A stretch of DNA of 64,000 nucleotides from Comamonadaceae bacterium CD01 (lineage in GTDB: Bacteria > Pseudomonadota > Gammaproteobacteria > Burkholderiales > Burkholderiaceae_C): the NCBI GenBank assembly GCA_002894305.1, contig PGEI01000004.1:1-64000 (forward strand). Direction: 5' to 3'. Shown piece after piece: positions 1-64,000 of this stretch. Numbering within the stretch: position 1 is the stretch's first letter; every line of letters begins with the position of its first letter. The translations under genes were made by a program, and so were the position numbers. The notes below the pieces were generated by a model. The model did not search any database. It was not told the DNA's origin and worked only from the letters and a program-made list of their open reading frames with translations.

Positions 1-4
1 TCCA

Positions 5-95
5 TTTCCATATCAACCGATTACTTTGTCGGCTTCGCTTGTCGTGCTATAGCACTGTCTGCGCTTCGCCTTCGCGTACTCGATCGATATAGAAA
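5..95. repeat. long imperfect palindrome just downstream of gltA
   Basis: The outer arms 5-20 and 80-95 pair at about 13 of 16 positions. The centre is a perfect 12-base palindrome, GTGCTATAGCAC, at 44-55. It begins six bases past the gltA stop codon on the transcribed strand, so it could fold in the gltA 3' end as a terminator or stabilising hairpin. No T-tract follows the outer stem. It may be a copy of a dispersed intergenic element; that is inference. Confidence 0.45.
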
Positions 96-100
96 CGGAA

Positions 101-1396
101 TTATGCGATGTCGCGGCGCGGCGAGCCGGTGAACAGCTGGCGCGGGCGGCCGATCTTGTACTCGGGGTCGGCCAGCATTTCGTTGAGCTGGGCGATCCAG
201 CCGACGGTGCGCGCCAGCGCGAACACGCCGGTGAACAGGCTGACCGGAATGCCGATGGCACGCTGCACGATGCCGGAGTAGAAGTCCACGTTCGGGTAGA
301 GCTTGCGCTCGACGAAGTATTCGTCTTCCAGCGCGATCTTCTCGACCTGCTTGGCCAGCGCGAACAGCGGGTCTTTTTCCAGGCCCAGTTCGGCCAGAAC
401 CTCGTTGCAGGTCTCCTGCATCAGCTTGGCGCGCGGGTCGTAGTTCTTGTAGACGCGGTGGCCAAAGCCCATCAGCTTGACGCCGCTGTTCTTGTCCTTG
501 ACCTGTTCCATGAATTCGCCGACCTTGGCGACGCCGCCGTTGGCCTGCAGGTGTTCGAGCATGTTCAGGCAGGCTTCGTTGGCGCCGCCGTGGGCCGGGC
601 CCCACAGGCAGGCGACGCCAGCGGCAATCGCCGCGAACGGATTCGTGCCCGAGCTGCCGCACAGGCGCACGGTGGAGGTGGAGGCGTTCTGCTCGTGGTC
701 GGCGTGCAGGATGAAGATGCGGTCCATCGCGCGCTCGATCACGGGATTGACCACGTAGTCCTCGCAGGGCGTGCCGAACATCATGCGCAGGAAGTTGCCG
801 GCGTAGGACAGGTCGTTGCGCGGGTACATGTAGGGCTGGCCCATGCCGTACTTGTAGGCCATGGCCACCAGCGTGGGCAGCTTGGAGATCAGGCGGATGG
901 CGGCGATCTCGCGGTGCTTGGGGTTGGTGATGTCGGTGCTGTCGTGATAGAAGGCCGACAGCGCGCCGATCAGGCCCGTCAGCACGGCCATCGGGTGGGC
1001 GTCACGGCGAAAACCGCGCAGAAAGAACTGCATCTGCTCGTGCACCATGGTGTGTTTGAGCACCAACCCGTGGAATTCGTTGCGCTGGCTGTCGTTGGGC
1101 AGCTCGCCGTTGAGCAGCAGGTAGCAGGTGTCCAGGTAGTCGCACTGGGTGGCCAGCTGCTCGATGGGGTAGCCGCGGTACAGCAGCTCGCCCTTGTCGC
1201 CGTCGATGTAGGTGATGGCCGACTGGCACGATGCCGTCGACAGAAAACCCGGATCGTAGGTGAACATGCCCGTCTGGCCATACAACTTGCGGATGTCGAT
1301 GACGTCCGGACCGATGCTGCCCTGGTATACGGGAAGCTCCACGCTGGGCTTGCCGTTGCTGAACGATAGCGTCGCTTTGTTGTCTGCCAGTTTCAT
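101..1396 (-). CDS. gltA: citrate synthase (type II)
   Basis: Cytoplasmic enzyme condensing oxaloacetate and acetyl-CoA to citrate, the entry step of the TCA cycle. The 431-residue length fits the hexameric type II GltA of Gram-negative bacteria. The catalytic-site segments [14 protein letters not shown] and [11 protein letters not shown] are visible, with the family stretch [12 protein letters not shown] between them. The ATG at 1396 is preceded by AAGGAAT. An in-frame extension upstream to 1474 lacks family character and was not used. It is the last gene of the leftward sdhCDAB-sdhE-gltA series, 82 bases after sdhE, and may have its own promoter in that gap. A palindrome follows the stop codon. 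Confidence 0.97.
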
Positions 1397-1478
1397 TTGC
1401 TGATTCCTTGGGTTGGTTGCTCTGTAAATAGTGGACACCCGATCCGGGCGCTGAGAGGTTGAGAATTTTTCCAACCTC

Positions 1479-1757
1479 TCAGGTGCGTTCGCGCAGCAGC
1501 TCCAGCACGGTGCGGACGGTGTCGGTGTCCAGCTCGCCTGCCGGCTCGCTGCGTCGCAGCAGCAAGTCCAGCAGGTCGTTGTCCGCCAGGTTCATCAACG
1601 TCGTGATGGCGTCGGCCTGGCTGGGCGTGATCCGCGCGCCGTGGCGGTCGAAAAAACGCTCGATGAACAAGTCGTTCTCCACCAGGCCACGGCGGCTGCG
1701 CCAGCGCAGGATGGCGATCTCGCGTTCGCCGAGCGGCTGCTCTGCGGTCATGTGCAT
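1479..1757 (-). CDS. sdhE: succinate dehydrogenase assembly factor (FAD assembly factor SdhE)
   Basis: Small cytoplasmic protein (92 residues) of the SdhE/YgfY/Sdh5 family, which promotes covalent attachment of FAD to SdhA. The conserved [13 protein letters not shown] segment follows an RW.SRRG motif, the signature of the family. The ATG at 1757 overlaps the sdhB stop as TGATG, suggesting translational coupling. A second ATG two codons later (1751) is equally possible and gives 90 residues. Its place directly behind sdhB matches its role. Confidence 0.9.
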
Positions 1758-2461
1758 CAGATGGCGCGGCGCACCATCAGCTCCTTGATCTTGCTGATGG
1801 CGGCGGCGGGCTTGAGGCCCTTGGGGCACACGTCCACGCAGTTCATGATGGTGTGGCAGCGGAACAGCCGGTACGGGTCTTCCAGGTTATCGAGGCGCTC
1901 GCCGGTGTGGGTGTCGCGGCTGTCGGCGATAAAGCGGTAGGCCTGCAGCAGGCCGGCGGGGCCGACGAACTTGTCCGGGTTCCACCAGAAGCTGGGGCAG
2001 GCGGTGGAGCAGCTGGCGCACAGAATGCACTCGTACAGGCCATCGAGCTCCTCGCGCTCCTCGGGCGACTGCAGGCGCTCCTTGGAGGGCGACGTCGGCT
2101 CTTCGTTTTGCAGATAGGGCTTGATCGAGTGGTACTGGTTGAAGAACTGCGTCATGTCCACGATCAGGTCGCGGATCACCGGCAGGCCCGGCAGCGGGCG
2201 CAGAACGATGTCGCCGGGCAGCGTCTTCATGTTGGTGAGGCAGGCCAGGCCGTTCTTGCCGTTGATGTTCATCGCATCCGAGCCGCACACGCCTTCGCGG
2301 CAGGAGCGGCGAAACGACAGCGACGGATCCTGCTTCTTGAGCTTGAGCAGTGCGTCCAGCAGCATGCGCTCATGGCCGTCGAGCTCGACCTGCATGGTCT
2401 GCATGTAGGGCTTGGCGTCCTTGTCCGGGTCGTAGCGGTAGATCTTGAAAGTGCGTTGCAT
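1757..2461 (-). CDS. sdhB: succinate dehydrogenase iron-sulfur subunit
   Basis: Iron-sulfur subunit of complex II, passing electrons from SdhA's FAD to the membrane quinone site. The 234-residue protein has an N-terminal 2Fe-2S ferredoxin domain (CREGVCGSDAM and a following C near residue 74). The C-terminal part carries the 4Fe-4S and 3Fe-4S cysteine sets (CILCASCSTACP, CHTIMNCVDVCPKGL). The length is typical. It lies 30 bases after sdhA and is coupled to sdhE by a one-base stop/start overlap. Confidence 0.97.
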   Translation of the reverse strand: MQRTFKIYRYDPDKDAKPYMQTMQVELDGHERMLLDALLKLKKQDPSLSFRRSCREGVCGSDAMNINGKNGLACLTNMKTLPGDIVLRPLPGLPVIRDLIVDMTQFFNQYHSIKPYLQNEEPTSPSKERLQSPEEREELDGLYECILCASCSTACPSFWWNPDKFVGPAGLLQAYRFIADSRDTHTGERLDNLEDPYRLFRCHTIMNCVDVCPKGLKPAAAISKIKELMVRRAI

Positions 2462-2491
2462 GGTGTATTTCTTTCGTGGGACGGGCGGGCT

Positions 2492-4297
2492 TCAGAACGT
2501 GCGCACCTTCGGGGGGATGCTGTCTACCGTCAGCGGCTTCATGGTCACCGGCTTGTAGGTCAGGCTGTTGGTGGCGCTGTGCCACAGCGTGTGCTTGAGC
2601 CAGTTGACGTCGTCGCGGCCCAGCGGCGCGGTGGGGTGGTCGGCGGGGTGCTCGTAGTCGTCCACGGTGTGGGCGCCGCGGCATTCGTGGCGCGCGGCGG
2701 CCGACACCATCGTCGCCTGCGCCACTTCGATCATGTTGTCGACTTCCAGCGCCTCCATGCGGGCGGTGTTCCAGACCTTGGACTTGTCCTTGAGCGCGAC
2801 CTGGGCCACTTGCTCGCGGATGGCGGCAATCTTCTCGACGCCTTCGTCCATGCCTTTTTGCGTGCGGAACACGCCGGCATGCGCTTGCATGGTCTGGCGG
2901 ATTTCATTGGCCAGATCCTGGGCGTAGATGCCGTCCTTGGAGTTCTCCAGCTCGTTCAGGCGCGCCAGCGTGCGGTCGCAGGCGTCGGCCGGCACCTCGT
3001 GCAGGTCGCCGAAGTCCTTGACGAACTGCACGATGTGCTTGCCCGCCGACTTGCCGAAGACCAGCAGATCCAGCAGCGAGTTGGTGCCCAGGCGGTTGGC
3101 GCCGTGCACCGACACCGCGGCGCATTCGCCCACGGCGTACAGGCCGTTGACGACGTTGTTCTTCTCGCCGTCCCAGGTGACGACCTGGCCATGGATGTTG
3201 GTCGGGACGCCGCCCATCTGGTAGTGGATGGTGGGGACGACCGGGATCGGCTCCTTGGTGATGTCGACGTTGGCGAAGTTGTGGCCGATCTCCTCCACCG
3301 AGGGCAGGCGCTTGTGGATGGTCTCGGCGCCCAGGTGGTCGAGCTTCATCAGGATGTAGTCCTTGTTCGGGCCGCAGCCACGGCCTTCCTTGATCTCCTG
3401 GTCCATCGAGCGCGAGACGAAGTCGCGCGGCGCCAGATCCTTCAAGGTGGGCGCGTAGCGCTCCATGAAGCGCTCGCCGTTGCTGTTGAGCAGGATGGCG
3501 CCCTCGCCGCGGCAGCCCTCGGTCAGCAGCACGCCCGCGCCGGCCACGCCGGTGGGGTGGAACTGCCAGAACTCCAGATCCTGCAGCGGGATGCCGGCGC
3601 GCGCGGCCATGCCCAGGCCGTCGCCGGTGTTGATGAAGGCGTTGGTCGATGCGGCGAAGATGCGGCCCGCGCCCCCGGTGGCCAGCAGCACGGCCTTGGC
3701 GCGCAGTTCGTACAGGTCGCCGGTCTCCAGCTCCAGCGCGGTGACGCCGACCACGTCGCCCTGGGTGTTGCGCAGCAGATCCAGCGCCATCCACTCGACG
3801 AAGAAGTTGGTGTGCGTCTTCACGTTCTGCTGGTACAGCGTGTGCAGCATGGCGTGGCCGGTGCGGTCGGCCGCGGCGCAGGCGCGCTGCACCGGCTTCT
3901 CACCGTAGTTGGCGGTGTGGCCGCCGAAGGGGCGTTGGTAGATGGTGCCGTCGGCGTTGCGGTCGAACGGCATGCCGAAGTGCTCCAGCTCGATCACGAC
4001 GTTGGGCGCCTCGCGACACATGAATTCGACGGCGTCCTGGTCGGACAGCCAGTCGCCGCCCTTGATGGTGTCGTAGAAATGATAGTGCCAGTTGTCCTCG
4101 CTCATGTTGCCGAGCGAGGCCGACACGCCGCCCTGGGCGGCGACGGTGTGCGAGCGCGTGGGGAAGACCTTGGACAGGCAGGCGACGGACAGGCCGGCGC
4201 GCGAGAGTTCAAGCGCAGCGCGCATGCCCGAGCCGCCGGCGCCGACGATCACGACGTCGAACTTGCGGACAGCAATATCTTTTTTGGTGTAGCTCAT
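2492..4297 (-). CDS. sdhA: succinate dehydrogenase flavoprotein subunit
   Basis: Catalytic subunit of complex II, oxidising succinate to fumarate at the inner face of the cytoplasmic membrane. The 601 residues include an N-terminal FAD-binding motif (VIVGAGGSGMRAAL, residues 17-30). The histidine of the TRSHTVAAQGG motif, about residue 50, is the covalent FAD attachment site in this family. The substrate-site segment FHPTGVAGAGVLLTEG is also present. Length is normal. The ATG at 4297 is the first in frame and follows sdhD by 46 bases. Confidence 0.97.
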   Translation of the reverse strand: MSYTKKDIAVRKFDVVIVGAGGSGMRAALELSRAGLSVACLSKVFPTRSHTVAAQGGVSASLGNMSEDNWHYHFYDTIKGGDWLSDQDAVEFMCREAPNVVIELEHFGMPFDRNADGTIYQRPFGGHTANYGEKPVQRACAAADRTGHAMLHTLYQQNVKTHTNFFVEWMALDLLRNTQGDVVGVTALELETGDLYELRAKAVLLATGGAGRIFAASTNAFINTGDGLGMAARAGIPLQDLEFWQFHPTGVAGAGVLLTEGCRGEGAILLNSNGERFMERYAPTLKDLAPRDFVSRSMDQEIKEGRGCGPNKDYILMKLDHLGAETIHKRLPSVEEIGHNFANVDITKEPIPVVPTIHYQMGGVPTNIHGQVVTWDGEKNNVVNGLYAVGECAAVSVHGANRLGTNSLLDLLVFGKSAGKHIVQFVKDFGDLHEVPADACDRTLARLNELENSKDGIYAQDLANEIRQTMQAHAGVFRTQKGMDEGVEKIAAIREQVAQVALKDKSKVWNTARMEALEVDNMIEVAQATMVSAAARHECRGAHTVDDYEHPADHPTAPLGRDDVNWLKHTLWHSATNSLTYKPVTMKPLTVDSIPPKVRTF

Positions 4298-4343
4298 GGT
4301 GGGGTATCGAATCTGAAAAATCGTGGACGGGCGGTGCTTTGGG

Positions 4344-4709
4344 TTACAGGCGCCACAGCACCTGAACGGCCCAGCCGCCGCAGCTGACCAGCCAGACGGC
4401 GCTCAAAGCCTGCAGGATCAGGCGCAGGCCCGCAGGCTTGGCGTAGTCGTACCAGATGCTGTTGATGCCCACCCAGGCGTGCCAGATCAGCGCGACGATG
4501 ACCGAGAAAGTCAGCGCCTTCATCCACTGCGGCGCGAAGATGCCCGACCAGGTGTCGTAGCCGATGGGGCCCGAGCTGAACAGCACCTGGCACAGCACCA
4601 GCAGGGTGAACAGGCCCAGCAGCAGCGCGCTGATGCGCTGCACCAGGAAGTCTTTCCAACCGTAGTGGGCACCGACGACGGTGCGTTTGTAGCCGTAAGT
4701 AGTCGACAT
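4344..4709 (-). CDS. sdhD: succinate dehydrogenase membrane anchor subunit
   Basis: Small hydrophobic anchor (121 residues) of complex II. Three membrane segments are visible (about residues 27-47, 64-84 and 96-115). The HAWVGINSIWYDY stretch resembles the heme-binding segment of SdhD proteins. It starts with the family-like VGAHYGWKDFLVQRISAL. With SdhC it forms the heme b and ubiquinone site. It lies between sdhC (27-base gap) and sdhA in the usual order. Confidence 0.92.
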   Translation of the reverse strand: MSTTYGYKRTVVGAHYGWKDFLVQRISALLLGLFTLLVLCQVLFSSGPIGYDTWSGIFAPQWMKALTFSVIVALIWHAWVGINSIWYDYAKPAGLRLILQALSAVWLVSCGGWAVQVLWRL

Positions 4710-4736
4710 GGAATGGTTCTCCTTGGATGCAACGAA

Positions 4737-5171
4737 TCAGTACAGGCCAAACAGCTTGGCGCCCAGGATCAGCGTCAGCACGATGCTGAACGCCAGCGTG
4801 GCGACTGCGGAGTGGCGGCCGAAATCCTTGGTGGTGCGGTGCGTCACGTCCAGCACCAGGTGGCGCACGCCAGCGGCCAGGTGGTGCAGGTAGGCCCAGA
4901 TCAGCGCCAGTACCACCAGCTTGATGAACCAGGCGGGCAGGATGCCCAGGCCCACGTTGAAGGCGGCGGTGAACTTGCCGAATGAGATCTCCGAGGACAC
5001 CGAGGTATCGAACAGCCAGACGATGAACGGCAGCAGCAAGAACAGCAGCATGCCGCTGACGCGGTGCAGGATGGACACCAGCGCCGCCAGCGGCAGGCGG
5101 TAGGTGCGTACATCGGTGAACAGGTTCAGGTTGCGGAACTCGGGCCGCGGCTTTTTGGCGATCTCTGACAT
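4737..5171 (-). CDS. sdhC: succinate dehydrogenase cytochrome b556 subunit
   Basis: Membrane subunit of complex II (144 residues) with three transmembrane segments. The SILHRVSGM motif near the first helix belongs to the quinone site. HHLAAGVRHLVLD in the second helix region supplies the heme ligand. The ATG at 5171, giving MSEIAKKPRPEFRNLNLF, was chosen because that N-terminus is typical and is preceded by GAAAG. An upstream in-frame ATG at 5225 adds 18 uncharacteristic residues. It is the first gene of the leftward operon, after a 142-base gap that should hold the promoter. Confidence 0.94.
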   Translation of the reverse strand: MSEIAKKPRPEFRNLNLFTDVRTYRLPLAALVSILHRVSGMLLFLLLPFIVWLFDTSVSSEISFGKFTAAFNVGLGILPAWFIKLVVLALIWAYLHHLAAGVRHLVLDVTHRTTKDFGRHSAVATLAFSIVLTLILGAKLFGLY

Positions 5172-5313
5172 GTCGTGGGTCTTTCGTTGATGTAACTGCG
5201 TTGTAATCGGAACGGGTGCAGACAACCCAAAATTCTATTGCAATGCAGCGAAGCGCGGCGCCGTATTGTGGTCTTTGCCGTGCCGGGGGCTGCTGCGCTG
5301 GATCAGAAACGGG

Positions 5314-6102
5314 TCAATTCAGGGCATTGAAGTAGTAATGCGTGTCGGTGCGGTACAGGCCGCGGCGTAGCTCCATGGGCGCGTCGTTGTAGGTGTAGGC
5401 CAGGCGCTCGACGCTCAGCAGCGGCGTCGTCTCGCTCACGCCCAGCGACTGCGCCTGGGCGGCATCGGGCAGTACCGCGCGGATTTTCTCGTCGGCGCGC
5501 ACCATGCGCACCCCGAATTCCAGCTCGAACATCGCGTAGGTCGGCCCCTGGTAGCTGGCCATCTGCTCGGCGCTCAGGCCCTTGAAGGCCTGGCCGGGCA
5601 GCCACAATTCCTCCAGGATGGTGGGCACACCGGCAAACGCGAGAATGCGCCGCGCCAGGATGACCGTATCGCCGGTGCGCAGCGCCAGGGCGCGGGCCAC
5701 GTCGGCACTGGCGCGCGCGCGGCGGCATTCGAGCACGGTACGCTGGGCCGGGCCTTCTTCGCGTGCGTCGCCCTGGTCGGGCAGCAGCTTGAGAAAGCGG
5801 TACTGCACCTGGTGCTCGGCGTGGGTGGCGACGAAGGTGCCCTTGCCCTGGCGGCGTATCACCAGGTTTTCGGCCGCCAGCTCGTCGATGGCCTTGCGCA
5901 CCGTCCCCTGGCTGACGCGAAAGCGCCCGGCCAGATCCATCTCGCTCGGAATGGACTCGCCGGGCTTCCATTCGCCTTCCTGCAGGCTGCGCAGTATCAG
6001 CCCCTTGATCTGCTGGTACAGCGGGCTGAAGGCCGGCGCGACTGCGGCCGGTGCAGGCGTGCGTGCAGCAGCGGGCGTGGCGGTGGGTGGGAGGCTGGAC
6101 AT
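5314..6102 (-). CDS. GntR-family (HutC subfamily) regulator, probable TCA-cycle regulator
   Basis: A 262-residue transcription factor. An alanine- and proline-rich start is followed by a winged-helix GntR domain (about residues 25-90, including PSEMDLAGRFRVSQGTVRKAIDEL). The C-terminal part is a UTRA effector domain of the HutC type. It sits between the sdh operon (same strand, downstream) and divergent mdh, so control of one or both is a reasonable inference. A 12-base palindrome, TCTTATATAAGA, lies in the shared gap next to the mdh -35 box and is the best operator candidate. The start at 6102 avoids an upstream ATG at 6159 that would overlap this site. The effector is unknown. Confidence 0.85.
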   Translation of the reverse strand: MSSLPPTATPAAARTPAPAAVAPAFSPLYQQIKGLILRSLQEGEWKPGESIPSEMDLAGRFRVSQGTVRKAIDELAAENLVIRRQGKGTFVATHAEHQVQYRFLKLLPDQGDAREEGPAQRTVLECRRARASADVARALALRTGDTVILARRILAFAGVPTILEELWLPGQAFKGLSAEQMASYQGPTYAMFELEFGVRMVRADEKIRAVLPDAAQAQSLGVSETTPLLSVERLAYTYNDAPMELRRGLYRTDTHYYFNALN

Positions 6103-6159
6103 GGTGTGTTCGCGATGGTGCGGGCGCTGCCGGGCAGTGCGTACCTGGTGGACGATCAT

Positions 6160-6180
6160 ATCTTATATAAGACATAAGAT
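6160..6180. promoter_or_regulatory. palindromic candidate operator for the GntR regulator
   Basis: TCTTATATAAGA at 6161-6172 is a perfect palindrome. A second arm, ATAAGAT at 6174-6180, also mirrors ATCTTAT at 6160-6166. The site is AT-rich in a GC-rich genome and lies between the divergent regulator and mdh, four bases before the mdh -35 box. Assignment to the adjacent GntR protein is inference from position. Confidence 0.55.
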
Positions 6181-6183
6181 AAA

Positions 6184-6213
6184 TTGACCAAGACCCCGAT
6201 TCAACCGTAAAAT
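6184..6213 (+). promoter_or_regulatory. sigma-70 type promoter of mdh
   Basis: TTGACC at 6184-6189 and TAAAAT at 6208-6213 are separated by 18 bases, close to the RpoD consensus. The mdh start codon is at 6304, so the leader would be about 85 bases. The palindrome directly upstream could overlap polymerase contacts. Confidence 0.6.
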
Positions 6214-6303
6214 ACACGACTGTTTGCGGGGCGTCGGGCTGCCTGTCAAGGGCGGCGAATGCACCCCTCGCACCTGATTTTTTAGCCCTTTTGGAGCCCT
6301 TTT

Positions 6304-7290
6304 ATGAGCAAGAAGCCCGTCCGCGTCGCAGTCACTGGTGCTGCCGGTCAAATTGGTTATGCACTGCTGTTTCGCATTGCCTCCGGTGCCATGCTGGGTG
6401 CGGATCAGCCCGTCATCCTGCAATTGCTCGAGATTCCGGACGAAAAGGCGCAGAACGCGCTCAAGGGCGTGATCATGGAGCTGGAAGACTGCGCCTTCCC
6501 GCTGCTGGCCGGCATCGAGGCCCACTCTGATCCGATGACCGCGTTCAAGGACACCGATTACGCGCTGCTGGTCGGTGCCCGCCCGCGCGGCCCCGGCATG
6601 GAGCGCTCCGACCTGCTGGCTGCCAATGCCCAGATCTTCACCGCCCAGGGCAAGGCGCTGAACGCCGTGGCCAGCCGCAACGTCAAGGTGCTGGTCGTGG
6701 GCAACCCCGCCAACACCAACGCCTACATCGCGATGAAGAGCGCGCCCGACCTGCCGCGCGAGAATTTCACCGCCATGCTGCGCCTGGATCACAATCGCGC
6801 CGCCAGCCAGATCGCCACCAAGATGGGCGTGGCCGTGGGCGACATCGAGAAGCTGTGCGTCTGGGGCAACCACTCGCCCACCATGTACGCCGACTACCGC
6901 TTCGCCACGGTCAACGGCAAGTCGGTGAAGGACGCGATCAACGACCAGGACTGGAACGCCAACGTGTTCCTGCCCACCGTCGGCAAGCGCGGCGCGGCCA
7001 TCATTGCTGCGCGCGGCCTGTCCTCGGCCGCGTCGGCCGCCAACGCCGCCATCGACCACATGCACGACTGGGCTCTGGGCACGGGCGGCAAGTGGGTCAC
7101 GATGGGCATCCCATCCAACGGCGAATACGGCATTCCCAAGGATGTGGTGTTCGGCTTCCCGGTCACGACCGAGGGCGGCAAGTACACCATCGTCAAGGAT
7201 CTGCCGATTGATGCCTTCTCGCAGGAGTGCATCAACAAGACCCTGGCCGAGCTGCAGGGCGAGCAGGACGGCGTCAAGCACCTGCTGTAA
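6304..7290 (+). CDS. mdh: malate dehydrogenase
   Basis: NAD-dependent malate dehydrogenase (328 residues), oxidising malate to oxaloacetate in the TCA cycle. The nucleotide-binding motif [19 protein letters not shown] starts at residue 10. The substrate arginines of [13 protein letters not shown] are about residues 93-103, and the catalytic histidine is H190 in WGNHSPT. This is the cytosolic-type, non-E. coli MDH class common in betaproteobacteria. GGAG at 6292-6295 serves the ATG. It heads a rightward run with tam (9-base gap) and the CitE-like gene. Confidence 0.97.
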
Positions 7291-7299
7291 GCAACGCCC

Positions 7300-8094
7300 A
7301 TGCAGGACTGGAACCCCGCGCTGTACCTGCGCTTTGCCGACGAGCGTGCGCGCCCGGCGGCAGAGCTGCTGGCGCGGGTGCCGCTGATCCAGGCCCGCCG
7401 CGTGGCGGATCTGGGCTGCGGCCCGGGCAATTCCACGGCCCTGCTGCTGCAGCGCTTTGCCGGCGCGCAGGCCACCGGCGTCGACAACTCCCGGGCCATG
7501 CTGGCGCAGGCGCGCCGGCAGCTGCCGCAGGCGGGCTTCGTGCTGGCCGACATGGCCGGGTGGGAGCCGGCCGCCAATGAGCGCCCCGACCTGATCTTTG
7601 CCAACGCCTCGCTGCAATGGGCGGCGGATCACGAGGTGCTGTTCCCGCGCCTGTTCTCCTGCCTTGCGCCCGGCGGCGTTCTGGCCGTGCAGATGCCCGA
7701 CAACCTGGGCGAACCCGTGCACCGGCTGGTGCGCGAGGTGGCCGCCCTGCCGCAATACGCCAGCCATATCGGCGCAGATGCCGCGCAGGCGCGCACCGCG
7801 TTGCTGCCTGCTGCCGCCTATTACGACCTGCTGGCAGCCCCCGCAATGGCCGCCGCGTCGGTCGATGTCTGGCACACCATTTACCAGCAGCCGCTGGCCT
7901 CGCCTGCGGCCATCGTGCAGTGGGTGCGGGGCGCGGGCATCAAGCCCTTCGTCGACGCGCTGCCCACTGCATTGCAGGCGCCCTTTCTGGCCGAGTACGA
8001 GCGCCGCATCGACGCTGCCTACCCGGCGCGCACCGACGGCACCCGCCTGCTGGCCTTCCCCCGTATTTTCATCGTCGCGCAACGCAAGCCATGA
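7300..8094 (+). CDS. tam: trans-aconitate 2-methyltransferase
   Basis: SAM-dependent methyltransferase (264 residues) of the Tam family, which esterifies trans-aconitate, a spontaneous side product that inhibits aconitase. The SAM-binding motif VADLGCGPGNSTALLLQRF starts near residue 35. The N-terminus DWNPALYLRFADERARPA and the later FANASLQWAADH are characteristic of Tam. It starts 9 bases after mdh and overlaps the next gene by ATGA. Position in a TCA cluster that also holds aconitase supports the assignment. Confidence 0.9.
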   Translation: MQDWNPALYLRFADERARPAAELLARVPLIQARRVADLGCGPGNSTALLLQRFAGAQATGVDNSRAMLAQARRQLPQAGFVLADMAGWEPAANERPDLIFANASLQWAADHEVLFPRLFSCLAPGGVLAVQMPDNLGEPVHRLVREVAALPQYASHIGADAAQARTALLPAAAYYDLLAAPAMAAASVDVWHTIYQQPLASPAAIVQWVRGAGIKPFVDALPTALQAPFLAEYERRIDAAYPARTDGTRLLAFPRIFIVAQRKP

Positions 8095-9107
8095 CCCCTC
8101 TGTCCAGTGCCCACCCCGCCCAGGTTCTGCGCGATGCGCAGGCCGGCGCCGTCGTGCTGCCCGTGTGCGACCACTACAGCGGCGTCGAGCAGCGCATGGT
8201 CAAGAGCCTGCAGCTGCAGGCCGAGATGACCGCCGAATTCGGTCACTGCGTATTCGACGTCACGCTGGACTGCGAGGACGGCGCGCCCGTGGGGCAGGAG
8301 AGGGCGCACGCCGAGCTGGTGGCCCGCCTGGCCGGGCAGGCCGCGCCCGAGGCACGCGTCGCGGTGCGCGTGCACACGGTGGATCACCCGGCATTTTTCG
8401 ACGATATCGCCATCATCGCCGGCCAGGCCGGCCGTCGCCTGACGCACATCATGCTGCCCAAGGTCGAGTCGGTCGACGACGTGCTGGTCGCCGAGCGCGC
8501 GCTGGCCGCGGCCGGCTGCCCCGATCTGGCGCTGCATGCGCTGATAGAGTCGCCCGCTGCGGTGCAGCAGGCCTTCGACATTGCCGCGCACCCGCGCATC
8601 CAGAGCCTGAGCTTCGGGCTGATGGACTTCGTCTCGGCGCATGGCGGTGCCATTCCCGCCAGCGCCATGGGTTCGAGCGGGCAGTTCGCGCACCCGCTGG
8701 TACTGCGCGCCAAGCTGGAGATCGCCAGCGCCTGCCACGCCCATGGCAAGGTGCCGTCGCACTGCGTGGTGACCGAGTTCAAGGACGCTGCAGCGATGCA
8801 GGCGGCCGCCGCGCATGCCGCGCAGCAGCTGGGCTACACCCGCATGTGGAGCATCCACCCGGCGCAGATCCGCCCCATTCTTGCTGCGTTTGCGCCGCAG
8901 GACGCGGAGATCGCCCAGGCCGCGCGCATTCTGGTGGCCGCCGCCGGCGCCGACTGGGCGCCGATCAGCGACGACGGCGTGCTGCACGACCGCGCCAGCT
9001 ACCGCTATTTCTGGCAGGTGCTTGAACGCGCCTGGCGTACCGCGCGCCCGTTGCCGGACGGCGTCAAGCCATGGTTTGAGGCCGTTGGTGCGGGTGCCGA
9101 CTCGTAA
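8091..9107 (+). CDS. HpcH/HpaI aldolase family, CitE-like CoA-ester lyase
   Basis: 338-residue TIM-barrel protein of the citrate lyase beta-subunit-like (CitE) family. The acidic pair of TLDCEDGAP (about residues 58-66) and the glutamate and aspartate of LIESPAA and GLMDFVSAHGG are the expected metal and substrate residues; the VRVHTVDHP stretch is also typical. Members cleave malyl-, citramalyl- or related CoA esters, or act as thioesterases. No citF or citD partner is present, so it is not a citrate lyase subunit. Its start overlaps the tam stop (ATGA). The exact substrate is not readable from sequence. Confidence 0.8.
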   Translation: MTPLSSAHPAQVLRDAQAGAVVLPVCDHYSGVEQRMVKSLQLQAEMTAEFGHCVFDVTLDCEDGAPVGQERAHAELVARLAGQAAPEARVAVRVHTVDHPAFFDDIAIIAGQAGRRLTHIMLPKVESVDDVLVAERALAAAGCPDLALHALIESPAAVQQAFDIAAHPRIQSLSFGLMDFVSAHGGAIPASAMGSSGQFAHPLVLRAKLEIASACHAHGKVPSHCVVTEFKDAAAMQAAAAHAAQQLGYTRMWSIHPAQIRPILAAFAPQDAEIAQAARILVAAAGADWAPISDDGVLHDRASYRYFWQVLERAWRTARPLPDGVKPWFEAVGAGADS

Positions 9108-9141
9108 AATGGGAAGTCTCTTTCTCCTTGTGGATGCAACC

Positions 9142-9717
9142 ATGAAGATCTTCACCACCTGCGCTGCCCTGGCCCTGTTTTGCGGCCTGGCCGTCGCCCA
9201 GCCCCAGCAGGCGCAGCCGCGTGCCAAGGCCGCAGCGACTGCGGCCAAGCCAGCGGCTAAAACGGCCAAGACGGCGCCCAAGAGCGCCCGCAAGGCAGTC
9301 GTGGCGACGGCTACACCAGCGGCGGCCGCGGTGGTCGCTGCGGTCGTCGCCGATACCCCGCTCACCGATGAGCAGCGCACGATTGCGCAAGAAGTGCATA
9401 CCGGCCGTATTCCGTGCGAGCTGGGTGCCTTCGTCAACATCGAGCACGATGCGCAGTCGCCGGGGCGCTTTCATGTGTACGGAAAAAATTTCAAATACCA
9501 CATGACGCCGGTGGCCACCTCCACAGGTGCGGTGCGCATGGAAGACGAGCGCGCCGGTGCCATCTGGGTACAGATTGCCAACAAATCCATGCTGCTGAAC
9601 CAGAAACTGGGCCAGCGCATGGCCGATGAATGCCATAGCGCGCAGCAGATGGCGGTGGTCGAGGCCTACAAGACCAATCCGCCGCCCAGCCTGATCGACG
9701 CGCTGCCGCAGAAATAA
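9142..9717 (+). CDS. secreted protein of unknown function with Ala/Lys-rich linker
   Basis: 191-residue product that I do not recognise. It has a clear signal peptide (residues 1-19, MKIFTTCAALALFCGLAVA). A low-complexity lysine/alanine segment follows to about residue 65. The compact C-terminal region (about residues 70-190) contains two cysteines (IPCELG, DECHS). The linker suggests a periplasmic domain tethered to or contacting the wall or DNA-like polyanions, but that is speculation. It lies 34 bases after the CitE-like gene and 108 bases before acnB. An in-frame ATG at 9109 is possible but would bury the signal peptide. Confidence 0.7.
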   Translation: MKIFTTCAALALFCGLAVAQPQQAQPRAKAAATAAKPAAKTAKTAPKSARKAVVATATPAAAAVVAAVVADTPLTDEQRTIAQEVHTGRIPCELGAFVNIEHDAQSPGRFHVYGKNFKYHMTPVATSTGAVRMEDERAGAIWVQIANKSMLLNQKLGQRMADECHSAQQMAVVEAYKTNPPPSLIDALPQK

Positions 9718-9825
9718 GCCCGAGCACGCCGCGCGACGGTGGTTGGTGCGCCCGCTTGCGGGCGGGTGCGCCCAGCGCAGTGTTGCCCCACGATTGAAGA
9801 ACCCACCCTTTGGAGATTGAGAACC

Positions 9826-12432
9826 ATGTTGAAAGCCTACCGCGAACATGCCGCAGAGCGCGCCAAACTGGGCATTCCGCCGCTGGCGCTGGATGCCAAG
9901 CAGGTGGCCGCGCTGATCGAGCTGATCAAGAGCCCGCCTGCTGGCGAGGATCCGGCCTTCCTGCTCGACCTGCTGACGTACCGCGTCCCGCCGGGCGTGG
10001 ACGACGCATCCAAGGTCAAGGCCAGCTTTCTGGCTGCGGTCGCGCACGGCGACATCCAGGTTGGCCTGATCAGCAAGGCGCGCGCCACCGAGCTGCTGGG
10101 CACCATGGTGGGCGGCTACAACGTGCACCCGCTGATCGAGTTGCTGGACGACGCAGAAGTCGCCGGCGTGGCGGCCGAGGCGCTCAAGAAGACGCTCTTG
10201 ATGTTCGACTACTTCAACGACGTCGCCGACAAGGCCAAGGCCGGCAACGCCCGCGCCAAGGAGGTCATGCAGAGCTGGGCCGACGCCGAGTGGTTTACCA
10301 GCCGCCCCAAGGTCGAGGAAAAAATCACGGTCACCGTCTTCAAGGTGCCGGGCGAGACCAATACCGACGACCTGTCGCCCGCGCCCGACGCCACGACGCG
10401 CCCCGACATCCCGATGCACTACCTGGCGATGCTCAAGAATACCCGTCCCGACGCGGCCTTCAAGCCCGAGCAAGACGGCGTGCGCGGCCCGATGCAGTTC
10501 ATCGAGGATCTGAAGAAAAAGGGCCACACCGTTGCCTACGTGGGCGACGTGGTCGGCACGGGTTCGAGCCGCAAATCGGCCACCAACAGCGTGATCTGGG
10601 CCACGGGCGACGACATTCCCTTCGTGCCCAACAAGCGCTTTGGCGGTGTGACGCTGGGCGGCAAGATCGCCCCGATCTTTTTCAACACGCAAGAGGATTC
10701 CGGCTCGCTGCCGATCGAGGTCGACGTCTCCAGGATGGAGATGGGCGACGTGATCGACATCTACCCCTACGCGGGCAAGATCGAGAAGGCCGGCGCCAAG
10801 ATCGCCGACTTCGAGCTCAAGAGCCAGGTGCTGCTCGACGAAGTGCAGGCCGGCGGCCGCATCAACCTGATCATCGGCCGCGCGCTGACCGCCAAGGCGC
10901 GTGAATTCCTGGGACTGCCTGCATCGACCGCCTTCCGCCTGCCCCAGGCGCCCGCCGAAACCAAGGCAGGCTTCACGCTGGCGCAGAAGATGGTCGGCCG
11001 TGCCTGCGGCCTGCCGACCATCGACGGCGTGCAACAGGGCATTCGCCCCGGCACCTACTGCGAGCCCAAGATGACCACCGTGGGCAGCCAGGACACGACC
11101 GGCCCCATGACCCGCGATGAGCTCAAGGATCTGGCCTGCCTGGGCTTCTCCGCCGACATGGTGATGCAGTCCTTCTGCCACACCGCCGCCTATCCCAAGC
11201 CCGTGGACGTGAAGACCCACCGCGAGCTGCCCGCCTTCATCAGCAACCGCGGCGGCGTTGCGCTGCGCCCGGGCGACGGCGTGATCCACAGCTGGCTCAA
11301 CCGCCTGCTGCTGCCCGACACCGTGGGCACGGGCGGTGACTCGCACACGCGCTTCCCCATCGGCATCAGCTTCCCGGCGGGCTCCGGCCTGGTCGCGTTT
11401 GCCGCCGCCACCGGCGTCATGCCGCTGGACATGCCCGAATCGGTGCTGGTGCGCTTCAAGGGCGAGATGCAGCCGGGCGTGACGCTGCGCGACCTGGTGC
11501 ACGCGATTCCGCTGTACGCCATCAAGGCAGGGCTGCTCACCGTCGCCAAGGCCGGCAAGAAGAACGTGTTCTCGGGCAAGGTGCTGGAAATCGAAGGCCT
11601 GCCAGACCTGAAGGTAGAGCAGGCATTCGAGCTGTCCGACGCCTCGGCCGAGCGTTCTGCCGCCGGCTGCACGATCAAGCTCAACCCCGAGCCGATCAAG
11701 GAATACCTCACCAGCAACATCGTGCTGATGAAGAACATGATTGCCGACGGCTACGCGGACGCCAAGACGCTGCAGCGCCGCATCGAGAAGGTCGAGGCCT
11801 GGCTGGCCAAGCCCGAACTGCTCGAAGCCGACAAGGATGCCGAGTACGCAGCCGTGATCGAGATCGACATGAACGAGATCAAGGAGCCCATCGTCTGCTG
11901 CCCCAACGACCCGGACGACGCCAAGTTCCTGTCCGAAGTGGCCGGCACCCCGATCGACGAGGCGTTCATCGGCTCGTGCATGACCAATATCGGCCACTTC
12001 CGTGCGGCAGCCAAGCTGCTGCAGGGCCAGCGCGACATTCCGGCCAAGCTGTGGATCGCGCCGCCGACCAAGATGGACCAGAACGAGCTGATCAAGGAAG
12101 GCCATTACGCGGCATTCGGCACCGCCGGCGCGCGTACCGAACTGCCTGGCTGCTCGCTGTGCATGGGCAACCAGGCCCAGGTGCGCGAGGGCGCGACCGT
12201 GATCTCCACCAGCACGCGCAACTTCCCCAACCGCCTGGGACGCAACACCAACGTGTTCCTGGGGTCGGCCGAGTTGACCGCCATCGCATCCCGCCTGGGC
12301 AAGCTGCCCACGCGCGAGGAATACCTCAAGGAGATGGGCATCATCGACGCGGACAAGGCGAGCGTCTACCGCTACATGAACTTCGACCAGATCGAGGAAT
12401 ACGCCGAAGTCGCCAAGGGCGTCACTGCCTGA
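9826..12432 (+). CDS. acnB: bifunctional aconitate hydratase 2 / 2-methylisocitrate dehydratase
   Basis: 868-residue AcnB-type aconitase, interconverting citrate and isocitrate and in this family also 2-methylisocitrate. The HEAT-like N-terminal domain comes first ([21 protein letters not shown]), then the swivel domain, as in AcnB rather than AcnA. The 4Fe-4S cysteines lie in [10 protein letters not shown] and [10 protein letters not shown] near the C-terminus. The ATG at 9826 follows GGAG at 9812-9815. Separated by 108 bases from the secreted protein, so probably with its own promoter. Confidence 0.97.
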
Positions 12433-12442
12433 GTGCAACCCC

Positions 12443-12466
12443 GCCGGGCGCTTGGGTGCGCCCGGC
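12443..12466 (+). terminator. GC hairpin after acnB
   Basis: GCCGGGCGC at 12443-12451 and GCGCCCGGC at 12458-12466 pair perfectly around a six-base loop, ten bases after the acnB stop. There is no T-run, so intrinsic termination is uncertain. Confidence 0.35.
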
Positions 12467-12531
12467 CGTGGCGTAATTTATGCTGCACCCGCCTCGCGGC
12501 GGCTGGGACAGGTATTAAAATATCCGTCTAC

Positions 12532-12607
12532 GGGCCGATAGCTCAGCTGGGAGAGCGCTGCGTTCGCAATGCAGAGGTCGTGAGTTCGATCCTCATTCGG
12601 TCCACCA
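12532..12607 (+). tRNA. tRNA-Ala, anticodon CGC
   Basis: 76-base cloverleaf with encoded CCA. The acceptor stem GGGCCGA/TCGGTCC contains the G3-U70 wobble pair, the alanine identity element. The D-arm has AGCTCAGCTGGGAGAGC. The anticodon loop TTCGCAA gives CGC, reading GCG. The T-arm has GTTCGATCC. Followed directly by a terminator. Confidence 0.96.
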
Positions 12608-12616
12608 CACATATCC

Positions 12617-12646
12617 AAAGCCCGGGGCTCGCTCCCCGGGCTTTTT
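12617..12646 (+). terminator. intrinsic terminator of tRNA-Ala
   Basis: AAAGCCCGGGG and CTCCCCGGGCTTTTT form a strong GC stem with a tiny loop and a five-T tail, starting 10 bases after the tRNA 3' end. Confidence 0.85.
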
Positions 12647-12662
12647 GCTTTCTGCAGAGCAA

Positions 12663-13619
12663 TCAGGGCCGTGAGGCGGCCTCGGGTCGAAGCGTCTCCA
12701 GCATGCGCACCAGCACCAGCATGGCCTGGTTGACCGGCGTGGCTACGGAGAGGGCTGCGCCGCGGCGCACGATATGGCCGTTCAGGTGCTCGATCTCGCT
12801 GGGGTGGCCGCGCGCCAGATCCTGTGCGGTCGATGAAAGCTGCCCCGGCATGGATGCGGCGATGCCCTGGACGGCAGCGTGGATGTCGTCGGCCATCTCC
12901 ACCCCTTCGGCCTGCGCGACCGCCAGGCATTCGGCGACCAGGTTGTCGATGAGCTGCAGCGCCCCGTCCTGCTGCACCAGCCAGCCATAGGGTTTCTGGA
13001 CGATGGCCGACAGCGCGTTGTAGGCGCAGTTGATGACCAGCTTGGACCACAGCGCGCCCCGGACGTTGGACGAGACCTGGGCGGGAATGCCGGCGGCGGC
13101 CAGTTCGCGAACCAGTCGCTCGCTGACCGGCGATGGGGGCAGCAGCAGGTCGCCGCGCCCGTAATGGCGCACGTGGCCGGGGCCGGCCATGGCGGTGGCC
13201 ACATAGACGACGGCTGCGCCCACCGGCTGCCGGGGGCCCAGCACGCTGCGCACGCGCTCGTCGTTGTCCACGCCGTTTTGCAGCGTGAGCACCAGCGTGT
13301 GCGCGCCCAGGTGGGGTTGGATTTGCCGGGCTGCGCTTTCGGTGTCGGTCGACTTGACGCTCAGCAGCACCACGTCCGCACCCGTGATCGCGGCCGGGTC
13401 GGTGCTGGCGCTGATGGGGACGTGGATGTCCTCGGTGGCCGTCTGCAGGCGCAGCCCCCGGGCCTGGATGGCCTGGACATGGGCCGGGCGACCGATCAGC
13501 GTGACCTGGTGGCCTGCGCGCGCCAGCAGCGTGCCGAAGTAGCAGCCGACCGATCCCGCGCCCATCACGGCAAAGCGCAACCGGTCTGAGGAGTAGGTGT
13601 CGTGGGCGGTGGCGGTCAT
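12663..13619 (-). CDS. panE: 2-dehydropantoate 2-reductase
   Basis: NADPH-dependent ketopantoate reductase (318 residues) of the PanE/ApbA family, making pantoate for coenzyme A. The Rossmann motif FAVMGAGSVGCYFGTLLARAG is near residues 17-37. VVLLSVKSTDT supplies the family's conserved serine/lysine region. The segment GALWSKLVINCAYNALSAI contains the catalytic lysine context. The ATG at 13619 was chosen; an upstream frame to 13694 would run into the rpoD terminator. Several PanE-like paralogs act on other 2-oxoacids, so substrate identity is likely rather than certain. Confidence 0.82.
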   Translation of the reverse strand: MTATAHDTYSSDRLRFAVMGAGSVGCYFGTLLARAGHQVTLIGRPAHVQAIQARGLRLQTATEDIHVPISASTDPAAITGADVVLLSVKSTDTESAARQIQPHLGAHTLVLTLQNGVDNDERVRSVLGPRQPVGAAVVYVATAMAGPGHVRHYGRGDLLLPPSPVSERLVRELAAAGIPAQVSSNVRGALWSKLVINCAYNALSAIVQKPYGWLVQQDGALQLIDNLVAECLAVAQAEGVEMADDIHAAVQGIAASMPGQLSSTAQDLARGHPSEIEHLNGHIVRRGAALSVATPVNQAMLVLVRMLETLRPEAASRP

Positions 13620-13692
13620 GGCAGTGGGCTCTCGCGTGCGTTCAATGAAGCGGTCATTGTCGCCGCCGATACCAGCGATGTGCGACGGGCAC

Positions 13693-13726
13693 AAAAAACC
13701 CGGGCTGCCATCGGCGGGCCCGGGTT
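13693..13726 (-). terminator. intrinsic terminator of rpoD
   Basis: AAACCCGGGC at 13696-13705 and GCCCGGGTTT at 13717-13726 form a perfect 10-bp stem. Read leftward it ends in a run of six T, 29 bases beyond the rpoD stop. Confidence 0.85.
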
Positions 13727-13754
13727 TGTGATCACGCGCAGGCGCGCGGCTGGT

Positions 13755-16073
<2,319 letters not shown>

Positions 16074-16319
16074 GGACAACCTCTGGGTCAAAAAAGGACA
16101 CACCGAACGAATCGAGACGAACCGCTGCCCGTGAAAGCGCAGTGCTGCGGGCGCGGGCAAGGCGTGCGCGCCTTGCAGATGCGGAGCGAATCCCCGCGAG
16201 GCAAGATGTCTGGGCGATCATTTGGTGTGCAGCCCTTGCGGTGAGGTGGGCGATGGTCTGCGTTTGCCATGGTTGCCCGGTCCGGAGGTACTGCTGTCGC
16301 TCTTGCCGACAAACCGTAG

Positions 16320-16325
16320 ATTATA
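16320..16325 (-). promoter_or_regulatory. candidate -10 box for rpoD
   Basis: The complement reads TATAAT, a perfect sigma-70 -10 hexamer, 16 bases beyond the dnaG stop codon. CTCTTG lies 16 bases upstream on the same strand, inside dnaG, as a weak -35. If used, rpoD has an untranslated leader of about 240 bases. Confidence 0.4.
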
Positions 16326-16340
16326 TCTTTTCCGGCAATT

Positions 16341-18218
16341 TCAAGAGTCGAGCGCCTTGGTATTTTCCAGTGCATGGCGCCGCTCCTGCAGCAGGCGGTA
16401 GCGCTGCAGGGCCTGCGGGTCGTGCGCGGCGGCGGCAATCAGCGCGCTTTGCTCGTGCTTGATCGTGTCGACCAGCATGCGATTGAGCAGGTCGCGCAAC
16501 TCGCAGCGCAGCTCGGCCTCGTCGCCTTCGGTCTGCGCGTGCGAGCCGGTCATCACGCGCTCGGCAAGCGCCTGGCTGCCAGAGGCGCGGCCGTCGTACT
16601 CCTGGTCTTGCAGCTGCTCGCGCAGCACGGCCCAGGGGCGCGGGCCGTGCTCCAGCCACTGCATCTCCAGCCATGCAAACAGTGGGCCATGAGGGGCGGG
16701 CAGCGCAGCCAGCGCGGCGTGGTCTTCGTGCGTCAGCGTCTCCAGGAATGCCATGTGCGACAGCAGCAGCCGCAGCGCGTGGTCGGCGCGCCGCACCATG
16801 GAGGCGCCGGCCAGAGGTTGCGCCATGGCCGGGCGCCGGTAGCTGCCGTGGCGCGCCCGGGGGCCGGCGCCCGGGTGGGCTGGCGCGCGGGCGCCAGCGG
16901 CGTGGCTGCCGGGCGTGTCCGGCGCCTGGTACCACAGCTGGGCCAGCTCATGCGCGGGCAGCTGCGCCAGTTGCGCCAGCTCACCCTGCAGCTGGCGTTT
17001 GAGCGCGCCGTCGGGGAGCAGGGCCCATAACGGCTGGGCGTTGCTGAGCATGTGGGCGCGCCCCTCGGGCACGCCCAGGTCGCACGACTGGCTGGCCGCC
17101 TCGATCAAAAAGCGCGACAGCGGCGTGGCGTCGCCGACGTGGCGGGCGAAGGCGTCGGCGCCGTGGGCGCGGATGAAACTGTCGGGGTCGTGCTCGGGCG
17201 GCAGGAACAGGAATTTGATCGAGCGCGTGTCGCTGGCGTAGGGCAGAGCGGCCACCAGCGCCTTGTGCGCAGCGCGCCGGCCCGCGCCGTCGCCGTCAAA
17301 GCTGAACACCACCTGCTCGGTGAAGCGAAACAGCTTGTGCACATGGTCTGGCGTGCAAGCCGTGCCCAGCGTGGCCACGGCGTTGCCAAAGCCCAGCTGC
17401 GCCAGCGCGACCACGTCCATATAACCCTCGGTCACCAGCGCGTAGCCCGCCTCGCGGATCGCCTGGCGCGCCTCGAACAGACCATAGAGTTCGCGCCCTT
17501 TGTGGAACACCGGGGTTTCGGGCGAGTTCAGGTATTTGGGCTTTTCGTCGCCCAGCACGCGCCCGCCAAAGGCGATGCATTCGCCCTTGACGTTGCGGAT
17601 CGGGAACATGATGCGGTCGCGAAAGCGGTCGTAGCGGCGCCCGTCCTCCTCGCCCTGCAACACCAGGCCGGCCTCGACCAGCTGGGGGTTGTCGTATTGG
17701 GCGAACACGCTGGCCAGGCCGTGCCAGCCGGACGGCGCATAGCCCAGGCCGTAAGTGCGCGCGACCGCACCCGAGACGCCGCGCGCCTTCAGGTAGTTGA
17801 CTGCATGCGCATGTGCCGGCAGCTGGCGCCGCCAGGCGCTGGCGGCCTGCTCCAGCAGCTCGGTCAGCGTGGCCTGCTGGCGCTGCTGGGCGGCGGCGCG
17901 CGCGCGCTCCTGCGGCGACTGGTCGTCGCGCGGTACCTGCAGGCCAGCCTGCTGCGCCAGGTCTTGCACCGCTTCGACGAAGCCCATGCCGGCGTGCTCC
18001 ATCAGAAAGCCGATGGCGTTGCCGTTACGCCCGCAGCCAAAGCAGTGATAGAACTGCTTGGACGGACTGACGCTGAACGAGGGGGATTTTTCGCCGTGGA
18101 AGGGGCACAGCCCCATGTAGTTGGCGCCGCTTTTCTTGAGCTGCACATGGTGGCCGACCACGTCGACCACGTCGGTGCGCGCGAGCAGCTCCTGGATGAA
18201 TGACTGGGGAATGGACAC
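16341..18218 (-). CDS. dnaG: DNA primase
   Basis: Primase (625 residues) that lays RNA primers at the replication fork. The N-terminal CHC2 zinc motif is visible (LCPFHGEKSPSFSVSP, then HCFGCG). The Toprim core has VTEGYMDVVAL and FSFDGDGAGRRAAHKAL. A C-terminal helicase-binding part follows a proline/alanine linker. The GTG at 18218, giving (M)SIPQSFIQELLARTDVVDVV, matches the family N-terminus. The in-frame ATG at 18290 would add 24 unrelated residues and approach the divergent ligand gene. rpoD follows after 267 bases. Confidence 0.95.
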   Translation of the reverse strand: MSIPQSFIQELLARTDVVDVVGHHVQLKKSGANYMGLCPFHGEKSPSFSVSPSKQFYHCFGCGRNGNAIGFLMEHAGMGFVEAVQDLAQQAGLQVPRDDQSPQERARAAAQQRQQATLTELLEQAASAWRRQLPAHAHAVNYLKARGVSGAVARTYGLGYAPSGWHGLASVFAQYDNPQLVEAGLVLQGEEDGRRYDRFRDRIMFPIRNVKGECIAFGGRVLGDEKPKYLNSPETPVFHKGRELYGLFEARQAIREAGYALVTEGYMDVVALAQLGFGNAVATLGTACTPDHVHKLFRFTEQVVFSFDGDGAGRRAAHKALVAALPYASDTRSIKFLFLPPEHDPDSFIRAHGADAFARHVGDATPLSRFLIEAASQSCDLGVPEGRAHMLSNAQPLWALLPDGALKRQLQGELAQLAQLPAHELAQLWYQAPDTPGSHAAGARAPAHPGAGPRARHGSYRRPAMAQPLAGASMVRRADHALRLLLSHMAFLETLTHEDHAALAALPAPHGPLFAWLEMQWLEHGPRPWAVLREQLQDQEYDGRASGSQALAERVMTGSHAQTEGDEAELRCELRDLLNRMLVDTIKHEQSALIAAAAHDPQALQRYRLLQERRHALENTKALDS

Positions 18219-18319
18219 GGGCGGTATTTTCGCCCAGGGACATGATCGCTTCAGGGCCGCGTCAGCATGCTCTGCTGTAATGGCGGGCATTTTTCGACGC
18301 GCTCACAGAAAGAAACCGT

Positions 18320-19972
18320 ATGAATACCACCAGCATCTACGATCAGGATCTGCCCCGCACCGAGGCCAACCATGCGCCGCTGACGCCGCTGTCGTTCATC
18401 GAGCGCACCGCCGAGGTCTATCCCGAGCGCCTGGCGATCGTGCACGGCGACCTGCGCCAGACCTGGGGCCAGACCTATGAGCGCTGCCGCCGCCTGGCCA
18501 GCAGCCTGCGCCGCGCCGGCATTGGCAAGAACGACACCGTCGCCGCGATGCTGCCCAACACGCCGCCGATGGTCGAGGCGCATTTTGGCGTGCCGATGGC
18601 CGGCGCCGTGCTCAATACGCTCAACACGCGGCTGGACCCGCAGACCATTGCCTTCATGCTCGACCATGGCGAGGCCAGGGTGGTGATCGTCGACCCCGAA
18701 TTCAGCGCCGCCATGGGCAAGGCGCTGGAGCTGCGCCAGAGCACTGTGCCGCTGACAATCATCGAGGTCGAGGATGATTTGTACGGCCCCGCGCAGCAAA
18801 GCCTGGGCGGCGTGCGCTACGAGGACTTTCTGGCAGCGGGCGACCCGCAGTTCGCCTGGGAGCTGCCCGGCGACGAGTGGGACGCGATCGCGCTGAACTA
18901 CACCAGCGGCACCACGGGCAACCCCAAGGGCGTGGTCTACCATCACCGCGGCGCGCACACCAACGCGGTGAGCAACGTGCTGGAGTGGGACATGCCCAAG
19001 CACGCGGTCTATCTGTGGACGCTGCCGATGTTCCACTGCAACGGCTGGTGCTTTCCGTGGACCGTGGCGGCGCGTGCCGGGGTCAATGTCTGCCTGCGCC
19101 GGGTCGATGCGCAGGCGATCTTTGACGCCATCCGCAACCACGGTGTCACCCATTACTGCGGCGCGCCCATCGTGCACGGCCTGCTGGTCAACGCGCCGGC
19201 GGCGATGAAGGAGGGCGTGCCCGCCGGTGTCAAGGCCATGGTGGCGGGCGCTGCGCCGCCGGCGGCGATGATCGAAGGCATGGAGCAGATGGGCTTCGAC
19301 CTGACCCATGTCTACGGCCTGACCGAGGTCTATGGCCCGGCCACGGTATGCGCCAAGCATGACGCCTGGAACGACCTGGACATTGGCGAGCGTGCGCGCC
19401 TGAACGCCCGACAGGGCGTGCGCTACCACCTGCAGCGTGCGGCCGCCGTGCTCGACCCGGAGACCATGCAGCCGGTGCCCCACGACGGCGAGACCATGGG
19501 GGAGATCATGTTCCGCGGCAACATCACGATGAAGGGCTACCTGAAGAATCCCCAGGCCACCGCCGAGGCGTTTGCCGGCGGCTGGTTCCACAGCGGCGAC
19601 CTGGCGGTGCAGTACCCGGACGGCTACATCAAGATCAAGGACCGCAGCAAGGACATCATCATCTCGGGCGGCGAGAACATCTCGTCGATCGAGGTGGAAG
19701 ACGTGCTCTACCGCCACCCCGACGTGCTGGCCGCCGCCGTCGTCGCCCGCCCCGATCCGAAGTGGGGCGAGACGCCCTGCGCCTTCGTCGAGCTCAAGGC
19801 CGGCGCGACGGCCACGCCCGAGGACATCGTCCAGCATTGCAAGAAGCACCTGGCCGGCTTCAAGGTGCCGCGCACCGTGGTGTTTGGCGAGCTGCCCAAG
19901 ACCAGCACCGGCAAGATCCAGAAGTTCGAGCTGCGCCGCCAGGCTGGATCGGCCGCGGCAATCGATGCCTGA
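18320..19972 (+). CDS. medium-chain acyl-CoA ligase (AMP-forming)
   Basis: 550-residue member of the ANL adenylating superfamily. Visible motifs are the phosphate-binding YTSGTTGNPKG, VYGLTEVYGP, the hinge region GWFHSGDLAV, the DRSKDIIISGGENIS core and the C-terminal lysine in PKTSTGKIQKFELR. The overall pattern resembles AlkK-type medium-chain fatty acyl-CoA synthetases and methylmercaptopropionate-CoA ligases; motifs alone do not separate these. It activates a carboxylic acid with ATP and CoA in the cytoplasm. It is divergent from dnaG; phaR follows after 111 bases. Confidence 0.85.
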   Translation: MNTTSIYDQDLPRTEANHAPLTPLSFIERTAEVYPERLAIVHGDLRQTWGQTYERCRRLASSLRRAGIGKNDTVAAMLPNTPPMVEAHFGVPMAGAVLNTLNTRLDPQTIAFMLDHGEARVVIVDPEFSAAMGKALELRQSTVPLTIIEVEDDLYGPAQQSLGGVRYEDFLAAGDPQFAWELPGDEWDAIALNYTSGTTGNPKGVVYHHRGAHTNAVSNVLEWDMPKHAVYLWTLPMFHCNGWCFPWTVAARAGVNVCLRRVDAQAIFDAIRNHGVTHYCGAPIVHGLLVNAPAAMKEGVPAGVKAMVAGAAPPAAMIEGMEQMGFDLTHVYGLTEVYGPATVCAKHDAWNDLDIGERARLNARQGVRYHLQRAAAVLDPETMQPVPHDGETMGEIMFRGNITMKGYLKNPQATAEAFAGGWFHSGDLAVQYPDGYIKIKDRSKDIIISGGENISSIEVEDVLYRHPDVLAAAVVARPDPKWGETPCAFVELKAGATATPEDIVQHCKKHLAGFKVPRTVVFGELPKTSTGKIQKFELRRQAGSAAAIDA

Positions 19973-20083
19973 CGGGCGCTCAAATGCTGCAGCGCCAGAA
20001 GCGGGGCAGGGTAATCCTGTTCCGCCGCCGGCCGGGCCTTGCCTAGAATGTGTTGCAGTGCAATAACGATTTCAGGAGAGGTT

Positions 20084-20653
20084 GTGTCCGACAAGAACAC
20101 CGCACCCGCATCCGATAAAGAGAGCAAGAGCGAAGCCAAGAGTGGCGAGCGCGTCATCAAAAAATACCCCAACCGCCGCCTGTATGACACGTCGACGTCC
20201 ACCTACATCACGCTGGCCGAGGTCAAGCAGTTGGTCATGGACGGCGAGAGCGTCGTGGTGCGCGACGCCAAGAGCGGCGACGACCTGACGCGCTCCATTC
20301 TTCTGCAGATCATTCTGGAGGAGGAGGCCGGCGGCGCTCCCATGTTCAGCGAGGCGGTGCTGGCCAACATCATCCGCTTCTACGGCCACGCGATGCAGGG
20401 CTTCATGGGCGCCTACCTGGAGCGCAACGTACAGATGTTCACCGAGCTGCAAAAGCGCATGGCCGAGCAGTCCAAGGGCCTGACGCCCGAGATGTGGACG
20501 CAGTACATGAACCTGCAGTCGCCGATGCTGCAAAACCTGATGGGCAACTACACCGAGCAGTCGCAGAACATGTTCGTGCAGATGCAGCAGCAGATGCAGA
20601 AACAGACCGAGCAGATGCTGGATGCCTTCGGTTTGAAAAAACCAGCGGGCTGA
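20084..20653 (+). CDS. phaR: polyhydroxyalkanoate synthesis repressor PhaR
   Basis: 189-residue DNA- and PHA-binding repressor that senses polyhydroxyalkanoate granules and controls phasin and PHA genes. The conserved N-terminal domain is clear (VIKKYPNRRLYDTSTSTYITLAEVKQL, about residues 21-47). A PHB-accumulation domain and a glutamine/methionine-rich C-terminal tail follow. The GTG at 20084 is preceded by a strong AGGAGAG. An ATG at 20039 would add residues of no family character. No phaC, phaA or phasin gene is in the window. Confidence 0.93.
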   Translation: MSDKNTAPASDKESKSEAKSGERVIKKYPNRRLYDTSTSTYITLAEVKQLVMDGESVVVRDAKSGDDLTRSILLQIILEEEAGGAPMFSEAVLANIIRFYGHAMQGFMGAYLERNVQMFTELQKRMAEQSKGLTPEMWTQYMNLQSPMLQNLMGNYTEQSQNMFVQMQQQMQKQTEQMLDAFGLKKPAG

Positions 20654-20716
20654 CGCGCCGTTCGGGCGCTGCGGCGGCCATCCTCCGGCGCACCTTCCCG
20701 CGCCCGCGTTCCCGCT

Positions 20717-21346
20717 TCAGGGCGCCGGGCGCACCAGGCGCACGAACAGCGCCGTTGCGCGGCCCACGTCGCCGCGCGCCTGGCCGCTGGCCATGTCCAC
20801 CGCCCAGCTTTGCTGCACCGCCAGCTGGTGCTCGCCCCCGCCGGCGCGCGCTACGTTGCCGTAGGCGTAGGGGTTGACTTTCTGCGCGTTCACGCTGGCC
20901 GTGCCGCTCCAGTGCCAGTCGGGCGGCGCCGCGGGAAACAGCGCAGCGTCGACTGCTGGCGGCTTTGCGCTGCGCTCGACCAGGCGGCGCAATTCGTTGA
21001 CCCGTGGCAGGCGCCAGCGCACGCCGTCGGCCTGGGCGCGCTCGCGTGCCAGCGCCTGGGCCTCGGCGTAGGTGAAGCGCTGGGCCACGCCGGTGCATTG
21101 GCCGCCATTCCAGCGCATGCCCTCGACGCAGCGCGGCCAGGCCAGGCGGGCGCGAGCGTCGATGACCAGCGCCGCGTCGGGCGATGGCTGCAACGCCGCT
21201 ACGGGTGCCTGGCGTGCTGGCTCCGGCTGCGCCGCATCCGCGGATGCCGCCAGGGCGGTCAAGGCTGCGCTCATCAGCAAGGCTGTTGCGCACGAGGCGG
21301 CCGGGCGATGGAGGCGGGAGCGGTGGTCGAGAGCGATCGGTGTCAT
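20717..21346 (-). CDS. exported DUF1566 (Lcl-like) domain protein
   Basis: 209-residue protein of unknown function. A signal peptide or anchor lies at about residues 17-40. The C-terminal part matches the DUF1566/Lcl-type fold pattern: LVIDARARLAWPRCVEGMRWNG, then WRLPRVNELRRLVE and a WHWSGTASV stretch, ending in FVRLVR. Such domains occur in extracellular and surface proteins, some binding collagen or glycans. It is monocistronic between phaR and a divergent MFS gene, with 63 bases to the convergent phaR. Confidence 0.7.
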   Translation of the reverse strand: MTPIALDHRSRLHRPAASCATALLMSAALTALAASADAAQPEPARQAPVAALQPSPDAALVIDARARLAWPRCVEGMRWNGGQCTGVAQRFTYAEAQALARERAQADGVRWRLPRVNELRRLVERSAKPPAVDAALFPAAPPDWHWSGTASVNAQKVNPYAYGNVARAGGGEHQLAVQQSWAVDMASGQARGDVGRATALFVRLVRPAP

Positions 21347-21498
21347 GGGCGGTTGGCGGTGGCTGGCCTATGCCCTGCGACTGTGCCATGGCTTGCCGTT
21401 GCGCGACAGCGCGGCGGCGGCGCGGCGGTGAAAATCGCCGCCATGTTGTTGTTTCCCCGTCTTTCCAGTTGGGGCCGAACCCGCCTGCGGTGTCTGCC

Positions 21499-22920
21499 AT
21501 GTCGGTAGTGAGTGCGCCCGTCGCAACCGAGCAGGGCCTGCCGCCGCAGGAGCGCTGGCGCGCCATGCGCGTCATCATCCTGGGGCTGACGCTGGCGGTG
21601 CTCGACGCGAGCATCGTCAATCTGGCGCTGCCCGACATCGCCCGGCTGCTGCAGTCCAACGCCGCCGAAAGCGTCTGGGTGGTCAACGCCTACCAGCTGG
21701 CCACGCTGGTGTCGCTGCTGCCGCTGTCGGCGCTGGGCGAGCGCCTGGGTTACCGCCGCGTCTACCTTGCCGGCATGGCGCTGTTCACCGTGGCGTCGAT
21801 CGCGGCCATGCTGGCCAACAGCATGGCCGCGCTGATCGCCGCGCGGGCGCTGCAGGGTCTGGGCGCCTCGGGCGTGATGGCGGTCAACGCGGCGCTGGTG
21901 CGGCTGATCTACCCGCCGGCGCAGCTGGGGCGTGGCATGGCGATCAACTCCATGGTCGTGGCCACGTCGGCCATGGCCGGGCCGACGGTGGCGGCGGCCA
22001 TTCTGTCGTTCGCGTCCTGGCACTGGCTGTTCGTGATGAACCTGCCGCTGGGACTGCTGGCCTGCTGGCAGGGCAGGCGGGCGCTGCCTGCCAACCCACC
22101 GGCCAGCCATGCCGCGGCGCGCATGTCGGCGCTGGACCTGGTGCTCAACAGCGCAATGTTCACGCTGGTCTTCCTGGGCGGCGCCGGGCTGGGGGCTGGC
22201 GCGGGCCAGGGGGGCGGCGCTATGGCTTGGGCGCTGTTGGGCGCGGGCTTGCTGGTCGGGGCTCTGCACCTGTGGCGCCAGAGCCGGCGCACGGTGCCGC
22301 TGGTCCCGGTCGACTTGCTGCGCATTCCGGTGTTTGCGCTGTCGATGGCGTCTTCGGTCGGCGCGTTCTGCGCCCAGACGCTGGGCTTTTTGAGCCTGCC
22401 GTTCCTGCTGCTGCAGGTGCAGGGGCGCAGCCACTTGGAAGCGGGCCTTTTGATCACCGCCTGGCCGCTGGCCATCATGCTGGTGGCGCCACTGGCTGGG
22501 CGGCTGATCGGGCGCTACCCGGATGGACTGCTCGGCGGCATCGGCATGGTGGTGTTCTCCGCCGGCCTGCTGGCGCTGTCGCTGATGCCGCAGCATCCGT
22601 CGATGGTTGACGTGGTCTGGCGCATGGCGTTGGCCGGCGCGGGCTTTGCGCTGTTCCAGTCGCCCAACAACCACACCATCGTCTCGTCGGCGCCGCTGCA
22701 CCGCAGCGGCGCGGCCAGCGGCATGCTGGGCACGGCGCGGCTGACCGGGCAGACGCTGGGCGCGGTGGGGCTGGCGGCGATCTTCATGCTGCATCCGGCG
22801 CACGACGGGCGCGCCGAGTCGCTGGCGCTGGCGCTGGGCGCGGCTTGCGCACTGGCCGCCGGTGTGACCAGCTCGCTGCGCGTGCGCGGGCAGCGCGGGC
22901 GGGCACCGGAAGTGCTGTAG
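21499..22920 (+). CDS. MFS drug-efflux transporter, DHA2 (14-helix) family
   Basis: 473-residue inner-membrane protein with about 14 hydrophobic segments. The early motif LDASIVNLALPDIARLLQ and the loop GERLGYRRVYLAGMALF fit the DHA2 drug:H+ antiporters (EmrB/QacA type). The ATG at 21499 gives a short cytoplasmic start before the first helix. No adaptor (EmrA-like) gene or adjacent TetR/MarR regulator is present, so the substrate is unknown. It converges with the ABC transporter gene 22 bases downstream; a GC palindrome and T-run in that gap may terminate it. Confidence 0.85.
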   Translation: MSVVSAPVATEQGLPPQERWRAMRVIILGLTLAVLDASIVNLALPDIARLLQSNAAESVWVVNAYQLATLVSLLPLSALGERLGYRRVYLAGMALFTVASIAAMLANSMAALIAARALQGLGASGVMAVNAALVRLIYPPAQLGRGMAINSMVVATSAMAGPTVAAAILSFASWHWLFVMNLPLGLLACWQGRRALPANPPASHAAARMSALDLVLNSAMFTLVFLGGAGLGAGAGQGGGAMAWALLGAGLLVGALHLWRQSRRTVPLVPVDLLRIPVFALSMASSVGAFCAQTLGFLSLPFLLLQVQGRSHLEAGLLITAWPLAIMLVAPLAGRLIGRYPDGLLGGIGMVVFSAGLLALSLMPQHPSMVDVVWRMALAGAGFALFQSPNNHTIVSSAPLHRSGAASGMLGTARLTGQTLGAVGLAAIFMLHPAHDGRAESLALALGAACALAAGVTSSLRVRGQRGRAPEVL

Positions 22921-22942
22921 CGCCGCGCGCGGCCCAGGTTTT

Positions 22943-24745
22943 TTATGTGTTGGAGGGCGTGCCCGCAGCGGCGCCGGTGTGCGCCTGCAGCCGCGCGTAA
23001 AGGCCGTCGGCGGCCATCAGCGCGGCGTGCGTGCCCTGCTCGACAATCTGGCCGCGTTCCATCACGACGACGCGGTCGGCGTGCTCGATGGTCGACAGCC
23101 GGTGGGCGATGACCAGCGTGGTGCGGCCCTGCATCAGCCGCGTGAGCGCCTGCTGCACCAGGCGCTCGGACTCGGTATCAAGGGCCGAGGTCGCCTCGTC
23201 CAGGATCAGGATGGGCGCGTCCTTGTACAACGCGCGGGCAATCGCCAGGCGCTGGCGCTGCCCGCCCGACAGCTGGGCCGCGTTGTGGCCCACCAGCGTG
23301 TCCATGCCCTGGGGCAGGCCGTCGACATGGCCGGCCAGGTTGGCCGCCTGCAGGCAGGCCTGCACGCGCTCGCGGTCGACGTGGGCGCCCAGCGCCACAT
23401 TGGCGGCAATGCTGTCGTTGAACATCACCACGTCCTGGCTGACGAGTGCGAACTGCGCGCGCAGCGACGCGAGCTGCCAGTCCTGCAGCGCCACGCCGTC
23501 GAGCGTGATGCGCCCGGCGTCGGGCGTGAGAAAGCGCGGCAGCAGGTTGACCAGCGTGGTCTTGCCCGCGCCCGAGGGGCCGACCAGCGCGACCACCTCG
23601 CCCGGGGCGATGGTCAGCGACACGCCGGCCAGCGCCGGCGCGTGGTCGCTGTCGAACGACAGCCGCACATCCTGCAGCACGATGGCGCCCTGGGCCCGTG
23701 CGCTCTGGTGCGTGCCTTCGGTTTCGGGTTCGGTGCTCGACAGCAGCAGCAGCCCGCGTTCGAGCGCGGCGACGCCGCGCGTGATCGGGTTGGCCACGTC
23801 GGCCAGGCGGCGGATCGGCGCGATCAGCATCAGCATGGCGGCAATGAAGGCGGCAAAACCGCCGACGGTGACCGACTGCACGCCGGCGCTGCCATGGCTT
23901 TGCCACAGCGCGATGCAGATCACCGCCGACAGCGCGCCGGCGGCCAGCAACTGCGTGGTTGGCGTCATTGCGGCCGAGGCGATGGTGGACTTGATGGCCA
24001 GGCGGCGCAGCTGGCGGCTGAGCACATTGAAGCGCCCGGCCTGCTGCTCCTGCGCGCCGTGCAGGCGCACCATGCGGTGGGCCAACACATTCTCCTCGAC
24101 CACGTAGGCCAGGTCGTCGGTTGCCTGCTGGCTGGTCTTGGTGATTTTGTACAGGCGACGCGACAGCGTCTTCATGATCCAGGCTACGCCCGGCACCATC
24201 ACGGCGACGATCAGCGTCAGCTGCCAGTTCAAATAAATCAGGTAACCCAGCAGCGCCAGCAGCGTAAAGCCGTCGCGCGACAGCCCCAGCAGCGCCTGCA
24301 CCAGGGCGTTGAAGCCGGTCTGTACCTCGTAGACGACGGTGTTGGACAGGGTGCTGGCCGACTGCTGGCCGAACAGCCCCATGCGCGTGACCAACAGCCG
24401 GTCGAACAGCGCGGTGCGCAGGCGCAGCATGCCCTCGTTGGCAATGCGCGCCAGCGCGTACTGGCCGGTGAATTGCGCCAGCCCGCGCACCAGAAACACG
24501 CCCACGATGGCCACGGGAACCATCCACAGTTGCAGCGACCCCTCGGTAAAGCCCTGGTCGAGCAGGGGCTTGAGCAGTGCGGGAATCAGCGGCTCGGTGA
24601 TCGCTGCAACCAGGGTGGCGAGCACGGCCATGGTCCACTCCAGGCGCTGGTAGCCGAAATAGGCGTGCAGGCGGCGCAGCCTGGCCATCAAGGGCTGCGG
24701 CGCGGGTGTCTGCGCAGCGCTATGATCATGGTTTTGCTTTTGCAT
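22943..24745 (-). CDS. msbA: MsbA-type lipid A flippase ABC transporter
   Basis: 600-residue half-transporter with an N-terminal six-helix membrane domain and a C-terminal nucleotide-binding domain. The ATPase domain has Walker A GPSGAGKTT, signature LSGGQRQRLAIARAL and Walker B ILILDEATSALDTES. The type IV exporter layout and length match MsbA, which flips lipid A-core across the inner membrane. A general multidrug or lipid exporter is the alternative, as no lpxK or waa gene is adjacent. The start at 24745 avoids 26 uncharacteristic upstream residues. It is divergent from tolB. Confidence 0.78.
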   Translation of the reverse strand: MQKQNHDHSAAQTPAPQPLMARLRRLHAYFGYQRLEWTMAVLATLVAAITEPLIPALLKPLLDQGFTEGSLQLWMVPVAIVGVFLVRGLAQFTGQYALARIANEGMLRLRTALFDRLLVTRMGLFGQQSASTLSNTVVYEVQTGFNALVQALLGLSRDGFTLLALLGYLIYLNWQLTLIVAVMVPGVAWIMKTLSRRLYKITKTSQQATDDLAYVVEENVLAHRMVRLHGAQEQQAGRFNVLSRQLRRLAIKSTIASAAMTPTTQLLAAGALSAVICIALWQSHGSAGVQSVTVGGFAAFIAAMLMLIAPIRRLADVANPITRGVAALERGLLLLSSTEPETEGTHQSARAQGAIVLQDVRLSFDSDHAPALAGVSLTIAPGEVVALVGPSGAGKTTLVNLLPRFLTPDAGRITLDGVALQDWQLASLRAQFALVSQDVVMFNDSIAANVALGAHVDRERVQACLQAANLAGHVDGLPQGMDTLVGHNAAQLSGGQRQRLAIARALYKDAPILILDEATSALDTESERLVQQALTRLMQGRTTLVIAHRLSTIEHADRVVVMERGQIVEQGTHAALMAADGLYARLQAHTGAAAGTPSNT

Positions 24746-24870
24746 CGGTTCGGATTCTACGTTTGGCCACACTGCATTCCCGCACAGTTTGTCACTGCGC
24801 CGCCCGCCGCGCCTGTGTACCATGCGCGGCTTTGGTTTGTCGGCATTTCCTGTTTGTTTGATGGTCGTCC

Positions 24871-26190
24871 ATGTCTTTTGACCGTTCTCTTTCTCCCCTT
24901 GCCGCAGAATCTTTCGCCACCCTGCGCCGGCGCAGCGTGATTGGCGCCGTCGCCGCCTCGGGAGCGCTTCCGGCGCTGGCGCAGTTTCGCGTCGAGATCA
25001 CCGGTGTTGGCCTCAACCAGATGCCGATCGCGATTGCCCCGCTGCGCGGCGAGGATCAGTCGCCCCAGAAAATCTCGCAAATCGTCCTGGCCGACCTGCA
25101 GCGCAGCGGCCGCTTCGTCGGCGTCAACAGCGACGGCGTGGCGCTGGACGAAGCCACCCGCCCGGACATGGCCATATGGCGCGAGCGCAAGGCCGACGCT
25201 CTCAGCGCCGGCAGCATCACCCGCCTGGCCGACGGCCGCTGGGAGGTGCGCTTTCGCCTGTGGGACGTGGTGCGCATGGAGGATCTGGGCGGGCAGAGCT
25301 TTGCCGTCACGACGGGCGACCTGCGCCTGGTCGCGCACCGCATGGCCGATTTCATCTACGAAAAGCTCACCGGCGAGCGCGGCGTGTTCTCCACCCGCAT
25401 CGCCTACGTCACCAAGGTCGGCCCGCGCTACAGCCTGTGGGTGGCCGACGCCGACGGCGAGAACGCGCAGTCGGCGCTGTCGAGCACCGAGCCCATCATC
25501 TCGCCGGCCTGGTCGCCCAGCGGGGCGCAACTGGCCTATGTGTCGTTCGAGTCGCGCAAGCCAGTCGTCTACGTGCACGACGTGGCCACCGGCCGCAGGC
25601 GCCTGATCGCCAACTTCCGCGGCTCCAACAGCGCGCCGGCCTGGTCGCCCGACGGCAAGCGCCTGGCGGTCACGCTCACGCGCGACGGCAATTCGCAGCT
25701 CTACAGCATCGACGCCCAGGGCGGCGAGCCGCGCCGCCTGATGCAAAGCAGCGGCATCGACACCGAGCCGGTGTTCTCCAGCGACGGCGCCAGCATCTAC
25801 TTCGTCAGCGACCGCGGCGGCTCGCCGCAGATCTACCGCGTGCCTGCCAGCGGCGGTGCCGCCCAGCGCGTGACCTTCAGCGGCAACTACAACATCTCCC
25901 CGGCCATCAGCCCCGACGGCCAGTGGCTGGCCTTCATTACGCGCAGCGGCGGTGCGTTCAAGCTGCAGGTGATGGACATCAAGAGCGGCGCAGTCACATC
26001 GCTGACCGACACCAGCGCAGATGAGAGCCCCAGCTTTGCCCCCAACGGCCGCCTGATCATGTACGCCACCCAGTTCCAGGGACGCGAGGCGCTGATGACG
26101 ACCACGCTGGACGGGCGCATCAAGACACGCCTGGCCGGTCAGGGCGGCGACATTCGCGAGCCCGACTGGGGGCCGTTCCAGAAGCAGTAA
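24871..26190 (+). CDS. tolB: Tol-Pal system protein TolB
   Basis: Periplasmic beta-propeller (439 residues) that links Pal to the inner-membrane Tol complex and supports outer-membrane constriction. The N-terminal domain (about 35-165) is followed by repeated propeller blades, each with a SPAWSPSG or SPDGKRLA type motif. The leader contains RRRSVIGAVAASGALPALA. This has a twin arginine followed by x-V-I, so export by Tat rather than Sec is possible. pal and cpoB follow directly, but tolQRA are not upstream; the neighbour there is the divergent msbA. Confidence 0.94.
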   Translation: MSFDRSLSPLAAESFATLRRRSVIGAVAASGALPALAQFRVEITGVGLNQMPIAIAPLRGEDQSPQKISQIVLADLQRSGRFVGVNSDGVALDEATRPDMAIWRERKADALSAGSITRLADGRWEVRFRLWDVVRMEDLGGQSFAVTTGDLRLVAHRMADFIYEKLTGERGVFSTRIAYVTKVGPRYSLWVADADGENAQSALSSTEPIISPAWSPSGAQLAYVSFESRKPVVYVHDVATGRRRLIANFRGSNSAPAWSPDGKRLAVTLTRDGNSQLYSIDAQGGEPRRLMQSSGIDTEPVFSSDGASIYFVSDRGGSPQIYRVPASGGAAQRVTFSGNYNISPAISPDGQWLAFITRSGGAFKLQVMDIKSGAVTSLTDTSADESPSFAPNGRLIMYATQFQGREALMTTTLDGRIKTRLAGQGGDIREPDWGPFQKQ

Positions 26191-26264
26191 CGCCTGCTCG
26201 TTCCCTTTTCCACAACCACCGGGTCACCGGATTTTCGCTTTCCTTTTTCAGGAGTTTTTTCATC

Positions 26265-26801
26265 ATGAACCGTTTGCGTTTGAAGCCTGCCGCGCTGGTG
26301 CTGTCCATGGCTGCCGTGCTCGCTGGTTGCAGCTCGGGCGTCAACCTGGACCAAGTGCCCGTCGAGGACAAGGGTGCCATCTCCACCAACGGCCAGGGCG
26401 GTGCGGGCAGCGGCGCGGTGGCGCCGGTCGACCTGACGGGACAAAGCGGCGCCGACGTGGGCCCCGTGGGCGTGGAGCGCATCGTTTATTTCGACTTCGA
26501 CAGCTACGCCGTGCGCCCCGAGTACCAGTCCACGCTTGAGCAGCACGCACGCTTTCTGAAGGCCGAGCCCTCGCGCAAGGTCATGCTTGAGGGCAACACC
26601 GACGAGCGCGGTGGGCGCGAGTACAACCTGGCACTGGGCCAAAAGCGTGCCGAGGCCGTGCGCCGTGCGCTGGCGGTGATGGGCGTGAGCGACGCGCAGA
26701 TGGAGGCGGTGAGCTTCGGCAAGGAAAAGCCCGCGGTCCATGGCTTTAACGAAGACGCCTACGCGAAGAACCGCCGCGTTGAGCTGAATTACCACAAGTG
26801 A
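26265..26801 (+). CDS. pal: peptidoglycan-associated lipoprotein
   Basis: Outer-membrane lipoprotein (178 residues) whose OmpA-like domain grips peptidoglycan. The lipobox LAGC gives a lipidated cysteine at about residue 22. The OmpA-like part (about 70-178) shows VYFDFDSYAVRPEY, LEGNTDERGGREYNLALGQKRA and NRRVELNY. AGGAG at 26251-26255 precedes the ATG. The stop overlaps the cpoB start as TGATG. Confidence 0.96.
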   Translation: MNRLRLKPAALVLSMAAVLAGCSSGVNLDQVPVEDKGAISTNGQGGAGSGAVAPVDLTGQSGADVGPVGVERIVYFDFDSYAVRPEYQSTLEQHARFLKAEPSRKVMLEGNTDERGGREYNLALGQKRAEAVRRALAVMGVSDAQMEAVSFGKEKPAVHGFNEDAYAKNRRVELNYHK

Positions 26802-27577
26802 TGGCCGGGTACGTGCACCCACGCGCGGCCTTGCGTGCGCTCACCGTGGCCGCCTGCGCGACGGCGGCGCTGTGGGCCACGCCCAGCTACGCGCTGTTCG
26901 AAGACGGCGACGCGCGCCGCGCCATCCTGGAGTTGCGCGAGCGCGTGGATGCGCTCACGCAGTCCAGTCAGCAAAGCGGCGAGCGCTCAAGCACCGACGC
27001 GGCGCAGCTGCGCCGCAGCCTGCTGGACATGCAGACCCAGATCGAGGCGCTGCGCGTCGAAGTAGCCAACCTGCGCGGCGCCAACGAGAAGCTGCAGCGC
27101 GACGTGGCCGATCTGCAGCGCAGCCAGAAGGACACGCAGCAGCGCCTGCACCAGTTCGAGCCCACGACGGTGCAGGTCGACGGCATGGAGTTCGTCGCCG
27201 AGCCCAAGGAGCGCCAGGATTACGAGGCCGCGCTGGGCGTGTTCCGCTCGGGCAAGTTCGCCGAGGCGGCCACTGCTTTCGATGGCTTCGTGCGCCAGTA
27301 CCCGCAGTCGGGCTACCTGCCTTCGGCGCGCTTCTGGCTGGGCAATGCCCAATATGCCACGCGCGACTACAAGGGCGCCATCGAAAACTTCAAGGCGCTG
27401 CTGGCCGCCAACCCCAACCATGCGCGCGCGCCAGAGGCCGCCCTGTCGATCGCCAATTGCCAGGTCGAGCTCAAGGACACCAAGGCCGCACGCAAGACGC
27501 TGGAAGACCTGATCAAGGTCTACCCTCAGTCCGAAGCCGCCAGCGCCGCCAAGGAGCGCCTGGCGCGCCTGAAGTAA
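26801..27577 (+). CDS. cpoB: cell division coordinator CpoB (YbgF)
   Basis: Periplasmic protein (258 residues) of the Tol-Pal locus that coordinates outer-membrane constriction with septal wall synthesis. The signal peptide ends near PSYA. A coiled-coil trimerisation region (about 40-125) and a C-terminal TPR domain (about 140-258) follow, with YEAALGVFRSGKFAEAATAF as the first repeat. The ATG at 26801 is translationally coupled to pal. Length and order are normal. Confidence 0.93.
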   Translation: MAGYVHPRAALRALTVAACATAALWATPSYALFEDGDARRAILELRERVDALTQSSQQSGERSSTDAAQLRRSLLDMQTQIEALRVEVANLRGANEKLQRDVADLQRSQKDTQQRLHQFEPTTVQVDGMEFVAEPKERQDYEAALGVFRSGKFAEAATAFDGFVRQYPQSGYLPSARFWLGNAQYATRDYKGAIENFKALLAANPNHARAPEAALSIANCQVELKDTKAARKTLEDLIKVYPQSEAASAAKERLARLK

Positions 27578-27582
27578 GCGCC

Positions 27583-28422
27583 GTGGACGCGGGCGCCGAG
27601 ACCAGCATCCTCCCGGAGGTGGCCGAGGACGATGGCGTCCAGGCCAGCCTGGAGCGGCGCTTTGGCGGCCTGGCGCGGCTGTACGGCGTGGCGGGCGCCG
27701 CGCGTATTCGCACCGCCCATGCGGTCGTCATCGGCATCGGCGGCGTAGGCTCCTGGGCTGCGGAGGCGCTGGCGCGCAGCGGCGTGGGGCGGCTGACGCT
27801 GATCGACCTCGACCATGTGGCCGAGTCCAACGTCAACCGTCAGATCCATGCGCTGACCGGCACGCTGGGGCAGGCCAAGGTTCAGGCCATGGCCGAGCGC
27901 ATCGCACAGATCAACCCGGACTGCCAGGTGCAGTGCATTGAGGACTTCGTCGATGAGGCCAACTGGCCTGCGCTGCTGCAGGGCCAGACGGTGGACGCGG
28001 TGATCGACGCCTGCGACCAGGTGCGCGCCAAGACCGCGCTGGCCGCCTGGGCGCTGCGCCAGCGGCGGCGCTCCTGCGCCTTCGTCAGCGTAGGCGCGGC
28101 CGGCGGCAAGCGCCTGGCGCACAAGGTCGATCTGGCCGACCTGTCGCAAACCACGCACGACCCACTGCTCGCGCAACTGCGCTACCGCCTGCGCCGTGAG
28201 CACGGCGCGCCGCAGGGCGGCAAGCGCATCGGCATCGCCTGCATCTTCAGCCGTGAGGCCGTTGCCGCGCCCCACGCATCGTGCGACCTGCAGGGCGGCG
28301 ACGGCTCGCTCAACTGCCGCGGCTACGGGTCGTCCGTTGCGGTCACTGCCACGTTTGGCCAGTGCGCGGCAGGATGGGTGATGGAAAATCTGGCTGTTTC
28401 CGCAGAAACGGCAATTTTTTGA
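27583..28422 (+). CDS. tcdA: tRNA threonylcarbamoyladenosine dehydratase
   Basis: 279-residue E1-like enzyme of the TcdA (CsdL/YgdL) family that cyclises t6A at position 37 of tRNA using ATP. The nucleotide-binding motif VVIGIGGVGSWAAEALARSGVGRL is followed by IDLDHVAESNVNRQ. The region FVSVGAAGGK is typical. The GTG at 27583, six bases after cpoB, is the best start because the protein then begins shortly before the family core. The short gap suggests co-transcription with the tol genes, though no functional link is known. Confidence 0.9.
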   Translation: MDAGAETSILPEVAEDDGVQASLERRFGGLARLYGVAGAARIRTAHAVVIGIGGVGSWAAEALARSGVGRLTLIDLDHVAESNVNRQIHALTGTLGQAKVQAMAERIAQINPDCQVQCIEDFVDEANWPALLQGQTVDAVIDACDQVRAKTALAAWALRQRRRSCAFVSVGAAGGKRLAHKVDLADLSQTTHDPLLAQLRYRLRREHGAPQGGKRIGIACIFSREAVAAPHASCDLQGGDGSLNCRGYGSSVAVTATFGQCAAGWVMENLAVSAETAIF

Positions 28423-28450
28423 ATTAGAATCACAGGCTTCGCAAGAATAC

Positions 28451-28526
28451 GGGTCGTTAGCTCAGCCGGTAGAGCAGCGGACTTTTAATCCGTTGGTCGT
28501 TGGTTCGAATCCAACACGACCCACCA
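28451..28526 (+). tRNA. tRNA-Lys, anticodon TTT
   Basis: 76-base cloverleaf with encoded CCA. The acceptor stem is GGGTCGT/ACGACCC. The D-arm has TAGCTCAGCCGGTAGAGCA. The anticodon loop CTTTTAA gives TTT. The T-arm has GGTTCGAATCC. It lies 28 bases after tcdA and is followed by a terminator. Confidence 0.97.
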
Positions 28527-28533
28527 CTCTGGA

Positions 28534-28567
28534 AACGCACTGATCTTTCAAGACCAGTGCGTTTTTT
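28534..28567 (+). terminator. intrinsic terminator of tRNA-Lys
   Basis: AACGCACTGATCTT and AGACCAGTGCGTT pair around a short loop, followed by six T. It begins seven bases after the tRNA. It also lies just beyond the convergent ygfZ stop. Confidence 0.88.
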
Positions 28568-28576
28568 CATGCCGCT

Positions 28577-29497
28577 TCAAATGTCCTGCAGCAAAGCGTA
28601 GGGCAGGGGCTGCAGCGTCAGCGGTACGCCGGTGGCAGTTTGCAGCGTGGCGTCGGCTGCGGCGATCTGCAGCACGACCAGTGCTGCGGCGCTGCCGTCC
28701 GGGGCGTTGGCGCATTGGGCGACCAGGCCGGCGGGCTCGTCGGGGTGGCCGGCGGCATGGATTTCGGTGCCGGGCGCGCAGTGGGCTGGCAAGTGTGCCA
28801 GGTAGGTGCGCCGTTTGATCGCGCCGCGAAACTGGCTGCGCGCCACCACCTCCTGGCCGGGGTAGCAGCCCTTTTTGAAGCTCACGCCGCCAATGGATTC
28901 GTAGTTGAGCATTTGCGGCACCAGCTTGTCGGTCAGTGCGGCGCTGAGCGTGGCGACGCCGCTGGCCACTTCGCTCCACAGCCAGTGCGCCTGTGCCAGC
29001 GACGGCGCGTCGGGCGCGGCGTGATCCGCGGGCGCCAGCCACAGCGCGCGCGACTGGCCGGCCGCGGGGTAGAGCCGCACGCTGGCTGCGCCGCCCTGCA
29101 CATGCTGCTGCCACGGTGTGGCCCCCGGAGGCAGGGCGGCCTGCGCGGCGGAGCCGGCCAGGCCCCAGAGCTGGAATTGCGCCGTGGCGTCGCTCAGCCT
29201 TGCCTTGGCGCGCAGCACGAACAGCGACAGGCGCTTGAGCGTGGCGACCAGCAGGTCGCGGCTGCAGACCAGCGCGATGTCGTCGTTGGCAAGCCACACG
29301 CCGATCATGCTGGTCAGCATGCGGCCCTTGGGGCTGAGCAATGCGGCCAGGCGGGCCTGGTCGGCCGCCAGGTGCAGGAAGTCCTGGGTGAGTTGTGAGT
29401 GCAGAAAAGGAGCGGCGTCGTCGCCCTGGACGCGGATCACGCCCAGATGGCTCAGCGGGGCGGCGCCGTCGAGCGCTGGAGAAGGCAAATCGTTCAT
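28577..29497 (-). CDS. ygfZ: folate-dependent Fe-S cluster repair/assembly protein YgfZ
   Basis: 306-residue member of the YgfZ/GcvT-like family, which uses tetrahydrofolate to support certain iron-sulfur enzymes. The hallmark motif KKGCYPGQEVVARSQFRG is intact, including its reactive cysteine. The ATG at 29497 gives MNDLPSPALDGAAPLSHLGVIRVQG, matching the family N-terminus; a longer frame upstream is low-complexity and was ignored. It is divergent from mltG, with only 50 bases between start codons. Confidence 0.92.
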   Translation of the reverse strand: MNDLPSPALDGAAPLSHLGVIRVQGDDAAPFLHSQLTQDFLHLAADQARLAALLSPKGRMLTSMIGVWLANDDIALVCSRDLLVATLKRLSLFVLRAKARLSDATAQFQLWGLAGSAAQAALPPGATPWQQHVQGGAASVRLYPAAGQSRALWLAPADHAAPDAPSLAQAHWLWSEVASGVATLSAALTDKLVPQMLNYESIGGVSFKKGCYPGQEVVARSQFRGAIKRRTYLAHLPAHCAPGTEIHAAGHPDEPAGLVAQCANAPDGSAAALVVLQIAAADATLQTATGVPLTLQPLPYALLQDI

Positions 29498-29547
29498 GGG
29501 CTGAATTATGATGACCGGTTTGGTTTGACGTGGGTTGGGGTTGTTTC

Positions 29548-30537
29548 GTGCGCCGTTTTCTGCTTGTACTGCTGCTGATTGTGCTTGCTGCTGGTGCCGG
29601 TGCGGCTTGGTGGCTGCACGCGCCGCTGCGGCTGCCGGGCGGGCAGGCGGTCGAGCTGGAGATCGAGCCCGGCACCGCGCCGCGCAGGGTGGCGCAGGCG
29701 GTGGCACAGGCGGGCGTGCAGGTGCAGCCGCGTTGGCTGTGGCTGTGGTTTCGCATCTCGGGCAAGGATCGTCAGATCCGCGCCGGCAATTACGAGATCA
29801 CGCAGGGCACCACGCCCTATGAATTGCTGCAGAAATTGGTGCGCGGCGAACAATCGCTGAGCACGGTGACGCTGGTCGAGGGCTGGACGTTTCGCCAGGT
29901 GCGCCAGGCGCTGGCGCAGGCCCAGCAGCTCAAGGACGATACGGCCGCGATGGACGACGCCGCCATCATGGCGGCGCTGGAACGCGCAGGCGTCGCGCCC
30001 GAGGGCCGGTTCTTCCCCGACACCTACGCCTACGCCAAGGGCAGTTCGGACCTGGCCGTGCTGCGCCGCGCGCTGCACGCGATGGATCGGCACCTGGATG
30101 CGGCCTGGGCGCTGCGCGCGCCGGACACGCCGCTCAAGTCGGCCGACCAAGTCTTGATTCTGGCGAGCATCGTCGAGAAGGAAACCGGCCGCGCCGAGGA
30201 TCGCGCACAGATTGCCGGCGTGTTCACCAACCGCCTGCGCCGCGGCATGCTGCTGCAGACCGACCCGACGGTGATCTACGGCCTGGGCGAGGCCTTCGAC
30301 GGCAACCTGCGCAAGCGCGACCTGCAGGCTGACACGCCCTGGAATACCTACACTCGCGCCGGCCTGCCACCCACGCCGATCGCAATGCCGGGCAAGGCGG
30401 CGCTGCTGGCTGCGGTGCAGCCGGCGCCGACCAAGGCGCTGTATTTCGTCGCGCGTGGCGACGGCACCAGCCACTTCAGCGCCACGCTGGACGAGCACAA
30501 CCGCGCGGTCAACCGCTACCAGCGAGGACGCAAATGA
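29548..30537 (+). CDS. mltG: endolytic murein transglycosylase MltG
   Basis: Inner-membrane lytic transglycosylase (329 residues) that cuts nascent glycan strands and terminates their growth. One N-terminal membrane helix (about 3-24) and a LysM-like subdomain are followed by the YceG catalytic domain with [22 protein letters not shown], containing the catalytic glutamate, and [12 protein letters not shown]. The GTG at 29548 has GGGG seven bases upstream; a GTG at 29530 is the alternative. The stop overlaps tmk by ATGA, the usual neighbour. Confidence 0.93.
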
Positions 30538-31199
30538 GTGCAGCCGGCCTGTTCATCACCTTCGAAGGCATCGACGGCGCGGGCAAATCCTCGCACATCC
30601 AGGCGCTGGCGCAGGCGCTGCAGGATGCGGGCTCGCGCGTGCTGCTCACGCGCGAGCCCGGCGGCACGCCGCTGGCCGAGAAGCTGCGCGAGCTTCTGCT
30701 GCACGAGGGCATGGATGCGCTCACCGAGATCCTGGTCGTCTTCGCCGCGCGGCGCGACCATTTGCGCTGTGTCATCGAGCCGGCGCTCGCGCGCGGCGAG
30801 GTGGTGCTGTGCGACCGCTTCACCGACGCGAGCTTTGCCTACCAGGGTGCAGGGCGGGGCTTTGACCTGCAGACGCTGGCACTGATGGAGCGCCTGGTGC
30901 AGACCGGCGCCGGTGCCGACGCGCAGCGGCTGCGCGAGCCCGACCTGACGCTGTGGTTCGACCTGCCGCCCGCGGTGGCGGCGCAGCGCCTGCAGGCCGC
31001 GCGCAGCCCCGACCGCTTCGAGGCCGAGCCGGCGGCGTTCTTCGAGCGCGTGGCCGCGGGCTATGCCGCGCGCGCCACGCAGGCGCCGCAGCGCATCGTG
31101 CGCATCGACGCCGACCAGGAGCGTGCGCAGGTGGCCGCCCAGGTGCGCGCGGCGCTGCAGGCGCGCGGCTGGCTGGCGGCGCCCGGAGGCGGGGCATGA
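30534..31199 (+). CDS. tmk: thymidylate kinase
   Basis: dTMP kinase (221 residues) making dTDP for DNA synthesis. The P-loop [12 protein letters not shown], the DR-type motif [17 protein letters not shown] and the [15 protein letters not shown] region are present. It overlaps mltG at the start (ATGA) and holB at the end (ATGA), so all three are probably translationally coupled. Confidence 0.96.
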
Positions 31200-32209
31200 G
31201 CGGGCAGGGCGCCGTGCCCGAATGGATAGCCGCGCAGCGCCAGGCGCTGTTGGCCCAGCGCGGCCATGCCTGGCTGCTGCAGGGGCCGTCGGGCCTGGGA
31301 CAGTACGCGCTGGCGCTGTCGTTGGTGCGCGCCTGGCTGTGCGATGCGCCGACGCAGGGCGGTGCCTGCGGCCAGTGCGCCAGCTGCCACGCCATCGACG
31401 TGCACACCCACGCCGACCTGTGCGTGCTGATGCCCGAGACCCAGATGCTGGCACTGGGCTGGCCGCTGCCCGAGAAGGCGCAGGCCGACATCGACGACAA
31501 GAAGCGCAAGCCCAGCCGCGAGATCCGGGTCGACGCGATGCGCGATGCGGTCGAGTTTGCCCAGCGCACCAGCGCACGCGGGCGCGGCAAGGCGGTGCTG
31601 GTCTACCCGGCAGAGCAGATGAACGCGGTGGCGGCCAACGCCTTGCTCAAGACGCTGGAGGAGCCCGCGGGCGACCTGCGCTTCGTGCTGGCCAGCGAGG
31701 CGGCGCACCAGTTGCTGCCGACGATTCGCAGCCGCTGCCTGGCGCACACCATGCTGTGGCCACAGCAGGACGCCATCCTGCACTGGCTGGCGCAGCAGGG
31801 CGTGGACGCGCAGGCCGCGCAAGTGTGGCTGCGCGCCTGCGGCGGGCGCCCCGACGATGCGCTGGCCCTGGCGCGCAGCGGCCGCGCTCCTGCGTCGTGG
31901 GCGCAGTTGCCGCGCACGCTGGCGCGCGGCGACGCGGCGGCGCTGGCCGACCTGGCGCCGGCACAGGCGGTCGACGTGCTGCAGAAGCTGTGCCACGACC
32001 TGATGGCGTTGCGCGCGGGTGCCGCGCCGCGCTATTTCGAGCCGCAGGATCTGCCCGCGGCGCAGCTGCTGCCGCAACTCACCGTGCTGGTGCGCTGGTC
32101 GCACACGCTGGCGCAGCAGGCGCGCACCGCCGATCACCCCTACAACGCCACCCTGATGCTGGAGGCGCTTGTGGGCCAGGCGCGCGCACTACTACACTTT
32201 GATACTTGA
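31196..32209 (+). CDS. holB: DNA polymerase III subunit delta'
   Basis: 337-residue clamp-loader subunit of the AAA+ fold. A zinc-binding set ([17 protein letters not shown]) and the sensor region [18 protein letters not shown] are clear. The P-loop position reads GPSGLGQYA, with glutamine in place of the catalytic lysine. This fits delta', which does not hydrolyse ATP. It is tightly overlapped with tmk and followed by pilZ after 19 bases, the same order as in Pseudomonas. Confidence 0.9.
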
Positions 32210-32228
32210 CTTCTGTACCGCCCGCGCC

Positions 32229-32588
32229 ATGAACACCACAGCCACCACGCCGCGCCCCAGCGTCATGCAGCTCAACATCAAGGAGCGGGCCGCGCTGTAC
32301 GCAGCCTATATCCCGTTCTTTACCGAGGGCGGCATCTTCGTGCCGACGACCAAGGACTACCGGCTGGGCGACGATGTCTACGTGCTGCTGTCGCTGCCCG
32401 ACAGCCCCCAGCGCTACCCGGTGGCCGGGCGCGTGGCCTGGGTCACGCCGGCGCATGCCTCGGGCAACCGCAGCCAGGGTGTGGGCGTGCGCTTTCCCAA
32501 CGACGACAAGTCGCGCGAGCTGCGGCTCAAGATCGAGGAACTGCTGGGCGCCAGCCTCGGCATGGACAAGCCGACTCAGACCATTTGA
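32229..32588 (+). CDS. pilZ: PilZ-domain protein, type IV pilus biogenesis PilZ
   Basis: 119-residue single-domain protein. The order holB-pilZ-tatD and the length match the original PilZ needed for type IV pili. The family stretch FFTEGGIFVPTTKDYRLGDDVYVLLSLPD is followed by GRVAWVTPAH and GVGVRF. The RxxxR and D/NxSxxG c-di-GMP-binding motifs of other PilZ domains are not seen, as expected for this subgroup. It probably acts through protein contacts (PilB/FimX type partners) rather than by binding the nucleotide. Confidence 0.88.
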   Translation: MNTTATTPRPSVMQLNIKERAALYAAYIPFFTEGGIFVPTTKDYRLGDDVYVLLSLPDSPQRYPVAGRVAWVTPAHASGNRSQGVGVRFPNDDKSRELRLKIEELLGASLGMDKPTQTI

Positions 32589-32649
32589 TTTCTCCACCCT
32601 GCGCCGGGCGGCCGCGCACAGGCGGCCACCCGGTGCGTATGCTTTGCCG

Positions 32650-33462
32650 ATGTTTGTCGATTCCCACTGCCATTTGAACGATGCGGCGCTGGCGCCGCAG
32701 CTGCCGCAGATACGCGCCGCCATGCAGGCCGCCCAGGTCGATCGGGCGCTGTGCATCTGCACCACGCTGGAAGAGTTCGACGGTGTGCACGCGCTGGCCA
32801 CCCGCTATGACAATTTCTGGGCCACCGTCGGCGTGCACCCTGACGAGGAGGGCGTGCGCGAGCCCACAGTGCAGGATTTGCTCGATCGCGCGGCGCTGGC
32901 GCGCGTCGTCGCCATTGGCGAGACAGGGCTGGACTACTACGGCATGCAGGATCGCAAGGGCGGGCGCAGCATTGCCGATCTGGACTGGCAGCGCACGCGC
33001 TTTTCCACCCACATCCGCGCGGCACGCGCGGCGCGCAAGCCGCTGGTCATCCACACGCGCAGCGCCAGCGACGACACGCTGGGCATTCTGCGCGAGGAGG
33101 GCGAGGATGGTGGCGCGAGCAGCGCAGGCGGCGTGTTCCACTGCTTCACCGAAACGCAGGCCGTGGCACGCGCCGCGCTGGACATGGGTTTTTACATCTC
33201 GTTCTCGGGCATCCTGACCTTCAAGAACGCGCAGGATCTGCGCGACGTGGCGGCCTTCGTGCCGCTCGATCGTCTGCTGATCGAGACCGACAGCCCGTAT
33301 CTCGCGCCCGTGCCCTACCGCGGCAAGGTCAACAACCCGTCGTACGTGCCGTTCGTCGCGCAGCAGATCGCGCAGTTGCGCGGCCTGCCGGTCGAAGAAG
33401 TGGCCGAGCTGACCAGCCGCAACTTCGAGCGGCTGTTTTTGCGCGGGGAGCCGCAGCCATGA
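32650..33462 (+). CDS. tatD: TatD-family metal-dependent hydrolase/deoxyribonuclease
   Basis: 270-residue TIM-barrel hydrolase. The metal ligands are visible: VDSHCHLND at the start, AIGETGLDYYGM, LVIHTRSASDD, FHCFTET and the C-terminal LLIETDSPYLAPVPYRGK. It may be the YcfH-type TatD that follows holB in proteobacteria. The ATG at 32650 places the HCH motif at residues 6-8. The stop overlaps the ankyrin gene start. Confidence 0.9.
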   Translation: MFVDSHCHLNDAALAPQLPQIRAAMQAAQVDRALCICTTLEEFDGVHALATRYDNFWATVGVHPDEEGVREPTVQDLLDRAALARVVAIGETGLDYYGMQDRKGGRSIADLDWQRTRFSTHIRAARAARKPLVIHTRSASDDTLGILREEGEDGGASSAGGVFHCFTETQAVARAALDMGFYISFSGILTFKNAQDLRDVAAFVPLDRLLIETDSPYLAPVPYRGKVNNPSYVPFVAQQIAQLRGLPVEEVAELTSRNFERLFLRGEPQP

Positions 33463-34133
33463 TGCGCCGCCGCATCCTGGCCCTGCTGCCCGCCGCGCTG
33501 CTGCTGGCCACGCACGGCGTGCAGGCCGGCGCGTACGAGGATTTCTTTCGTGCGCTGCAGGTCGACGACGGTGCCACGGTGGCAAATCTGCTGCGCCGCG
33601 GCTTCGACCCCAATGCGCGCACCGCCGGCGGCGAGCCGGCGTTGCTGCTGGCGCAGCGCGAAAAGGCGCGCAAGGCGGTCGCGGCGCTGCTGGCCGCGCC
33701 CGGCCTGCAGGTCAATGCCGCCAGCGCCAAGGGCGAGACCGCGCTGATGCTGGCCGCGCTGCAGGGCGACCTGGCCACGGCCAGGGCATTGATCGAGCGC
33801 GACGCCGACGTGAACCAGGTCGGCTGGACGCCCTTGCACTACGCCGCCTCCAGCCTGGGCGACGACGCGCCGGCGGTGACCGCACTGCTGCTGGAGCACC
33901 ATGCCTATATCGATGCGGCATCTCCCAATGGCACGACGCCTTTGATGATGGCCGTGCGCTACGGCCGCCCCGAGGTGGCGCGGCTGCTGGTTGACGAGGG
34001 CGCCGACCCGGCGATCAAGAACGAGCTGGGGCTCGATGCACTGGCGTTTGCGCAGCAGGCCAAGCGCCCCGACATGCATGAGCTGATTCTGCAGGCCATC
34101 CGCAAGCGCCAGCCCAACCCGGGCCAGTGGTAG
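33459..34133 (+). CDS. exported ankyrin-repeat protein
   Basis: 224-residue periplasmic or secreted protein. A signal peptide (about residues 1-23, ending GVQAG) is followed by about five ankyrin repeats, for example KGETALMLAALQGDLATARALIERDADVN and NGTTPLMMAVRYGRPEVARLLVDEGADP (quoted only as position guides near residues 88-115 and 150-178). Ankyrin repeats mediate protein contacts; no enzymatic motif is visible. It overlaps tatD by ATGA and is the last gene of the mltG operon. A hairpin repeat lies 22 bases after its stop. Confidence 0.8.
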   Translation: MMRRRILALLPAALLLATHGVQAGAYEDFFRALQVDDGATVANLLRRGFDPNARTAGGEPALLLAQREKARKAVAALLAAPGLQVNAASAKGETALMLAALQGDLATARALIERDADVNQVGWTPLHYAASSLGDDAPAVTALLLEHHAYIDAASPNGTTPLMMAVRYGRPEVARLLVDEGADPAIKNELGLDALAFAQQAKRPDMHELILQAIRKRQPNPGQW

Positions 34134-34155
34134 GCCGGCGAAGGCGCAGTTGCTC

Positions 34156-34193
34156 AGAGCGTAAACACGCTCTCAAAGCGTGTTTACGCTCTC
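34156..34193. repeat. paired palindromic repeat and bidirectional hairpin
   Basis: AGAGCGTAAACACGCTCT at 34156-34173 is itself a small hairpin and is mirrored by AAAGCGTGTTTACGCTCT at 34176-34193. GAGCGTAAACACGCT and AGCGTGTTTACGCTC pair perfectly over 15 bp with a five-base loop. It lies between convergent genes and supplies the last codons and stop of the GGDEF/EAL-like gene. The same 18-mer occurs at 49094. Confidence 0.8.
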
Positions 34194-36086
34194 GGCGTGC
34201 GCTTCGTGCTGGCGCACCCAGGCAACGAGCTGCGCGGGCGCCAGCGGCTCCGTCCAGTACGACCCGCTGCCGGCGCTGCAGCCCAGCGCCTGCATGCGCT
34301 GCAGCGCGGCTGCATCGTCCACACCGCCGGCGCTGACCGGCAGCTGCAGCGACCGGGCGACGGCCGCCAGCGTCTGCAGAGTGCGCGCGTGCGCCGCGTC
34401 GCTGCTGCGCACCAGGGGGGCGTCCAGCTCCAGCGCCGCCGCCGACAGGTGATCCAGCCACAGCGGGCTGGCCGCGCCGCTGCCAAAGCGGCGGATGACG
34501 ATACGCACGCCGCTGGCGGCCAGGCGCTGCAGCGGCGCGGCAAGCTGCGCCACTTCGGTGCCGTTTTGCGGCTCGGCCAGCTCCAGTATCAGCGCGCTGG
34601 CCGGCAGCTGGGCGGCGGCCAGCGCCTCGGCCACCTGGCGTTCGATGGCGCCGTGGCGAAACTGCAGCGCCGAGACCGGAGCGCTCACCGCCACGTCCTC
34701 CAGGCCTTGGGCGCGCCAGGCGCGTGCGTCCTGGCAGGCGCGGCGCAACGCCCAGGTGCCCAGCATGTCGACCAGCCCGCTGCTGGCAACCAGCGGCGCG
34801 TCCGCGTCCAGCCATTGCGCACCCAGCCGGCTGTCCTGCCACAGGATGCGCGCTTGCGCGGCGGCCACGCGCGTGCGGCCCAGCGCCACCTGCGGGAGGT
34901 AGTGCAGCTGCAGAGCGTCGTCCACCAGCGCCTTGCGCAGCCGCTGGGTGTGCTCCAGGCGCTGGCGGGCCTGCTCGTCCATGCCGGGCGCAAAAAAGTG
35001 CAGCGTGTCGCCGCCCGCGGCCTTGGCGTGCTGCATGGCCAGGTCGGCGTGGCGCAGCAGCGTGTCGGTGTCGTTGCCGTCGCGCGGCGCCACGGCAATG
35101 CCGATGGAGGCCGTCAGCTGCAGTGGCTGCTCCTGCGTGGCAAAGGGCTGCTCCAGCGCCTGCAGCAGCTTGGTCAGGAGGCTGGTGACCGCGCCGTTGC
35201 CCTGCAGGTCGCCGGCGGTGATCAGGAACTCGTCGCCCGAGAAGCGCGCCACCGTGTCGGACGCGCGCATGCTGGTACGCAGCCGCTGGGCCAACTGCAC
35301 CAGCAGGCTGTCGCCCTCGTCGTGGCCCAGGCGTTCGTTGACCTGGCCGAACGTGTCCAGGTCGAGCAGGACGACCGCCACCTGCGTGCCGCTGCGCTGG
35401 GCATGCTCGAGCAGATGGCCGAGGCGATCCTTGGCCAGCGTGCGGTTGGGCAACTGCGTGAGGCTGTCGCGGTGGGCCAGCAGCTCGATGCGCGCGTGTG
35501 AGCCGATCAGCGCCTGGCGGTCGGTCTCGATTTGCTCCAGCGCCCGGCCCAGGTCGGCCACCAGCAGCCAGACGAAAAATGCGGTGACCACCAGCATGGC
35601 CGACATCAGCACGATGCGGTGCGGTCCCAGCGGCGCAGCCGTGCTGGGGAGGATGCCGCGCAGGTGCATGCCGTAGAGCAGGGCGAGCGCAGCCAGCATG
35701 CACACCAGCAGCAGCGCCAGCAGCCGGCGCGAGCCGAACAGCCCGGCAAACACCAGCAGGGCAGGCAGCGCCAGCAGCGTGGCGTCGTACAGCCCCTCGC
35801 TGGCCAGTGCCAGCAGCGCCACCGTGGGCGCGCCCAGCAGCGCCGCGGTGGCCAGCTGCGGATGGCCGCGGCGGCTCCAGTGCACGCCCAGCGCCAGCAC
35901 GGCGGCCGCGCACAGGTGCAGCGCCACGGCGGCCCAGGCGTGGTGCGTGGCGCTGGCCACGGCCAGTGCGGCAAAGGCGACGATCAGAATCCACAGCACC
36001 TGGTGCAGGCGCTGGCGGCGCCACTGGTGCACCTTGGCTGCGGGGATGGTGGCGTCGCTGAGGTCGTCTGGGAGGGTGGAAGGCAT
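34173..36086 (-). CDS. membrane GGDEF protein with degenerate EAL domain
   Basis: 637 residues. Four to six membrane helices (about 28-175) are followed by a GGDEF domain with SGDEF at about 283-287 and LDLDTFGQVNERLGHDEGD, so diguanylate cyclase activity is plausible. The C-terminal EAL-type domain has lost its key residues. EAL is replaced by QAR (about 411), the DD of DDFGTG by RR (about 532-533), the lysine of LKID by glutamate (LELD), and the EGVE glutamate by glycine. It should not hydrolyse c-di-GMP and may act as a sensor. It is a paralog of the protein at 41023-42954. Its C-terminal SVNTL and stop lie within a palindromic repeat. Confidence 0.85.
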   Translation of the reverse strand: MPSTLPDDLSDATIPAAKVHQWRRQRLHQVLWILIVAFAALAVASATHHAWAAVALHLCAAAVLALGVHWSRRGHPQLATAALLGAPTVALLALASEGLYDATLLALPALLVFAGLFGSRRLLALLLVCMLAALALLYGMHLRGILPSTAAPLGPHRIVLMSAMLVVTAFFVWLLVADLGRALEQIETDRQALIGSHARIELLAHRDSLTQLPNRTLAKDRLGHLLEHAQRSGTQVAVVLLDLDTFGQVNERLGHDEGDSLLVQLAQRLRTSMRASDTVARFSGDEFLITAGDLQGNGAVTSLLTKLLQALEQPFATQEQPLQLTASIGIAVAPRDGNDTDTLLRHADLAMQHAKAAGGDTLHFFAPGMDEQARQRLEHTQRLRKALVDDALQLHYLPQVALGRTRVAAAQARILWQDSRLGAQWLDADAPLVASSGLVDMLGTWALRRACQDARAWRAQGLEDVAVSAPVSALQFRHGAIERQVAEALAAAQLPASALILELAEPQNGTEVAQLAAPLQRLAASGVRIVIRRFGSGAASPLWLDHLSAAALELDAPLVRSSDAAHARTLQTLAAVARSLQLPVSAGGVDDAAALQRMQALGCSAGSGSYWTEPLAPAQLVAWVRQHEAHAESVNTL

Positions 36087-36167
36087 GGCCTGAGTATGGG
36101 CGGGCGGCCGTGCCGGTGCAAGAGAACTGCCCGCGCCCGGGTGGGGCGGGCATCAGAGGCCGCTGGC

Positions 36168-37421
36168 CTATGCCAGCAGATCGGCCAGCGTGCGCGCGAC
36201 GACCTTGGTGGCGCGGCGCAGGTCTTCGAGCTGCACGCGCTCGTCGTTTCTCTTGGCGTGGGACTCCAGCACGGTGCGCGGGCCGGCGCCGTAGATCACA
36301 CCGGGAATGCCTTGTTCGACGTACAGGCGCACGTCGGTATACAGCGGCGTGCCGACGGCCGGTGGCTTTTCGCCGAAGACCGCCTCGCCGTGCTTTTGGA
36401 TGGCGTCGACCAGCGGCGCGTTGCCGGCCAGCGGCGTCATGGCGTTGGCCAGCAGGATGCGGCGGATGTCCACGCGCACCGCGTCGTCGCCGGTGTAGCC
36501 GCGCTGCGCGTTGAAGTCTTGCACCGCCTGGGCGATGACGGCGCGGATGCGGGCCTCGACCTCGGCCGGGTTTTCCTCGGGGATCATGCGGCGGTCGAGC
36601 TTGAGCACCACCTTGCCGGGAATGACGTTGGTATTGGTGCCGCCCTCGATGCGCCCGATGTTCAGATAGGGGTGCTTGATGCCGGGCACCCGGGAGCTGA
36701 TCTGTTTATACGCGGTGTTTTCCGCGTACAGCGCGCCCATGACGGCCACGGCGCCCTGCAGTGCGTCGACGCCGGTGTGCGGCACGGCGGCGTGCGCCAT
36801 CTTGCCGTGCACCGTGACCTCCATCTGCAGGCAGCCGTTGTGCGCGGTCACGACCTCGTAGGAGAAACCGGCGGCAATCAGCAGGTCGGGTTTGGTCAAC
36901 CCTTGCGCCAGCAGCCAGCCTGGGCCGAGCAAGCCGCCGAACTCTTCGTCATAGGTGAAGTGCAGTTCGATGGCGCCCTTGCTGGGTTTGGCGACGGCTT
37001 CGAGCGCGCGTACCGCGAAGGTGAAGGTCGAAAAATCGCTCTTGCTCACCGCGGTGGCGCGCCCGTACATCGCGCCGCTGTCGATTTCTGCGCCGTAGGG
37101 GTCGTGCTGCCAGCCCTCGCCCGGGGGTACGACGTCACCGTGGGCGTTGAGCGCCACGGTGCGCCCGCCGTCGCCATAGGGGCGGCGCACGATCAGGTTG
37201 GTGATGGACTGCATGCCGTAGTCGCGCACTTCCTGCTCGGGCACGGCGTGCTTCTCGGCGTCAAAGCCCCAGGCGGCGATCAGCTCGGCGGTGCGCTCGG
37301 CGTGCGGCGCATTGTTGCCCGGCGGCGTGTCGGTGGGCACGCGTACCAGCTGCTGCAAAAACGTGATCTGCTCGTCAAAGTGCTGGTCGATCCAGGCGTC
37401 CAGTCGTTCGTAGGTGTTCAT
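36168..37421 (-). CDS. M20-family amidohydrolase in the urate operon, substrate unknown
   Basis: 417-residue metallohydrolase of the ArgE/DapE/M20 superfamily. Visible residues are H94 and D96 in LNAHGDVVPPG, the acidic pair in YDEEFGG (about 159-160) and the dimerisation-domain segment VTVHGKMAHAAVPHTG. The usual GRGxxDMKG bridge is replaced by GRATAVSKSDFSTF (about 120-133). An ungapped alignment puts valine at the bridging aspartate, with another aspartate four residues on. It overlaps the uraD-allC gene by ATGA and is the last gene of the operon. A role in ureidoglycolate/ureidoglycine hydrolysis or release of a related amide is possible but inferred from position only. Confidence 0.8.
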   Translation of the reverse strand: MNTYERLDAWIDQHFDEQITFLQQLVRVPTDTPPGNNAPHAERTAELIAAWGFDAEKHAVPEQEVRDYGMQSITNLIVRRPYGDGGRTVALNAHGDVVPPGEGWQHDPYGAEIDSGAMYGRATAVSKSDFSTFTFAVRALEAVAKPSKGAIELHFTYDEEFGGLLGPGWLLAQGLTKPDLLIAAGFSYEVVTAHNGCLQMEVTVHGKMAHAAVPHTGVDALQGAVAVMGALYAENTAYKQISSRVPGIKHPYLNIGRIEGGTNTNVIPGKVVLKLDRRMIPEENPAEVEARIRAVIAQAVQDFNAQRGYTGDDAVRVDIRRILLANAMTPLAGNAPLVDAIQKHGEAVFGEKPPAVGTPLYTDVRLYVEQGIPGVIYGAGPRTVLESHAKRNDERVQLEDLRRATKVVARTLADLLA

Positions 37422-39193
37422 GGGTTTTCCTGTGCGAGTTGGTGCAAGACATGGCTGAAGGCGTCGACGGCCAGCTGCATGTCGTCGGCGGTGCTCGATT
37501 CCAGCGGGTTGTGGCTGATGCCGCTGTTCTCGCCGCGCACGAACAGCATGGCCTGGGGCAGCATCTGGTGGATCTTCATCGCGTCGTGGCCGGCGCCGCT
37601 GGGCATGCGGTGCAGCGGCAGACCCAGTGCCTGCACGGCCGCCTCCCAGCGCATCTGCCACACGGGGTTGCTGGGCGCGGCGCTGGCCTGCATCGAGCGC
37701 GTGCTCTCGTAGCGCAGGCCGCGGCGCTGGCAGATGGAGGCAAATTCGGCCAGCACGTCGGCCTCCAGCGCGTCGCGCTGCGCGTCGCTGGGCGCGCGCA
37801 TGTCCAGGCTGAACAGGCAGCGCCCCGGCACCACGTTGACCGAGCCGTTGGGCACCTGCAGCATGCCGACGGTGGCCACGCTGCCCACGTCGCGCAGCGC
37901 GCGCTGCTCGGCGTACAGCGCAAGCTCGGCGGCGGCCAGCGCGGCGTCGCGGCGGAGGTCCATTGGCGTGGTGCCGGCGTGGCTGGCCATGCCGGTGACC
38001 TGGCACTGGTAGCGGCTGCTGGCGTTGATGCTGGTGACCACGCCCAGTGGAATGCCCAGCTCGTTGAGCACCGGGCCCTGCTCGATATGCACCTCGATGA
38101 AGCCCAGGTAGCGCGCCGCATCGCGCTTGAGCCTGGGGATGTCGTCGATGCACAGGCCGGCATGCACCATGGCGTCGCGCAGCGTGATGCCGTCCGCGTC
38201 CTGCTGGTCGAGCCACGCGGGATCGAAGTCGCCGACCAGCGCGCCCGATCCGAGGAAGGTCGCCTTGTAGCGCTGGCCTTCTTCCTCGGCAAAGGCGACG
38301 AGCTCGATGCCGAACGGCAGGCGCCGCTTCTCGCGGGCCAGGGCACGCACGCAGGCCATTGGCACGAAGATACCCAGCCGGCCGTCGTACTTGCCGGCGT
38401 TTCTCACAGTGTCGTAGTGGCTGCCGGTAAGCAGGTATTTGCCGCCTTCTTGCGCCGGGTGGTAGCGGCCGACGACGTTGCCCACGGCGTCAATACTGAC
38501 TTCGTCAAAGCCCGCCTCGCGCATCCAGTGGCTGATGCGCTGGGCGCAGGCGCGGTGGGCGTCGGTCAGGTAAGTGACGGTGAGCTGGCCCAGTTCGGCA
38601 AAGCCGGCATCGCTGTGCTGGGCCAGGCGCTCGTGCCAGTCCCAGACGTCGTTGCCGAGCACGGGCTCGGCGTCGAACTTGTCGTTGAGCCGAATTTCTG
38701 CAATGCGGTGGATGTTGCGCAGCGCCTCGGCGCGCTCGAAGTCCCGGGGGTTGTCCAGGCGGCGGGCAAAGGTGTCGATGATTTGCCGCTTGGACAGGCC
38801 CAGCCCGCGCGGGCCGCGCACTGCCAGGATGAAGGGAAAGCCGAAGCGCGCGTTGTAGTCCTGGTTGAGCTGCTGGATGCGCTCGAACTCCTTTGGCGTG
38901 CAGTCGGTCAGCCCGGCCTTGTTCTGCTCGTTGGTCGATTCGGCAGTCAGCGTCTTACCGACCATGGCCTTGCCGGCCAGCTCCGGGTGGGCGCGGATCA
39001 GTTGCAGCTGGCGCTCTTCGCCCGCGGCGTCCAGCGCCTGTACCATTGCGTATTTGAGCTGCGCCAGACTGGTGAACGGGCGCCGCGCCAGCGCCGCCTC
39101 GGCAATCCAGGGCGAATGCTCGTACACGCCGTCCAGCAGTTGCACGGCTTCGGAGAGCGGGGCTGCGTTCAGTTGTTCCAGGGTCAATGCCAC
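37418..39193 (-). CDS. fused OHCU decarboxylase / allantoate amidohydrolase
   Basis: 591-residue bifunctional protein. Residues about 1-170 are an OHCU decarboxylase (UraD): IRAHPELAGK with H69, ESTNEQNKAGL and FGFPFILAVRG. This half makes S-allantoin from OHCU. Residues about 175-591 are an M20-type allantoate amidohydrolase (AllC). Its metal-site segments are TGSHYDTVRNAGKYDGRLG (H259, D261, D270), FAEEEGQ, EVHIEQGP, ASHAGTTPMDLRRDA and SGAGHDAM. The two steps flank the allantoinase reaction encoded by the gene just upstream. It starts 59 bases after puuE and overlaps the following M20 gene. Confidence 0.93.
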   Translation of the reverse strand: MALTLEQLNAAPLSEAVQLLDGVYEHSPWIAEAALARRPFTSLAQLKYAMVQALDAAGEERQLQLIRAHPELAGKAMVGKTLTAESTNEQNKAGLTDCTPKEFERIQQLNQDYNARFGFPFILAVRGPRGLGLSKRQIIDTFARRLDNPRDFERAEALRNIHRIAEIRLNDKFDAEPVLGNDVWDWHERLAQHSDAGFAELGQLTVTYLTDAHRACAQRISHWMREAGFDEVSIDAVGNVVGRYHPAQEGGKYLLTGSHYDTVRNAGKYDGRLGIFVPMACVRALAREKRRLPFGIELVAFAEEEGQRYKATFLGSGALVGDFDPAWLDQQDADGITLRDAMVHAGLCIDDIPRLKRDAARYLGFIEVHIEQGPVLNELGIPLGVVTSINASSRYQCQVTGMASHAGTTPMDLRRDAALAAAELALYAEQRALRDVGSVATVGMLQVPNGSVNVVPGRCLFSLDMRAPSDAQRDALEADVLAEFASICQRRGLRYESTRSMQASAAPSNPVWQMRWEAAVQALGLPLHRMPSGAGHDAMKIHQMLPQAMLFVRGENSGISHNPLESSTADDMQLAVDAFSHVLHQLAQENP

Positions 39194-39252
39194 GGGGAAT
39201 GTCTCCTATCGGTGTCGTTGTCGTCTTGTCGATGGGGCGCCGGCAGCGCCGG

Positions 39253-40218
39253 TCAGAGCGGTGCGGGGAAGCGCTCGGCCCAGTGGCGCGCCAGGTCGAT
39301 GCGCCGGCAGATCCAGACGCGGTCGTGGCGCTGGATGTAGTCCAGAAAGCGCTGCAGCGCGGTGATGCGCCCGGGGCGGCCCAGCAGGCGGCAGTGCATG
39401 CCGATGCTCATCATCTTGGGCGCGTTCAGGTCGTCCGGATCGCCCTCGGCGTAGAGCGTGTCGAAGCTGTCCTTCAGGTACTGGAAGAACGGGTCGGCGT
39501 GCGAGTAGCCCTGGGGCAGGGCAAAGCGCATGTCGTTGGCGTCCAACGTGTAGGGCACGATGAGCTGGTGCGCGGCGCTGCCGTCGCTCTTGCTCACTTT
39601 CATCCAGAACGGCAGGTCGTCGCCGTAGTAATCGCTGTCGTAGGCAAAGCGCCCGGCGTCGGCCACCAGGCGGTGGGTGTTGGGGCTGTCGCGGCCGGTG
39701 TACCAGCCCAGGCCGTGGTCGCCGCCGCTGCCATAGAGGTCTTCGAAGATATCCAGGCACTGCTGCATGTGGGCGCGTTCGACGGCTTCGGGCAGATCCT
39801 GGTAGTGGATCCAGCGCAGGCCGTGGCAGGCCACTTCGTGGCCCAGTTCGTCGAAGGCTTGGGCGGCCTCTCGGTGTTTTTGCAGCGCGCTGGCAATGCC
39901 GAAGACGGTCAGGTGCAGGCCCCGGCGCTCGAACTCGCGCAGGATGCGCCACACGCCGGCGCGCGCTCCGTATTCGTAGATGCCCTCCATGCTCATGTGG
40001 CGCGCTGGGTAGGCCGCGGGGTTGAACATCTCCGAGAGGAACTGCTCGCTCGCCGCGTCGCCGTGCAGCACGCAGTTTTCGCCGCCTTCCTCGTAGTTGA
40101 GCACGAACTGCACCGCAACGCGCGCCTGGCCTGGCCAGTGGGGATGGGGCGGATTGCGGCCGTAGCCGTGCAGGTCGCGGGGGTAGGGTGCGGTGGCGTC
40201 GTAGATGGGCAGGGACAT
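39253..40218 (-). CDS. puuE: allantoinase, PuuE (polysaccharide-deacetylase-like) type
   Basis: 321-residue cytoplasmic enzyme hydrolysing allantoin to allantoate. It belongs to the metal-independent PuuE type with a NodB-like fold rather than the amidohydrolase (AllB) type. Recognisable segments are DLHGYGRNPPHPHWPGQARVAV near the start, FVLNYEEGGE, GHEVACHGLRWI and the C-terminal HDRVWICRRIDLARHW. It is 12 bases after the GntR regulator and so almost certainly co-transcribed with it. Confidence 0.94.
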   Translation of the reverse strand: MSLPIYDATAPYPRDLHGYGRNPPHPHWPGQARVAVQFVLNYEEGGENCVLHGDAASEQFLSEMFNPAAYPARHMSMEGIYEYGARAGVWRILREFERRGLHLTVFGIASALQKHREAAQAFDELGHEVACHGLRWIHYQDLPEAVERAHMQQCLDIFEDLYGSGGDHGLGWYTGRDSPNTHRLVADAGRFAYDSDYYGDDLPFWMKVSKSDGSAAHQLIVPYTLDANDMRFALPQGYSHADPFFQYLKDSFDTLYAEGDPDDLNAPKMMSIGMHCRLLGRPGRITALQRFLDYIQRHDRVWICRRIDLARHWAERFPAPL

Positions 40219-40230
40219 GGGTGGGGACTT

Positions 40231-40896
40231 TCAGGAAAGCGCCAGCGACAGCTCGTTGGCCGGTTGTTCGCGGTCGTATACCAGGCTGGCCTCGACGTGC
40301 TGCAGGTGCTCGTCCATCAGGCGCACCGCGCGCTCGGCGTCGCGTGCGGCCAGTGCGTCGACGATGGCCTCGTGCTCCTCGTGCGAGTGTGCGGCGGCGC
40401 TGGCGCTCTGGTACATCAGCACGATCAGCGCGCAGCGCGAGATCAGCTCGCCCAGCAGCTGGGCGAGCACCTCGTTGCCGGTCAGCCGCGCCATGGCGAC
40501 GTGGAAGTCGGCCAGCAGTTCGCTGCGCCCGGACACGTCGGCGCGCTCCACGGCGGCCTGCTCGCGCGCCACGTGGTCGCGCAGCGCGCGAAGCTGCGCC
40601 GGTGTGCACTGGGCGGCCAGGTTGCGCGTCATCTCGGCCTCCAGCATGCGGCGCACCGCAAAGACCTGGCGCGCCTCCTCGGCCGTGGGTGCGGCGACGA
40701 AGGCGCCGCGCGCCGGCTCCAGGCGCACCAGCCGGTTTTGCGACAGCTGGAACAGCGCCTGGCGCACCAGGGTGCGCGAGACGCCGAAGTGATCGGCCAG
40801 CTTCTGCTCGGCCAGCTTGGTGCCGGGGTGCAGGCGGTGCTCGATGATGGCGCGCGTGAGCTGCTCGACGATTTGGCTGGTGGTGGTCGTTTGCAT
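40231..40896 (-). CDS. GntR-family (FCD subfamily) regulator of the urate genes
   Basis: 221-residue regulator. The winged helix (about residues 5-70) contains KLADHFGVSRTLVRQALFQL. The all-helical FCD effector domain (about 80-210) carries the histidines expected for metal/carboxylate binding (ADFHVAM, HEEHEAIVDAL, DEHLQH). The ATG at 40896 was chosen; a frame upstream to 40995 would run through the palindrome at 40918-40941. That palindrome and two related sites upstream of uraH and puuD suggest it represses itself and the pathway. The ligand could be urate, allantoin, allantoate or ureidoglycolate; this is unproven. Confidence 0.88.
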   Translation of the reverse strand: MQTTTTSQIVEQLTRAIIEHRLHPGTKLAEQKLADHFGVSRTLVRQALFQLSQNRLVRLEPARGAFVAAPTAEEARQVFAVRRMLEAEMTRNLAAQCTPAQLRALRDHVAREQAAVERADVSGRSELLADFHVAMARLTGNEVLAQLLGELISRCALIVLMYQSASAAAHSHEEHEAIVDALAARDAERAVRLMDEHLQHVEASLVYDREQPANELSLALS

Positions 40897-40917
40897 GGCG
40901 CCATGATAGCGCTGGCG

Positions 40918-40941
40918 ACCAAATGTGTATACACTTTTGGT
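40918..40941. promoter_or_regulatory. operator site 1 of the urate regulon
   Basis: A 24-bp palindrome with 11 of 12 positions matched, centred on GTATAC, with outer arms ACCAAA and TTTGGT. It contains ATGTGTATACACTTT (40923-40937), shared with sites 2 and 3. It lies 22 bases before the GntR start codon. Its core TATACA could be the -10 box of the operon. Confidence 0.8.
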
Positions 40942-41022
40942 GCACCGCAAATCCAAGGAAAACCCGGTCTGTACCGAGCCGCCAGCGCAGTACATCGGTG
41001 GCGGGCGGAAGGAGGCAGGCGG

Positions 41023-42954
41023 TCAGCCCGCCGTGGCCAGGGCAGGCTGGAGGGCGCTGTGGTGGCGGCGAACGAAGTCGGCAAACGACTGCGCCGGCAG
41101 CGCCGCCGACCAGTGAAAGCCCTGGCCGACGTCGCAGCCCAGCGTCTGCAGCAGTTGCTGCGTGGGCGCGTCTTCGACGCCCTCGGCCACGGTGCGCAGG
41201 CCCAGGCAGCGCGCCATCTCGATGATGGCGCGCACCAGCTCGCACGTTTGCGGCTCGTGCGCGATGTCGCGGGTGAACGAGCGGTCGATCTTCAGGTGCT
41301 GTACCGCCAGGCGCTGCAGATAGGCCAGGTTGGAGTAGCCGGTGCCGAAGTCGTCGATGGCCACCTGCACGCCCAGGTCGTGCAGCCGATCCAAAGTCTG
41401 GCTCAGGCGGGCGGTGTCGCCCAGCAGCACCGATTCGGTGATCTCCAGCTCGATCGATGTCGCGGTCACGCCATGCTGGCGCAGCACCTGGGTGACCGTG
41501 TGCGCCATGTCGGTGCGCAGAAACTGCAGCGGCGAGACGTTGACCGCCACGCGGATGCCGTGCAGCCCCTGCGCCTGCCAGCGCAGCAGGTCGGTGCAGG
41601 CCTGGTGCAGCGCCCAGTTGCCCAGCTGCTCGATCATTCCGGCGCGTTCGGCCACCGGGATGAAGCGCTCGGGCGAGATCCAACTCTGTTCGGGGTGGTG
41701 CCAGCGCATCAGCGCCTCGGCGCTGGTGATGCGCCCGCTGGCCAGGTCGATCTTGGGCTGGTAGTGCAGCTGCAGCTGGCCGCACTCCAGCGCGTTGCGC
41801 AGGCCGGCGCTCAGCTGCAGCTGCTCGGCCAGGCTGGCGTTCATCTGCTCGTCGAAGAAGCGAAACGTGTTGCGCCCGGCGCTCTTGGACTGGGACATGG
41901 CCAGGTCGGCGTGCTTGAGCAAGGTGGTGCCGTCGCCACCGTCGCGCGGATGGATGGCGATGCCCAGCGAACAGCTGGTGTGCACCGGCATGTCGTCCAG
42001 CGCAAAGGGCTGGTCGAACTGCGCGAGCAGCTTGTTGGCGATCGTGGTGAACGCCTGCTCGTCGCGCACGCCGCCCAGCAGTACCGCGAACTCGTCGCCT
42101 GCCAGCCGCGCCACCGTGTCGCCCGGGCGCACGCAGGCGCGCAGCCGCGTGGCCACGGCGCGCAGCAGCGCGTCCGCCCTGGCGTGGCCCAGCCCGTCGT
42201 TGATGGTTTTGAAATGGTCCAGGTCGAGGAGCATGACGCCCACCAGCGTCTGGTCGCGCTGCGCCTGGGCCAGCAGGCCGTCGAGGCGGTGCAGCGCCAG
42301 CGTGCGGTTGGGCAGGCCGGTCAGCATGTCGCGGTAGGCCAGCTCCTCGATGCGGGCGTGCGAGCGCATCAGCTCGTGCTTTTCGATGTCCAGCTGCGCC
42401 AGCAGGTGGCGCTGGTCGGCCTTGACGACCATGACGAAGATGCCGGTGGCGACCAGGATGGTGGCCAGCGCCAGTGGGCGCGAGGCGTCGATCGCGTGCG
42501 GCACGCTGGGCAGGAAGCCCAGCTGGTGCGCCCCGTACAGGCCGGCCAGTGCCGCCAGCATGACCGCCAGTAGCGCGGCCGAGAGCCGGTGCGAGCCGAA
42601 CATGCTGGCAAACAGCAGCAGGCCGGGAAAGGCGATGAAGGCTTCGTCATACAAACCCTGGCCGGCCACCATCAGCCCCAGCAGCATCAGTAGCAGAGAG
42701 CCCAGCGTCAGCCAGGCGCTGGCCATTGCCCGGTGGCGCTCGTTGAGGCGATAGGCCGCCACGAGCAGCGCGACCGTGGTCAGCTCCAGGCCGGCGGCCA
42801 GCCAGGCGCCCTTGGCCAGGTTCATCGCCGCCAGCAGCATGAAGGCGGCAAGAATGGCGGTCAGCACCTGCCGCAGCCGGGCCTGGCCAAGCACCCGCAT
42901 GGAAGACCTGCCGGCGCCTGGGGGTTGCGTGGGGTGTGTGGGGCCGTCAGACAA
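41023..42954 (-). CDS. membrane GGDEF-EAL protein (c-di-GMP synthesis/hydrolysis)
   Basis: 643 residues. About five to six membrane helices (25-178) lead into a GGDEF domain (AGDEF at about 285-289; LDLDHFKTINDGLGHARAD) and an EAL domain. The EAL domain keeps its catalytic set: EALMRW (about 413), VNVSPLQF, ELEITES, IDDFGTGYSNL (about 533), HLKIDRSF and AEGVED. Phosphodiesterase activity is therefore expected; the GGDEF half has alanine at the first position, which is often tolerated. It is clearly paralogous to the protein at 34173-36086. No dedicated sensory domain other than the membrane region is seen. Confidence 0.9.
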   Translation of the reverse strand: MSDGPTHPTQPPGAGRSSMRVLGQARLRQVLTAILAAFMLLAAMNLAKGAWLAAGLELTTVALLVAAYRLNERHRAMASAWLTLGSLLLMLLGLMVAGQGLYDEAFIAFPGLLLFASMFGSHRLSAALLAVMLAALAGLYGAHQLGFLPSVPHAIDASRPLALATILVATGIFVMVVKADQRHLLAQLDIEKHELMRSHARIEELAYRDMLTGLPNRTLALHRLDGLLAQAQRDQTLVGVMLLDLDHFKTINDGLGHARADALLRAVATRLRACVRPGDTVARLAGDEFAVLLGGVRDEQAFTTIANKLLAQFDQPFALDDMPVHTSCSLGIAIHPRDGGDGTTLLKHADLAMSQSKSAGRNTFRFFDEQMNASLAEQLQLSAGLRNALECGQLQLHYQPKIDLASGRITSAEALMRWHHPEQSWISPERFIPVAERAGMIEQLGNWALHQACTDLLRWQAQGLHGIRVAVNVSPLQFLRTDMAHTVTQVLRQHGVTATSIELEITESVLLGDTARLSQTLDRLHDLGVQVAIDDFGTGYSNLAYLQRLAVQHLKIDRSFTRDIAHEPQTCELVRAIIEMARCLGLRTVAEGVEDAPTQQLLQTLGCDVGQGFHWSAALPAQSFADFVRRHHSALQPALATAG

Positions 42955-43094
42955 GGTGCTGGGAAGGTGTTGGCGATGGGAAACTTATTGTAAATATATG
43001 TTTGTGTTTGTGAGCCATTCCCGCACTCGCCAACAGGTTCCCGGCAACCGGCTCGATCCGCCACGGCCCGGCGCGCGTGCCGGGCCGCGCCGGA

Positions 43095-44879
43095 TCAATA
43101 CCCCAGCGTGCGCCCGTCCGGGTTGCGCGGGTCGGACGCGCCGTAGAGCACGCCCTCGCGCACCTGGATGGTCTGCGTGCGCCCCATCGTGGGCTTGACG
43201 GCGATCTTGTGTCCGCGCTCGCGCAGCAGCGCCAGCGTGTCGTTGGAAAAGCCTTTCTCCAGGCGCAGCTCGTCGGGTGTCCACTGGTGATGAAAGCGCG
43301 GCGTGGCGGCGGCTTCAGAGGGGTTCATGCCGTAGTCGACGATGTTGACCAGGGTTTGCAGCACCGTGGTGATGATGCGCGGCCCGCCGGGGCTGCCGGT
43401 GACCAGCGCCACCTTGCCGTCCCTGAGCGCGATGGTGGGCGTCATCGACGACAGCGGGCGCTTGCCCGCCTGCACCGCATTGGCGTCGCCGCCGACCAAG
43501 CCGTAGGCGTTGGCCACGCCGGGCTTGGCGGCAAAGTCGTCCATCTCGTTGTTGAGCATGATGCCGGTGCCTGCTGCGACGATGCCGCTGCCGAAGTTGG
43601 TGTTCAGCGTATAGGTGACGGCCACCGCGTTGCCCGCCTTGTCGACCACCGAGAAATGCGTGGTCTGGTCGCTCTCGTAGGCCTGGGGCTGGCCCGGCTT
43701 GATGGACTGGGCCGGGCGCGCCTTTGCTGGATCGATGCCGGCGGCCAGGTGGTCGGCGTAGCGCATCGAGGTCAGGCCCTTGAGCGGCACCTTGACGAAG
43801 TCCGGGTCGCCCAGGTACTCGGCGCGGTCGGCGTAGGCCAGCTTCATCGCCTCGGTCATGTGGTGGATGCTCTGCGCGCTGTTGACGCCCCAGTCCTTCA
43901 TCGGCCAGCGCTGCATCATGTTCAGGATCTGCACCAGGTGCGCGCCGCCCGAGGACGGCGGCGGCATGGTGACGATCTCGTAGCCGCGGTAGTGGCCGCG
44001 TACTGGTTCGCGCTCGACCACCTTGTAGTTCTTCAGGTCGGCCAGCGTGATGCCGCCGGCGTGCGGCGCCATCTCGGCGGCAATTTTTTGCGCGATTGAG
44101 CCCTCGTAGAAGGCCTTGGGGCCTTCCTTGCCGATCATGCGCAGCGAGGCGGCCAGGTCTTTTTGCACCAGCAGGTCGCCCTGCTGCAGCGGCGCGCCAT
44201 TCTTCCAGAAGATGGCCTGGCTGGCCGGCCAGGGCGCCAGCGTCTTCGTCTCCTGGCGGAGCACCTTGGCCAGGGTTTCGCTGACCGGATAGCCTTTCTC
44301 GGCCAGGTCGGCGGCCGGAGCGACGACGCGCTCCAGCGGCAGGCTGCCCCAGCGCTGCAGCGCGTGCGCCAGGCCGGCAACGGTGCCGGGAACGCCGACG
44401 GCGTAGTGGGTATAGAGCGACTTGCCGTCGATCACCTTGCCCTGCGCGTCCAGGTACATGGTGCGGTGCGCGCCCTGCGGCGCCACTTCGCGAAAATCCA
44501 GCGCCACGTCGCGCCCGGTCTTCGCGTCATGCACCACCATGAAGCCGCCGCCGCCGATGTTGCCCGCATTGGGCAGCGCCACGGCCAGCGCAAAGCCCAT
44601 CGCGACGGCCGCGTCGACCGCGTTGCCCCCGGCCTTGAGCGTGTCCAGCCCGATGCGCGAGGCCAGCGCCTGCTCGCTGGCCACCATGCCGTTGTGCGCC
44701 ACCACCGAGTGGAAAATGTCCATGTCGAAGTCGTAGGCCGCTGCTGCCGCCTGGGCGGCGCTGCTTTGGACGACGGCGGGGGCGGCGGCCTGGGACGACG
44801 GGGCGGTGCTGGTGCAGCCGGCCAGGCTGGCCAGCGCCAGCGCGACGCTGGCGGCCAGCAATGTGCTGCGCAAAGTCAT
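43095..44879 (-). CDS. ggt: gamma-glutamyltransferase, probable lipoprotein form
   Basis: 594-residue Ntn-hydrolase precursor that cleaves gamma-glutamyl bonds of glutathione and related peptides. The [10 protein letters not shown] segment holds the autocatalytic threonine that starts the small subunit. [23 protein letters not shown] and PLSSMTPTI are typical. The signal peptide ends in LAGC (C22), a lipobox, so the enzyme is probably membrane-anchored in the periplasm. The ATG at 44879 follows GAGGAGAC. It diverges from uraH across a 119-base gap that contains operator site 2, so it may share purine control. A GC hairpin lies at 43064-43087 past its stop. Confidence 0.92.
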
Positions 44880-44947
44880 GCTTGTCTCCTCGGGTTGTCG
44901 GTGGGAGCGGGCAGGGTAAACGACCGATGCCTCCATGCCAAGCGAGT

Positions 44948-44971
44948 ACAAGATTTGTATACACTTTAATT
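44948..44971. promoter_or_regulatory. operator site 2 of the urate regulon
   Basis: Contains ATTTGTATACACTTT (44953-44967), differing from site 1 in one core base; 18 of 24 positions match site 1. It lies 28 bases before the uraH start codon, between uraH and divergent ggt. The palindromic GTATAC core could serve as -10 in either direction. Confidence 0.75.
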
Positions 44972-44998
44972 TGCAACCCCAAGACAGGAGACGACACC

Positions 44999-45349
44999 AT
45001 GGGCCTGAGTACCCACGTTCTGGACACCATGCACGGCTGCCCCGCGGCCGGCATGGCGGTGGCGCTGTACGCCACCGACGGCGACGACGCCACGCTGGTC
45101 AAGCGCCTGGTGCTCAACCACGACGGCCGCACCGACGCGCCGCTGTTCGGCGACGACAGCCTGCGCACCGGCACCTACCGGCTGACCTTCGACGTGGCAG
45201 CCTACTTCAAGGCCAGGGGCGTGCAGCTGCCCGAGCCCAACTTCCTGGGCCGGGTGAACCTGGATTTCGGCATTGCCCACGCCGACCAGCATTACCACGT
45301 GCCGCTGCTGGTCAGCCCCTGGAGCTACTCCACCTACCGCGGCTCCTGA
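44999..45349 (+). CDS. uraH: 5-hydroxyisourate hydrolase (transthyretin-like)
   Basis: 116-residue enzyme opening 5-hydroxyisourate to OHCU, the step after urate oxidation. The start [19 protein letters not shown] and the C-terminal tetrapeptide YRGS are the hallmarks of this transthyretin-related family. The active-site histidines are H6 and one in [16 protein letters not shown] at 44986-44990 precedes the ATG. xdhC follows 12 bases after the stop, forming a short operon. Confidence 0.96.
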
Positions 45350-45361
45350 GCCGTGCTTCTC

Positions 45362-46225
45362 ATGGACATGAATGCCCTGGCAGTCACCGCGCTGCAGCAA
45401 CTGCTGCAAGCGCTGGCGCAGGGGCCGGCATGCCTGGTGCGGGTGCACGCGGGCAAGGGCTCGGTGCCGCGCGAGGTGGGCGCCTGGATGGCGATTGCCG
45501 CCAGCGACCCCGAGGTGCTGATCGGCACCATTGGCGGCGGCCATCTGGAACTGCAGGCCATGCGCGAGGCGCGCGAGCGCCTGGACGCGTACCTGGCCGG
45601 GCAGGGCGCGCGCGCGCCGCTGGTGCGGCAGGCGCTCGGCCCCAGCCTGGGGCAGTGCTGCGGCGGCGTGGTCACGCTGCACTATGAATGCGTGCAGGCG
45701 GGCGACATCGAGCGGCTGCGCCGCGAACTGGCCGCGCCAGGCCATCCGCTGGCGCTGTTTGGCGGCGGCCATGTCGGCCACGCCATCATGCGCGTGCTCA
45801 CGCCGCTGCCGTTCGCGATCACCTGGGTCGACAGCCGCGACGAGATCTTTCCGCCACAGCTGCCCGATTCGGTGCAGTGCGAGCATTCCGATCCGGTGCA
45901 GGCGGCGGTCGCCGACCTGGCGAGCGGCTCGATGGTGCTGATCATGAGCTTCAGCCACGCCGAGGATCTGGACATCGTCGCCGCCTGCCTGCAGCGCCAA
46001 CGCCGACAGAGCGACCTGCCGTTCATTGGCCTGATCGGCAGCAAGACCAAGTGGGCGACGTTTCGCCATCGGTTGGAGGCGCGCGGCTACACCGGGGCCG
46101 AGCTGGAGCAGGTGACCTGCCCGATCGGCGTGCCCGGCATCAGCGGCAAGCAGCCCGAGGTGATTGCCGTGGCCGTGGCGGCACAGTTGCTGATGCGGGT
46201 CAACCCTGAAATACCGGTTCGGTAA
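45362..46225 (+). CDS. xdhC: xanthine dehydrogenase accessory factor XdhC
   Basis: 287-residue chaperone that binds molybdenum cofactor and promotes its sulfuration before insertion into xanthine dehydrogenase. The N-terminal XdhC/CoxI domain has IGTIGGGHLELQAM and LGQCCGGVV. The C-terminal Rossmann domain has LALFGGGHVGHAI and IGLIGSKTKW. Start choice is uncertain: ATG 45362, ATG 45368 or GTG 45353. xdhA and xdhB are not in this window, so the enzyme it serves must be encoded elsewhere. It shares the uraH transcription unit. Confidence 0.9.
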   Translation: MDMNALAVTALQQLLQALAQGPACLVRVHAGKGSVPREVGAWMAIAASDPEVLIGTIGGGHLELQAMREARERLDAYLAGQGARAPLVRQALGPSLGQCCGGVVTLHYECVQAGDIERLRRELAAPGHPLALFGGGHVGHAIMRVLTPLPFAITWVDSRDEIFPPQLPDSVQCEHSDPVQAAVADLASGSMVLIMSFSHAEDLDIVAACLQRQRRQSDLPFIGLIGSKTKWATFRHRLEARGYTGAELEQVTCPIGVPGISGKQPEVIAVAVAAQLLMRVNPEIPVR

Positions 46226-46243
46226 TTTGTATACACTTTGAGT
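46220..46243. promoter_or_regulatory. operator site 3 of the urate regulon
   Basis: Contains ATTTGTATACACTTT (46225-46239), identical in its 15-base core to site 2; 17 of 24 positions match site 1. It starts at the xdhC stop codon and lies about 115 bases upstream of the puuD start codon. Confidence 0.75.
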
Positions 46244-46354
46244 TCACAAATTATGGTCGCAGCGGAGCGGGAGAGCAGACGGGTCTCCATGCGCGGCCGA
46301 TTCCCCTGCTCAGAGCGCCCCGCGGTGGTGAGCAGCACACAAGCGCGAAACACC

Positions 46355-47560
46355 ATGGAAAGCTATCTGCTCGACTGGGCCAATCTGCTGCTGCGCTGGA
46401 CGCACGTCATCACCGCCATTGCCTGGGTTGGCTCCTCTTTCTACTTCGTCTTTCTCGACAGCAGCCTGACGCCGCCGGTTGACGAGAAGATGCGCCGCGA
46501 CGGCGTGACCGGTGAGTTGTGGGCGGTGCACGGCGGGGGCTTCTACCACCCGGTCAAGTACAACGTCTCGCCGCCCAGGCTGCCCGACCATCTGCATTGG
46601 TTCTACTGGGAGAGCTACACCACCTGGCTGTCGGGCTTTGCGCTGCTGGCGGTCTCCTATCTGTGGAACGCCGGCATCTACCTGGTCAGCCCGTCCAACC
46701 CCATCATGTCGCCAGCCATGGCCGTGGTCGCGGCGCTGGCCTTCCTCGCCGTGTTCTGGCTGGCGTATGACGCGATCTGCCGCATCTGGGGCCAAAAAGA
46801 ACATGGCGACGCCACCGTCGGCGCGCTGGTCCTGGTGCTGGTGTGCATCGCCGCTTACCTCGCCTGCCACCTCTTTCCCGGCCAGGCGGCGTTTTTGCTG
46901 ATGGGCGCGATGCTGGCCACCGCGATGAGCGCCAACGTGCTGTTCTGGATCATTCCTGGCCAGCGCAAGGTGGTGGCGGCGCTCAAGGCCGGCCAGCCGG
47001 TCGACCCCATCCATGGCAAGCGCGGCAAGCAGCGCAGCGTGCACAACACCTATTTCACGCTGCCGGTGCTGTTCGCCATGCTGTCGACGCACTACGGCTG
47101 GCTCTACAACCATGGCCAGAACTGGCTGGTGCTGATCCTGATGATGTTCGCCGGCGCGGCGATCCGCCAGTTCTTCGTGATGCGCCACGGCTTCAAGCTT
47201 GGCCGCAATCCGCATCCCTGGCCCTATGCGGCCGTGGGCATCGCGGTGCTGCTGGGCGTGCTGGCGTGGCTCAAGCCCGCGCCGCAGCCGGCGCTGGCCG
47301 CCAGTGGCGAGCCGGTGGGCTATGCGCAGATCCACGACCTGATGCAGCAGCACTGCCTGGTTTGCCACAGCCAGGCGACGATCCAGCAAAAAGGCGTCAA
47401 GTTCGACACGCCCGAGGACGTCAAGAGCCACGCCCAGCAGATCTACCAACAGGTCGTGCAGCTGCGCAAGATGCCGTTCGGCAACCCGGACGCGCTCACG
47501 TCCGAGGAGGTCGACCTGTTCAAGCGCTGGTACGAGGGCGGCGCGCCGGTGGCGCCGTGA
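46355..47560 (+). CDS. puuD: membrane-bound urate oxidase (urate hydroxylase) with C-terminal cytochrome c domain
   Basis: 401 residues. An N-terminal DUF989-type membrane region with about eight helices begins ESYLLDWANLLLRWTHVITAIAWVG. The C-terminal cytochrome c domain has the heme motif CLVCH (about 334-338) and a candidate axial methionine in RKMPFGN (about 373). Proteins of this type oxidise urate to 5-hydroxyisourate and pass electrons to the respiratory chain instead of making hydrogen peroxide. The start at 46355 gives the family N-terminus; operator site 3 lies upstream, with a leader of over 100 bases. It follows xdhC after 129 bases. Confidence 0.93.
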   Translation: MESYLLDWANLLLRWTHVITAIAWVGSSFYFVFLDSSLTPPVDEKMRRDGVTGELWAVHGGGFYHPVKYNVSPPRLPDHLHWFYWESYTTWLSGFALLAVSYLWNAGIYLVSPSNPIMSPAMAVVAALAFLAVFWLAYDAICRIWGQKEHGDATVGALVLVLVCIAAYLACHLFPGQAAFLLMGAMLATAMSANVLFWIIPGQRKVVAALKAGQPVDPIHGKRGKQRSVHNTYFTLPVLFAMLSTHYGWLYNHGQNWLVLILMMFAGAAIRQFFVMRHGFKLGRNPHPWPYAAVGIAVLLGVLAWLKPAPQPALAASGEPVGYAQIHDLMQQHCLVCHSQATIQQKGVKFDTPEDVKSHAQQIYQQVVQLRKMPFGNPDALTSEEVDLFKRWYEGGAPVAP

Positions 47561-47632
47561 TGCCCGGACAGCGGCGTTTTCGCCTGGCGCGCGCAGGCCG
47601 CATGGCAGAATGCGCGCCAGGAGTCTGACCCG

Positions 47633-48199
47633 ATGAGCATCAAGAGCGATAAATGGATACGCCGCATGGCGGCCGAGCACGGCATGATCGAGCCTTTCGA
47701 GCCCGGCCAGGTGCGCCAGGCCGACGGCCAGAAAATCATCAGCTACGGCACAAGCAGCTACGGCTACGACATCCGCTGCGCGCGTGAGTTCAAGGTCTTC
47801 ACCAACATCCACAGCACCGTGGTCGACCCGAAGAACTTCGACGAGAAAAGCTTCGTCGATTTCGAGGGCGACTCCTGCATCATTCCGCCCAACAGCTTCG
47901 CGCTGGCGCGCACCGTCGAGTATTTCCGCATCCCGCGCGACGTGCTGACCATCTGCCTGGGCAAGAGCACCTACGCGCGCTGCGGCATCATCGTCAACGT
48001 CACGCCGTTCGAGCCCGAGTGGGAAGGCTATGTGACGCTCGAATTCAGCAACACCACGCCGCTGCCGGCCAAGATCTACGCGGGTGAGGGCTGCGCCCAG
48101 GTGCTGTTCTTCCAGGGCGACGAGCCCTGCGAAGTCAGCTACAAGGACCGCGGCGGCAAATACCAGGGCCAGCACGGTGTGACGCTGCCGCGCACCTGA
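47633..48199 (+). CDS. dcd: dCTP deaminase
   Basis: 188-residue enzyme converting dCTP to dUTP for thymidylate synthesis. [14 protein letters not shown] near the start, the motif [23 protein letters not shown] and [15 protein letters not shown], with the catalytic glutamate, are all typical. CAGGAG at 47617-47622 precedes the ATG. It lies 72 bases after puuD with no evident functional link. Confidence 0.96.
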
Positions 48200-48230
48200 C
48201 GCACCGCCCCCATCTACACGGAGCACGGCC

Positions 48231-49094
48231 ATGCGCTGGGAAGGCAACCGCCAATCCGACAACGTCGAAGACCGCCGCGCCAGCGGCGGAGGGCGTGGCC
48301 TGGGCGGGCGCTCGATCGGCATCGGCACCATCGTGATCGCGCTGGTCGGCTGGGGCGTGTTCGGCATCAATCCGCTGACCACCATCGGCATGCTGTCGGG
48401 CGAGGGCGCGCCCCAGGTGCAGCAGGGCCCGGCACAGCAACCTCCGCAGGACGACCGCCAGGCGGCCTTTGTCTCGACGGTGCTGGCGTCGACCGAAGAC
48501 GTCTGGGGCCAGATTTTTACGCAGGGCGGCGCGCGCTACCAGGCTCCTCGCCTGGTACTGTTTCGCGGCGCCACTCCCACGGCCTGCGGCACGGGTCAAA
48601 GCGCGATGGGGCCGTTCTACTGCCCGGGCGATCACAAGGTCTACCTGGACATGGATTTCTTCGACACCATGAGCCGCCAGCTGGGCGCGCCGGGCGAGTT
48701 CGCCCGCGCCTACGTCATCGCTCACGAGGTCGGCCATCACGTGCAGACCCTGCTGGGTACGACGGCCAAGGTCGATTCGATGCGCGGGCGCATCAGCCAG
48801 CGTGAGCAGAATGCCCTGTCGGTGCGCCTTGAACTGCAGGCCGACTGCTACGCCGGCCTGTGGGCGCAGCACTCGCAGCAGGCACGCGGCTGGCTGCAGC
48901 AGGGCGACATTGAGTCGGCGCTGAATGCGGCGCAACAGATTGGCGACGACACGCTGCAGCGCCAGCAGACTGGCACCGTGCGCCCCGACGCCTTCACCCA
49001 CGGCAGCAGCGCGCAGCGCGTGCGCTGGTTCAACCAGGGCTACCGGTCGGGCAGCGTGCAGTCGTGCGACACCTTCAACGCCGCCGCGTTGTAA
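48231..49094 (+). CDS. neutral zinc metallopeptidase, YpfJ family
   Basis: 287-residue membrane-anchored protein. A single helix (about 28-50) follows a charged Arg/Gly-rich start that begins MRWEGNRQSDNVEDRR, the family signature. The zinc motif HEVGHH lies near residue 165, and the downstream LELQADCYAGLWA supplies the third ligand. The physiological substrate of the family is unknown. Its stop codon touches an 18-base palindromic repeat. Confidence 0.88.
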   Translation: MRWEGNRQSDNVEDRRASGGGRGLGGRSIGIGTIVIALVGWGVFGINPLTTIGMLSGEGAPQVQQGPAQQPPQDDRQAAFVSTVLASTEDVWGQIFTQGGARYQAPRLVLFRGATPTACGTGQSAMGPFYCPGDHKVYLDMDFFDTMSRQLGAPGEFARAYVIAHEVGHHVQTLLGTTAKVDSMRGRISQREQNALSVRLELQADCYAGLWAQHSQQARGWLQQGDIESALNAAQQIGDDTLQRQQTGTVRPDAFTHGSSAQRVRWFNQGYRSGSVQSCDTFNAAAL

Positions 49095-49111
49095 GAGCGT
49101 AAACACGCTCT
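49094..49111. repeat. 18-base palindromic repeat, second copy
   Basis: AGAGCGTAAACACGCTCT, identical to 34156-34173. GAGCGT and ACGCTC pair around AAAC. It begins at the last base of the preceding stop codon, so it sits at a gene 3' end like the other copy. Confidence 0.8.
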
Positions 49112-49220
49112 AAGGGCGAGCGGCGCATCTCGGTGACAGGGTTGGTGAAATACCGGGCGACATGTCCGGAGCGCGCGGGCGCTTTCGGGCGCGTTTTCCT
49201 TTATGACGTCGGGAGACTCG

Positions 49221-50285
49221 ATGAACAAGCAATCACTGCGTTGGATTTTTGCATTGTGTGCGCTGGCTGCAGCCGCGGCCACCACGGCGGCTGATGCCTG
49301 CACGCGTGCGGTCTACCTGGGCGACGACGGACAGGTCATCACCACGCGTTCGATGGACTGGAAGGTCGATGTGGGCACCAACCTGTGGATTTTGCCGCGC
49401 GGCACCCGGCGCAACGGTGCGGCCGGCCCGGCCTCGGTCGAGTGGACTTCGCGCTATGGCAGCGTAGTGGCGACCGGCTACGACATCGCCACCACCGACG
49501 GCTTGAACGAGAAGGGCCTGAGCGCCAATCTGTTGTGGCTGGTGGAATCCGAATACCCGGTCGAGACCGCTGGCAAGAGAACGCTCAGCCTCTCGCTGTG
49601 GGCGCAATACGCACTCGACAATTTCGCCACCGTGGCCGAGGCGGTGGCGGCGCTGCGCCAAGAACCGTTCGTCGTGGTGACCGACAAGGTGCCCGGCGAG
49701 CAGCGCCTGGCGACGCTGCACCTGTCGCTGTCGGACGCCACGGGCGACAGCGCCATCGTCGAATACATCAAGGGCAGGCCGGTCATCCACCACAGCCGCG
49801 ACTACAACGTGATGACCAATTCGCCCACGTTCGACGAGCAGCTGGCGCTGGAGCAGTACTGGAAGAACATCGGCGGCACGGTGTTTTTGCCCGGCACCAA
49901 CCGCGCGGCCGACCGCTTTGCGCGCGCCAAGTTCTACATGGATGCGGTGCCCAGGGATTTGCTGCCCGATGTGGCCGTGGCCACCGCGTTCAGCGTGATC
50001 CGCAACGTCTCGGTGCCGTTTGGCATCAACACGCCGGATCAGCCCAACATCTCGTCGACACGCTGGCGCACCGTGGCGGATCACAAGCGCGGACTCTACT
50101 TTTTCGAGTCGGCGGTCACGCCCAACACCTTTTGGGTCGACACCCGCAAGGTCGATTTCTCGGCCGAAACCGGCAAGACCCTGAAACTGGATCTGGGGCC
50201 GAACCAGTCCAGGGTGTACGCGGGCGATGCGCTCGCGCACTTTCAGGCGGCCGAGCCGTTTCGCTTCCTCGAAACCAGGCAATAG
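49221..50285 (+). CDS. exported linear amide C-N hydrolase (choloylglycine hydrolase family)
   Basis: 354-residue Ntn-hydrolase. A signal peptide (about 1-26) ends at ATTAADA and is followed by CTRAVYLGDDGQVITTRSMDW, so cleavage would expose the catalytic N-terminal cysteine. The family arginine (TRSMDW) is present. Relatives cleave bile-salt conjugates, penicillin V or N-acyl homoserine lactones; the sequence does not decide between these. GGGAGAC at 49211-49217 precedes the ATG. Monocistronic. Confidence 0.85.
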   Translation: MNKQSLRWIFALCALAAAAATTAADACTRAVYLGDDGQVITTRSMDWKVDVGTNLWILPRGTRRNGAAGPASVEWTSRYGSVVATGYDIATTDGLNEKGLSANLLWLVESEYPVETAGKRTLSLSLWAQYALDNFATVAEAVAALRQEPFVVVTDKVPGEQRLATLHLSLSDATGDSAIVEYIKGRPVIHHSRDYNVMTNSPTFDEQLALEQYWKNIGGTVFLPGTNRAADRFARAKFYMDAVPRDLLPDVAVATAFSVIRNVSVPFGINTPDQPNISSTRWRTVADHKRGLYFFESAVTPNTFWVDTRKVDFSAETGKTLKLDLGPNQSRVYAGDALAHFQAAEPFRFLETRQ

Positions 50286-50378
50286 CCGGCGGCACGACTG
50301 CGTGCGCGGCAGACGCTTTCCCATCGTGTTGCGGAAGAATTTGCCGGTTTTTTGTTGCAATGCGACAATCACGGGTTC

Positions 50379-51845
50379 ATGACACAACCCTACTCTTCGA
50401 TTGCGCTGGCGGATCCGCTGCAGCGCGCCGTGGCCGACATGGGCTACGAGAACATGACGCCCATCCAGGCCGAGGCGATCCCTGTGGTGCTGACGGGCAA
50501 GGACGTGATGGGCGCAGCCCAGACCGGCACCGGCAAGACGGCGGCGTTCTCGCTGCCGCTGCTGCAGCGCCTGCTCAAGCACGAAAACAGCTCTGCATCG
50601 CCAGCGCGCCACCCGGTGCGCGCGCTGGTGCTGCTGCCCACGCGTGAGCTGGCCGACCAGGTCGCGCAGCAGGTGGCCCAGTACGCCAAGTACACCAAGC
50701 TGCGCTCCGCCGTCGTCTTTGGCGGCATGGACATGAAGCCGCAGACGCTGGAGCTGAAGAAAGGTGTCGAGGTGCTGGTGGCCACGCCCGGGCGGCTGCT
50801 CGATCACATCGAGGCCAAGAACGCCATCCTCAACCAGGTCGAATACGTGGTGCTGGACGAGGCCGACCGCATGCTCGACATCGGCTTCCTGCCCGACCTG
50901 CAGCGCATCCTCAGCTACCTGCCCAAGGAGCGCACCACGCTGCTGTTCTCGGCCACCTTCTCGCCCGAGATCAAGCGCCTGGCCAAGAGCTATCTGCAGG
51001 ATCCGGTGACCATTGAGGTCGCGCGTCCCAACGAGACCGCGTCCACCGTCGAGCAGCGTTTCTTCAGCGCCCAGGATGACGACAAGCGCCGCGCGGTGCG
51101 CCAGATCCTGAAGGATCGAGCGCTCAAGCAGGCCTTCATCTTCGTCAACAGCAAGCTTGGCTGCGCGCGCCTGGCGCGGGCGCTGGAGCGCGACGGGCTG
51201 AAAACCGCGGCGCTGCACGGCGACAAGAGCCAGGACGAGCGCCTGAAGGCGCTGGAAGCCTTCAAGGCCGGCGAGGTCGACCTGCTGGTGTGCACCGACG
51301 TCGCCGCGCGCGGCCTGGACATCAAGGACGTGCCGGCGGTCTTCAACTACGACGTGCCGTTCAACGCCGAGGACTATGTGCACCGCATCGGCCGCACCGG
51401 CCGCGCCGGAGCCTCGGGCCTGGCGGTGACGCTGGTGGCCAGCAGCGACGCGCGCTCGGTCGCCGAGATCGAGAAGCTGATCAAGAAAAAAATCGAGGTC
51501 GAAGCGCTGGCGCTCGACGGCGAGCGCCCACGCGGGCGCTCGCACGACAGCCGGCGCAGCTGGGGCGACGACGAGCGAGGCGGCGCCGCCCGACGCGGCG
51601 CGCGCAGCAGCGGCGGCAGCACCTACCACCGCGCACCGACGGCGCGCGACCCCTTCTTCGACCGCCCCTACGAGCCCAGCGCGGCGGCGGATCAGCCCGG
51701 CTGGGAAGCGGCACCCAGGGTGGCCACGCGCGCCGGCCTGTCGGCCAACATCAAGCCGCGGCGCAAGGTCGCGGCCCTGTTCAAGGCGCCCACGCCTGCC
51801 GCAGCAGCTGCGGTCGAAGTGACGGCCACGGCGGCCGACGCCTGA
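50379..51845 (+). CDS. rhlE: DEAD-box ATP-dependent RNA helicase, RhlE type
   Basis: 488 residues with the ordered motifs Q (YENMTPIQAEAIP), GTGKT, PTRELA, ATPGRLLDH, DEAD, SAT, and the C-terminal ARGLDI and HRIGRTGRAG. A basic, Arg/Gly/Ser-rich tail beyond residue 385 probably aids RNA binding. Such helicases work in ribosome assembly and mRNA turnover, often at low temperature. The start at 50379 is preferred to one at 50352 because MTQPYSSIALADPLQRAVAD begins the family core. rseP follows after 82 bases. Confidence 0.93.
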   Translation: MTQPYSSIALADPLQRAVADMGYENMTPIQAEAIPVVLTGKDVMGAAQTGTGKTAAFSLPLLQRLLKHENSSASPARHPVRALVLLPTRELADQVAQQVAQYAKYTKLRSAVVFGGMDMKPQTLELKKGVEVLVATPGRLLDHIEAKNAILNQVEYVVLDEADRMLDIGFLPDLQRILSYLPKERTTLLFSATFSPEIKRLAKSYLQDPVTIEVARPNETASTVEQRFFSAQDDDKRRAVRQILKDRALKQAFIFVNSKLGCARLARALERDGLKTAALHGDKSQDERLKALEAFKAGEVDLLVCTDVAARGLDIKDVPAVFNYDVPFNAEDYVHRIGRTGRAGASGLAVTLVASSDARSVAEIEKLIKKKIEVEALALDGERPRGRSHDSRRSWGDDERGGAARRGARSSGGSTYHRAPTARDPFFDRPYEPSAAADQPGWEAAPRVATRAGLSANIKPRRKVAALFKAPTPAAAAAVEVTATAADA

Positions 51846-51927
51846 ACAGGCGCCGTGTGGGGAACTGGCGCGCGCGCCCTTGATCCATACGGGCTTGATA
51901 CCGCTTGACCTCCAACAACTGCCCGCC

Positions 51928-53295
51928 ATGCTTCTGACCATCGTCGCGTTCGTCGTTGCGCTGGGCGTGTTGATCGCCGTGCACGAATACGGCCACTACC
52001 GCGTGGCCGTCGCCTGCGGCGTCAAGGTGTTGCGCTTCTCGGTCGGCTTTGGCCGCCCGCTGCTGCGCTGGCAGCGCAAGGGGGCGGACACCGAGTTCGT
52101 CGTCGGCGCCATTCCGCTGGGCGGCTACGTGCGCATGCTCGACGAGGGCGAGGCGCCGGTACCGCCCGCGCAGCGCCACCTGGCGTTCAACAACCAGCCG
52201 CTGCGCAAGCGCGCGGCCATCGTCGCCGCCGGGCCGCTGGCCAATCTGCTGCTGGCCGTGGTGCTCTACAGCGTGGTCAACTGGATGGGCGTACCCGAAC
52301 CCCAGGCCTGGCTGGCGCGCCCCGCCGCCGGCTCGATTGCTGCGCAGGCCGGCCTGCAGGGTGGCGAGCACGTCATTGCCGCGACCATGGGCGGCAGCAG
52401 CACCAGCGAGCCGGTGGCGTCGTTCGACGACCTGCGCTGGAAGCTGGCGCAGGCGGCGCTGCGCGGCGAGGACATGCGCCTGGAGTATGAGACCGAAGCC
52501 GGCGCGGCGCGCCGCGAGGTGGTGCTGCAGACATCGCACATCGGCCCCGGCGAGGCCGACGACCAGCTGTACCAGCGCATCGGTTTGCTTGCGCCCTACA
52601 GCCCGCCGGTGCTCGGCGAGGTGATGGCCGGCGGCGCCGGAGAGCGTGCGGGCCTGCATGCGGGCGACCGTGTGCTGCGCGTGGGCGACGCCGACGTGGG
52701 CGACGCGCAGCAGCTGCGCGCGCTGATCCGCGCAAGCGTGCGCGCCGGCCAGCCGCTGGCGCAGGCCTGGCGCGTCGAGCGCGGCGGGCAGGTCATCGAC
52801 CTGGACGTGCTGCCCGAGCTGCAGCGCGACGGCGACGCCTACGTGGGCCGCATTGGCGCCTATGTGGGCCAGCCGCCATCGATGACCACGGTGCGCTACG
52901 GCCCGTGGCAGGGCATCGCCAAGGGCGCCCAGCGCACCTGGGAGGTGTCGGCGCTGACGCTGCGCATGATCGGGCGCATGGTGGTCGGCCAGGCATCGGT
53001 CAAGAACCTCAGCGGGCCGCTGACGATTGCCGACTACGCCGGGCGCTCGGCCAGCATGGGGCTGGCGCAATACCTGGCCTTCATGGCATTGATCAGCGTG
53101 AGCCTGGGCGTGCTCAATCTGCTGCCGATCCCGGTTCTGGATGGGGGGCACCTGATGTATTATCTTTGGGAGGCAGCGACCGGCCACGGCGTCTCCAACG
53201 CGTGGATCGAGCGCCTGCAACGAGGGGGCATCGCCGTGCTGCTGCTGATGATGTCCATTGCACTATTCAACGATTTCAATCGGCTCTTTGGCTAA
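51928..53295 (+). CDS. rseP: site-2 intramembrane protease RseP
   Basis: 455-residue inner-membrane zinc protease that cuts membrane-bound anti-sigma factor and clears signal peptides. The zinc motif HEYGH lies in the first helix. Two PDZ domains span the middle, and LPIPVLDGGHLMYYLWE carries the third ligand motif. The ATG at 51928 places the first helix at the N-terminus. It heads the bamA-lpx run, but the usual upstream genes (frr, uppS, cdsA, dxr) are absent and rhlE is there instead. Confidence 0.94.
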   Translation: MLLTIVAFVVALGVLIAVHEYGHYRVAVACGVKVLRFSVGFGRPLLRWQRKGADTEFVVGAIPLGGYVRMLDEGEAPVPPAQRHLAFNNQPLRKRAAIVAAGPLANLLLAVVLYSVVNWMGVPEPQAWLARPAAGSIAAQAGLQGGEHVIAATMGGSSTSEPVASFDDLRWKLAQAALRGEDMRLEYETEAGAARREVVLQTSHIGPGEADDQLYQRIGLLAPYSPPVLGEVMAGGAGERAGLHAGDRVLRVGDADVGDAQQLRALIRASVRAGQPLAQAWRVERGGQVIDLDVLPELQRDGDAYVGRIGAYVGQPPSMTTVRYGPWQGIAKGAQRTWEVSALTLRMIGRMVVGQASVKNLSGPLTIADYAGRSASMGLAQYLAFMALISVSLGVLNLLPIPVLDGGHLMYYLWEAATGHGVSNAWIERLQRGGIAVLLLMMSIALFNDFNRLFG

Positions 53296-53343
53296 TTGCA
53301 CGCCGCAGGCTTTTTGTTTGCCCTGGTGGCTTTCGCTTCATCC

Positions 53344-55698
53344 ATGAAACCTCATTCCAAACGATTGGGCGTGCGCGCGGCCACGGCCCTCGCCGCCATG
53401 GTGTTTGCGGCCCAGGCCGCCTGGGCGCTGCAGCCTTTCAAGGTGCAGGACATTCGCGTCGAGGGCCTGCAGCGGGTCGAGCCCGGCACGGTGTTCGCGT
53501 CGCTGCCGCTGCGCGTGGGCGACGAGTACAACGACGAGAAGGGCGCCGCCGCCATTCGCGCGCTGTTTGCGCTGGGGCTGTTCAAGGACGTACGCCTGGA
53601 GGCTACGGGCGACGTGCTGGTCGTGGTCGTTGAGGAACGCCCGACGATTGCCGACGTGGAGTTCGCCGGCACCAAGGAGTTCGACAAGGACGCACTCAAG
53701 AAGGCGATGCGCGACATCGGCCTGACCGAGGGCCGGCCATTCGACAAGGCGCTGGCCGACCGCGCCGAGCAGGAGCTCAAGCGCCAGTACATCAACCGCA
53801 GCCTGTACGGCGCCGAGGTGGTGACCACGGTGACGCCGATCGAGCGCAACCGCGTCAACCTCACCTTCACCGTGACCGAGGGCGCGCCTGCGCGCATCAA
53901 GGACATCCGCGTCGTCGGCAACCACGCGTTCAGCGAGTCGACGCTGACCGGCCTGTTCGACCAGGACACCGGCGGCTGGATGAGTTGGTACACCAAGAGC
54001 GACCGCTATGCGCGCTCCAAGCTCAATGCCGACCTGGAGTCGTTGCGCTCGTACTACCTGGCGCGCGGCTACCTGGAGTTCCGCGTCGATTCGACGCAGG
54101 TGGCGATCTCGCCGGACAAGCAGTCGATCTCGATCACGATCAACGTGACCGAGGGCAACCGCTACGTCGTCTCCGGTGTGCAGCTGGAGGGCAACTACCT
54201 CAACCGCGACGACGAGTTCAAGTCGCTCATCACCATCGCGCCGGGCCAGCCCTACAACGCCGACAAGGTGGCCGAGACGACCAAGGCGTTTACCGACCAC
54301 TTCGCCAATTTCGGCTTTGCCTTCGCGCATGTCGAGGCCGTTCCCGAGATCGACCGCGAGAACAACCGCGTCGCGCTGGTGCTGCGCGCCGAGCCGTCGC
54401 GCCGAGCCTACGTGCGCCGCATCCACGTGAGCGGTAACAACCGCACGCGCGATGAAGTGATCCGCCGCGAGTTCCGCCAGTACGAGGCGTCCTGGTACGA
54501 CGGAGACAAGATAAAGCTCTCGCGCGACCGTGTCGACCGCCTGGGCTTTTTCACCGAGGTCGACGTGCAGACGCAGGACGTGCCCGGCGCGCCCGACCAG
54601 GTCGACCTGATGATCAACGTCGTTGAAAAGCCCACTGGCTCGGTGCAGCTGGGCGCGGGCTTCTCCAGCGCCGAGAAAGTCACGCTGTCGTTCGGCATCA
54701 AGCAGGAGAACGTGTTCGGCTCGGGCAACTACCTGGGCGTGGACGTCAACACCAGCAAGTACAACCGCACCATCGTCTTCTCGACGACCGACCCGTACTT
54801 CACGCAGAACGGCATCTCGCGCACCTTCGACCTGTACTACCGCACCTCGCGCCCGTATTCGTACTACATCGACGACGAGAAGATCGGCACCAGCGACATG
54901 TACAAGATCGTCTCCAAGGGCGCGTCGGTGCGTTTTGGCGTGCCGATGAGCGAGCTGGACACGATCTACCTGGGCGCGGGCTTCGAGCAGACGCGCATCG
55001 AGCGCGGCGTGTACCTGCCGTGGCAGTACAAGGAGTACGCGGGCAAGAGCAACACCGCGATTCCGCTGACGCTGGGCTGGGGGCGCGATTCGCGCGACAG
55101 CGCGCTGGCGCCGACCGAAGGCCGCTACCAGCGCCTGAATGCCGACTGGTCCGTGGCTGGCGACATGAAGTACGTCAAGGCCAACTACCAGTTCCAGCAG
55201 TACTGGCCGGTGACCAAGGCAGTGACGCTGGCCTTCAACACCGAGCTGGGCTGGGGCAAGGGGCTGGGAGGCAACAAATACCCCATCTTCAAGAACTTCT
55301 ACGCCGGCGGCCTGGGCTCGGTGCGCGGCTTCGACCAGGGCAGCCTGGGGCCGCGCGAGACCTGCTACCAGGGCGTGGACGGCAGTCCCGTGTGCTCGCC
55401 CGACAACTATTCCTACCTCGGAGGCGCCAAGCTGGCCGTCTTCAACGCCGAGCTGATCGCGCCGCTGCCAGGCACCGGCAACGACAAGACGCTGCGCTGG
55501 TTCGCCTTCGTCGACGTCGGCAGCGTCTTCGGCGAGAACGATCCCATCCGTGCCAACGAGATGCGCGCCTCCACTGGCGTGGGCATCAGCTGGATCTCTC
55601 CCCTTGGCCCTCTGCGCCTGGCTTTCGCCACGCCCATCCGTAAAAAGGAAGGCGACAGGCTGCAGAAATTTCAATTCCAAATCGGTACCGCTTTCTGA
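53344..55698 (+). CDS. bamA: outer-membrane protein assembly factor BamA
   Basis: 784-residue Omp85 protein. A signal peptide (about 1-29) is followed by five POTRA domains (about 30-430) and a 16-strand barrel. The loop motif VRGF (in GSVRGFDQGSLGP) and a C-terminal phenylalanine (QIGTAF) are present. It inserts beta-barrel proteins into the outer membrane. The start at 53344 gives a clean signal peptide. The stop overlaps ompH as TGATG. Confidence 0.97.
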   Translation: MKPHSKRLGVRAATALAAMVFAAQAAWALQPFKVQDIRVEGLQRVEPGTVFASLPLRVGDEYNDEKGAAAIRALFALGLFKDVRLEATGDVLVVVVEERPTIADVEFAGTKEFDKDALKKAMRDIGLTEGRPFDKALADRAEQELKRQYINRSLYGAEVVTTVTPIERNRVNLTFTVTEGAPARIKDIRVVGNHAFSESTLTGLFDQDTGGWMSWYTKSDRYARSKLNADLESLRSYYLARGYLEFRVDSTQVAISPDKQSISITINVTEGNRYVVSGVQLEGNYLNRDDEFKSLITIAPGQPYNADKVAETTKAFTDHFANFGFAFAHVEAVPEIDRENNRVALVLRAEPSRRAYVRRIHVSGNNRTRDEVIRREFRQYEASWYDGDKIKLSRDRVDRLGFFTEVDVQTQDVPGAPDQVDLMINVVEKPTGSVQLGAGFSSAEKVTLSFGIKQENVFGSGNYLGVDVNTSKYNRTIVFSTTDPYFTQNGISRTFDLYYRTSRPYSYYIDDEKIGTSDMYKIVSKGASVRFGVPMSELDTIYLGAGFEQTRIERGVYLPWQYKEYAGKSNTAIPLTLGWGRDSRDSALAPTEGRYQRLNADWSVAGDMKYVKANYQFQQYWPVTKAVTLAFNTELGWGKGLGGNKYPIFKNFYAGGLGSVRGFDQGSLGPRETCYQGVDGSPVCSPDNYSYLGGAKLAVFNAELIAPLPGTGNDKTLRWFAFVDVGSVFGENDPIRANEMRASTGVGISWISPLGPLRLAFATPIRKKEGDRLQKFQFQIGTAF

Positions 55699-56219
55699 TG
55701 AAACACCTTACCCGCCACATCACCCTGGTTGCCGCCCTGGTGGGCGCTCTGTCGCTGGCCGCTCCGCTGGCCGCGCAGGCGCAAAGCTTCAAGGCCGGCT
55801 TCGTCAACACCGACCGCATCTTCCGCGAGGCCGATGGCGCCAAGGCTGCGCAAACCAAGCTGGAGCAGGAGTTCTCGCGCCGCGAGAAGGAACTGGTCGA
55901 TCAGGGCAATGCGCTCAAGTCGGCCACCGAGAAGTTCGAGCGCGACGCGCCGACCATGTCCGAGAACCAGCGCAACACGCGCCAGCGCCAGCTGGTCGAG
56001 CAAGATCGCGACTTCCAGCGCAAGCGCCGTGAGTTTCAGGAAGACCTGAACGCACGCAAGAACGAGGAGCTGTCGCAGGTGCTCGACCACGCCAACAAGG
56101 TCGTCAAGCAAGTAGCCGAGGCGGAGAACTACGACGTCATCCTGCAGGAAGCGGTCTACATCAACCCCAAGCACGACATCACCGACAAGGTGCTCAAGGC
56201 GATGAATGGCGGCAAATAA
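55698..56219 (+). CDS. ompH: periplasmic chaperone OmpH/Skp
   Basis: 173-residue Skp-family chaperone that holds unfolded outer-membrane proteins for BamA. A signal peptide (about 1-24, ending AAQAQ) precedes the family start FKAGFVNTDRIFREADGAKAAQ. A long coiled coil (about 45-140) rich in Lys, Glu and Arg follows. Translationally coupled to bamA. Length is normal. Confidence 0.95.
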   Translation: MKHLTRHITLVAALVGALSLAAPLAAQAQSFKAGFVNTDRIFREADGAKAAQTKLEQEFSRREKELVDQGNALKSATEKFERDAPTMSENQRNTRQRQLVEQDRDFQRKRREFQEDLNARKNEELSQVLDHANKVVKQVAEAENYDVILQEAVYINPKHDITDKVLKAMNGGK

Positions 56220-56256
56220 GCCGTTGTTCGCACCGCGCGCTGCAAACGGCTGAACC

Positions 56257-57255
56257 GTGGGATTGCTGCTGACCGACATCGTCGATGCCCTGGGCGGCAG
56301 CCTGGAGGGCGCGGCCCCCGGGTTGCGCATCGAGGGCATTGCGCCGCTGGACAGCGCCGGCCCCGCTGAGCTGAGCTTTCTGAACAACCAGCGCTACCAG
56401 GCGCAACTGGCGCAGTCGCGCGCGGCCTGCGTCATCGTCGCGCCGGCCCTGCGCGCGCAGGCACTGGAGCGTGGCGCGGCCATCGTCACCGACGAGCCCT
56501 ATCTGTACTTTGCGCGCCTCACCCAGCTGTGGGCGCGCGCCCAGGGCCAGGCTGCGCAGCCGGGCATCCACCCGAGCGCCGTCGTCCACCCAGACGCCCA
56601 GGTCGACGCGAGCGCCAGCATCGGGCCGCTGTGCGTGGTCGAGCAGGGCGCGGTGATCGGCGCGCAGACTGTGCTCGCCTCGCGCGTGAGCGTGGGCGCG
56701 CGCTGTCGCATTGGCGCACGCTGCATCATCCATCCGGGCGTGGTGATTGGCGCCGACGGTTTCGGCTTTGCGCCACACCAGGGCGAATGGGTCAAGATCG
56801 CCCAGCTGGGCGCGGTGCGCATCGGCGACGACGTGGAGATCGGCGCCAACACCTGCATCGACCGCGGCGCGCTCGACGACACCGTGATCGAGGACGGCGT
56901 CAAGCTCGACAACCTGATCCAGATTGCGCACAACGTGCACATCGGCCGCCATACCGCCATGGCCGGCTGCTCGGCCGTTGCCGGCAGCACGCACATCGGC
57001 GCACATTGCCAGATTGCGGGGGCCGCGTCCATCATCGGCCATCTGCGCATTGCCGACCACGTGCACGTCTCGACGAACACGGTCGTGACGCACTCGATCA
57101 ACCGCCCCGGCCATTACACTGGCGTGTTTCCGATGGACGACAATGCCCAGTGGGAGAAAAACGCCGCCACGCTGCGCCAGCTGTACCGGCTGCGCGAACG
57201 CGTCAAGGCCCTGGAACACCTATGCAAGAACACGACACCGCCGCGACCACAATGA
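56257..57255 (+). CDS. lpxD: UDP-3-O-acylglucosamine N-acyltransferase
   Basis: 332-residue lipid A enzyme adding the second, N-linked acyl chain. The N-terminal uridine-binding domain is followed by left-handed beta-helix hexapeptide repeats (about 105-290) and the catalytic region with H in [17 protein letters not shown]. The GTG at 56257 gives the family-like (M)[17 protein letters not shown]. The stop overlaps fabZ by ATGA. Confidence 0.95.
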
Positions 57256-57695
57256 TGGACATCCACTACATCCTCAAGCAACTGCCGCATCGCTACCCGT
57301 TTTTGCTGGTGGACAAGGTGGTCGAGCTCGAGCGCAACAAGAGCATCCGGGCCATCAAGAACGTCACCTTCAACGAGCCGTTTTTCACCGGCCACTTTCC
57401 CGGCCGCCCGGTCATGCCCGGGGTGCTGATCCTCGAAGCGCTGGCCCAGGCCGCGGGCCTGCTGGCGTTCGACGCCATGGGCCAGGTGCCCGACGAGAGC
57501 AACATCTATTACTTCGTCGGTATCGATGGTGCGCGCTTCAAGCGCCCGGTGGAGCCGGGCGACCAGTTGATCCTGGACGTCAACATCGACCGCGTGCGCG
57601 GCGGCATCTGGCGTTTCAACGCCGTCGGCCGCGTAGGCGACGAGGTGGCGGCCGAGGCCCAGCTGATGTGCACCATGCGCCACGTGGGCAGCTGA
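57252..57695 (+). CDS. fabZ: 3-hydroxyacyl-ACP dehydratase FabZ
   Basis: 147-residue hot-dog-fold dehydratase of fatty-acid synthesis. The start [22 protein letters not shown] and the active-site helix [22 protein letters not shown], with catalytic His and Glu, are clear. The ATG at 57252 overlaps the lpxD stop; an ATG at 57222 would add ten residues inside lpxD. It competes with LpxA for hydroxyacyl-ACP, which fits its place between lpxD and lpxA. Confidence 0.96.
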
Positions 57696-57709
57696 GGCGG
57701 CGCGGCGAC

Positions 57710-58498
57710 GTGAGCCTGATCCACCCCACGGCCATCGTCGATCCGCAGGCGCGGATCGACGCCAGCGTCACCGTCGGGCCCTATGCGGTCATTGGCGCGC
57801 ATGTAGCCATCGGCGCGCGCACCACGGTCGGCGCGCACTGCGTGATCGAGGGCCACACGACGATCGGCGAGGACAACCAGATCTTCCAGTTCGCGTCGCT
57901 GGGCGCCCAGCCGCAGGACAAAAAATATGCCGGCGAGCCCACGCGGCTGGTGATCGGCAACCGCAACACGATTCGCGAGTTTTGCACCTTCAACACCGGC
58001 ACCGCGCAAGACCTGGGCGTGACCACGATCGGCGACGACAACTGGATCATGGCCTATGTGCACATCGCGCATGACTGCGTCGTCGGCAACCAGACCATTC
58101 TGGCCAACAACGCCACGCTGGCCGGCCATGTGCACGTGGGCGACCACGTCATCATTGGCGGGCTGACCGGGGTGCACCAGTTCACCCATGTCGGCGCGCA
58201 CGCGATGGCCGGCTTTGCCAGCCACATCTCGCAGGACGTGCCACCCTTCGTCATGGTCGACGGCAATCCGCTGGCGGTACGCGGCCTCAACAGCGAGGGG
58301 CTGCGCCGGCGCGGCTTCTCGGCCGAGCGCCAGGCGGCGCTCAAGCAGGCCTACCGCCTGCTGTATCGCCACGGCCTGACGCTGGAGGCGGCGCTCGCGC
58401 GCATTGTCGCGCTGACGGGCGACTACCCGGGCGCGGCGGGCGATATCGAGCTGCTGCACGGCTTTGTCGCCGCCTCGCGCCGCGGCATCGCGCGCTGA
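57710..58498 (+). CDS. lpxA: UDP-N-acetylglucosamine acyltransferase
   Basis: 262-residue trimeric acyltransferase catalysing the first step of lipid A synthesis. Hexapeptide repeats begin at [14 protein letters not shown] and continue to about residue 190. The catalytic histidine is in [16 protein letters not shown] helical C-terminal domain follows. The GTG at 57710 gives the family start (M)[11 protein letters not shown]. The stop overlaps lpxB as TGATG. Confidence 0.96.
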
Positions 58499-59670
58499 TG
58501 GACTCCATGCGCCCACCAGGCCAGGCGCCGCGCGTGGCCATGGTGGCCGGCGAGACCTCGGGCGATCTGCTGGCCAGCCTGCTGCTGGGCGGCCTTCGCC
58601 AGCGCTGGAGCACCGTCGCCAGCATGGGCATTGGTGGGCCGCGCATGGCGGCGCAGGGCTTCGACGCCTGGTGGGACAGCGAGCGCCTGGCCGTGCACGG
58701 CTACAGCCTGGAGCTGGTGCGCCGGCTGTGGGGCATCGTGCAGATCCGCAAGCAGCTGCGCGCGCGCCTGTTGCAGGAGCGCCCCGACGTGTTCATCGGT
58801 GTCGACGCGCCCGACTTCAACCTGGGCCTGGAGCAGGGCCTGCGCGCCGCCGGCATCAAGACGGTTCACTTCGTCTGCCCGTCGATCTGGGCCTGGCGGC
58901 CCGAGCGCATCGAGAAAATCCGTGCAGCGGCCGACCACGTGCTGTGCCTGTTCCCGTTCGAGCCCGCGCTGCTGGCCGAGCACGGCATTGCAGCCACCTA
59001 CGTCGGCCATCCGCTGGCGGGCGTCATCCCTTTTGAGCCCGACCGCGCCGCCGCCCGCACCCGGCTGGGCTTGAACCACGACGCGCCGGTGCTGGCCGTC
59101 CTGCCCGGCAGCCGCCGCGCCGAGGTGGCCTACATCGCCCGCCCGTTCTTCCAGGCCGCGCGGCTGCTGGCGCAGGAGCGGCCGGGTTTGCAGATGGTCG
59201 TGCCCGCGGTGCCGGCGCTGCGCGCGCGCATCGAAGAATTGGCGCGCGAATGCGCTGTGGCGGACAGCCTGCGCATCGTCGCCGGCCAGTCGCACGACGT
59301 GCTGGCCGCCTGCGACGTGACCTTGATTGCCAGTGGCACGGCCACGCTGGAGGCCGCGCTGTTCCAGCGGCCGATGGTGATCGGCTACCACATGCACCCG
59401 CTCAGCTGGCGGCTGATGCAGCGCAAGAAGCTGCAGCCCTGGGTGGGCCTGCCCAATATCCTGTGCCGCGACTTCGTCGTGCCCGAGCTGCTGCAGGACG
59501 CGGCCACGCCCCGGGCGCTGGCCGACGCGGTACTGCAGTGGCTGGACGACGTGCAGGCCGGCAATGCCCGCCTGCAGCAGCTGCAACAGCGCTTTGGCGA
59601 GCTGCACTACAGCCTGCGGCGCGACACGCCGGCGCTTGCTGCCGATGCGGTGGCGCAGCTGCTGGGGTGA
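58498..59670 (+). CDS. lpxB: lipid-A-disaccharide synthase
   Basis: 390-residue glycosyltransferase joining UDP-diacylglucosamine and lipid X. VAMVAGETSGDLLASLLLGGL at the start, FIGVDAPDFNLGLE, VCPSIWAWRPERI and the C-terminal LPNILCRDFVVPELLQ are typical. Coupled to lpxA; rnhB follows after three bases. Confidence 0.96.
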   Translation: MDSMRPPGQAPRVAMVAGETSGDLLASLLLGGLRQRWSTVASMGIGGPRMAAQGFDAWWDSERLAVHGYSLELVRRLWGIVQIRKQLRARLLQERPDVFIGVDAPDFNLGLEQGLRAAGIKTVHFVCPSIWAWRPERIEKIRAAADHVLCLFPFEPALLAEHGIAATYVGHPLAGVIPFEPDRAAARTRLGLNHDAPVLAVLPGSRRAEVAYIARPFFQAARLLAQERPGLQMVVPAVPALRARIEELARECAVADSLRIVAGQSHDVLAACDVTLIASGTATLEAALFQRPMVIGYHMHPLSWRLMQRKKLQPWVGLPNILCRDFVVPELLQDAATPRALADAVLQWLDDVQAGNARLQQLQQRFGELHYSLRRDTPALAADAVAQLLG

Positions 59671-59673
59671 CCA

Positions 59674-60282
59674 ATGGCCGGACAAGCCGTATTTGACTGG
59701 CCGGTGCCCGAGGGGCTGGTGGCCGGCGTGGACGAAGCCGGCCGCGGCCCGCTGGCGGGGCCGGTGTTTGCCGCGGCCGTCATCCTCGATGCGCAGCGGC
59801 CGATCGAGGGATTGAACGACTCCAAGGCCTTGAGCGCGGCGCGCCGCGAAGCGCTGTTCGAGCGGATCCAGGCCCGCGCGCTGGCCTGCAGCATCGCCCA
59901 GGCCAGCGTGGCCGAGATCGACACGCTCAACATCCTGCAGGCGACGATGCTGGCAATGCGCCGCGCGGTCGAAGGTCTGGCTACTGTGCCCCAGCAGGTG
60001 CTGGTCGACGGCAACCGCCTACCGCCGCTGACCATGCCGGCGCAGGCCATCGTCAAGGGCGACGCGCGGGTGGCGGCCATCTCGGCGGCGTCCATCCTGG
60101 CCAAGGTGGCGCGCGACCGCTGGTGTCTGCAATTGCACGCGCGCTGCCCGCAGTACGGCTTTGACCGCCACAAGGGCTATGGCACGGCCGCTCACCTGCA
60201 GGCGCTGCAGCAGCATGGCCCGTGCCAGGAGCACCGCCGCTCGTTCGCGCCAGTGGCGCGGCTTATCATCGGGCGCCCATGA
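59674..60282 (+). CDS. rnhB: ribonuclease HII
   Basis: 202-residue endonuclease removing ribonucleotides from DNA. The motif [14 protein letters not shown] (first acidic pair), [30 protein letters not shown] and the C-terminal HRRSFAPV are all present. It starts three bases after lpxB and overlaps the methyltransferase by ATGA, the arrangement usual in Burkholderiales. Confidence 0.96.
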
Positions 60283-61064
60283 CTGCAGCCCAACCCACTT
60301 TCATCGCGTCGCGCGACAACGCCCTGCTCAAGGACTTGCGCCGCCTGGCGCAGGACACCACTGCCTACCGCAAGCAGGGCCGAGTCTGGCTGGAGGGTGA
60401 GCACCTGTGCAGTGCAGCGCTGGCGCGCGGCCGGCGCCCGGCGATCGCGGTGTTTGCCGAGTCGTTGTGGGACAGCGCGCCCGCGGCCATGGCGCAGGCG
60501 GCGGCGCGCTGCGTCGTCGTCGCCGATGCGCTGTGGCCCGGCATCAGCGCGCTGCCGTCGCCGGCCGGCATGGGTTCTGTGCTCGACCTGCCCGTTGCAG
60601 GCAGCCTGCAGCCGGACGCGCCCACGGTGGTGCTCGACCGGTTGCAGGACGCGGGCAACGCCGGCTCCATCCTGCGCAGTGCGGCGGCCTTCGGCTTCAC
60701 GCAGATCGCGGCGCTCAAGGGCACGGCGGCGCTGTGGTCGCCCAAGGTGCTGCGCGCCGGCATGGGCGCGCACTTTGCGCTGCGCCTGGTCGAGGGGCTG
60801 GATGAGACGGCGATCCATGCGCTGCGCGTGCCTCTGCTGGCCACCAGCTCGCACCAGGGCGAGCACCTGCACCGCACCAATCTGCCCTGGCCCTGTGGCT
60901 GGATTCTGGGTCACGAAGGGCAGGGCGTGTCCGACGCGCTGCTGCAGCGCGCCAGCGCCCGCATCCGAATCATTCAGCCCGGCGGCGAGGAGTCGCTCAA
61001 CGTCGCCGCGGCGGCGGCCATTTGCCTGCACGCGAGTGCGGCGGCGTCAGCGCTGGGCGCATAG
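60279..61064 (+). CDS. SpoU/TrmH-family RNA 2'-O-methyltransferase
   Basis: 261-residue SPOUT-fold enzyme. An N-terminal substrate-binding domain is followed by the knotted domain with motif 1 ([20 protein letters not shown]), motif 2 ([12 protein letters not shown]) and motif 3 ([15 protein letters not shown]). Target is 23S rRNA or tRNA; the sequence does not tell. It overlaps rnhB at its start. Its last 18 bases overlap the convergent MliC-like gene. Confidence 0.9.
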
Positions 61065-61370
61065 CTCGATGCGCTCGCCCGTCGTGCCGTCGGCGTTGTG
61101 GCCAAACAGCGTGCCTTCTGCCCCCTTGGTCCACCATTCGTAGCCGTCGCCGGTATAGCGCGCGCCGCTGGCCGAGACCGCGATCTGCATGGCGTGGCGC
61201 GTGCCTTGGTAATCCACCGTCGCGGTGTCCGTATCCGGGTAGCTGGCCGTCACGGCGCGGCCGCTGTCGCAGCGGTAGGTGATGGGCTGTTGCGGCACCT
61301 GCACGACGGTGCTGCAGGCAGCGGCGAGGACGGTGGTCGCCGCAAGAACCAGGGTGGAAGCAGTGCGCAT
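61047..61370 (-). CDS. MliC-like lipoprotein (putative c-type lysozyme inhibitor)
   Basis: 107-residue protein with a signal peptide and lipobox-like LAAACST, giving a lipidated cysteine near residue 20. The mature part (about 35-107) fits the MliC/PliC pattern: YRCDSGRAVTASYPDTD, then SASGARYTGDGYEWWTKGAEGTLF, and a C-terminal cysteine (ELCAQR) to pair with the first. Family members inhibit host or environmental lysozymes. An ATG at 61382 is an alternative start. The 3' end overlaps the methyltransferase gene. Confidence 0.8.
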   Translation of the reverse strand: MRTASTLVLAATTVLAAACSTVVQVPQQPITYRCDSGRAVTASYPDTDTATVDYQGTRHAMQIAVSASGARYTGDGYEWWTKGAEGTLFGHNADGTTGERIELCAQR

Positions 61371-61476
61371 GGGAATATCCATCGTGATGGCAAAACGCTG
61401 AACATAGCAAAACGCCAGGGCGGCGGCTGCCGTCCCTGGCGTTGTTGGTGTGTGCCTGCGGCGTGGGCCGTGGCCG

Positions 61477-62373
61477 TCAGGCTTTTTTCTGCATGAGCTT
61501 GATGATGCTGGAAAAGTCCTCCGGCCCATGGCCCGCCAGGCTGTGCGCGGCGTAGAGCGCGCGCGCCAGGCCGCCCAGCGGCGTTGCGGAGCGCGCCGCG
61601 GTGGCCGCTTCCTGCGCCAGGCCCAGGTCCTTGAGCATCAGGTCGGTGCCAAAGCCACCCGCATAGCCCTTGCTGGCCGGTGCGTTCTCGTGCACGCCGG
61701 GGAAGGGGTTGTATTTTTCCAGCGCCCAGTTGCCGCCCGAGCTGCGGCGCATGATTTCGCTGAGCACCTTGGGGTCGAGCCCGTTGGCCACGCCCAGCGC
61801 AATCGCCTCGCTGGTGCCGATCATCAGAATGCCCAGCAGCATGTTGTTGCAGATCTTGGCGGTCTGGCCGGCGCCGACGGCGCCCGCGTGGAAGATGTTG
61901 GCGCCCATTTTTTCAAGTACCGGGCGCGCGCGCTCCAGGTCGGCGTCGCTGCCGCCCACCATGAAGGTCAGTGTGCCGGCGACGGCGCCGCCGACGCCGC
62001 CCGAGACCGGCGCGTCGATGAAGCCGATGCCGGCGTTCTGCGCGGCCTGTGCCACCTTTTGGCTGGTGGCGGCGGCAATCGTCGAGCTGTCGATGATCAG
62101 CGTGCCGCGGGCGATGGCGGGCAGCAGCGCGTCCTGGCCGTGGCGGCCCAGATAGAGCGCCTCGACGTGCGCGCTGGCGGGCAGCATGCTGATGACGACC
62201 TGGGCGCCCTGCACGGCGTTGATGGCGCTGGCGGCGATGGTTACGCCCTCGGCCTGCAGCGCGTCGCAGACGTCCTCGTTCAGATCGAAGGCGTGCACGA
62301 CGTGGCCGGCCTTGTGCAGGTTCAGGGCCATCGGGCCGCCCATGTGGCCCAGGCCGATGAAGGCGATTTGCAT
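61477..62373 (-). CDS. mmsB: 3-hydroxyisobutyrate dehydrogenase
   Basis: 298-residue NAD-dependent dehydrogenase of valine breakdown, oxidising 3-hydroxyisobutyrate to methylmalonate semialdehyde. Motifs: nucleotide-binding FIGLGHMGGPMALNLHKAGH, substrate loop DAPVSGGVGGAVAGTLTFMVGG, and catalytic-lysine helix GAGQTAKICNNMLLG. The start gives the family N-terminus directly. It is the third gene of the leftward mmsA - acyl-CoA dehydrogenase - mmsB series, 47 bases after the dehydrogenase. Confidence 0.94.
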   Translation of the reverse strand: MQIAFIGLGHMGGPMALNLHKAGHVVHAFDLNEDVCDALQAEGVTIAASAINAVQGAQVVISMLPASAHVEALYLGRHGQDALLPAIARGTLIIDSSTIAAATSQKVAQAAQNAGIGFIDAPVSGGVGGAVAGTLTFMVGGSDADLERARPVLEKMGANIFHAGAVGAGQTAKICNNMLLGILMIGTSEAIALGVANGLDPKVLSEIMRRSSGGNWALEKYNPFPGVHENAPASKGYAGGFGTDLMLKDLGLAQEAATAARSATPLGGLARALYAAHSLAGHGPEDFSSIIKLMQKKA

Positions 62374-62420
62374 GTGAGTCTCCTTGTGTGTCGTGATTGC
62401 AATAGGGGTGAAGGGCGGTG

Positions 62421-63587
62421 TCAGCGGATCGCCTGCGGCGCGTCGCCGTCGAGCATCCGGCGGCCAATGATGACGCGCATGATCTCGTTCGTGCCCTCCA
62501 GGATCTGGTGTACGCGCGCGTCGCGCAGCAGGCGCTCCAATGGGTATTCGCGGATGTAACCGTAGCCGCCGTGCAACTGCAGCGCGTCGTTGATCACGTC
62601 AAAACCCGCGTCGGTGGCAAAGCGCTTGGCCATCGCGCAATAGGTGGACGCGTCAGGCGCGCCGGCGTCCAGTTTGCTGGCGGCCAGGCGCACCATCTGG
62701 CGCGCGGCAACCAGCTCGGTCGCCATGTCGGCCAGCTTGAACTGCAGCGCCTGGAAAGCTGCCAACGGCTTGCCGAACTGCTTGCGCTCCTGCATGTACT
62801 GCTGGGCGTGGGCCAGCGCCCCTTGCGCCGCGCCGACCGAGCAGGTAGCAATGTTGATGCGCCCGCCGTCCAGGCCCTTCATCGCGATCTTGAAACCCTC
62901 GCCCTCGCGGCCCAGCAGGTGGTCGGCCGGGATGCGCACGTTGTCGAAGCTGATCTGGCGCGTGGGCTGGCTGTTCCAGCCCATTTTTTCTTCCTTCTTG
63001 CCGTAGTGGATGCCAGGTAGATTCGCTGGCACGGCAAAGGCGCTGATGCCGCCGGCGCCCGATTGTGCGTCGCCGGTGCGGGCCATCAGCACCAGCACGT
63101 CGGTGGAGCCGGCGCCGCTGATGAAGGCTTTGCTGCCGTTGATCACGTATTCGCTGCCGACGAGTTCGGCGCGGGTCTTGATGGATGCCGCGTCCGAGCC
63201 GCTGCCGGGCTCGGTCAGGCAATAGCTGGCCAGCTTTTGCCCGCTGGTCAACCGCTCGCCCCAGGTGGAGCAGACGCCGTCCTGGCCCCAGGTGCCCAGC
63301 ATCCAGGTGGCCATGTTGTGGATGGTGATGAAGGCTGTCGTGCTGGGGTCGACCGCGGCCAGCTCTTCAAAGACCAGCGTGGCGTCCAGCCGCGGCAGTT
63401 GCAGGCCGCCGATGCGCTCAGGCGCGTACAGGCCGCAAAAGCCCAGCTCGCCCGCCTTGGCAATGGCGTCGCGCGGAAAGATCGCCTGCGCGTCCCACTC
63501 GGCAGCGTGCGGCGCCAGCTCTGCCTGGGCAAACTGGCGCGCGGTGTCGGCAAAGGCGCGCTGGTCTTCGCTCAGTTCAAAGTCCAT
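62421..63587 (-). CDS. acyl-CoA dehydrogenase, probable isobutyryl-CoA dehydrogenase
   Basis: 388-residue FAD flavoenzyme. The ACAD signatures are ASYCLTEPGSGSDAASIKT and QLHGGYGYIREYPLERLLRDARVHQILEGTNEIMR. The start MDFELSEDQRAFADTARQFA is typical. Position between mmsA and mmsB points to isobutyryl-CoA oxidation in valine catabolism; a short/branched-chain ACAD of other specificity remains possible. Separated from mmsA by 156 bases holding a palindromic element. Confidence 0.9.
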   Translation of the reverse strand: MDFELSEDQRAFADTARQFAQAELAPHAAEWDAQAIFPRDAIAKAGELGFCGLYAPERIGGLQLPRLDATLVFEELAAVDPSTTAFITIHNMATWMLGTWGQDGVCSTWGERLTSGQKLASYCLTEPGSGSDAASIKTRAELVGSEYVINGSKAFISGAGSTDVLVLMARTGDAQSGAGGISAFAVPANLPGIHYGKKEEKMGWNSQPTRQISFDNVRIPADHLLGREGEGFKIAMKGLDGGRINIATCSVGAAQGALAHAQQYMQERKQFGKPLAAFQALQFKLADMATELVAARQMVRLAASKLDAGAPDASTYCAMAKRFATDAGFDVINDALQLHGGYGYIREYPLERLLRDARVHQILEGTNEIMRVIIGRRMLDGDAPQAIR

Positions 63588-63621
63588 GGGCGGCGTCTCC
63601 TTGTGTTTTTTGGCTGTTGCT

Positions 63622-63731
63622 CCTTCCCCCTGTGGGGGAAGGTTGGGATGGGGGCTGGCGACAGCTCTTCTGTGCCGGCGAGACGCCGGCGCTCCTGGCC
63701 CCCAACCCCACCTTCCCCCAAAGGGGGAAAG
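63622..63731. repeat. three-hairpin intergenic palindromic element
   Basis: Left arm 63622-63655 and right arm 63697-63731 are imperfect inverted copies. Each carries its own hairpin: CCTTCCCCC-tgt-GGGGGAAGG at 63622-63642 and CCTTCCCCC-aaa-GGGGGAAAG at 63711-63731. Between them GCCGGCG-aga-CGCCGGC (63674-63690) forms a third. It fills most of the mmsA/dehydrogenase gap and looks like a dispersed REP- or MITE-like unit. Confidence 0.7.
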
Positions 63732-63743
63732 AGTTGAGGAGCC

Positions 63744-64000
63744 TTACTTCAGGCTGATCGTCGTATTCACGCCGTGGTGCAGCGTGCTGTCGTCAAACCA
63801 GCGGGCCGTGACGGTCTTGGTCTGGGTGTAGAACAGCACGACCTGCTTGCCGTAGGGGCCCAGGTCGCCGAGCTTGGAGGCGCGGCTGCCGGTGAACGAG
63901 AACAGCGGAACCGGCACAGGCACGGGCAGGTTGATGCCCACCTGGCCGACGTCGATGTCTTCCTGGAACATGCGGGCGGCCGCGCCCGACTGCGTGAAGA
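63744..64000 (-). CDS. mmsA: CoA-acylating methylmalonate-semialdehyde dehydrogenase, C-terminal fragment (cut by window edge)
   Basis: Only the last 85 codons or so are inside the window; the start lies beyond 64000. The visible part includes [35 protein letters not shown] and [12 protein letters not shown], the conserved C-terminal region of MmsA. The enzyme converts methylmalonate semialdehyde to propionyl-CoA using CoA and NAD. Truncation is due to the window, not a mutation. First gene of the valine cluster. Confidence 0.92.

Follow-up and report, generated by a model that had tools for sequence, protein, structure and literature searches.

Genes for purine breakdown are controlled by the urate-responsive MarR regulators HucR and PecS and by PucR and AllR, all of protein families other than GntR/FCD, and in Klebsiella HpxS is part of purine utilization. 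Comparative genomics places the HpxS orthologous group in the GntR/FadR subfamily, with a motif in which 2 nt separate GT from AC (PMC4494728). Within the VanR group of FCD regulators, described as having six rather than seven effector-domain helices, Atu1419 of Agrobacterium fabrum (PDB 6za3) regulates hydroxycinnamate degradation, and its palindrome ATGTATACAT overlaps the -10 box of the regulated genes (PMC7797058). At the RNA level, the NMT1, or xanthine, riboswitch of Proteobacteria lies before purine transport and oxidation genes; by its description it is an internally bulged hairpin, and it was tested as a 53-nt construct (PMC7373994).

The window analysed here comprises positions 1-64,000 (forward strand) of contig PGEI01000004.1 of Comamonadaceae bacterium CD01 (GCA_002894305.1). 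A sequence-only reading had proposed that a palindromic operator unites its urate genes, and the sites lie where that reading placed them, before the transcription units gntR-puuE-uraD/allC (minus strand), uraH-xdhC and puuD (Table 1). The palindrome upstream of gntR, ACCAAATGTGTATACACTTTTGGT, pairs at 11 of 12 positions and is separated by 21 bases from the gntR ATG at 40896, while the third site overlaps the xdhC stop codon (46223-46225). Exact copies of the core ATKTGTATACACTTT occur in the window only at 40923, 44953 and 46225; with up to three mismatches there are five matches, all within the same three sites, two of which are read on both strands (shuffled sequence: mean 0.20, maximum 2). 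TGTATACA likewise occurs exactly three times. All three operators have a GTATAC centre, in keeping with the GntR consensus palindrome (N)yGT(N)xAC(N)y (PMC7797058) and with the GT-N2-AC spacing of the HpxS group, the latter a likeness of motif spacing alone.

Table 1. Features of the urate locus, in window coordinates
Feature	Position	Strand	Remarks
UraD (OHCU decarboxylase)/allantoate amidohydrolase fusion	37418..39193	-	TIGR03164 and amidohydrolase models
puuE, allantoinase	39253..40218	-	same strand as gntR and 3' of it; TIGR03212 above cut-off
gntR, GntR/FCD regulator	40231..40896	-	221 aa; VanR-type fold predicted
TATCAT, predicted gntR -10	40903..40908	-	6 nt before ATG; promoter scan, spacing in 86 promoters
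Operator 1, 24-bp palindrome before gntR	40918..40941	.	40.7 bits; core over gntR -35 position
TATACA in operator 1 core, predicted gntR -35 hexamer	40926..40931	-	promoter scan, spacing in 86 promoters
Operator 2, divergent ggt/uraH gap	44948..44971	.	30.2 bits
TACACT, predicted uraH -10	44960-44965		in operator 2
uraH, hydroxyisourate hydrolase	44999..45349	+	TIGR02962
xdhC, xanthine dehydrogenase accessory protein	45362..46225	+	TIGR02964
Operator 3, before puuD	46220..46243	.	22.9 bits
TACACT, predicted puuD -10	46232-46237		in operator 3
Conserved structured leader RNA of puuD	46254..46339	+	between operator 3 and puuD; covariation
Leader RNA P1	46255-46260 with 46293-46298	+	variable region inside
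Leader RNA, possible pseudoknot	46262-46265 with 46320-46323	+	conservation, not covariation
Leader RNA P3	46306-46312 with 46329-46335	+	
puuD, membrane-type urate oxidase	46355..47560	+	PF06181 Urate_ox_N

The regulator belongs to the FCD subfamily of the GntR family, with PF00392 (GntR HTH, 61.7 bits) and PF07729 (FCD, 90.3 bits) both over cut-off. A structural model (mean pLDDT 86.6) predicts six effector-domain helices (residues 72-96, 99-117, 121-138, 142-162, 167-183 and 187-203), the number that marks the VanR group. H132, H175 and H197 are invariant among 41 regulator sequences; the position four residues before the first of these is a nearly invariant Leu128, with a nearly invariant Asp130 close by. 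Metal-binding FCD regulators use an Asp and three His as ligands, the Asp usually at H-4. In the nearby fusion protein, TIGR03164 is over cut-off at residues 17-171 and the amidohydrolase models match the C-terminal part.

Conservation of the operator was assessed by a matrix scan of 101 loci from relatives (1.49 Mb), with downstream genes placed by tblastn starts. The sequence-only reading had expected the operator at orthologous promoters and at a purine permease, and it is found upstream of gntR in 87 of 88 loci, of uraH in 74 of 77, of puuD in 51 of 62 (the remaining 11 lack a site above threshold) and of the predicted permease in 26 of 27. Within loci L009-L088, with the training sites and the 20 extra stretches left out of the count, puuD has a site in 45 of 54 cases and the permease in 20 of 21. 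Nor is the core common at unrelated genes: 172 of the 184 sites precede gntR/uraH, puuD, an NCS2 xanthine/uracil permease or ggt/uraH, against no site in reversed sequence and none or one with each of 20 permuted matrices. Among the 12 unlabelled sites, three precede porins (L118 by Pfam; L123 and L126 at 64-65% identity to L118) and one a BMP-type binding protein (L127, Pfam); by eye, others precede ABC binding proteins of NMT1/THI5-like type (L013, L048, L080), a racemase-like gene (L034) and an NCS2-like permease (L072), and one belongs to a leader RNA interrupted by a contig end (L086). The site in L066 sits at the end of its locus, its gene unexplained. It is thus well supported, at the level of comparative sequence, that the operator defines a urate regulon which includes the predicted permease.

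In the organism's own genome, a profile trained on 54 gntR-promoter sites from other species only recovers, at E<=1, the three operators of the window and nothing else. Two weaker sites, ranking fourth and fifth, are found upstream of an NCS2 permease (contig C50, distance 61 nt) and of a porin (contig C131, distance 29 nt); by these sites the regulon is predicted to extend beyond the locus to the permease, and the porin is probably a member also. The expectation of sites at xdhAB was not borne out, as none of at least 8 bits was found around xdhA (C197:1-6000) or xdhB (C200:1-6000), the upstream scan of xdhB covering 182 bases because its start lies 183 bases from the contig end; we therefore do not count xdhAB among the own-genome members. 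Contigs C11, C40, C135, C146 and C164 contain copies of the core with one or two mismatches; the profile matched none of the stretches examined there. The one on C11 sits before a low-complexity ORF.

The promoter geometry differs between the regulator gene and its putative targets. In all 86 gntR promoters a TANNNT box lies 16-18 nt downstream of the core (index 32-34), and at most other positions tested it occurs in none of the 86; because this separate -10 is present, the core must cover the -35, and the earlier view that TATACA is an occluded -10 at gntR does not hold. Since in 73 of the 86 promoters the box is 6-7 nt away from the ATG, the gntR mRNA is probably leaderless or nearly so, although not universally: in the other 13 the distance from the -10 to the aligned ATG is 9-76 nt. 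At uraH, puuD and the permease the proposed overlap of operator and -10 stands, but the box is probably TACACT, shifted two bases from TATACA: TACANT occupies the downstream operator half at 73 of 73, 51 of 51 and 26 of 26 sites, respectively. No -35 fitting this box was evident at the sites inspected for these three genes. The regulator resembles Atu1419 in its predicted six-helix fold and in a palindrome lying over the -10 of regulated genes, and differs in serving a putative urate regulon, in its longer conserved palindrome and in covering the -35 at its own gene.

Could the conserved core be a sigma-70 promoter element alone, the palindrome being incidental? An operator-type core stands within 90 nt of 90 of the 106 distinct RNA leaders and reads TACANT at every one of them, and 8 of the 16 without a core keep TACACT within 50 nt (0.4% of random 50-mers from the same loci do so), as a bare promoter would. 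However, the gntR -10 lies outside the core, and the upstream operator half is also kept, with A at index 6 in 46 of 51 puuD and 86 of 86 gntR sites (only 4 of 26 at the permease), and we consider this explanation very improbable. It is unlikely, too, though less remotely so, that another GntR paralogue or a different regulator binds the operators, to which the neighbouring protein is linked by position only. Relatives hold many GntR-family proteins at 34-47% identity, TGTATACA-type sites also occur near some more distant homologues, and the operator of Atu1419 belongs to a different pathway (PMC7797058). Against this, it is the gntR orthologue itself that the operator so regularly precedes, and the other sites lie mostly at pathway or transport genes; in nine genomes of the genus the placed profile matches fall at the gntR/urate locus, the permease, a porin, a BMP-type binding protein and a short-chain-dehydrogenase-like gene (the last two in G003, the latter by eye). 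Six further matches in the genus comprise two permeases, two porins, a short-chain-dehydrogenase-like gene (L258, by eye) and L262, which lacks a matrix site. At four loci of more distant homologues (L201, L209, L211, L213), purine genes or palindromes of the TTGTATACAA type lie close by, but these did not establish a common system.

Adjoining the third operator is a structured RNA that the sequence-only reading did not mention. A loose regular expression returned 81 rows, some of them duplicates or coding matches unrelated to the RNA. With a stricter expression 52 distinct rows remained, and the window, L079 and L131 were added to these by coordinates (alignment A1). Covariation is present at 8 of 17 pairs, with 54 cells changed on both sides, a level reached in none of 500 shuffles, and the stems are combined with near-invariant core letters. 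The RNA occurs in 114 of 200 genomes of the family; in the loci opened it lies upstream of puuD or, in four, of an NCS2 permease. It is not a coding region, because its middle varies in length by frame-breaking amounts, and it gained no support as a known family: among 4227 Rfam families only tRNAs matched the window at gathering score, nine loci bearing the RNA gave no match to it, and a relaxed search (E up to 10) returned weak, unrelated matches only. RNA and operator are separable: two f18 leaders lack the operator core, the RNA is missing from L083 despite its operator, and G179, which bears the RNA, gave no GntR match at 1e-60. Like NMT1, the RNA precedes purine transport and oxidation genes, but at about 85 nt with two separate stems it looks unlike NMT1 as described.

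A conserved structured RNA in the 5' leaders of a pathway's genes is the general mark of a riboswitch, and we regard this one as a candidate purine riboswitch. At somewhat short of an even chance, we would see in it a new class for urate, xanthine or a close intermediate, placed at the very start of the mRNAs for urate oxidase and purine permease, directly below an operator-covered -10, with the repressor mRNA leaderless. Alternatively, it might be a stability, processing or protein-binding element that lies in purine mRNAs by chance and senses no ligand, which we find rather doubtful yet deserving of serious weight. The RNA is nearly confined to one family, the promoter scan found no terminator-like site inside the window's leader, and reading the tails revealed no single conserved scheme by which the ribosome site would be sequestered, all of which would suit such an element; the near-invariant core together with covarying stems, and the RNA's place before two unrelated genes of one pathway (urate oxidase and NCS2 permease), fit an aptamer. 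Folded as a single sequence, the window's leader is no more stable than shuffles (z 0.19).

Taken as a whole, a GntR/FCD repressor acting on a shared operator, with a second RNA layer at puuD, seems to us quite likely. The palindrome, close to ACCAAAAGTGTATACACTTTTGGT, would be the operator of the neighbouring VanR-type protein, whose dimer would, without inducer, block RNA polymerase: at gntR, where it would repress its own synthesis from a probably leaderless promoter, by lying over the -35, and at uraH-xdhC, puuD and the purine permease by covering the TACACT box. An intermediate of urate breakdown would release the repressor, a carboxylate such as allantoate being our guess. The puuD transcript would then start about 10 nt before the leader RNA, which may sense a purine and act on translation.

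Open-licence full texts yielded no publication that describes a GntR urate regulon for these bacteria or a leader RNA of puuD, which is not proof of absence because only such texts were searched. The analysis offers a testable urate regulon for a large betaproteobacterial group that uses PuuD, and names its putative regulator and operator, its promoter geometry and its member genes. In the uncatalogued leader RNA, which urate oxidase and the purine permease have in common, it presents a tangible candidate for a new class of purine riboswitch, through which the question of urate sensing in these cells becomes directly testable. If the proposal is true, a single pathway would be sensed at the DNA level and again at the RNA level, with both layers fitted into about 120 bases.

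The palindrome reported ahead of gntR in the sequence-only reading is as described, 24 bp paired at 11 of 12 positions, and its 15-base core recurs with zero mismatches at the two other claimed sites (Table), with no further copy in the window; shuffled windows gave a mean of 0.20 core matches with up to three mismatches. The three transcription units said to follow these sites, gntR-puuE-uraD/allC, uraH-xdhC and puuD, are likewise in place. In the organism's own genome (a 212-contig draft of 3.76 Mb), AAAGTGTATACACTTT gave matches with at most three mismatches at four positions, of which three are the window sites; the fourth, C50:176, lies 61 nt upstream of an NCS2 xanthine/uracil permease and so supplies the site predicted at a purine permease. 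The site predicted at xdhAB was not found at own-genome xdhA or xdhB, the contig having just 182 bases before xdhB. With a 24-position profile whose sole input was 54 distinct sites at gntR promoters in other species, own-genome matches at E≤1 were only the three window sites (four rows, one site being matched on both strands). A symmetrised matrix added one site more, weaker at 20.5 bits and lying 29 nt upstream of a porin on contig C131 (L118:924). Four genus relatives, G001, G003, G004 and G006, likewise have sites before porins 64-71% identical to this one (L123, L126, L259 and L260); the porin is a possible outer-membrane member of the regulon.

Table. Coordinates of operator, gene and leader RNA features in the window
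Feature	Position	Strand	Remark
UraD/allantoate amidohydrolase	37418-39193		fused in a single 591-aa ORF
Predicted gntR -10, TATCAT	40908-40903	-	17 bases past TATACA, 6 bases before ATG
Operator 1	40918-40941		before gntR; core at 40923
Interval keeping gntR and uraH apart	41023-44879		ggt and a long GGDEF/EAL-like ORF (by eye)
Operator 2	44948-44971		ggt/uraH gap; core at 44953
Operator 3	46220-46243		before puuD; core at 46225
Leader RNA (candidate riboswitch)	46254-46339	+	between operator 3 and puuD
P3 loop with extra C	46318-46321		in none of the other 68 rows of RNA alignment A4

Among relatives (the 80 best named orthologue loci among the matches listed), a TG[TC]ATACA core stands upstream of gntR in 80 of 80, at 36-48 bases from the ATG in 79. 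A matrix scan at ≥17 bits of 101 loci, namely the window, these 80 and 20 further stretches mostly chosen for pattern matches, returned 184 sites, as compared to 0 in reversed sequence and 0 or 1 with 20 permuted palindromic matrices. Sixty-six were common to gntR and uraH under one operator, unlike the arrangement in the window; the others lay at gntR (21), puuD (51), a permease (26) or ggt/uraH/xdhC (8), or were unlabelled (12), so that the anticipated conservation at orthologous puuD and uraH promoters was observed. Because the gntR sites for the most part served to train the matrix, the independent evidence lies in the remaining sites: excluding the window and the 20 extra stretches, a puuD site was present in 45 of 54 loci and a permease site in 20 of 21. 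Nine of the twelve unlabelled sites were inspected and stand upstream of transporters, porins or a racemase-like gene (some named by eye), and in nine genus genomes the placed profile matches fell at the urate locus, permease, porin, a BMP-type binding protein and one short-chain-dehydrogenase-like gene. Comparative genomics thus gives good support to a predicted operator and regulon, of a kind already known. Near the distant GntR homologues L211, L201 and L209 there are TTGTATACAA-type palindromes, and L211 adjoins an xdhA-like gene.

The regulator is a GntR/FCD protein whose AlphaFold2 model (41 sequences, mean pLDDT 86.6) has six helices in the effector domain, which would make that domain VanR type; among the solved structures with a close fold are 2hs5, AlkR 9isw, 7u5q, TM0439 and Atu1419. 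The three metal-site histidines are invariant, and leucine occupies what we take to be the canonical aspartate position. Of 200 genomes from the window's family, 144 contained matches at E≤1e-60; among 398 genomes drawn from the phylum, matches above 60% identity were confined to that family, the next being 47%. Atu1419 binds ATGTATACAT, which overlaps -10 boxes, and is a good mechanistic precedent for the regulator here (PMC7797058). The HpxS group, listed in a comparative genomics study, has the same GT-N2-AC spacing as our operator (PMC4494728).

The proposal that TATACA in the core acts as an occluded -10 box calls for two corrections. A TANNNT hexamer begins 32-34 bases past the operator start in 86 of 86 distinct gntR promoters (9, 57 and 20 at the three positions), the other triples of positions tested from 24 to 53 giving 0 except those overlapping 32-34; at gntR the core therefore covers the -35. 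From the end of the hexamer to the aligned ATG there are 6 or 7 bases in 73 of the 86 promoters and 9-76 in the other 13, and the gntR mRNA is likely, in most cases, to start at or beside the ATG, a predicted leaderless message. No TANNNT-type box was found downstream of the operator at the structural genes, where the downstream half of the operator itself reads TACANT (permease 26/26, uraH 73/73, puuD 51/51; mirror half 4/26, 64 and 46, respectively). Across 106 distinct RNA leaders, a core lies within 90 bases upstream in 90, all with TACANT, and 8 of the 16 lacking a core have TACACT within 50 bases, as compared to 0.4% of 50-mers drawn at random from those loci. From these patterns we read TACANT as a -10 box overlapped by the operator; no matching -35 was evident at the structural genes.

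Aligned puuD promoters revealed that the stretch separating operator and start codon contains a conserved block, and a 55-sequence alignment supports two stems, P1 (GGUCGC/GCGGCC) and P3 (CUGCUCA/UGAGCAG). Among 88 matches, 85 of them distinct, pairing holds in 98.0% of cells and 8 of 17 pairs show changes on both sides, in 54 cells as compared to a shuffle mean of 9.9 (0/500 as high; slid controls ≤14). Two qualifications apply: fitting to the model biases this alignment in the model's favour, and shuffles can also be exceeded by sequences that are related. An earlier free alignment, A1, yielded 19 such cells against 4.2 shuffled (0/500 as high), its count of 3 such pairs being not unusual (189/500 shuffles). 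Folded singly, the window RNA did no better than shuffles. The junction motif GCGG and the P3-loop motif CCGC, both almost invariant, could form a pseudoknot, for which covariation gave no support. The extra P3-loop C of the window RNA is either a real variant or a sequencing error.

The search model R1 was found in 14 of 399 order, 12 of 398 phylum and 114 of 200 family genomes, in overlapping draws whose stricter filters miss weak matches; puuD lay downstream in all 14 order genomes and directly downstream in 22 of 22 loci (L215-L236) from the 30 best family matches. Nineteen further loci, chosen as lower-scoring or second copies, precede puuD (13), an NCS2 permease (4: L237, where the permease starts ~265 bases on, L241, L242 and L244), a periplasmic binding protein gene (L245) and a putative lumazine-binding protein gene (L238:3547-3636), the last a context that may hint at the range of ligands. 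Of the 106 distinct leaders, 80 have an operator-type core that precedes the RNA by 16-26 bases; one Hydrogenophaga MAG (L083:5865-5920) keeps the puuD operator and has no leader RNA. Because the RNA precedes two unrelated genes of one pathway, its genomic context suggests a purine ligand, and we regard it as a candidate riboswitch. No Rfam family matches it, and it is this uncatalogued leader RNA that adds to the interest of the locus.
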